Part shown: positions 1 through 26,103 of the stretch, one piece after another
Numbering within the stretch: position 1 is the first letter of the stretch
How the letters are laid out: each line of letters opens with the position of its first letter
From: a virus
Reading direction: 5' to 3' (one strand)
Length of the DNA: 26,103 bases
Virus record (IMG/VR): IMGVR_UViG_3300048108_000099
Span: 1 to 26,103 of that record
The notes under the pieces: model-generated
The model's input: only the letters and a program-made list of their open reading frames with translations
What the model was told of the DNA's origin: nothing
Database searches by the model: none
Translations under genes and position numbers: made by a program

Positions 1-2
1 GT

Positions 3-356
3 ACAGAATTGTTTAGAGTTGATACAATTTTCTCTGGTCCTACTGGTGGTGGATCTGGTGTTGATACAGATGAGGAAGATTATTATGGTGCTATTGGTGA
101 AGGTAGAGATACTCCTTACCCAGTTACATTGAATCATGGTGCTGATGCATTTACATCTAACTCGCTTGGATCTCATAATCACTTTACTGTTGATTTAACA
201 ATGACTAAGGGACAGATGGATTTGCCTGGTACTATTCTGATAAATAATATGACGACTGGAAATGTTGAACCTATCAATGTTGACAGAGGATTGAGCGTAC
301 AGATTAATCCTAATACACCATCCCTAACTGTACTGTATATTATCAGAGCATATTAA
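3..356 (+). CDS. Tail fibre / collar-type structural protein, C-terminal part
   Basis: The reading frame is open to the left edge, so only the last 118 codons are visible and the true start lies outside. The visible part carries the HxH-type motif SHNHF followed by a short beta-rich tail ending in LYIIRAY. Collar and short-tail-fibre proteins of T4-like phages often end this way, and the next two proteins end similarly (EFLIKY, YLIKAI). HxH pairs coordinate metal at the tips of T4 gp12 and gp37, so a receptor-facing trimeric tip is a reasonable inference. The TTG at 9 is not a convincing start. The gene sits one base before the next fibre gene, which suggests joint late expression. The fibre assignment is fairly safe; the exact protein is unknown. 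Confidence 0.7.
   Translation, partial: TELFRVDTIFSGPTGGGSGVDTDEEDYYGAIGEGRDTPYPVTLNHGADAFTSNSLGSHNHFTVDLTMTKGQMDLPGTILINNMTTGNVEPINVDRGLSVQINPNTPSLTVLYIIRAY
239..246 (+). promoter_or_regulatory. Possible late promoter (GATAAATA) inside the preceding gene
   Basis: GATAAATA matches the NATAAATA late-promoter core known for T4-like cyanophages and lies 112 bases upstream of the next fibre gene. It is inside coding sequence, where such an AT-rich octamer can arise by chance, so it is weaker than the copies at 18207 and 20481. Confidence 0.25.
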
Positions 357-357
357 T

Positions 358-1680
358 ATGGCAGTATTTTATAGCAGAGAAAAAGCAAAGTTAGGAACAC
401 TAACTGGATCTATTATTAATTGGTCAGACCAATTAACATCAACTGATCCAGAAGATCCTAACACTCTGGCAGATCTACCAGCAGGTTATCTTAGATGTGA
501 TGGTTCTGTATATCAAGCAGAAGTTTTTCCACAGTTAGCAGAAGTTTTGGGAGTTGGCACTAGCTGTAGGTATAAAAAACCTGATACTGATTTGTTATCT
601 AATCAATTTCAGGTCCCTGATCTAGGTGCCAAGAGTATCAGAGCATCAAACTCTGCAAACTTAGGTGATTATGTTGATACTTACTTACAGAATGATTCTG
701 GTCAAACTATCACCAAATCTGGTGTTGGACTAGAAGTTAGTTCAAACATTGGTTCAGTATTTGAAGTTCAATATCAAGGAAATTTCTTCATTCCATCTCA
801 GTCTCTAACAATTACTGGTCAACCAGGATTTACAAGATCTACTGGTAACTATACAGAAGAATCTGAAGTATTGTCAACTGCTTTCCAACCACATGCTCAC
901 TTCCATGATGGTAAGAGAGCAAGGACTGCTGCTTCTAATAATAATGAGTTTGGTATTTTTGGTAGAAACTCATATACTTCCAAATCTACTCTATGCATTA
1001 TGCCATGGGCAAACAATACTGCTCAACCATTATGTCAAGCAGTAGCTTCTATTGAGAAAGCATCTCAGACACAAAGAGTTAATGGTCCTGCTGGATGTAT
1101 TTTCGGTGGTAACAAAAGAATTTATTATGGTGCATGTTGGTCTGGTTGTACTTTTGATCAACAAAGTAAGTGTTTGATTCCTGGAAATATTCCTGATCAA
1201 GGTACATTTGGTTGTGCTACTGGTGGATCCCAAGGTGGATTTGCTGTTTGGAATGAAGACAGCGGACAATGTGGTAATATCAATTACAGTGGTCTTATGG
1301 GATGTACTGTTGAAGACCCATGTATTATTGGTCCTATTTACTGTAATGATAAAGATGGTTTAGTGCAAGTAGATGCTAACTATACACCATCAACTGTCAG
1401 TCAAGCAACTCAACTTCCTTTTGATTCTCAACCAAACGTAGCAACTTTTGGTGCAGTTAATAATGTAGTTAATGATGTAGAATCATTTGGTAATGAATGT
1501 AATCACAGACACTTTGTTCCTTTTGAACAAGATGATCATACCTATGAGGTAAAAACAAATGCGGTAAACGTTCCTGCTACAGACATTGTATCTATTATTC
1601 AGATAGATATCAATGAAGAAAATAAAGCAGATGGTTATATTCAACCATTTTTAGTTCAAGAGTTTTTGATTAAGTATTAA
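358..1680 (+). CDS. Tail-collar-domain fibre protein (440 aa)
   Basis: Virion structural protein, probably part of a tail fibre or collar. Residues 41-90 form a phage tail collar domain: PAGYLRCDGS, then a Pro/Leu-containing helix, then FQVPDLG. In known members this domain binds the head-proximal end of a fibre to the particle. Further on are histidine-rich motifs, PHAHFHDG near residue 180 and NHRHF near 382, which could bind metal. The middle part is rich in Cys, Gly and Asn and is not recognised. The protein ends in EFLIKY. The ATG follows the upstream stop by one base, with no clear Shine-Dalgarno sequence. Host-range function is inferred from the domain and the neighbouring fibre genes. 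Confidence 0.85.
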   Translation: MAVFYSREKAKLGTLTGSIINWSDQLTSTDPEDPNTLADLPAGYLRCDGSVYQAEVFPQLAEVLGVGTSCRYKKPDTDLLSNQFQVPDLGAKSIRASNSANLGDYVDTYLQNDSGQTITKSGVGLEVSSNIGSVFEVQYQGNFFIPSQSLTITGQPGFTRSTGNYTEESEVLSTAFQPHAHFHDGKRARTAASNNNEFGIFGRNSYTSKSTLCIMPWANNTAQPLCQAVASIEKASQTQRVNGPAGCIFGGNKRIYYGACWSGCTFDQQSKCLIPGNIPDQGTFGCATGGSQGGFAVWNEDSGQCGNINYSGLMGCTVEDPCIIGPIYCNDKDGLVQVDANYTPSTVSQATQLPFDSQPNVATFGAVNNVVNDVESFGNECNHRHFVPFEQDDHTYEVKTNAVNVPATDIVSIIQIDINEENKADGYIQPFLVQEFLIKY

Positions 1681-1684
1681 ACAG

Positions 1685-4600
1685 ATGGCATCATATAGGG
1701 ATTCATACGCTAATTACTTGTCTGATAAGGGTGGAAAACACACCCCTGTTGGTACGATTCTTCCTGTGTTTGTTGGTACTGATCAACAGACTGATGGTGA
1801 GAATCCAGAATATAGTTATCAAAGTCATCTATATTGTGATGGCAGTGAAGTAAATATCAGAGACTATCCAGAATTATATTCTATCATCAGAAATAGATAT
1901 GGTGGCGCAGCTGCGGTAACTATTACTCAATCTGCAAATCCTGGTGGATTAAGAAGATCATATATTATTAACAATAAAGTATTCTTTCAGTTTTATAAGG
2001 ATGCTACTAATGATAAGGTAAACGTACAGATGCCTTATCCTTATAACTCTGCAATGAGATTTGAGTTATTGGGACAGTTTCCCACAGCTAATGGCATTTT
2101 TAATACAACTACTTTTTATTCATTAAAAGAACCAACTGAAGATGTAAGTGGTCAGGCACAAACAGATGAGTTTGCATATGAAGTAGTAGTTCCTGATACT
2201 GTTGATGTATCTACATTCCCAACATCACAATATACATGGTCATTTGTTACTCCATCTTCTGCATTACATCCACAAATTGTAATTCAAAAATCATTTTCTA
2301 TTAGAGATTATCCTTATAATATTGGTACTTTCAAGTTACCAGATTATAGAAATAGGAAGATTTTAGGATTTGGTAATGTTAATGGTGCTGGTACAGCAAC
2401 ACCACAAAATGCTATTAATAACTTTGTAGGACAAACTGGTGGACAGTGGTACATTGCTAAGAACACACTGATTGATAGTGGAGAATTTTTTAACGTTGGT
2501 GACGTAAAAACAACAGGATACAGTGATATTGTTGCTGACATTACTGCATACACTGTTGGTAGTGTTAAGTATAGAGTGGGTCCAATGGACGACTATACAT
2601 TCCCATTCCCACCTGAGCATAACCATAGAATCCTATCGGTAGAGGTTGATGAAACCAAACAAGCAGAGCTAGGACCATCTGAAGTAGATAAATTTGCTGT
2701 TAACTATATTAATGGTAGAGCAAACATCAGTCTGTTTGAACCAGAAGGTGCTTCTGGATCTGCATTAGGACACTCTCATGGTATTATTGGAACAGCACTA
2801 CCAAGTGCTGCCATGGCAACATATGGAAACGTTCCTGGAATTGGTGATAGAGATGCATCTTACAACTATTCTGTATCAGAATCTGCAGCTTTGAATCTAT
2901 TGACAATGACATATGATTCTGGTACTGGTTATATTACTATCAATACTGATGGAAATCATGGATTTGGTGTAGGTGATAACATTTCTGTTAGTGGAGCAAC
3001 TCCACTTACATATAGTGGCACCTTTACTGTTATTGCTCCTGGATTAGGTGGAGCGAATTTTAATGTATTACCTAGAACAGGAGAAATTCCTGGTATTAGT
3101 CCAGCTACACTTGGAGCAGGTGCAAATGTAAAATTAGCAAATGGATATTTTGTAGAGACTGAAACTACTCAAGCACCAAGAGTATATGTTGTTGATGGTA
3201 ACACATTAGTTGGTGGTAAGCAAGCAGAGTTTGAAATTCCAGGAAATGCTACTACTCTAAAGGAAGATATTATCACATCACCAGAAAGTAGAACTATTAG
3301 TGTTCCTTCACCATCATTAGGTGATGTTATTGGAATTGAAGCAGTAATGACCGCACCTGGTGGTGGCGGTGCTGATAGTGATAACGATGGTTCAGATGGT
3401 GGATCCGCTTCACTTACTCTTGACGTTGATGGTCAATTGTATACTATCACTGCATTTGGTGGTAAAGGTGGACAAGCTGGAAATAGTGGTGGTGCAGCTG
3501 GAGATGGTGGAACATTATCAATCCCTGCTTCATTAGCAACAGATAGTAGATTTAATATTACAATTACAGAAGGTATTGATGGTGAACAAGGCGGTGGTGG
3601 TGGATCTTCCACGTCTTTCACTCTTGGTGGTGGTGGAGGTCAAAGTCCACAAGCTTTCAACAAAGGTGGCAATGGTCAAGCAACTGGATTCCAAGCTACA
3701 ATTAATGAACCAGAACAAACATTTACTAGCAATGGTTCTTGGAGTGTCCCTGTTGCAGCTGCAGGAGAGCAAAGTAGAAGTATTAGCATTCAAGTAGGTG
3801 GCGGTGGTGGTGGTTCTGGCAACCCAAATGCTAACTCTGGATGTAGTGCATCATGGCCAGGTTGGCCAACATCAACTGGTGGCAAGACTGGTGCTAGTGG
3901 TGGTTATGGTGGTAGAGGTGCAAGATTAATAGGATCATTACAACAGCAAGGAGGAACACTAAATTGGGAAATTGGTCAAGGTGGTGGAGCTGGATTTAAC
4001 AATGTAGATGGTAACAATGGAACTGGTTCTGAAGCAGGTTCTGCTGGTGGAGGAAATGGTGCTGGTGGAACCCAAGGTGGATCTTCTGGTGTTGGTGCAT
4101 GGGGTAACGGCGCAACTGGTGGCGGTGGCGGTGGTGTTACAGGTTTATTTTATGATGGTGTTGCTATTGCTGGAGCTGGCGGTGGAGGCGGCGGCGGTGG
4201 ATCAGGTGGTGGTTTCAACGGTGGTGGTACTACTGATGGTTGCTATCCTGGTGGAGACAATCAAGCTTCTTCTCAAGGTCTAATCGCATCTAGTAGTGCT
4301 CTTGACTTTACTGATGGTGCTAACGGATCTTCTGGTAGTTGTACCGCAGGATCTGGTGCAGGTGGTGGTTGTGGTTGTGGTGTCACTGGACAAGCATCGG
4401 GTGGTGTAGGTGGTCAGGCAGGTGTCGGTCACAATGGTAATGGTGGCGGTACAGGTGGTCGTCGTGGTGCTTCAGCATATAGAACTGATTTCTGGTCTGG
4501 TGCTGTAAGTTTGGATTCTGTAGGTGCTCTCCCATCATCAAATGGTTTTGTTAAAATTCAATTCAGTAGAACAACACTACAATATGATCCTGTTGGTGGT

Positions 4601-5623
4601 GCTGGTGGTCAAGGTGCAACAATTTCTATTGAAATTAATGACATTGTTGCTCCTGTTGTTGCAACATTACAAGCTGCTGGTAATGGTGGTGGACTAGCAC
4701 AAGATGGTGGTAATGGTCAAGTTTATGTGAGATATGCTGGTCAAGAAGCAGGTACTACACTACCAGGTGAAACTACAATTCCAACTGGTAAGTATTATGA
4801 TGGATCTGCAAATGGTACACCAAGTGGTGCTCCTAAAGATGGAAATATTTGGCAATCTTCTACTGATGATAATCTAAAACAAATTGGTTTTGGTATTGGT
4901 ACTGGTAACAGTGCTGGATTCTCATCCGCAAATATTCCTTTTGCAGGACAAAATAAAATCACACAGTATATTAAATTTACTGGTGCTGCAACTGCAGCAA
5001 GTGGTGATAGACAATTAGTAGTAGGAACACTTGCATTATCAACTGTAAATGCAATAAGGTTTACTATTATTAGGGGTAATTCAGTTAATGGTGGTGAAAC
5101 ACCAGATGAAGCGATAAATTTATACTATCAAAAACAAGGATCAACAAACACTACACTGTTCCAAGAAATCTTACTTGCTTCTAGTAGTGAATCTGGATGG
5201 CAAGCAATTGATATACCATTAGCAGAAGGTTCTCCCATCAGAGACGATGGCATGACACTTATATTATCACAAGATAGACCAAATGGTGCAAATGACAATG
5301 CTACAGCTGGTGCTGATAACTATGGTCTTGCTGCTATTACATTATTCTATGCTCCAACAACACAAAATACTTTTATATCTACTGGCGGCGCATCTCTACA
5401 AGGTAACTTAGATGATGCTGGAGCTCCAATTAACTCGGATGTAGGTATCAGTCAAGTAAGACGTGAGGTTACTGCAAGAGATGCAGCCTTGACAGTTACG
5501 GATGGAACGTTTACAATGTCATCATCTACACCTATTGTTACTACAGCAACGGTTGTATCAGAAAGTGATATTCCGCTAATTACTAAGTATCATAGAGTAA
5601 AATATTTGATCAAGGCAATCTAA
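1685..5623 (+). CDS. Large glycine-rich tail-collar fibre / adhesin (1312 aa)
   Basis: A second, much longer collar-domain protein. Residues 45-75 hold the collar start (SHLYCDGS and DYPELYSIIRNRYGG), and the matching FKLPDYRN follows near residue 216. Histidine motifs PEHNHR (about 311) and GHSHGI (about 363) resemble metal-binding HxH tips. From about residue 555 to 1015 the chain is dominated by glycine runs (GGGGG) with Ser, Asn and Ala, the composition of polyglycine-type adhesins such as gp38 of T4-like enterobacterial phages. The end, YLIKAI, resembles those of the two upstream fibres. It is most likely a receptor-contacting fibre or adhesin. Gly-rich coding creates spurious open frames on both strands, which were not taken as genes. 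Start ATG at 1685, four bases after the upstream stop. Confidence 0.85.
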   Translation: MASYRDSYANYLSDKGGKHTPVGTILPVFVGTDQQTDGENPEYSYQSHLYCDGSEVNIRDYPELYSIIRNRYGGAAAVTITQSANPGGLRRSYIINNKVFFQFYKDATNDKVNVQMPYPYNSAMRFELLGQFPTANGIFNTTTFYSLKEPTEDVSGQAQTDEFAYEVVVPDTVDVSTFPTSQYTWSFVTPSSALHPQIVIQKSFSIRDYPYNIGTFKLPDYRNRKILGFGNVNGAGTATPQNAINNFVGQTGGQWYIAKNTLIDSGEFFNVGDVKTTGYSDIVADITAYTVGSVKYRVGPMDDYTFPFPPEHNHRILSVEVDETKQAELGPSEVDKFAVNYINGRANISLFEPEGASGSALGHSHGIIGTALPSAAMATYGNVPGIGDRDASYNYSVSESAALNLLTMTYDSGTGYITINTDGNHGFGVGDNISVSGATPLTYSGTFTVIAPGLGGANFNVLPRTGEIPGISPATLGAGANVKLANGYFVETETTQAPRVYVVDGNTLVGGKQAEFEIPGNATTLKEDIITSPESRTISVPSPSLGDVIGIEAVMTAPGGGGADSDNDGSDGGSASLTLDVDGQLYTITAFGGKGGQAGNSGGAAGDGGTLSIPASLATDSRFNITITEGIDGEQGGGGGSSTSFTLGGGGGQSPQAFNKGGNGQATGFQATINEPEQTFTSNGSWSVPVAAAGEQSRSISIQVGGGGGGSGNPNANSGCSASWPGWPTSTGGKTGASGGYGGRGARLIGSLQQQGGTLNWEIGQGGGAGFNNVDGNNGTGSEAGSAGGGNGAGGTQGGSSGVGAWGNGATGGGGGGVTGLFYDGVAIAGAGGGGGGGGSGGGFNGGGTTDGCYPGGDNQASSQGLIASSSALDFTDGANGSSGSCTAGSGAGGGCGCGVTGQASGGVGGQAGVGHNGNGGGTGGRRGASAYRTDFWSGAVSLDSVGALPSSNGFVKIQFSRTTLQYDPVGGAGGQGATISIEINDIVAPVVATLQAAGNGGGLAQDGGNGQVYVRYAGQEAGTTLPGETTIPTGKYYDGSANGTPSGAPKDGNIWQSSTDDNLKQIGFGIGTGNSAGFSSANIPFAGQNKITQYIKFTGAATAASGDRQLVVGTLALSTVNAIRFTIIRGNSVNGGETPDEAINLYYQKQGSTNTTLFQEILLASSSESGWQAIDIPLAEGSPIRDDGMTLILSQDRPNGANDNATAGADNYGLAAITLFYAPTTQNTFISTGGASLQGNLDDAGAPINSDVGISQVRREVTARDAALTVTDGTFTMSSSTPIVTTATVVSESDIPLITKYHRVKYLIKAI

Positions 5624-5627
5624 AATA

Positions 5628-6239
5628 ATGGCAGAACAATTTATATTTCCTCCAGAGAAACTGGTTGGTGATTTTCGTGACTTTATCGGTGTATGGGATG
5701 GTTTCATGCCAAAAGAAATGTGTGATGATATCATTCGTAAATGTCTAGAGGCAAGACACAATAATGGTTGGATGAATGTAGACAATGGTTCTACACAGTT
5801 TCCAAGTGCTAAGTTAGGTCGTAGTGACTTTCAATACTTGTTTAATGAGCACGAGAGTCATTTATCTAATCAAGTAAGAGAATATCTAAAATGTTGTGTC
5901 TCAAGCTATGTCATTGAGTATGCTGCATTGAAACCAACAAAGATGCTTACAAATATTATTAAGTTTCAACTAACACCTCCTCGTGGTGGTTATCATGAAT
6001 GGCATTACGAAACATCATCTTATTTTGCTGCTAGTCGTGAGTTAGTATGGACAATCTATCTTAATGATATGCCTGATGGTGAAGCAGAAACAGAGTTTAT
6101 CTATCAAAAACGTAGGATTCAACCGAAGAAAGGTAGGATTGTAATCTGGCCAGCAGGATTTACTCATACACACAGAGGAAATACTGTGTTCTCACAAGAT
6201 AAATACATCTTGACAGGATGGATTCATAAAACAGTATAG
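5628..6239 (+). CDS. 2-oxoglutarate/Fe(II)-dependent oxygenase, prolyl-hydroxylase-like (203 aa)
   Basis: Predicted non-haem iron oxygenase, which uses 2-oxoglutarate and O2 to hydroxylate a substrate. Visible ligands are H126 and E128 in GGYHEWHYE (an HxE variant of the usual HxD), a distal histidine in FTHTHRG (H180 or H182), and a basic residue in DKYILTGW that could hold the cosubstrate. The ending pattern VIWPAGFTHTHRG is typical of the double-stranded beta-helix fold. Such genes are common next to fibre genes in cyanophages; the substrate is unknown, and a tail protein or a host protein are both possible. The gene starts four bases after the glycine-rich fibre gene and is probably co-transcribed with it. 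Confidence 0.82.
   Translation: MAEQFIFPPEKLVGDFRDFIGVWDGFMPKEMCDDIIRKCLEARHNNGWMNVDNGSTQFPSAKLGRSDFQYLFNEHESHLSNQVREYLKCCVSSYVIEYAALKPTKMLTNIIKFQLTPPRGGYHEWHYETSSYFAASRELVWTIYLNDMPDGEAETEFIYQKRRIQPKKGRIVIWPAGFTHTHRGNTVFSQDKYILTGWIHKTV
6198..6205 (+). promoter_or_regulatory. Possible late promoter (GATAAATA) before the APC-domain gene
   Basis: GATAAATA lies 37 bases upstream of the ATG at 6242, a sensible distance for a late promoter of that gene. It overlaps the 3' end of the oxygenase gene (codons for D-K-Y), so chance is possible. Confidence 0.4.
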
Positions 6240-6241
6240 AC

Positions 6242-7063
6242 ATGGAAATCGCATCACCAGCAAAAACAGCATTATACTTGAATGCATTTGATAAGAACAT
6301 TCAAGTAGACGGTGTTATCAAAACATTTGACGATGAATATTGGGTAGCAAACATTGTTCCTATCCTGTATCCTCTATGGGATTCTGATAAAGATAAGTTA
6401 GAAGTCTTTGTTAAGTACAAGGATGGTACTACAAAAATGAACAAGACCAAGTATCAACGTCAGCAAAAGACTGGTGTATACAAGTGGGTCTCTTATCAGT
6501 TTGACTTATCACCTTTCCCCAGTGAAGTAGATACTCTATGTACTCGTCTCATGGAGAAGTATACAGAGTATAGAGTAGGACAAGAGAATGATCTAGAGAG
6601 ATCACTAGCAGGTCAGTTTGCTAAGTCTGCTATTCTTAACTGGAATAAGGTATCACTAATTAGAAACTTCTTACTTAGTGACAGTGATTGGACACAACTA
6701 GGTGATGCACCACTCACTGATGATCAAAAAACAAATTGGAGAGCATATCGTGCGAAGCTAAGAGATATGCCAGACGAACAAAAAGAGATTGCTGCTAACA
6801 TGGTTGTGTTCCCAGTAACACCATCTAAGCATGAAGCAATGGCAGATGGCAAGGAGTATCTATCTGATCAAAATGATCATTTTTATAGAATGAATCAGGT
6901 AGTATACAGTAAGTTTGCGGATAGAATTACTAATTATCTTGCAATTGCAATCTCTACAGCAGCAATCGATGACATGCCTGTTACCAAGGTATACAAACCA
7001 GCAACAGGTGATGCTTCCCTTGATACTGTTCTAGAAATGATTGAAGACGGAGAGATCGGGTAA
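6242..7063 (+). CDS. Tail assembly chaperone (APC) domain protein (273 aa)
   Basis: Residues about 138-178 carry the signature of the phage tail assembly chaperone domain: a helix leading into FLLSDSDWTQLGDAPLT, then WRAYRAKLRDMP. In other phages this domain occurs in proteins that help fibres or tail parts fold or assemble. The N-terminal 120 residues have alternating hydrophobic/charged beta-type sequence and are not recognised. The location directly after fibre genes fits a fibre-assembly role. Its stop overlaps the next start as TAATG, so translation is probably coupled. The domain call is good; which fibre it serves is unknown. Confidence 0.75.
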   Translation: MEIASPAKTALYLNAFDKNIQVDGVIKTFDDEYWVANIVPILYPLWDSDKDKLEVFVKYKDGTTKMNKTKYQRQQKTGVYKWVSYQFDLSPFPSEVDTLCTRLMEKYTEYRVGQENDLERSLAGQFAKSAILNWNKVSLIRNFLLSDSDWTQLGDAPLTDDQKTNWRAYRAKLRDMPDEQKEIAANMVVFPVTPSKHEAMADGKEYLSDQNDHFYRMNQVVYSKFADRITNYLAIAISTAAIDDMPVTKVYKPATGDASLDTVLEMIEDGEIG

Positions 7064-7425
7064 TGTTAATTTCATTTAATCCCAAAACAGAAGCAATGCT
7101 AGTAGCAGACTATGCTGCTGTAGCTAATAAGTGTGTTATTGTTGTTGATAATAGTAAGTATCACACACTGTCTACTACAAAGAAAGCAGAAGTCTTTACG
7201 TGGTATGAGGATATCATGCCAGAAGCAGAGATCGATAGGATCTTTGAACTAAAGACAGTATACTATTATTTCCCCAATGAGCAGACTGCAGTGGACAGTT
7301 GTTACGACTGGTTCCCACAACCACAGAATTGCCCTGATGCTGACCATCACATTCCAGCATATGTGATCAAACCTAATGGTGGCATCCCATACGTTAACGC
7401 AGATCCAACACCACCTGCAGGTTGA
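7063..7425 (+). CDS. Hypothetical tail-region protein (120 aa)
   Basis: Not recognised. The start overlaps the upstream stop by one base (TAATG), indicating coupling to the APC-domain gene. The sequence is acidic, with several aromatic residues (YYYFPN) and a Pro/Gly-rich tail ending in DPTPPAG. The next protein has a similar tail (GPAGPPTVN), hinting that the two belong to one functional set, perhaps small fibre or assembly factors. That is inference from position only. Confidence 0.7.
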   Translation: MLISFNPKTEAMLVADYAAVANKCVIVVDNSKYHTLSTTKKAEVFTWYEDIMPEAEIDRIFELKTVYYYFPNEQTAVDSCYDWFPQPQNCPDADHHIPAYVIKPNGGIPYVNADPTPPAG

Positions 7426-7471
7426 CACGCCATTGATGGTGTGGTAGTATGTCTTCATCCAGCATTAAACT

Positions 7472-7756
7472 ATGAAGGTTCCTAACAAACCAGAACTCAC
7501 ACATATGCAGATCCAAGCTATTCTGAGGGAAAATTCAATCCCTGAGGATCAGATCAAATATATTGGTGATAAAGAATACACAACACATTATGCTGCTCAT
7601 CCTGAATACCATGGAGATATTATGCCATGGTATTTGATTGGTGGTGAGCATGAGGTGCCAGTTTGTGACATTGGATCAATTGATCAGGTAGACGAAGACG
7701 ATTGTGTGCCTGAAGATGATGGTTGGGGTCCTGCTGGTCCTCCAACTGTAAATTAA
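7472..7756 (+). CDS. Hypothetical acidic protein (94 aa)
   Basis: Not recognised. It is rich in Asp/Glu and His, with segments such as HPEYHGDIMPWY, and ends in a Gly/Pro-rich tail like that of the preceding protein. It lies 46 bases after the previous stop, and that gap holds an imperfect inverted repeat (7426-7443) that might form a small RNA hairpin. It closes the fibre-linked group before the run of very small genes. Confidence 0.65.
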   Translation: MKVPNKPELTHMQIQAILRENSIPEDQIKYIGDKEYTTHYAAHPEYHGDIMPWYLIGGEHEVPVCDIGSIDQVDEDDCVPEDDGWGPAGPPTVN

Positions 7757-7809
7757 TTTGTTTCGATTTCCCCTTAAAACACTGTAAACCACTAGAAACC
7801 GAGTATAAT

Positions 7810-7998
7810 ATGGACTGGGACACTACTAAGGAAGAAAAACGCAAAGATTCATTCTTTATTTTTTATGAGAGTGTTCTAAAACCAGATCATAAGCTACGTG
7901 AAGCTGCACATGATCAGCAATGCTATCATGAACTGCTAGAATGGCGTGGAGAGATCATTGAATACTTAGACCGTCGTCGTAATGAGGAACTTTTATGA
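7810..7998 (+). CDS. Small hypothetical protein (62 aa), charged and helical
   Basis: Not recognised. It begins MDWDTTKEEKRKDSFF and ends DRRRNEELL; most of the chain looks helical and charged. The ATG at 7810 was chosen over an upstream in-frame start at 7723 because that start would overlap the previous gene and add an unrelated Cys-rich stretch. A TATAAT touches the ATG directly, too close to serve as the usual promoter of this gene. The stop overlaps the next start by four bases (ATGA). Confidence 0.6.
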   Translation: MDWDTTKEEKRKDSFFIFYESVLKPDHKLREAAHDQQCYHELLEWRGEIIEYLDRRRNEELL

Positions 7999-8237
7999 GC
8001 ACACCTATTGTTGGTGCTGATACCACCTATGAAGAACATCGTAGGGATCGATTACAAGAATGTATCGAAGACTATCTTCAAGATGGTTTTGGAGACAATA
8101 CTGATCCACGATACGTATACGAAGAAATGCTGGTAGTTATTCAACAGCTAGCAGACTATCATGAAAAACATCGAGCACGTTACATAGAACTAAAAAGTTA
8201 CATGCTTGGTTATAGTCCTCTTCCTGATAGATTTTGA
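7995..8237 (+). CDS. Small hypothetical protein (80 aa)
   Basis: Not recognised. A helical, acidic protein with a repeated Tyr/Glu pattern (YEEHRRDRLQECIEDYL, then YVYEEMLVVIQQL). It overlaps the previous gene as ATGA and the next as TGATG, so it sits in a translationally coupled run. It resembles the many small helical early proteins of cyanophages. No motif points to a function. Confidence 0.65.
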   Translation: MSTPIVGADTTYEEHRRDRLQECIEDYLQDGFGDNTDPRYVYEEMLVVIQQLADYHEKHRARYIELKSYMLGYSPLPDRF

Positions 8238-8497
8238 TGGACAAAAAAGAGAGAATCCTGCTTGCATTACAGGATATACATACTGTGACCAAACTGATTG
8301 ATGGCATTGACTATCACGGTTACATGATTAATAAACTTATCATGGTTGAGGTCGAACTAGAACGGCAACTTACTAATTTGATTCACAATGAACGAAGAGG
8401 AATTCAAAGCAGCACTTCAGAATATGCTGCAGATGCAAAATTCAGTACAGAACAACAACGATCAGAATTTTCAGATTCTGCAGGCACAAATCGATAG
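8237..8497 (+). CDS. Small hypothetical protein (86 aa) with a C-terminus overlapping the next gene
   Basis: Not recognised. The ATG at 8237 overlaps the upstream stop (TGATG); the TTG three bases earlier is unlikely. The first 50 residues look like an ordinary helical protein (ILLALQDIHTVTKLIDGID). The last 36 are Ser/Thr/Glu-rich and lie in the same DNA as the first half of the next gene in another frame. Either the overlap is real or this gene once ended earlier and now reads on into its neighbour. Confidence 0.55.
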   Translation: MDKKERILLALQDIHTVTKLIDGIDYHGYMINKLIMVEVELERQLTNLIHNERRGIQSSTSEYAADAKFSTEQQRSEFSDSAGTNR

Positions 8498-8597
8498 ACT
8501 GCAGACACAACTGAATGAACTGAATGATCTCAAAGAGATGTTCAGATTACCAAAACCACAGAACAAAGATCGTAAGTTGTTTGATGAAAAAGAGTGA
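8388..8597 (+). CDS. Small coiled-coil protein (69 aa)
   Basis: Asn/Gln-rich helical protein. Residues about 25-52 show a heptad-like run (ILQAQIDRLQTQLNELNDL) expected to form a coiled coil. It overlaps the preceding gene by 110 bases in a different frame and the next by 14. The good heptad pattern argues that this is the real frame in the overlap. It could be an oligomeric adaptor; its function is unknown. Confidence 0.6.
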   Translation: MNEEEFKAALQNMLQMQNSVQNNNDQNFQILQAQIDRLQTQLNELNDLKEMFRLPKPQNKDRKLFDEKE

Positions 8598-8895
8598 CTT
8601 TGCATTACTTCAACCTGTACAATGGCGTGACATTACAGGTTACATTTCTTTCATCGATGATGCTTATCTAACGATTTGCTTCAGAGACATCCCACTGCCT
8701 GAGTCAGCAAACTCGCGGTGGGGTCGTCATTATGTTAACATTTTAGTATACCCTCCTTATTGGCATGAAATACGCTGTTGTATGGATGAGAACAAAAAAG
8801 AAGGGCACGTCCCGCCAGCAAGCGATCTTTTACAATTTGGACGATGCCGCAGCGTGGGAACAGCACATAAACAGAACGGTACACGCAAAAACTGA
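8584..8895 (+). CDS. Hypothetical protein (103 aa) overlapping the next gene
   Basis: Not recognised. The start ATG at 8584 lies just before the stop of the coiled-coil gene; a longer start at 8524 would add a segment inside that gene and was rejected. Residues 1-60 look like a compact beta protein (DITGYISFIDDAYLTICF, then RHYVNILVYPPYWHEI). The last 40 or so residues share DNA with the following gene in another frame and look less protein-like. The N-terminal frame is probably genuine. Confidence 0.6.
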   Translation: MKKSDFALLQPVQWRDITGYISFIDDAYLTICFRDIPLPESANSRWGRHYVNILVYPPYWHEIRCCMDENKKEGHVPPASDLLQFGRCRSVGTAHKQNGTRKN

Positions 8896-8923
8896 CATCA
8901 TTCCTATTTTCAATGACAATTGA
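8765..8923 (+). CDS. Small conserved-looking cyanophage protein (52 aa)
   Basis: Begins MKYAVVWMRTKKKG and ends DIIPIFNDN, with a DDAAAWEQHI helix between. The sequence reads like a compact beta-alpha-beta miniprotein and matches the style of small cyanophage proteins I have seen; the function is unknown. It overlaps the upstream gene by 131 bases in another frame. Its 3' end overlaps a possible longer start of the next gene. The sequence looks better than that of the overlapped C-terminus, so it is likely real. Confidence 0.65.
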   Translation: MKYAVVWMRTKKKGTSRQQAIFYNLDDAAAWEQHINRTVHAKTDIIPIFNDN

Positions 8924-8927
8924 GCTA

Positions 8928-9128
8928 ATGACTTACACCAAAGAACAATTGATTGATGCACTCGTTCATGAATGGGAGTATCTCTGCCATGATGATTATG
9001 ATCCAGAAGATGATACACCAGAGGAGTATCGTTTGAAGATGGAGTTTCTCAATATTGAAGAACTGATTGAAGAAACATCAACTGGTGAAGGTTACACACT
9101 CGATGAGTTTATGGACAACCATGGGTGA
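8928..9128 (+). CDS. Small acidic conserved cyanophage protein (66 aa)
   Basis: A very acidic protein: MTYTKEQLIDALVHEWEYLC, then a DD/PEDD stretch and an EELIEET helix ending in LDEFMDNHG. Proteins of this pattern recur in cyanomyoviruses without known function. I chose the ATG at 8928; an in-frame ATG at 8913 would add MTIEL and overlap the previous gene by 11 bases. It is the last gene before the first promoter of the AGTG-element type. Confidence 0.7.
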   Translation: MTYTKEQLIDALVHEWEYLCHDDYDPEDDTPEEYRLKMEFLNIEELIEETSTGEGYTLDEFMDNHG

Positions 9129-9138
9129 CAGTTGAGCT

Positions 9139-9182
9139 AGTGTCCACTCGACCCTCCGCATGACCCCCGCACCCCTTATAAT
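9139..9182 (+). promoter_or_regulatory. Early-type promoter with upstream AGTGTCCAC element
   Basis: TATAAT is at 9177-9182, with AGTGTCCAC starting at 9139, exactly 38 bases before it. No good TTGACA lies at the usual -35 place. It drives the gene at 9208, with the predicted start of transcription near 9189. The 38-base spacing is shared with many promoters in this window. Confidence 0.65.
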
Positions 9183-9207
9183 AAAGAGGTCATCAAGGGA
9201 GCACCCA

Positions 9208-9486
9208 ATGCAACTCACTAACTCTGTCTGTATCGTTGACTTCTTCCCTGAAGCATTCATTGCTGAAGCATGTGATGTTCATGGTATTAAAACATGTGTT
9301 AAGCGTTTTGTCAAGCGTGTGACCTTCCCTTCCGATTATGGTAAGGACATGGTATCATGGTCAACTATTACAGCACTGACTTTCTCTCATGAGGTCAACT
9401 CACGTATCGCTGGTGGTGCAGATGTTACTGCATTTCACACTGATAAGTGTCCTGACCGTTACTCTGGTTTCTCCTGTGTCTGCTGA
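9208..9486 (+). CDS. Hypothetical early protein (92 aa)
   Basis: Not recognised. The ATG at 9208 follows a purine-rich AAGGGAG (an acceptable Shine-Dalgarno) and lies downstream of a clear promoter; the upstream in-frame ATG at 9160 would precede the -10 and is rejected. Features include a hydrophobic start (VCIVDFFPEAFIAEAC), basic KRFVKRV, and a cysteine-containing end (CPDRYSGFSCVC). The five cysteines could bind a metal, but no known zinc motif is evident. Confidence 0.65.
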   Translation: MQLTNSVCIVDFFPEAFIAEACDVHGIKTCVKRFVKRVTFPSDYGKDMVSWSTITALTFSHEVNSRIAGGADVTAFHTDKCPDRYSGFSCVC

Positions 9487-9532
9487 GAGGCATCTAGGAG
9501 CGACTGCAACGCCCCTTTAACCTATTATTGCT

Positions 9533-9709
9533 ATGAATACCCGTTCTATGGAACTGACCGTTAATCAGGTCAATTTCATTATTGATATGATGTGGGATAC
9601 AGATCCCAAAGTTAGCGAGAAACTTGCGAGGCAGAATCATGTAGATGATATTCAATTACACGATCAACTTCAACACCAACTTCACAACAATCCTAGAACA
9701 AATGACTAG
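9533..9709 (+). CDS. Small hypothetical protein (58 aa)
   Basis: Reads MNTRSMELTVNQVNFIIDMM and ends HNNPRTND, with a Gln/His-rich second half. Not recognised. A TATTAT lies four bases upstream at 9523-9528 in a CCTATTATT context also seen before the gene at 16042, but here it is too close for normal spacing. The stop overlaps the next ATG (ATGACTAG), which supports a two-gene unit. Confidence 0.55.
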   Translation: MNTRSMELTVNQVNFIIDMMWDTDPKVSEKLARQNHVDDIQLHDQLQHQLHNNPRTND

Positions 9710-9896
9710 CTTCGACACCTTTATTGAAAAAATGGCATCACAACCTGATGTTATCGCCGCTGTTGCTAAGAGCAACCGAGAATGGGAGGAAGCAGCAGCA
9801 GCAGAATTAGAAATCACTGTAGACGAACTCCTGTCTCAGTTGAACAGTCGTGTGACAAATGGCAAACTGCCACACCAGAGGATGCACGGTCACTGA
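9702..9896 (+). CDS. Small helical acidic protein (64 aa)
   Basis: Not recognised. The ATG at 9702 overlaps the stop of the preceding gene by eight bases; an earlier in-frame start at 9645 lies inside that gene and is rejected. The chain is helical: SFDTFIEKMASQPDVIAAV, then EEAAAAELEITVDELLSQL, ending in a His-rich tail. Its 3' end contains the ACTGCCAC element and spacer of the next promoter. Confidence 0.6.
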   Translation: MTSFDTFIEKMASQPDVIAAVAKSNREWEEAAAAELEITVDELLSQLNSRVTNGKLPHQRMHGH

Positions 9897-9909
9897 TTGA
9901 CCCTATAAT
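9866..9909 (+). promoter_or_regulatory. Early-type promoter with upstream ACTGCCAC element
   Basis: TATAAT is at 9904-9909 in the context CCCTATAATAAGGACATC, with ACTGCCAC starting at 9866, exactly 38 bases before it. The -35 region is poor. It serves the gene at 9934; the predicted start of transcription is near 9916. Confidence 0.65.
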
Positions 9910-9933
9910 AAGGACATCAAGAGGACACCACCC

Positions 9934-10149
9934 ATGCCTAACGCTTACGAGATCAGCATCTGCAACGAAGATCTGACCACTAGCATTTTCTATATCACTC
10001 GCCGTCCTACCAAGTCACTGCGCGGTCTCAACCGTCAGCACAACAATGTGGTGAATGATGTGGTTAATTCTATTCGTGAAGTGCGTGGATGGCGTCGTCT
10101 CACTGTTAAGCGTGTGCCACTTGCAGAAGTTGCACAAGGTAGCGTGTAA
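9934..10149 (+). CDS. Hypothetical basic early protein (71 aa)
   Basis: Not recognised. The N-terminal half has beta-strand character (YEISICNEDLTTSIFYITRR) and the second half is helical and basic (DVVNSIREVRGWRRLTVKRV), so nucleic-acid contact is possible but unproven. The leader between promoter and ATG is CA-rich with an AAGAGGA patch. Its last codons contain the upstream element of the following promoter. Confidence 0.65.
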   Translation: MPNAYEISICNEDLTTSIFYITRRPTKSLRGLNRQHNNVVNDVVNSIREVRGWRRLTVKRVPLAEVAQGSV

Positions 10150-10171
10150 TCGCTTCCTACCTTGCTATACT
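10128..10171 (+). promoter_or_regulatory. Early-type promoter with upstream AGTTGCAC element
   Basis: TATACT is at 10166-10171, with AGTTGCAC starting at 10128, exactly 38 bases before it and inside the end of the upstream gene. It serves the gene at 10195 through a CA-rich leader without a Shine-Dalgarno sequence. Confidence 0.55.
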
Positions 10172-10194
10172 AAGTACATCAACACAAAAGACAC

Positions 10195-10647
10195 ATGACC
10201 ACATCTTCCTTCGCTGACTTCGCTGCCACTGCTCAAGATAGAGCAGACGACGCGGCAAATGTATATCATTACACTGAGATTCTCTGTGAAGCACTCGTTC
10301 AAAACTTCATTGAGTACAATACACACTCTATGAAGCGCAGCGCCCTCACTGCAGAAACAAAATCAGAAGCAGAATACTACACTAATCGCGCTAAGGAGAT
10401 TGCTGAGAAACCTGACTACAGCTTCACCATTGAAACTGGACGTAAGTATCTCAAGGTCATCATGAATGATTGTACTGGTAGCAGTAGTGTCCATGCATTT
10501 GTTGACAAAAAGACTGGTGAACTCTACAAACCAGCAGGATGGCGTGCTCCTGCAAAGCATGTCCGTGGTAATCTGCTAGATTCCGCTAGTAGGGAAGATG
10601 TTTTGAGTCGCTGCGACTGGGCGGGTGGGTATCTCTACTTGCGTTGA
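10195..10647 (+). CDS. Conserved phage protein (150 aa), SVHAFVDKKTG family
   Basis: A widespread but uncharacterised phage family recognisable by the central block SSVHAFVDKKTGELYKPAGW followed by APAKHVRGNL. The N-terminal half is helical and precedes a RKYLKVIM strand. I know of no established function. The ATG lies 23 bases after the -10 box. It is followed closely by a sigma70-like promoter that starts inside its stop region, so it forms its own transcription unit. Confidence 0.75.
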   Translation: MTTSSFADFAATAQDRADDAANVYHYTEILCEALVQNFIEYNTHSMKRSALTAETKSEAEYYTNRAKEIAEKPDYSFTIETGRKYLKVIMNDCTGSSSVHAFVDKKTGELYKPAGWRAPAKHVRGNLLDSASREDVLSRCDWAGGYLYLR

Positions 10648-10672
10648 CACCCAACCCATTATACATTATACT
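10644..10672 (+). promoter_or_regulatory. Strong sigma70-type promoter (TTGACA, 17 bases, TATACT)
   Basis: TTGACA at 10644-10649 and TATACT at 10667-10672 are separated by exactly 17 bases, the classical host housekeeping form. Unlike most promoters here it has a full -35 and no AGTG-type element at 38 bases. It drives the three coupled genes beginning at 10699. Confidence 0.75.
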
Positions 10673-10698
10673 ACATAGGTCACCCTGCTTTTAATCTC

Positions 10699-10929
10699 AT
10701 GTCTTCTCCTAATTTCTATCTCGTTGCCGAAGGTAACGCTTATGCATTAGATGATGACGGCACTCCATATGGTGCTGCTGTATTCCAAGATGGTTCTGTC
10801 GATTGGGACAACTCCTTCGATCTAGAACCAGATGAGGATGATATTGAGTATGTTGCACACATGTGCCAACTCCTTGTACAAGCACAAGGATTAACTATTG
10901 AACACAACAACGAGGTCTTTGTTAAATGA
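10699..10929 (+). CDS. Acidic hypothetical protein (76 aa)
   Basis: Not recognised. A strongly acidic protein: NFYLVAEGNAYALDDDGTPY, then a DLEPDEDDIEYV stretch. Small acidic early proteins of phages often bind host proteins or mimic DNA, but nothing here proves that. It is first in a unit of three genes joined by ATGA overlaps behind a strong sigma70-type promoter. Confidence 0.68.
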   Translation: MSSPNFYLVAEGNAYALDDDGTPYGAAVFQDGSVDWDNSFDLEPDEDDIEYVAHMCQLLVQAQGLTIEHNNEVFVK

Positions 10930-11183
10930 GTAAACCAAACCCACTAGCTGAGTATATCACCACGCTAGTTGAACCATTCTCGAATCGTCACACACGAGGT
11001 GAGTATACTATTTCAGTTGCTCCTCGTGCTGATCTGGATGATGAAGGTGTCGAACGGTATTGGCGAGCATTCTCTAAGTTTCCTAACGATTTTGCCTCAG
11101 CACTCAACCGTATGCTGCCTAAGGATGTAGAATTCATCCAGTACGATCACCTGTCCAACACACTTACTCTCATCAAAAAATGA
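10926..11183 (+). CDS. Hypothetical protein (85 aa)
   Basis: Not recognised. It overlaps the previous stop as ATGA and likewise the next start, so translation is coupled. It has a mixed alpha/beta pattern, with TRGEYTISVAPRADL followed by a helix (FASALNRMLP) and a C-terminal strand (NTLTLIKK). Second gene of the 10699 unit. Confidence 0.68.
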   Translation: MSKPNPLAEYITTLVEPFSNRHTRGEYTISVAPRADLDDEGVERYWRAFSKFPNDFASALNRMLPKDVEFIQYDHLSNTLTLIKK

Positions 11184-11407
11184 ACAACGAAGACGTACTC
11201 CGCATTTCCCAGCAACGTGATGACATTTATGATTGGGTAGTAGAACGTTTCAGGTATTTCATGGAGAACGATGAAATTGACAATGCGCTATGCCTTGCTG
11301 ATGAGTTCTTTGAATGGATGGACCCTGATCAACTAGATAACGAGCAGACATTATTCACTAACGAGGATGAACTCAAAGAACGATTCCTTGAAATCACAGA
11401 AGGTTGA
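11180..11407 (+). CDS. Acidic helical hypothetical protein (75 aa)
   Basis: Not recognised. Almost entirely helical and acidic, with aromatic pairs (IYDWVVERFRYFM, then LADEFFEWMD). Third gene of the coupled unit that starts at 10699. Confidence 0.65.
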   Translation: MNNEDVLRISQQRDDIYDWVVERFRYFMENDEIDNALCLADEFFEWMDPDQLDNEQTLFTNEDELKERFLEITEG

Positions 11408-11414
11408 TGACACC

Positions 11415-11528
11415 ATGAAGACATTGATACTTGATTATATCAATCAGAGTAACAATGGTAACCATGCTCAAGCAGAAGTCATCCTACACAAAATTAATAT
11501 GATGAGGAAGCTAACTGATGACAGTTAA
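11415..11528 (+). CDS. Very small hypothetical protein (37 aa)
   Basis: An ATG seven bases after the upstream stop opens a 37-codon frame, MKTLILDYINQSNNGNHAQ, ending KLTDDS. It fills an otherwise empty gap and overlaps the next ATG by 11 bases, as other gene pairs here do. Too short to recognise; it may be a translational coupler for the oxygenase. Confidence 0.45.
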   Translation: MKTLILDYINQSNNGNHAQAEVILHKINMMRKLTDDS

Positions 11529-12096
11529 TTGTATTTCAGCGTTCCCCTCTCCCATTCTACAATTTGGTGTGTCCGACTTTGCTGATCAACGTCAGCAGAT
11601 GGTGGATAACATTTACTCTGTGATGGAAACAACTGAGTCTGTCAGTCTATCAAACGAAGGTGGATGGCAGTCTCCAACTCAAGAACCACAACCAAAGGTG
11701 CTGTTTGAGAGTGTCAATGATATTATGACACAATTTCTTAATGAAGAACTACAGTACAGTATTGGTAATGTGTGGTATAATGTGAATACTGAAGGTTCAT
11801 TCAATCATAAGCATACTCATCCAGGATGTGATCTTGCTGCTGTATTCTATGTGAAAGTTCCTGAAGGTGATTGTGGTAGGCTTGAGATTGAGAATCCAAA
11901 CTACTTCAATCAAGTTAAACTACTAGATGCGATGAAACCAGACATCAAGGAGAGTATGATCGCGTTCACTTCTATGTGGTTTAATCCTATAGAAGGAACT
12001 GGTCTCATCTTCCCATCTAATCTAGTACATCGTGTATCAAAGAACAACACTCAAGAAGACAGGATTAGTATTTCATGGAACATGCACGTCAATTAA
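11518..12096 (+). CDS. 2-oxoglutarate/Fe(II) oxygenase, second type (192 aa)
   Basis: Belongs to the phage oxygenase group with an HxH-type proximal site. H99 and H101 lie in NHKHTHPGCDLAAVFYV, followed by the PEGDCGRLEIENP strand region, a distal H171 in FPSNLVHRV and R182 near the end (DRISISWNMH). These spacings fit iron ligands plus the cosubstrate arginine of the double-stranded beta-helix fold. It differs clearly from the oxygenase at 5628 and is closer to the one at 19121. The substrate is unknown. It overlaps the next start as TAATG, linking it to a secreted HEXXH protein. Confidence 0.8.
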   Translation: MTVNCISAFPSPILQFGVSDFADQRQQMVDNIYSVMETTESVSLSNEGGWQSPTQEPQPKVLFESVNDIMTQFLNEELQYSIGNVWYNVNTEGSFNHKHTHPGCDLAAVFYVKVPEGDCGRLEIENPNYFNQVKLLDAMKPDIKESMIAFTSMWFNPIEGTGLIFPSNLVHRVSKNNTQEDRISISWNMHVN

Positions 12097-12764
12097 TGCG
12101 GCAAATGATTGCTGCTGGGTTATGTTTAGGATTGTCAGGTGTAGCACTAGCTAATGAAGACAAGATCACGCAAGGGTTTAAATCATACGACGCCATGGGT
12201 TGTATGTTATTGCGTGAGTGTAAAGAGGATGTTGATGAAGTCTTCACTCTATTAGATATCTCAAATGAGTATCCGAATACAGAAGCATACACACAACACT
12301 CAGAAGAATTCAACACGATGTTGATGACACTGAATCAAATCGGTGTCAAGGTATTCCTTGCTGATTCAAAGTATTTCCCTCGTACACATCGTGGTGTCTA
12401 TCACACAGTCAGTAACAACTTCTACTTGAATCGTGATTGGATGGGTGATCCTGGTACACTGATGATGTTAATGAGACACGAAGGATGGCACGCTGCACAG
12501 GATTGTATGGCGGGAACAATTGATAATAGTATGATTGCTATTATTATGCCAGAGGATGAAGTTCCTATGCTATGGCGTGTCATGGCAGAGCGTACATATC
12601 CTGAGAATGCAGTACCATGGGAAGCAGAAGCACAATGGGCGGGTAGAACTGAACATATGACTATGAAAGCACTTCAAGCTTGTGCAAAGGGTGAAATGTG
12701 GACAGTTTATGAACCGACACCTATGACTCGTGAATGGTTGGAGATCAATGGATATATCAAATAA
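12096..12764 (+). CDS. Secreted HEXXH zinc-metallopeptidase-like protein (222 aa)
   Basis: Residues 1-19 form a signal peptide (short basic start, hydrophobic core AAGLCLGLSG, then ALA before NE), so the mature protein should leave the cytoplasm. Residues 128-132 read HEGWH, a perfect HEXXH zinc-protease motif in the helix LMMLMRHEGWHAAQD. E176 or E178 in PWEAEAQW, about 45 residues on, could be the third ligand as in gluzincins. Four cysteines (36, 42, 137, 196) could form disulfides. I chose the ATG at 12096, which overlaps the upstream stop as TAATG and begins the signal peptide; an ATG at 12075 would spoil it. Target unknown; periplasmic or envelope action is inferred. Confidence 0.65.
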   Translation: MRQMIAAGLCLGLSGVALANEDKITQGFKSYDAMGCMLLRECKEDVDEVFTLLDISNEYPNTEAYTQHSEEFNTMLMTLNQIGVKVFLADSKYFPRTHRGVYHTVSNNFYLNRDWMGDPGTLMMLMRHEGWHAAQDCMAGTIDNSMIAIIMPEDEVPMLWRVMAERTYPENAVPWEAEAQWAGRTEHMTMKALQACAKGEMWTVYEPTPMTREWLEINGYIK

Positions 12765-13023
12765 GCAAAAACTCATTGTACTTACTCACAAATATGGTTC
12801 AGAAAACGACCTCTACGTTGAAATCCCGCAAACCATCCGCGAAGAACTCGACTGGAAAGAAGGTGACACGCTCATCTGGGAAATCAAAGGCGACAACAGT
12901 ATCGTCATTAGAAAAGAACTTAGCGTCTCTGAATACAAAGAGCAAGCAATCAGGGAACACATCGAAGACCAAGACTTCGACTCGTACTACGACTGGATCT
13001 ACCAAAGCTGCTTCGAGTCGTAA
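12748..13023 (+). CDS. AbrB/MazE-type swapped-hairpin protein (91 aa)
   Basis: Residues 21-57 show the swapped-hairpin DNA-binding pattern: DLYVEIPQTIREELDWKEGD, then TLIWEIKGDNSIVIRK. Known members are transcription regulators or antitoxins; no toxin gene is seen beside it. The C-terminal 30 residues are acidic and aromatic. The start at 12748 overlaps the end of the HEXXH gene by 17 bases. Codon use favours C-ending codons (ATC, GAC, CGC), unlike the AT-rich neighbours, which suggests recent acquisition. Its 3' end runs into the presumed 5' end of the next gene. Confidence 0.7.
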   Translation: MDISNKQKLIVLTHKYGSENDLYVEIPQTIREELDWKEGDTLIWEIKGDNSIVIRKELSVSEYKEQAIREHIEDQDFDSYYDWIYQSCFES

Positions 13024-13036
13024 GAAAGATCGTGGT

Positions 13037-13273
13037 GTGAAACACACACGTTGTAAGGATAAGAGTTTGTTCCCACATTATTCTATGCCATGGCGTATGG
13101 AGCCACGTACAGGTAAATTTAACCTGAGTTGGTATATGTGTTTTGATCATGCAGTAGATCAGATTGAACGTCAACACTTACAACCAAAGGATTACAAACT
13201 ACAATGTTATACGTCCGTCCCTATCACTGATCCATTAACTGGTTCAGTCCGAACTCAACGCTATGTTACCTAA
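13037..13273 (+). CDS. Hypothetical protein (about 79 aa) with an unclear start
   Basis: Protein-like sequence begins near nucleotide 13010 (SSRKKDRGVKHTRCKDKSLF) and continues through PHYSMPWRMEPRTGKFNLSW to QRYVT. The frame is open far upstream, but there it only shadows the AbrB-fold gene in a Lys/Thr-rich way. No ATG exists at the natural beginning; GTG at 13037 or ATG at 13085 are the usable starts. The ancestral start may have been lost when the AbrB gene was inserted. The function is not recognised. Confidence 0.5.
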   Translation: MKHTRCKDKSLFPHYSMPWRMEPRTGKFNLSWYMCFDHAVDQIERQHLQPKDYKLQCYTSVPITDPLTGSVRTQRYVT

Positions 13274-13424
13274 AGTTATTGTGCAACAAGATACAAAAGA
13301 ACAACTCATTGAAGCATTAGAACATGTCCTGAATGTTAAGTGTCAGACTGTATACATCCTGAATTCTCAGGGTATTGAAACAGTTCGATATCAGTTTACT
13401 GTACCACTTGCAAACAAGGATTGA
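13263..13424 (+). CDS. Small hypothetical protein (53 aa)
   Basis: Begins MLPKVIVQQDTKEQLIEALE and ends TVPLANKD. A neat alpha/beta alternation (strand, helix LIEALEHVLN, strands TVYILNS and TVRYQFTV) makes it a believable miniprotein. It overlaps the upstream gene by 11 bases in a different frame. The function is not recognised. Confidence 0.62.
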   Translation: MLPKVIVQQDTKEQLIEALEHVLNVKCQTVYILNSQGIETVRYQFTVPLANKD

Positions 13425-13428
13425 TTTG

Positions 13429-13437
13429 TGGTATAAT
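13429..13437 (+). promoter_or_regulatory. Extended -10 promoter (TGGTATAAT)
   Basis: TGGTATAAT just after the upstream stop is a perfect extended -10 form, which can work without a -35. The predicted start near 13444 gives a short leader to the ATG at 13466. It probably drives the coupled chain of tiny genes to 14308. Confidence 0.55.
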
Positions 13438-13465
13438 TAGATGTGAACTCAACTACATTACGACC

Positions 13466-13588
13466 ATGGATAACGAAGAGTTAATGCAAGAAATGGAAGT
13501 ACAAGAACAATTTGAACAAGAACATTTCGGTGTGATAGAATATGATGATGCATATTCAGTAGAAATTGATTACACAACACAATCATGA
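13466..13588 (+). CDS. Very small acidic protein (40 aa)
   Basis: Starts MDNEELMQEMEVQEQFEQEH: an acidic Gln/Glu-rich helix, then a Tyr-rich strand (VIEYDDAYSVEIDY). First gene after an extended -10 promoter; the stop overlaps the next ATG (ATGA). Not recognised. Confidence 0.5.
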   Translation: MDNEELMQEMEVQEQFEQEHFGVIEYDDAYSVEIDYTTQS

Positions 13589-13725
13589 GACTTACACCAG
13601 AAGAATGTGAATACTTGATCCTATGCCTCAATAGGACAACTGAATTCACTAAAGCTACTCATCGTAATACTCATAATGAAGTTGATAGGAAACTTAAGGA
13701 CTTCTTATACAAACTGAAATCATGA
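13585..13725 (+). CDS. Very small basic protein (46 aa)
   Basis: Starts MRLTPEECEYLILCLNRTTE and ends DFLYKLKS; helical with two cysteines and a net positive charge. It is coupled by ATGA overlaps on both sides, which supports reality despite the small size. Not recognised. Confidence 0.52.
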   Translation: MRLTPEECEYLILCLNRTTEFTKATHRNTHNEVDRKLKDFLYKLKS

Positions 13726-13808
13726 ACAATTATGCACTTGAAATACTATTCTGGGTCATACTCGGATGTTATGTTGTATACCTATGGGAAGAACGCAAAT
13801 CGCATTAA
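13722..13808 (+). CDS. Tiny single-pass membrane protein (28 aa)
   Basis: One hydrophobic segment, LEILFWVILGCYVVYLW, flanked by an uncharged start and a charged end (EERKSH), so a single membrane helix with the C-terminus probably inside. It follows its neighbour as an ATGA overlap. Phages often hide tiny membrane proteins in such runs; superinfection exclusion or envelope effects are possible but unproven. Confidence 0.5.
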   Translation: MNNYALEILFWVILGCYVVYLWEERKSH

Positions 13809-13993
13809 TTGACTACTATGAGTTTAATAGTAGACCACACACACCAACTAACTTCCTACTACTCATAAGTGATCTCGAAGGATCATACCAAAATCTTAAA
13901 TACATGGGATTTAAAGATGACATGGACACACTCAATGAAATCAAACAACGTTACTACAAACTGTACTTCAAAGCAAAAAAGAATGTCAAGTGA
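13784..13993 (+). CDS. Small hypothetical protein (69 aa)
   Basis: Begins MGRTQIALIDYYEFNSRPHT, continues through a helix with SDLEGSYQNLKYMG, and ends in a basic Lys-rich helix (YYKLYFKAKKNVK). The ATG at 13784 was preferred to an earlier in-frame one at 13766 to limit the overlap with the membrane protein gene to 25 bases. Not recognised. Confidence 0.58.
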   Translation: MGRTQIALIDYYEFNSRPHTPTNFLLLISDLEGSYQNLKYMGFKDDMDTLNEIKQRYYKLYFKAKKNVK

Positions 13994-14093
13994 ACTATTG
14001 CTACGCATATACATGAATGCTAAAACTATAGCTGCTAACAACAAACAACCACGTCCAGTACGTACTCATTACAACGTTGATTCATTCGGATGA
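13983..14093 (+). CDS. Very small basic protein (36 aa)
   Basis: Starts MSSELLLRIYMNAKTIAANN and ends HYNVDSFG. It overlaps the previous gene by 11 bases and the next as ATGA, giving a coupled chain. Too short to recognise. Confidence 0.48.
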   Translation: MSSELLLRIYMNAKTIAANNKQPRPVRTHYNVDSFG

Positions 14094-14308
14094 CTCCTAC
14101 AATTAAAGAATCAGATTGGTTCACTAGTACATCAAACGAACCATACGATAGACACTTCTACATTGCTAACTATCCTGATGATAGGTCCTATGCATTTGAA
14201 GACTACGAACATCTCAGAGCACATTGGTTTCAACAAGCAGACACACATAATGCTACCGTAAGTGTCATGGATATGCAACAACATAGTACAACAAAGGGTT
14301 TTGGTTAA
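14090..14308 (+). CDS. Hypothetical protein (72 aa)
   Basis: Begins MTPTIKESDWFTSTSNEPYD; rich in aromatic residues and histidine (DRHFYIANYPDD, then HLRAHWFQQADTH), probably a small alpha/beta protein. Last gene of the coupled chain before a long non-coding region. Not recognised. Confidence 0.62.
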   Translation: MTPTIKESDWFTSTSNEPYDRHFYIANYPDDRSYAFEDYEHLRAHWFQQADTHNATVSVMDMQQHSTTKGFG

Positions 14309-14376
14309 CACCCATTGCTATTGATTCTCAACAAGGTTTTCAGAGGTGCTTGCGCGTCAGTCATACCAATGGTTCT

Positions 14377-14406
14377 CAATAAGAGTTCTTATTGATAATC
14401 AATAAG
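14377..14406. repeat. Two overlapping palindromes, one like a Fur box
   Basis: CAATAAGA and TCTTATTG flank GT (14377-14394). The second arm also takes part in the perfect 19-bp palindrome CTTATTGATAATCAATAAG (14388-14406). The latter agrees with the bacterial Fur box GATAATGATAATCATTATC at 13 of 19 positions, including the core TGATAATCA. It could be an operator for a host or phage regulator. Confidence 0.6.
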
Positions 14407-14437
14407 TAATAAAAGGTTAATTAAATGGGGTGTAGGT

Positions 14438-14470
14438 ACTGTGAAGATACTGTGAAGATACTCTGGAGAC
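14438..14470. repeat. Three tandem 11-bp units
   Basis: ACTGTGAAGAT occurs twice exactly, followed by ACTCTGGAGAC as a diverged third unit. The 11-bp period places each unit on the same face of the DNA, as in Pho-box-type tandem sites. A true Pho box cannot be claimed from sequence alone. Confidence 0.65.
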
Positions 14471-14524
14471 GCTACCTTAGCCTGCTACCTACCGAAAGTC
14501 AAGGAGAAGTGTGCCAGTTCTTTT

Positions 14525-14579
14525 AGTGGCACAATAACCCTCAGAAACACTTGCAAATCCCTCAGCGGTCTGTTATAAT
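14525..14579 (+). promoter_or_regulatory. Strong promoter with AGTGGCAC element one turn further upstream
   Basis: TTGCAA (14551-14556), 17 bases, TATAAT (14574-14579). The -10 lies in the palindrome CTGTTATAATAACAG (14570-14584), an operator-like arrangement. AGTGGCAC starts at 14525, 49 bases before the -10, eleven more than at the other promoters. Transcription should begin near 14586 and run into the long hairpin before the gene at 14707. Confidence 0.7.
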
Positions 14580-14606
14580 AACAGTATGGTTCTCCAAAAG
14601 ACTCGG

Positions 14607-14677
14607 AAACTCAGTTTTTTGACTTTTTGAGTTTTTTGGGAATCTCATTTTTCTTAAAAAGTCAAAAAACTGAGTTT
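14607..14677 (+). other. Long perfect AT-rich hairpin in the leader of the next gene
   Basis: Arms 14607-14628 and 14656-14677 are perfectly complementary over 22 bases, with a 27-base spacer. In RNA the stem could grow by about three inner pairs and by outer G-U pairs. It lies between a strong promoter and the ATG at 14707. It is not a classical terminator, as the stem has little GC. It may be a transcript stabiliser, an attenuator or a small RNA. Confidence 0.75.
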
Positions 14678-14706
14678 TTAAGATTTTTATAAAATTAAAC
14701 TTTAAT

Positions 14707-14943
14707 ATGTTTGTGAAAACTTACGAAAACCTTGATAGTTCAGCTATTAATACACTGAAAGTAGATGAAAGTGTAGTATATGTTACATATCAGAGTAATA
14801 TTGACAAGACTTATGAATTTAGCTGTGATAATACAGTAGATTTCAATGAATTAGTGTCAAATACTCTCAATAATAAAGAATCTATTGGTAAACTAGTTAA
14901 TAGTAGTATTAAAGAAGGTAAACTAGTTGATATCACTAAATAA
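14707..14943 (+). CDS. KTSC-like small protein (78 aa)
   Basis: Resembles the KTSC-type domain seen in many small phage and bacterial proteins: strands VVYVTYQSN and KTYEFSC, then a helix and the ending SIGKLVNSSIKEGKLVDI. Versions of this protein recur in cyanophages; the function is unknown. The gene is AT-rich, unlike those after 15.4 kb. Its mRNA leader contains the 22-bp hairpin, so expression may depend on that structure. There is no Shine-Dalgarno sequence at the ATG. Confidence 0.65.
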   Translation: MFVKTYENLDSSAINTLKVDESVVYVTYQSNIDKTYEFSCDNTVDFNELVSNTLNNKESIGKLVNSSIKEGKLVDITK

Positions 14944-14979
14944 ATCACGTATTTGCGGTATAACAACCAATTCTAATCA

Positions 14980-15135
14980 ATGGGCAAGCGTCATCAAGGC
15001 GACAAGACTAAGTACAATTTAATAAATGATGATTTTGAAGACTTTGGATATGATGTAAAGAATATTAGGAGATCACATAAGAAAAAGGTAGCAAAATTTA
15101 AACGAGAAGTCAATGAGTATGATGACAGTTTCTAA
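14980..15135 (+). CDS. Small basic protein (51 aa)
   Basis: Begins MGKRHQGDKTKYN, followed by an acidic DDFEDFGYD patch and then a basic helix (RRSHKKKVAKFKRE), ending DDSF. Charged patches suggest RNA or protein binding, but no known motif is present. It is followed by a terminator at 15161, so this gene and the KTSC-like gene probably form one unit. Confidence 0.6.
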   Translation: MGKRHQGDKTKYNLINDDFEDFGYDVKNIRRSHKKKVAKFKREVNEYDDSF

Positions 15136-15160
15136 ACTGTCTACTATTGCTCCCATTTCT

Positions 15161-15200
15161 AACCCGATCGTGTAGGATGTATACATGTTCGGGTTTTTTT
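15161..15200 (+). terminator. Rho-independent terminator abutting the next start codon
   Basis: AACCCGA (15161-15167) pairs with TCGGGTT (15189-15195), and the T run 15194-15200 follows. The loop contains the palindrome ATGTATACAT. The last T touches the ATG of the next gene at 15201, so that gene needs read-through or a promoter within the loop (TATACA at 15180). Confidence 0.75.
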
Positions 15201-15365
15201 ATGGATTCAATTGATTTTCTCACTGTTGTTTACGAGGACTATTGCACCAAGCATAGTTTACCTTACGTCAGTGCAGATGAGCAGGACACAGAGGACATGG
15301 ATCAGAAACATGTGCAGTGGTTAACATCGTTTAATCAAATGTGGGAACTAAGTATCAACAACTAG
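15201..15365 (+). CDS. Small conserved cyanophage protein (54 aa)
   Basis: Begins MDSIDFLTVVYEDYCTKHSL; the pattern of an FLTVVYEDYC helix, an acidic DEQDTEDMD stretch and a WLTSFNQMWEL helix recurs in cyanophages without known function. The start at 15201 lies immediately after the terminator T run and has no room for a Shine-Dalgarno sequence; an earlier in-frame ATG at 15177 is inside the terminator. Expression by read-through or from a nearly leaderless transcript is inferred. Confidence 0.62.
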   Translation: MDSIDFLTVVYEDYCTKHSLPYVSADEQDTEDMDQKHVQWLTSFNQMWELSINN

Positions 15366-15387
15366 TCAGCTGCCGACCAATTGACTA

Positions 15388-15430
15388 AGTGTCCACCATT
15401 CCACCCACTGTCCCCATCATCCCTTATAAT
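15388..15430 (+). promoter_or_regulatory. Early-type promoter with AGTGTCCAC element, leaderless
   Basis: TATAAT is at 15425-15430, with AGTGTCCAC from 15388 (37 bases before it). Six bases after the -10 comes the ATG at 15437, so transcription should start on or next to the A of the start codon. Confidence 0.68.
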
Positions 15431-15436
15431 AAAGAC

Positions 15437-15697
15437 ATGAACAACTTCACAGACTTTATCGACTATGTTTTCTCATTTTATGGAGATGACGGTCTCTACG
15501 ATCAAAAGCGTACAAAGGAGCAAATTGCCTTTGCCCTTGTTACTTATCTTGACGAGTGTAACGACACTATGTCATGGGGTGACGGTGACAGTCTAGACCG
15601 TGAGAGGGTCAGGGATTACATGAACGACATTTATGGTCCAGTGCCTGTGATCGCTCATCCCCATCATTTCACAGATGGCGTGAAAATCCTTAGCTGA
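15437..15697 (+). CDS. Early protein of unknown function (86 aa), probably leaderless mRNA
   Basis: Begins MNNFTDFIDYVFSFYGDDGL. It has a helical first half with an aromatic patch, then TYLDECNDTMSWGDGDSLDR and a His/Pro-rich end (PVIAHPHHF). Not recognised. The start at 15437 rather than 15389 is chosen because the latter lies upstream of the -10 box. It is the first of a series of small GC-richer genes, each with its own promoter. Confidence 0.68.
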   Translation: MNNFTDFIDYVFSFYGDDGLYDQKRTKEQIAFALVTYLDECNDTMSWGDGDSLDRERVRDYMNDIYGPVPVIAHPHHFTDGVKILS

Positions 15698-15713
15698 GTC
15701 AACCAGTTTGACT

Positions 15714-15757
15714 AGTGGCACACATGGGGTCGCAATGGTCACCCCATGCCCTATAAT
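15714..15757 (+). promoter_or_regulatory. Early-type promoter with AGTGGCAC element and internal dyad, leaderless
   Basis: TATAAT is at 15752-15757 and AGTGGCAC starts at 15714, exactly 38 bases before it. Between them lies a perfect 8-bp inverted repeat, CATGGGGT (15723-15730) and ACCCCATG (15741-15748). The ATG at 15764 is six bases after the -10, so the mRNA should be leaderless. Confidence 0.7.
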
Positions 15758-15763
15758 TAAGAC

Positions 15764-15961
15764 ATGAACAAAACAACTTACTACGTCGCTTGCCCTGCTT
15801 TAGGTGAGTCCGAGACCACGACCGATCTAGACCGAGCAATGGACCTTTGCTATTCCATGCATGATGAATCCAATTCTTATGCATACATCCGTGACTCAAT
15901 AGGCGAGATCGTCGGTGAGTATGGTGACATCATGGAAGCAGTTGAGCAAGGGATCATCTGA
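15764..15961 (+). CDS. Early protein of unknown function (65 aa), probably leaderless mRNA
   Basis: Begins MNKTTYYVACPALGESETTT: a strand, a DLDRAMDLCYSMHDE helix, and strands with YAYIRDSIGEIVGEY, ending in an acidic helix. A compact alpha/beta miniprotein. Not recognised. It has its own promoter and is followed at once by the next. Confidence 0.68.
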   Translation: MNKTTYYVACPALGESETTTDLDRAMDLCYSMHDESNSYAYIRDSIGEIVGEYGDIMEAVEQGII

Positions 15962-15972
15962 CCAGTTGACAA

Positions 15973-16017
15973 ACTGTCACCCATCCTATTGCAAAGGGTG
16001 GGCGGCTGACCTATTAT
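15973..16017 (+). promoter_or_regulatory. Early-type promoter with ACTGTCAC element
   Basis: TATTAT is at 16012-16017, with TTGCAA at 15989-15994 as a fair -35 (17-base spacing). ACTGTCAC starts at 15973, 39 bases before the -10, inside the small palindrome TGACAAACTGTCA. The leader to the ATG at 16042 is CA-rich. Confidence 0.6.
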
Positions 16018-16041
16018 TATTACATACATCACAAACATCAC

Positions 16042-16221
16042 ATGTCAACTTTACATCACGAGAATTTATTTGAAACATGCTTTGACGAGGCATGGGAGAA
16101 TTTCAGGGTCCATAATGAGTTAACCGCTGACGAATTAAATTGGTTAACCAACAACACCAGAGGAACGATAGACGCAATAGAGAGACAGGCGCAACGACTC
16201 TTCGATAGCTTGTGCCAATAA
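16042..16221 (+). CDS. Small early protein (59 aa)
   Basis: Begins MSTLHHENLFETCFDEAWEN, then NELTADELNWLTNNTRGTID and a C-terminal helix (RQAQRLFDSLCQ). All-helical and acidic. Not recognised. It has its own promoter and a CA-rich leader of about 25 bases with no Shine-Dalgarno sequence, as for other genes in this block. Confidence 0.68.
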   Translation: MSTLHHENLFETCFDEAWENFRVHNELTADELNWLTNNTRGTIDAIERQAQRLFDSLCQ

Positions 16222-16225
16222 TCAA

Positions 16226-16269
16226 AGTGGCACTGGGTGGGTTGCAAGGTCCATCCGATGCCCTATAAT
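16226..16269 (+). promoter_or_regulatory. Early-type promoter with AGTGGCAC element
   Basis: TATAAT is at 16264-16269 and AGTGGCAC starts at 16226, exactly 38 bases before it; TTGCAA at 16242-16247 gives a 16-base spacer. Transcription should begin near 16276 in AACAT. The leader to the ATG at 16299 is CA-rich. Confidence 0.7.
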
Positions 16270-16298
16270 AAGAACATACCAAACAACACACATCACAC

Positions 16299-16610
16299 AT
16301 GCGCCTAATCGAATCTCAAATGAACAACGCAATCAGAACAAAGTCTGATTTCTGCAAAGCAAACACCATGGTAAGGATCGAGGACGGTTATGCCTTTGTC
16401 TACCTACACGGGAACCACATCGCAACGATTGCCGATGATGGCGCTTTGACTCTATTTGATGGCGGTTGGCAGTCTAACACCACAAAGAGCAGACTCAACG
16501 CCCTTTGTGACGAATTCGCCAGAGGTTGCGGCGTATTCCAAAAGAATTGGGAATGGTTCGTCTCGACTCGCTCAGGTACAATCGACTTCAACAATGGGGT
16601 GACGGTCTGA
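16299..16610 (+). CDS. Conserved phage protein (103 aa), GGWQ-NTTKSRLNAL family
   Basis: Carries a pattern seen widely in small proteins of phages: a TMVRIEDGYAFVYLHGNHIA hairpin, LTLFDGGW, then NTTKSRLNALCDEF and VFQKNWEWFV. The function is not established. It is 103 residues, complete, with its own promoter upstream and another right after its stop. The regular hydrophobic pattern and conserved motifs make the gene call firm. Confidence 0.75.
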   Translation: MRLIESQMNNAIRTKSDFCKANTMVRIEDGYAFVYLHGNHIATIADDGALTLFDGGWQSNTTKSRLNALCDEFARGCGVFQKNWEWFVSTRSGTIDFNNGVTV

Positions 16611-16612
16611 GT

Positions 16613-16656
16613 AGTGGCACAGAGGGTGCTGACAAGCACCCGCCATCCTCTATAAT
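16613..16656 (+). promoter_or_regulatory. Early-type promoter with AGTGGCAC element and internal dyad
   Basis: TATAAT is at 16651-16656 and AGTGGCAC starts at 16613, exactly 38 bases before it. A perfect dyad, GGGTGC (16624-16629) and GCACCC (16636-16641), lies between; its loop TGACAA overlaps the -35 position. It drives the DUF3574-like and HicA-like pair. Confidence 0.7.
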
Positions 16657-16684
16657 AAGAACATACATCACACAGCATCACATC

Positions 16685-16990
16685 ATGAAAAGAATTGAAA
16701 TCACAATGGGTCGCAACATTCCAGACAGCGGCACCGTATCCGACGCAATGATGAATGAATTTATCAAGTCCGATATCATGCCTTTGTTTGACTATGGCAC
16801 ATTCATCGACGCTGAGGGGTTCTGGAAAGGTGAATTTGAAAAGACCAAAATCTTTTATATCGAACTGGAGGACAGAGAGGTCCAGGCAATGATGCCAAAG
16901 TTTGAGCAGATCGCCGCAGCATACAAAAAAGCATTCAGGCAGGATGCAGTCCTGATCTCACAAGTTCAAACAGAGTATGCCTTCAGATGA
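16685..16990 (+). CDS. DUF3574-like protein (101 aa)
   Basis: The order of motifs fits the DUF3574 family: a strand with RIEITMGR, then GTVSDAMMNEFIKSDIMPLF with a helix, GFWKG in the place of the family's GQWRG, a KTKIFYIEL strand, and the C-terminal AAYKKAFRQDAVLIS resembling the usual YK-RF-Q-SVL ending. The family's function is unknown. The start at 16685 follows a CA-rich leader; the frame upstream overlaps the previous gene and is rejected. The last four bases overlap the HicA-like gene, so the two are probably made together. Confidence 0.68.
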   Translation: MKRIEITMGRNIPDSGTVSDAMMNEFIKSDIMPLFDYGTFIDAEGFWKGEFEKTKIFYIELEDREVQAMMPKFEQIAAAYKKAFRQDAVLISQVQTEYAFR

Positions 16991-17154
16991 CAACCAGGCA
17001 GCTGAAGAAGCTAGCTAAGGTCCACGGTTGGACCTTAGAACGTCATGGCGGCAATCACTTTGTTTACCGTCGCGGTTCTGACCGTGTGACTGTCCCATAT
17101 GCAGCCCGTGGATTCGTTGGGCACAACATCGCAAAACAACTCTTAAAGACATGA
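16987..17154 (+). CDS. HicA/YcfA-like small protein (55 aa)
   Basis: Shows the HicA mRNA-interferase pattern on a double-stranded-RNA-binding-like fold: the LKKLAKVHGWTLERH helix and strand, GGNHFVYRR with H24 in the place of the catalytic histidine (family GSH, here GNH), VTVPYAARG, and a C-terminal helix (GHNIAKQLLK). Known HicA proteins cleave mRNA and are neutralised by HicB. No HicB is present; the coupled neighbour is a DUF3574-like protein. It could be an RNA-acting effector against host mRNA or a repurposed RNA-binding protein. ATGA overlap with the upstream gene. Confidence 0.72.
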   Translation: MTTRQLKKLAKVHGWTLERHGGNHFVYRRGSDRVTVPYAARGFVGHNIAKQLLKT

Positions 17155-17209
17155 GCCACTATTCTATGCCATATCTTCCCTCTGTGGGAAGCATTGCACC
17201 AGCTCGCGA

Positions 17210-17254
17210 ACTGTCACTCGCTATGACCGCAGCTCGTGGTCTAGCCGCTATAAT
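17210..17254 (+). promoter_or_regulatory. Early-type promoter with ACTGTCAC element
   Basis: TATAAT is at 17249-17254 and ACTGTCAC starts at 17210, 39 bases before it. The -35 is poor. It serves the gene at 17278 via a CA-rich leader lacking a Shine-Dalgarno sequence. Confidence 0.62.
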
Positions 17255-17277
17255 TAGAACAACACAGAGAAACACAC

Positions 17278-17499
17278 ATGCAAACAACTTGGGCAGTTCA
17301 GCCAGCAGCATTCGCAAATTTTGATGAGCACGGCTGCATCTATTGCGCCACCATCGACACAGCGTACAGAATCGCAGCTCAGCAGGACGGCGATCAAATG
17401 ATCTACCGCATCAACAACAACACGACCCCCATCAAATGGGTCAGGGTATATGCAGGAGAAGCAGCTGTGACAGCTCAGGAACTGTCCCACCTCGTATAG
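17278..17499 (+). CDS. Small early protein (73 aa)
   Basis: Begins MQTTWAVQPAAFANFDEHGC. It continues with strands (CIYCATIDTAYRIAAQ) and KWVRVYAGEAAVTAQELSHL. The regular hydrophobic spacing suggests a small beta protein. Not recognised. Its 3' part contains the ACTGTCCCAC element of the next promoter, so this regulatory signal is embedded in coding sequence. Confidence 0.66.
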   Translation: MQTTWAVQPAAFANFDEHGCIYCATIDTAYRIAAQQDGDQMIYRINNNTTPIKWVRVYAGEAAVTAQELSHLV

Positions 17500-17524
17500 A
17501 CTTCGCCTCATCATCCCCTATAAT
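17481..17524 (+). promoter_or_regulatory. Early-type promoter with ACTGTCCCAC element, leaderless
   Basis: TATAAT is at 17519-17524 and ACTGTCCCAC starts at 17481, exactly 38 bases before it. Six bases (AAGGAC) separate the -10 from the ATG at 17531, predicting a leaderless mRNA. Confidence 0.66.
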
Positions 17525-17530
17525 AAGGAC

Positions 17531-17728
17531 ATGACAAACAAACTCACCAAATCTTCAGACGGCATGTTCTTACACAATGAGAACCCCTCCCCTCTCATGC
17601 AGAAGGTCATGGACAACATCCGCCAACAGATGGCAGCAGAGCAGACACACCGTGAAAGGGTAAGAGCAGGACTAGAACCTGCCAACGGTGGACAGATCAC
17701 GTACTGGAACATCAGCGACAGACACTGA
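17531..17728 (+). CDS. Small early protein (65 aa), probably leaderless mRNA
   Basis: Begins MTNKLTKSSDGMFLHNENPS and continues with a helix (MQKVMDNIRQQMAAEQTHRE), ending TYWNISDRH. A charged helical miniprotein. Not recognised. Promoter spacing places the transcription start on the start codon. It is followed closely by another promoter. Confidence 0.66.
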   Translation: MTNKLTKSSDGMFLHNENPSPLMQKVMDNIRQQMAAEQTHRERVRAGLEPANGGQITYWNISDRH

Positions 17729-17747
17729 CCTCATCTCCCTCTATAAT
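17703..17747 (+). promoter_or_regulatory. Early-type promoter (CTATAATTAAGACATC)
   Basis: TATAAT at 17742-17747 is in the same core context as the other early promoters. A weak match to the upstream element, ACTGGAAC, starts at 17703 (39 bases before). It drives the gene at 17772 through a CA-rich leader. Confidence 0.6.
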
Positions 17748-17771
17748 TAAGACATCAATCACACATCACAC

Positions 17772-18017
17772 ATGACCACAGCAACCGACACCACGTACAA
17801 CGGATGGGCGACATACGAGACATGGAACGTCGCCCTATGGATAGGCAACGACGAGACGATCTACCGTCACGCTCGCATCAACCGCAACCTAGGATACAGA
17901 GCATGGGCGAAGCGATTCATCGATGAGTTCGGTGAGTACATCACAGGCGACGGCGTGGCATGGTTGCACGACGACATCGACACAGACGAGATGGACGAGA
18001 TGCTGGCAGAGCTCTAG
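17772..18017 (+). CDS. NGW-YETWNVALWI family protein (81 aa), DUF7249-like
   Basis: Contains the hallmark YNGWATYETWNVALWIGNDE near the N-terminus, typical of a family found in many phages and some bacteria, and ends with GEYITGDGVAWLHDDID and a DEMDEMLAEL helix. The function is not known. It is the last and most GC-rich gene of the early block, and a strong terminator follows 90 bases downstream. Confidence 0.75.
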   Translation: MTTATDTTYNGWATYETWNVALWIGNDETIYRHARINRNLGYRAWAKRFIDEFGEYITGDGVAWLHDDIDTDEMDEMLAEL

Positions 18018-18107
18018 GGCACATGCCCCTAGGCAGGGCACGGGTTGCGTTCAATCGCATTTAAGTCGAACCTCCGTAAGACCTAGGGCATGTGTGATAA
18101 CAGACAG

Positions 18108-18133
18108 GGGGGCAGTGATGCGCCCCCTTTTTT
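18108..18133 (+). terminator. Strong rho-independent terminator closing the early block
   Basis: GGGGGC (18108-18113) and GCCCCC (18122-18127) form a perfect stem with an 8-base loop, followed by six T. The stretch 18018-18255 has no gene. Besides this terminator it holds a CTAGGG/CCCTAG dyad just after the upstream stop and the late promoter at 18207. Confidence 0.9.
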
Positions 18134-18206
18134 ATGCCCTTATATGCGCCAAGCGGTTTCCAAAATCCATGGGTCCCTCCTAACCTACAAAAGTATCCAG
18201 ACGACC

Positions 18207-18214
18207 GATAAATA
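18207..18214 (+). promoter_or_regulatory. T4-type late promoter (GATAAATA)
   Basis: GATAAATA in non-coding DNA matches the NATAAATA late promoter core of T4-like cyanophages, recognised by the phage late sigma factor (gp55). It lies 42 bases before the ATG at 18256 and right after the early-block terminator, marking the switch to structural genes. Confidence 0.8.
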
Positions 18215-18255
18215 TATTCGTAAAGGTCGCATATAAAAATTTCCCCCAGAAAAAA

Positions 18256-18504
18256 ATGCCCCAAAAAGTCGATTATAGTGATTACGATAAAATTCTAGAG
18301 AACTTTGACAAGTTCTGCGACGAGTTTGAATCGAGAGCATCCAATTCATTCATGAGAGGTGATAACAATGAAGGACGAGTTAATGGAGAGGTTGAACGAA
18401 TTGGAGAGGACGTGCCTGTGGCAGTCCGAGAGGTTAAACAGCTTGGAGCAGAGGATATCTCAGCTCGAGAGTCCGTCGTTGATGTACAAGCGACCAACGG
18501 GTGA
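18256..18504 (+). CDS. Hypothetical protein (82 aa) overlapping a second gene
   Basis: First gene behind a late promoter. Residues 1-37 look like a genuine acidic helix (KVDYSDYDKILENFDKFCDE). The rest is Val/Glu-rich and shares its DNA with the first 46 codons of the next gene in another frame. No function recognised. Either a true long overlap or the N-terminal remnant of a once continuous protein. A virion role is suggested only by the late promoter and the neighbours. Confidence 0.5.
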   Translation: MPQKVDYSDYDKILENFDKFCDEFESRASNSFMRGDNNEGRVNGEVERIGEDVPVAVREVKQLGAEDISARESVVDVQATNG

Positions 18505-18598
18505 GGATTACGAGACTGTGGGACAGACCCTCGATTATCTTCACAATAATGTCGAAGGTATCAAGCAAGATTTACTAAACGTTGCGAGAGCAGTATAA
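18368..18598 (+). CDS. Small coiled-coil protein of the late region (76 aa)
   Basis: The ATG at 18368 has a Shine-Dalgarno-like GAGAGGTGAT just upstream, which selects it over GTG at 18359. Residues 1-35 form a coiled coil (MKDELMERLNELERT, then SERLNSLEQRISQLE). After a YKRPTGEDYETVG segment comes a second helix (TLDYLHNNVEGIKQDLLNV). It overlaps the preceding gene by 137 bases and the PAAR-like gene as TAATG. Probably a small oligomeric structural or assembly protein. Confidence 0.65.
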   Translation: MKDELMERLNELERTCLWQSERLNSLEQRISQLESPSLMYKRPTGEDYETVGQTLDYLHNNVEGIKQDLLNVARAV

Positions 18599-18972
18599 TG
18601 CCATTTATAGCAGGACCAGAGACGGTTGACACACCGAGTACAGATGGAAACTGTACATATCCTGCAGCGCCCCTAGGAGGGACTCCATACCCAACGAAAG
18701 TTGTTGCGAAGGGCGTTCCCTTAGTAATCTATGATAACCTCTCTATACCTGCTCCTGTGGCAGGTGTAAAGATCAACCCATTAATTCCAGCACCATGCCA
18801 ACCAGGACAGAGGGTTATACGACCAACTGTAAACACGACTGTGTTTATTAATGGCAGGTTACCTGCGGTGACTGGGGATGAAGCTCAGTTAGTGATAGGA
18901 GGATCACCTAGGCCCTTGACAGGACCGTTCCAACATCCTACAATAGTAATTGGTTCAAATCTTATAACGTAA
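18598..18972 (+). CDS. PAAR-like baseplate spike-tip protein (124 aa)
   Basis: The repeated short strands with Pro/Gly turns and VFINGRLPAVTGDEAQL, followed by GGSPRPLTG and IVIGS, resemble PAAR-repeat proteins that cap the central spike of contractile tails (T4 gp5.4). Repetition of NG and GS turns fits the conical beta fold. It sits among baseplate genes behind a late promoter. Candidate metal ligands are not obvious apart from H113 in FQHPT and cysteines 19 and 67. Family-level call good, ortholog call moderate. Confidence 0.68.
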   Translation: MPFIAGPETVDTPSTDGNCTYPAAPLGGTPYPTKVVAKGVPLVIYDNLSIPAPVAGVKINPLIPAPCQPGQRVIRPTVNTTVFINGRLPAVTGDEAQLVIGGSPRPLTGPFQHPTIVIGSNLIT

Positions 18973-18974
18973 GT

Positions 18975-19121
18975 ATGGCGAAGATCAAAGCATCATTAAG
19001 TGGGCAATCATTTGTCGAAGCGATTCCGAAGAGGAGTCGTCAAGGCACTGGAAAGCACACGAAGTATTCAGCAACATCTAGGAACAAAGCAAAGAAGAGG
19101 TATCGCGGTCAAGGCAAGTAA
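18975..19121 (+). CDS. Short basic cyanophage protein (48 aa)
   Basis: Begins MAKIKASLSGQSFVEAIPKR and ends in a strongly basic tail (NKAKKRYRGQGK). I have seen proteins like this in the structural region of cyanomyoviruses; the function is unknown. Strong positive charge suggests nucleic-acid contact or packing inside the virion. The stop overlaps the next ATG by one base (TAATG). Confidence 0.7.
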   Translation: MAKIKASLSGQSFVEAIPKRSRQGTGKHTKYSATSRNKAKKRYRGQGK

Positions 19122-19645
19122 TGTCTGAGTACATCGAACCAATGTTTGCAGTCCCAATCTTTCATCTTTATACGGAGGATTGGGATAGCAAGAAAGAAGC
19201 TTTGCTTGACTTATCGAGAGCACAGGAATTCAAGAAAGATGTAGGTGAGTATGTTCCAAGTGACTTCAGAACACCTAAGGTAAAATGGGAAGTCATTGAA
19301 CCTTTAATCAGAGATGAATTACAGAAGTTCAAAGATCAAGTCAAGATTGATTTGCAGGTTGATGCATATTGGTTTGAGAAAGGTGGTAAAGGTGATCAGC
19401 ATTTATTGCATAATCACGGAGCTACGGGATTTAGTGCGGTAATGTATATCGAATACGATCCAGAGGAGCATACACCGACTCAGTTTGTGTGTCCTTTCAA
19501 TAATGTGATAGGGTGGGTAGATATATACTCACCCAGAGATATACAAAGTGGTTCGGTAATATTCTTCCCATCCTTTGTACATCACTACACATTACCTTGT
19601 AAGAGTGACAAAGAACGTCTGGTACTTTCTTGGAATATGAAATGA
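19121..19645 (+). CDS. 2-oxoglutarate/Fe(II) oxygenase, third copy type (174 aa)
   Basis: Putative non-haem iron oxygenase with H97 and H99 in HLLHNHGATGFSAVMYI, a distal H154/H155 in FFPSFVHHYTLP and R166 in ERLVLSWNM. The order matches the HxH-type phage oxygenases, as in the gene at 11518 (both end in SWNM), but the sequences are well diverged. It lies inside the baseplate operon, so hydroxylation of a virion protein is a tempting inference. Overlaps its neighbours as TAATG and ATGA. Confidence 0.78.
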   Translation: MSEYIEPMFAVPIFHLYTEDWDSKKEALLDLSRAQEFKKDVGEYVPSDFRTPKVKWEVIEPLIRDELQKFKDQVKIDLQVDAYWFEKGGKGDQHLLHNHGATGFSAVMYIEYDPEEHTPTQFVCPFNNVIGWVDIYSPRDIQSGSVIFFPSFVHHYTLPCKSDKERLVLSWNMK

Positions 19646-20322
19646 ATTTAATTTGTAATTTACCTGCGGAAAAGGTATGGGTACGTAAGGAATATCTACG
19701 CGATCATCAGGATGGTCACGGAGAATTTGTAGAAGGTGTCTGGGTATCTGCGAAAAGCATACCAGGACGCGCATTTTATTTTGAGACGTATCTACCTGCG
19801 TATGGTGCAATGTATGATAAACTTCCTATAAGTGCATTTCTCCGAGCGCCGAAAACACCGACGCCCGATATGTCTCTAGAGAACCTACAATTCTGGAATT
19901 GTATGGACTATGGGGTCATGTGTATTAACAAGGGTTTTGTTAGCTCTATGGATACAGAGATCTACACTCGTGACCATGGTTTGATGAATGGTCAGTATTT
20001 GTTTACATTAGACAACTACCATGCGAATCCAGATGTGATAGATAATAATGTGAGTGAAGTTCCTCAAGAACATAAGTCGCATAATTGTATTGCATTAGAG
20101 AATGGTCAGTATGCATTGTATCCTAATAACAGGACACGATTCTATGACCTCTCTATCACGCCTGAGCACCCGACATTCCCTGACTTTAAGGTTTCTACTA
20201 TAGAATATCAAGTTGAGTCAGGAACAGACTGGGGACGCTTAGGTGACACTGACGAATATTTTTGGGAAACAAATAATGAACGAAAACAACGTAAGGAGGC
20301 CACAGAAAATGGGCAACAGTAG
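19642..20322 (+). CDS. Hypothetical cyanophage structural-region protein (226 aa)
   Basis: Begins MNLICNLPAEKVWVRKEYLR, then a beta-rich segment with GVWVSAKSIPGRAFYFETYL and AYGAMYDKLPISAFL. The C-terminal part is acidic and ends in a charged tail. I recall similar proteins in cyanomyoviruses between the spike and baseplate genes, without known function. The start at 19642 overlaps the oxygenase stop as ATGA; the upstream ATG at 19630 is less likely. Possibly a virion protein. Confidence 0.68.
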   Translation: MNLICNLPAEKVWVRKEYLRDHQDGHGEFVEGVWVSAKSIPGRAFYFETYLPAYGAMYDKLPISAFLRAPKTPTPDMSLENLQFWNCMDYGVMCINKGFVSSMDTEIYTRDHGLMNGQYLFTLDNYHANPDVIDNNVSEVPQEHKSHNCIALENGQYALYPNNRTRFYDLSITPEHPTFPDFKVSTIEYQVESGTDWGRLGDTDEYFWETNNERKQRKEATENGQQ

Positions 20323-20482
20323 AGTTGACAAATCAGAAGACTTCACGAAGTCTGGTATGACACTTATTACTGAAGTTGAAAGTGATCGCTATATGCGTAA
20401 ATCAGGAAAGAGGAAAGAAGTCCAAGAGGGTGAAATTTTTGACAATGATCTTGAATGGGCGGATGGATTTGTCGGTAAGTGA
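20309..20482 (+). CDS. Small hypothetical protein (57 aa) with a strong RBS
   Basis: Begins MGNSRVDKSEDFTKSGMTLI and ends DLEWADGFVGK; charged and probably partly disordered. The ATG at 20309 is chosen because a perfect AAGGAGG lies at 20293-20299, nine bases upstream, inside the end of the preceding gene; this is the best Shine-Dalgarno in the window. In-frame ATGs at 20276 and 20243 would add non-conserved residues. Not recognised. Confidence 0.62.
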   Translation: MGNSRVDKSEDFTKSGMTLITEVESDRYMRKSGKRKEVQEGEIFDNDLEWADGFVGK

Positions 20483-20488
20483 TAAATA
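20481..20488 (+). promoter_or_regulatory. T4-type late promoter (GATAAATA) before gp25
   Basis: GATAAATA starts at the second base of the upstream TGA stop and lies 30 bases before the gp25 ATG at 20511. A strong match to the late consensus, drawing the baseplate genes into late expression. Confidence 0.82.
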
Positions 20489-20510
20489 GAAACAGCCTTG
20501 CTGTGTCTAA

Positions 20511-20900
20511 ATGCCCACCTTTCAGACATTTAAAGATCTGAGTATTACTTTTAAGAAGCATCCTGTGTCCAATGACTTGGTAACAGTGAAAGATAATGCA
20601 GCTATTGCACAGTCGATAGCTGTATTGCTTCAAACAAGTAAGGGTGAGAGACTATTTCAACCTGAATTGGGTTCAGATTTAAGAGAGATGCTGTTTGAAC
20701 CATTAGATTTTGGTACAGCTGCACTTATTAAATCTAAGATTAATGACTGTATTGATCGTTATGAACCTAGAGTGACTATCAAAGACATTATTTGTTATCC
20801 AGATTTGGATAGCGATGGTTATAGTGTTGAATTATATTACACTATTATAGGAAATGACAGACCAGTAGCGGCAACATTCTTCTTAGCACGTACACGATAA
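20511..20900 (+). CDS. 25: Baseplate wedge subunit gp25 (129 aa)
   Basis: A homologue of T4 gp25, the small wedge protein that nucleates sheath assembly on the baseplate; the family also includes T6SS TssE. Visible features are the start (TFKDLSITFKKHP), AQSIAVLLQTSKGERLFQPELGSDL with the usual GER-F-P-GS pattern, LFEPLD, and YEPRVTIKDI with the conserved EPR. Length is close to T4 gp25 (132 aa). It overlaps gp6 by one base (TAATG). The acidic/lysozyme annotation sometimes given to the family does not imply enzyme activity. Confidence 0.93.
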   Translation: MPTFQTFKDLSITFKKHPVSNDLVTVKDNAAIAQSIAVLLQTSKGERLFQPELGSDLREMLFEPLDFGTAALIKSKINDCIDRYEPRVTIKDIICYPDLDSDGYSVELYYTIIGNDRPVAATFFLARTR

Positions 20901-22696
20901 TGCCTTATACACAGGTTGCTAACTTAGACTTTGAGGAAATCAAAGTAACCCTGAAAGAATATTTGCAGGGTCAGACAGAATTTACTGATTATGATTTTGA
21001 AGGTAGTGCATTAGCAAACCTGATTGATGTCTTAGCTTATAACACCTACTATACGGCGTTTAACACTAATATGGTAGTCAATGAACTATTCATTGATTCT
21101 GCCACCTTGAGGGACAATGTAGTAGCGATTGCGAAGCAACTAGGGTACAGACCCAAGAGTGCTACCTCTCCTACTGCATATGTCTCTTTTAATGTAAATT
21201 ATGGAACATCAACAACTGACACTGAACTGATTCTTAAGAAAGGAACAGGATTTATTTCAACCTATGACAACAACATCTATCAGTATGTTACACTTGACGA
21301 TGTAAAAGCACAAGTTGCTAACAATGTAGCTACGTTTACTAATATTGAGATCGTAGAAGGATCACAAGTAGTTGATAATTTTACTTTTAACACGGCAGCA
21401 AATTCTCAAAGATTTGTTCTTGACAATAAAAACATTGATACCAACACAATTAGAGTAAGGGTATTCCCGAGTGGAGGAAGTTTTAACGAACCATACCTTG
21501 TAGCAGATAATATTCTAGGTGTTGATGGTACTTCAAAAGTATTCTTCCTTGATGAGATCGAAGATGGAAGATATGAGCTTTTAATGGGTGATGGTGTACT
21601 GGGTAGGAAACCAGAAGATCAATCTAGAATTGAAGTATCTTACATCACCACATCTGCTTCTGAAAGTAATGGCGTAAGTACATTTGTCTTCAATGGTGTA
21701 CTAGAGAACCCTAACGGTGTGTCTCCCAACTCGTTTACTACTAACATTACTTCTAGCATTGCCTCTGCAGGCGGTGAAGAGATTGAAAGCACCCAGAAGA
21801 TCAAATATACCGCTCCTAAGTCATACGGCACACAAGACCGTGCAGTGACCTCTCAGGACTATGAGGCAATTGTACGTAAAGTGTATCCTGCTACGAGTGA
21901 TATCATTATTTTTGGTGGAGAAGACCAAGTTCCACCTGAGTACGGTAAAGTTTTCATTGCATTGAAACCAACTGATCAAAGTTATCTTACTTCATTAACA
22001 AAACAGAAAATTATTGCAGATCTAAAGCAGTATGTTGTAGCTTCTGTTGAACCTAGAATAATTGATCCTTCTATTCTATATGTTGAGATGAATAGTAAGA
22101 TCTATTATAATGGATCTGCTACTGATCAAACAACATCACAGATTAGAGACAAAGTGATTGGTAATGTACAGTCTTATCTTGATACTAGTGATACTGAAAA
22201 GTTCAATGGTAAGTTTAGATACAGTAAGATGGTAGGTGTTATTGATGATTCTGATAATACTATCAATTCCAATTTAACAGATATTACAATGAGAAAGGAT
22301 TTTTATCCTTCTCTCAATTCCACCTTCTATTACGAAGTGTGTTTTCAAAATTCTTTTGATAAGGACTGTGATGAACCAGTCCTGTCATCCACTGGGTTTA
22401 GGGTTACTGAGTATCCTACTATGGATGTATATGTAGAGGATAGGGATAGCAAAATCATCCTATATACTCTAGATAGCGTAACTGGTGAAAAGGTTGTCCT
22501 CGACAAGGAAGTTGGCGATATTGATTATGTAGAAGGTGAACTTAAAATGTACAACTTAACTATCATTAAAGGTAGTTTCTTTGATAATCGTATTTCCGTT
22601 AGAGTCAAACCCCTTTCTAATGATATCAAGGCACTCCGTGAGGTTTATCTTGACGTTGACGTTGCAAATTCCTCGTTCACTGCATACAAAGAGTAA
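20900..22696 (+). CDS. 6: Baseplate wedge subunit gp6 (598 aa)
   Basis: T4 gp6-type protein that links baseplate wedges into the inner ring. The N-terminal signature DFEEIKVTLKEYLQGQTEFT, then DYDFEGSALANLIDVLAYNT and NELFIDSATLRDNVVAIAKQ is diagnostic, as is the Baseplate_J-like part with KSYGTQDRAVTSQDYEAIVR. Slightly shorter than T4 gp6 (660 aa). Gene order gp25-gp6 is as in T4. Translation is coupled to gp25 by TAATG. Confidence 0.93.
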   Translation: MPYTQVANLDFEEIKVTLKEYLQGQTEFTDYDFEGSALANLIDVLAYNTYYTAFNTNMVVNELFIDSATLRDNVVAIAKQLGYRPKSATSPTAYVSFNVNYGTSTTDTELILKKGTGFISTYDNNIYQYVTLDDVKAQVANNVATFTNIEIVEGSQVVDNFTFNTAANSQRFVLDNKNIDTNTIRVRVFPSGGSFNEPYLVADNILGVDGTSKVFFLDEIEDGRYELLMGDGVLGRKPEDQSRIEVSYITTSASESNGVSTFVFNGVLENPNGVSPNSFTTNITSSIASAGGEEIESTQKIKYTAPKSYGTQDRAVTSQDYEAIVRKVYPATSDIIIFGGEDQVPPEYGKVFIALKPTDQSYLTSLTKQKIIADLKQYVVASVEPRIIDPSILYVEMNSKIYYNGSATDQTTSQIRDKVIGNVQSYLDTSDTEKFNGKFRYSKMVGVIDDSDNTINSNLTDITMRKDFYPSLNSTFYYEVCFQNSFDKDCDEPVLSSTGFRVTEYPTMDVYVEDRDSKIILYTLDSVTGEKVVLDKEVGDIDYVEGELKMYNLTIIKGSFFDNRISVRVKPLSNDIKALREVYLDVDVANSSFTAYKE

Positions 22697-22701
22697 AGTA
22701 A

Positions 22702-25700
22702 ATGCCTGCTGTAAAGACTAAGAGAATTTCTACTCTCATTGAGACGCAGCTTCCTTCTTTTATTACAGATGAATATGAACTTTTTAGTAAGTTCGTTCAG
22801 AAGTATTATGAAGAACAGGAGGTGCAAGGTGGCACACTGGATATAATTAATAATATCCAAAAATATGCAGACATTGATTATTATGAACAAAATATTCTTA
22901 GACAGTTTAATATCTTGGACACTACTATTTCTAGTAGTGCTGATACAATTGTATTGGAAAATGCAACGAGTTTTCCAAAAAGAAACGGATTCGTAAAAAT
23001 TGATGACGAGATCATCTTCTATGGTTCTAGAACAGACACTGAGTTAAGAGAGTGTTCTAGAGGCGTAAGTGGCAATACATCGCTTGGTGACTTATATGAG
23101 TCTAGCACGTTCACCACTACGGTTGCTGCATCTCATAATGCTGGACAAAAGGTTCATAACATTAGTAACCTTTTCTTATATGCATTAGTCAAAAACTTCG
23201 AGAGTCAGTATCTAGGTTCTTTCCCCCAAAAGTATCTTAGGGGTGAAGTAGATAAGAGAACTCTGATTAAAAACATTCAGAAGTTTTACAAAGCTAAAGG
23301 AACTACAAGTTCCATCAAGTTTATTTTCAATACTGTTATTGCTAAAACAGCAGATAACAAACCAGAAGTATATAAACCAAGAGATTTTACATACAAATCG
23401 TCCGAAGCAGATTGGATCAACGTTTATGCACTTAAGTGTAAGGTTGTATCTGGAGACGTAAAGAATCTGATCGGTAAAAAGATTGTACAGACTTCTACTG
23501 AAGAATATGGTTATGCTGATTCAACAGTAGATAATGTGTATGCTGATGGTACATCAGATGATGAAGTAATTTATAATATTGTATTAGCACCTGAGACAGT
23601 CAATGGTGCATTTGAAGTATCTACTAAAACTAAGCTTGAAAAAACCCTGTCAGGGACTGCGAGTTCGGGGGATAGAATTGATGTATTCTCTACTATCGGT
23701 TGGGGTAAGACAGGATCAGTATTAATTGGTGAAGAGACGATTACTTTCGATAATAAGAACGTAACACAGTTTACAATTGACGAAAGGACGGCACAGACTG
23801 CTGTTCAACATGCAGTAGGATCTTCAGTGTACAAACCAGTAACCATTAGTGGTTCTGGCGTTGTTTTACTGACCTTAGGTGTTGTATACAACTTACAACC
23901 ATCTGATGCACAACCATATTCTGCTATTGGGGACAAGATTCAAATCTCAAATCCAGGATTTGAAACTTCCGACTCTAAGATTGTTCAGACTGGTACTAAT
24001 CAAACTAGATGGGTGTTAAGTTCAGGTACTGCAGTCGATGTGCCTACGCTTCCATCAGTTGCATCTTCCTTAGATCAAGTTTCTACTAATGTATCAGCGA
24101 TCTTTGAAGACGAACAGTATTATTATATCACAAGTTCTAGCTATCCTTCACATAAGATCTTAGATGGGTCTACTGTTAATGAAACTACACTAGATCAGAA
24201 ACTGCTTCGTATCATTAGAAAGCAAGCAACTAGAACTACAGAAACATACAAAACACCCAAAAGAGATATTGGTATTGCTTTAAATGGCGTACCTTTCTAT
24301 GGACATAAAGATCCAGAAAGTATTAGGTTTGGTAAACTAGAAGAAATTAAGATTGATACTAGAGGCACTGGATACTCAACACCTCCATTTGTTCTTATTG
24401 ATCAAGTTCCAAGCAAAGCTAGGGCAGTTCTTGCTGGTCAGGTTGTAGAAAGTATCATTGTTGATACTGATGACATTTTTCCAAGAACTCCTGATATCAC
24501 TATCACTTCTGGTCGTAATGCAGATGTAAGTGCTGTTGTAACAGGTGGCAAGGTTACTAGTCTTGTTATCAATAATGCTGGAGAATTCTATTCATCTGCT
24601 CCTTTAATTAGAATTAGAGATGCAGCAGGTCGTGGTAGATTTGCAGAATATATTTCTATTGTTAATACAGATGGTATAATTACAGGATTTGATAAAATTG
24701 CAGAAGGTAACTTCTATAATCAAGCTACTGTTATTGTTGATGTCATTCCAGTTGGTAATGGTGCATCTGGTATTCCTCTTCTTAAAGAATGGAACTTTAA
24801 TAGATTTAAAAAATTAGAAAATGAATTAGATACTGAATACGGTTATATCTTTGCAAACTATAATAATGTATTAGAATACGGTTATGGATATAATGCCAAT
24901 CCTAAAGCTTTACGTGTTTCTCTCAGCGACAACATCAATAGTGCAGGAACTGAACCCGCTACAAAAACTCACTCTCCTATTATTGGATTCGCTTACGACG
25001 GTAATCCAATATACGGTCCATTTGGTCATCAGGATCCCCTAGATGCTACATCATCAATTGTGAGAATGACTTCTGGTTACAGTATTAATGGAAATCGTTC
25101 TAATGGTCCATCATTAACAAATTATCCTCTGGGAACGTTTGTTAATGATTACACATACACTCACAAGAGTGGAACACTAGATCAAAACAATGGAAGATTT
25201 ACAGTTACCCCCGACTTTCCGAAAGGAACTTATGCTTATTTCATTACTATTGATAGCAATCAAGTACCGCAATATCCATACATTTTAGGAGAGAACTTCT
25301 ATTCTCTACCAGTTGATAGTAATTACAATTCTAATATCAATCAAGATGATATTCCTAAGAATTCTAGAAGATTCTATCAAGCAGGTATGCAGAGAAATGG
25401 CGAAGGTGTCATTGCTCAAATTGCAGAAGTAAAGCAAGGAAATGTAGAAGAAGTCAGCGTAGTAGATTCATCTACCAACTTCAGTATTAACTCACAAATT
25501 TATTTTGATAATAAAGGAACAGAAGGTTCTGAAGTAGAATCTATCGTAAACTCCGTGAAAGGTAAGAACGTTTCCTACTTAGAATGTAAAGAAGATAGAG
25601 TCGTAAAACTAACGACAATCCAAAGTGCATATCTATTTGCTGATGATACATTAAACCAACCCTCCTCAGGAGCATCTGGTTCTATTGTAGGTACAGTTAA

Positions 25701-26103
25701 GAACGATAACATTATTGTACTAAGAAATGTCAATGGTACTTTTGATGAAACGGGAACATTCTCTGCAACTATCAAAACGTTTACTATTCTTTTAGATCAA
25801 AGAAGTTCATATACCAAAGGCGCTACTCTAAGTTTGACTGACGGTGTTAATGCACCTGTAGCTAAAGGTGAAGTGTTAGAAGGAACTAACAGTCAAAACG
25901 TAGTTGAGATTAAAGTTACTGAGGGAACTTGGATTGTTAATGACGATTACTTCTTACAATCAGATGACCTATTCAATACTTCTGGTACAAAAGTTGTAAG
26001 ACTAACATCTCTCAGTGATGGGTTAGAACCATTTGAAGTTAATCAAAGTGTTGCTCTAATTGAAACAGCACAACCTCATGGGTTAGGAATTGGAGATAAA
26101 GTA
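22702..26103 (+). CDS. Large baseplate protein in the gp7 position, YHYH domain (partial, 1134 codons)
   Basis: Open from the ATG at 22702 to the right edge with no stop. It begins MPAVKTKRISTLIETQLPSF, the region that follows gp6 in cyanomyoviruses and holds the place of T4 gp7. About residues 758-779 read SPIIGFAYDGNPIYGPFG, a YHYH-type motif. Repeated short beta modules (ILLDQ, IKVTEG, YGYGYN) make up the rest. It probably ties gp6/gp25 to outer baseplate parts. Sequence identity to T4 gp7 cannot be seen by eye, so no symbol is given. Confidence 0.78.
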   Translation, partial: MPAVKTKRISTLIETQLPSFITDEYELFSKFVQKYYEEQEVQGGTLDIINNIQKYADIDYYEQNILRQFNILDTTISSSADTIVLENATSFPKRNGFVKIDDEIIFYGSRTDTELRECSRGVSGNTSLGDLYESSTFTTTVAASHNAGQKVHNISNLFLYALVKNFESQYLGSFPQKYLRGEVDKRTLIKNIQKFYKAKGTTSSIKFIFNTVIAKTADNKPEVYKPRDFTYKSSEADWINVYALKCKVVSGDVKNLIGKKIVQTSTEEYGYADSTVDNVYADGTSDDEVIYNIVLAPETVNGAFEVSTKTKLEKTLSGTASSGDRIDVFSTIGWGKTGSVLIGEETITFDNKNVTQFTIDERTAQTAVQHAVGSSVYKPVTISGSGVVLLTLGVVYNLQPSDAQPYSAIGDKIQISNPGFETSDSKIVQTGTNQTRWVLSSGTAVDVPTLPSVASSLDQVSTNVSAIFEDEQYYYITSSSYPSHKILDGSTVNETTLDQKLLRIIRKQATRTTETYKTPKRDIGIALNGVPFYGHKDPESIRFGKLEEIKIDTRGTGYSTPPFVLIDQVPSKARAVLAGQVVESIIVDTDDIFPRTPDITITSGRNADVSAVVTGGKVTSLVINNAGEFYSSAPLIRIRDAAGRGRFAEYISIVNTDGIITGFDKIAEGNFYNQATVIVDVIPVGNGASGIPLLKEWNFNRFKKLENELDTEYGYIFANYNNVLEYGYGYNANPKALRVSLSDNINSAGTEPATKTHSPIIGFAYDGNPIYGPFGHQDPLDATSSIVRMTSGYSINGNRSNGPSLTNYPLGTFVNDYTYTHKSGTLDQNNGRFTVTPDFPKGTYAYFITIDSNQVPQYPYILGENFYSLPVDSNYNSNINQDDIPKNSRRFYQAGMQRNGEGVIAQIAEVKQGNVEEVSVVDSSTNFSINSQIYFDNKGTEGSEVESIVNSVKGKNVSYLECKEDRVVKLTTIQSAYLFADDTLNQPSSGASGSIVGTVKNDNIIVLRNVNGTFDETGTFSATIKTFTILLDQRSSYTKGATLSLTDGVNAPVAKGEVLEGTNSQNVVEIKVTEGTWIVNDDYFLQSDDLFNTSGTKVVRLTSLSDGLEPFEVNQSVALIETAQPHGLGIGDKV

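Follow-up and report, generated by a model that had tools for sequence, protein, structure and literature searches.

Predicted exported zinc metallopeptidase in a widespread protein family of T4-like cyanophages

A gene of a T4-like cyanophage (12075..12764, plus strand) raises the question of what a phage would do with a protein that appears to leave the host cytoplasm and that carries the HExxH motif, a motif known from metallopeptidases and also found in non-peptidase enzymes. The stretch of DNA analysed (26,103 nucleotides; positions 1 to 26,103 of IMG/VR record IMGVR_UViG_3300048108_000099; referred to as the window) is a T4-like cyanophage fragment that encodes baseplate wedge proteins, the larger of which showed 80% identity to its counterpart in Synechococcus phage S-B43, and no match to Rfam was detected anywhere in the window. 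The original prediction had taken the protein for a zinc metallopeptidase working outside the cytoplasm. We consider it probable that the protein is an exported gluzincin-like zinc metallopeptidase of the host periplasm or thylakoid lumen, a reading that is predicted as a whole: the signal peptide, the invariant HExxH and glutamate, the likely zincin-like fold, and purifying selection all spoke for it, while zinc and activity are what we infer from them.

Gene start and predicted export signal

Translation from the ATG at 12096, the start adopted in the original prediction, gives 222 amino acid residues, and translation from the ATG at 12075 gives 229, with the stop at 12764 in both cases. Since only the first of these two codons, the ATG at 12075, is present in the closest relative (locus L002; 94% identical), the gene probably starts at 12075, with 12096 as the less likely start; this choice is in line with the open reading frame list and with a full-length match to the phrog_591 profile (see below). 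An AGGA sequence is located approximately 10 nt upstream of 12075, and from this start the gene overlaps the upstream oxygenase gene by 22 nt. Residues are numbered here with the ATG at 12096 as M1.

The N-terminus, MEHARQLMRQMIAAGLCLGLSGVALA/NED, is built like a Sec signal peptide (12075..12152, +) with a putative cut after VALA, and was the most hydrophobic N-terminus among the 30 open reading frames of the window examined. Of 68 IMG/VR homologs, 67 had a comparable hydrophobic stretch at the beginning of the protein, in most cases with an AxA-like site after it, the sole exception being a truncated start call. In an alignment of 63 sequences, the mean identity was 30% in the signal region vs 65% in the mature part; since the hydrophobic property is conserved while the sequence itself drifts freely, this region was read as a signal peptide. 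The family-level tests supported the originally proposed signal peptide, here predicted to be of the Sec type, and the protein probably leaves the cytoplasm of the infected cyanobacterium.

The four cysteines previously pointed out were all found in the mature part: C36 and C42 (12201..12221), a pair conserved in 63/63 and 62/63 sequences, respectively, that may form a disulfide, together with C137 and C196. C196 (12681..12683), invariant in phages and host relatives, is the likely disulfide partner of C137. A fifth, C10, belongs to the signal peptide and varies among the homologs. Lipid attachment at C10 was ruled out because this residue is preceded by AGL, with no lipobox, and is not conserved.

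Active-site signature and predicted fold

The HExxH motif by itself is weak evidence, since it occurred by chance in 253/20,000 shuffles of the protein. In contrast, the residues invariant in 63/63 diverse homologs (C36, G100, Y102, N107, R127, H128, E129, W131, H132, Q135, D136, C137, G140, E176, E178, A179, A182, and C196) provide, at the level of sequence, strong evidence. They include the H, E, W, and H of H128-E129-G130-W131-H132 (12477..12491), directly preceded by R127; the motif extension Q135-D136-C137 (12498..12506); and E176 and E178 (12621..12629). The core common to all of 20 sequences from phages and cyanobacteria was HExxHxxQDCxxG ... ExxA ... C. E178 was replaced by Gln in one Prochlorococcus protein, whereas E176 was unchanged in phage and host relatives, and E176 is therefore favored as the third zinc ligand. 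The pairwise dN/dS values of 0.11-0.21 showed that the family is kept by purifying selection.

The same 63-sequence alignment was used as the input for AlphaFold2, and the resulting model (pLDDT 90, pTM 0.85) placed HExxH within a long helix (residues 119-138) and E176/E178 within a second helix (174-183). The helical HEGWH and the plausible third glutamate of the original prediction were thus both borne out by the model. When the phage model was compared with the PDB by Foldseek, no match reached an E value below 0.001, but zincins made up most of the highest-ranked entries; a sequence search of the PDB with the protein yielded no relevant match. In VIA-align, the best neighbor was IrrE (3dte; Z 5.9 over 85 residues, 3.1 A), a score that can be compatible with a chance arrangement, followed by PprI (Z 5.8), M34 (5.3), ArdC (5.1), and SprT (4.1), with PPEP and selecase under 4. 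A separate prediction for a Crocosphaera relative (pLDDT 81.5) aligned better with IrrE (Z 8.5 over 93 residues, 3.5 A), M34 (6.7), ArdC (6.4), and PPEP (5.5). A zincin fold is likely for the phage protein because the two models agree on one fold class and the motif is present, the scores being middling singly and the alignments behind the two models sharing sequences, so that they are not fully independent. Like the solved gluzincin-like folds (IrrE/PprI, ArdC, M34 peptidases, PPEP, SprT, and selecase), with which it aligns in part, the phage model has an HExxH helix and a downstream helix; on the other hand, no sequence relation to them was found, their lengths differ, and for most of them the cell location differs as well.

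These neighbors also included an HExxH oxygenase domain (8s5f; Z 4.5), and some HExxH proteins reportedly catalyze oxidative chemistry (PMC12636437). The protein may, then, have a zincin-like fold and be no peptidase, functioning as another HExxH metalloenzyme (e.g. an α-ketoglutarate-dependent HExxH oxygenase) or as a binding protein. In agreement with this, the sequence reached no peptidase family: no Pfam or NCBIfam peptidase family was above the cut-off for the window protein or the host relatives, and the sub-cut-off similarities to Peptidase_M76, DUF6782, and SprT-like (E 0.0006-0.002, around HExxH) were those of the cellular relatives, with no match from the window protein itself. However, E129, the catalytic base in peptidases, is invariant, the structural neighbors are mostly peptidases or peptidase-like, and a 2-oxoglutarate-dependent enzyme would be ill suited to an exported location. 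A role other than that of a peptidase is therefore regarded as unlikely.

The phage family and its cyanobacterial relatives

The protein matched the profile of PHROG family 591 over its full length (E 6.1e-119; profile 5-225 of 226) and that of phrog_16003 more weakly. Relatives were detected by tblastn in 366 phage records (301 Synechococcus phage, 61 cyanophage, and 4 Prochlorococcus phage). Since a gp6 baseplate query matched 373 Synechococcus and 61 cyanophage records, the gene is found in roughly five in six such records, a share that counts records, including many near-duplicate isolates, and not species. Judging from these matches, the family is present in most Synechococcus T4-like phages. 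In the original prediction, phage-encoded exported proteases other than lysis or head-maturation enzymes were called rarely described; the present gene is not peculiar to one phage but belongs to a widespread cyanophage family with host relatives.

Published annotations name the family members T4-GC_944 or T4-GC_945 and, in syn9, gp219, and PHROG lists the function as unknown; the signal peptide, motif, and cysteines are common to these proteins and that of the window, and nothing essential differs. Two records, S-SCSM1 and RB11-B, name family members "proteolytic enzyme", and neither this term nor "protease" is used in the S-SCSM1 paper. A literature search for the phrog_591/gp219 family, also by way of HExxH proteins in cyanobacteria and phages, found no study of it; the family is thus catalogued already, with its function undescribed in the literature found. 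From ocean metagenomes, a large-scale study predicted numerous ORFans with HExxH, and the target family is not identified in its passages on them (PMC4508852). In the account of Synechococcus-enriched phage genes in PMC3037559, the virion protein of that set is given as T4-GC969 and not as 944/945, which, if these two belong to the set, counts against a place of the protein in the virion.

PHROG 16003 (S-CAM7, MA01, RN05-S, and S-CRES3, with PSS2 more distant) likewise consists mostly of exported proteins with RHExxHxxQDCxxG ... ExEA ... C, but these are shorter than the window protein, have neither the C36/C42 segment nor the C-terminal extension, differ in their cysteines, and show approximately 20% identity. 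In some phages, a divergent second paralog with a signal peptide and RHExWHAAQDC was located a short distance from the main copy, on its upstream or its downstream side (L034:6558-7226, L126:4002-4676, L134:4005-4676, and L135:130-801).

A scan of approximately 85,000 species genomes for HExxHxxQDCxxG as a DNA pattern, in which many chance frames were discarded on the basis of their open reading frames, yielded proteins of the same layout in Crocosphaera, Synechococcus, Vulcanococcus, Prochlorococcus, and Aphanocapsa feldmannii. By their shared signature (HExxHxxQDCxxG...ExEA...C), these proteins and the phage family form a cyanobacterial superfamily without a name. The core signature is common to its members and the window protein, and a hydrophobic N-terminus is usual; they differ in the low identity (approximately 20%) and in the apparent absence of a signal peptide from the Prochlorococcus proteins, and their function is undescribed. 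Using the superfamily profile, 102/121 sampled genomes of the family of Synechococcus WH7803 were positive, and WH7803 itself contained five matches, the weakest without the QDC cysteine. A widespread cyanobacterial HExxH family is thereby exposed, the role of which is testable. One WH7803 relative (L286:2273-2785) is flanked by the gene of an S41/PDZ peptidase (CtpA-like) on one side and by that of an Mfd-like helicase on the other.

None of eight non-cyanobacterial control genomes was positive with this profile. A ninth, that of Nonlabens, was positive only on a contig with a T4-like baseplate gene (L209; N. xiamenensis NZ_RMVE01000006.1, 188 kb, from a Flavobacteriaceae isolate assembly); this contig, which also carries the target family, is probably phage DNA from a cyanophage contaminant. 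Homologs listed under "Bacteroidetes" (L208 and L238) were rejected as bacterial and treated as cyanophage DNA, a decision made from their sequence only.

The narrower phrog_591 profile matched only 1/244 cyanobacterial genomes at E 1e-5, indicating a phage branch that is both old and separate. In the tree, the A. feldmannii protein, which was on a long branch, formed a group (99/95) with phrog_591 and the divergent phage paralog, and one common origin for all the phage copies was not rejected (AU p 0.225). The A. feldmannii gene looks chromosomal because its neighbors encode acetyl-CoA synthetase and a HAD hydrolase. The phage gene is probably a captured host gene of old cyanobacterial ancestry, a direction of transfer that these sequence relations suggest.

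Genome neighborhood and possible site of action

Translational coupling to an oxygenase was part of the original prediction. The overlap itself was confirmed, whereas a conserved link was absent: an oxygenase gene was located within 300 nt upstream of the target in only 3/163 loci (the window, L002, and L009), and the tight join was limited to the window and its nearest relative. In S-CAM4, an oxygenase gene was approximately 180 nt upstream, and in ACG-2014j there was none at this position. Functional coupling to the 2-oxoglutarate oxygenase was ruled out on these counts, and the overlap appears to be incidental in terms of gene order. The window contains three different 2OG-Fe(II) oxygenase genes in 26 kb (5628-6239, 11518-12096, and 19121-19645).

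Since Sec signals of cyanobacteria may also direct proteins to the thylakoid lumen, the protein may have its substrates there during infection, namely photosystem or lumenal proteins, and serve as an auxiliary protease with a link to the phage psbA and psbD. In syn9, the gene directly follows psbA-psbD; S-MbCM6 and P-TIM40 also carry it in their psbA region, Bellamy has petE and PTOX close to it, and in 9/14 IMG/VR loci showing psbD it was located within 300 nt after that gene. However, other lineages place it next to gp5 (directly upstream in S-SSM5, S-RIM2, and S-SM1) or elsewhere, and according to PMC3037559, Synechococcus-enriched phage genes have four hot-spots, among them the gp5 region and the psbA region, the latter receiving such genes of all kinds. 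Because the position varies and both regions are hot-spots, the neighborhood says little about function. A lumenal role linked to photosynthesis appears improbable. A virion-associated or lysis peptidase, which, like the tail lysozyme or spanins, would attack the envelope during entry or when infection ends, is even less likely, since not all lineages keep the gene upstream of gp5, which encodes the baseplate hub with tail lysozyme, cleaved Sec signals are not normal in virion proteins, and up to five superfamily matches occur in host cells.

For the exported metallopeptidase that we prefer, the host Sec machinery would carry the protein across the plasma or thylakoid membrane during infection, and signal peptidase would remove the N-terminus after VALA, as the sequence suggests. 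In the oxidizing compartment beyond, C137 and C196, and probably also C36 and C42, would form disulfides. From the invariant residues and the fold, H128, H132, and E176 would be expected to hold zinc, and E129 to activate water for the cleavage of a peptide bond. The leading guess for the substrate is a host periplasmic or envelope protein, in which case the phage would adjust the host envelope with a host-type tool. Envelope proteins, phage receptors, and competitors, the targets originally suggested, are speculative. The phage family is related to a long-standing cyanobacterial family whose HExxH proteins are small and mostly exported, and within T4-like cyanophages it has followed a separate path.

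In the sea, Synechococcus and its T4-like phages occur in large numbers, and a common, selected gene with an intact catalytic signature, the product of which is predicted outside the cytoplasm, hints at proteolytic control of the envelope or lumen in infection. More tentatively, and with the balance somewhat against it, most marine Synechococcus T4-like phages may send a host-type metallopeptidase to the periplasm or lumen, where proteins of the host surface or of photosynthesis would be recut, while the hosts may use their expanded peptidase family for related jobs. If true, this would be a layer of infected-cell control beyond the cytoplasm, of which no description was found in the literature.

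Several other features of the window were observed. At the end of the target gene, a MazE/AbrB-type antitoxin-like protein is encoded (12751-13023; Pfam E 2e-9), and a homolog of it was present within 300 nt downstream of the target in 13/163 loci. A 124-amino-acid Gly/Pro-rich protein near the baseplate genes (18598-18972), with no Pfam match, resembled a PAAR spike tip by eye. In a repeated element with the core CCCTATAATAAGGACATG (9161-9196, 15409-15444, 15714-15771, 16226-16277, 16613-16664, 17481-17538, and 17726-17761), a TATAAT-like box is combined with an AAGGA-like site, and several small genes have their start codons only a few bases further on; if TATAAT is a promoter box, the transcripts would begin almost at the ATG.
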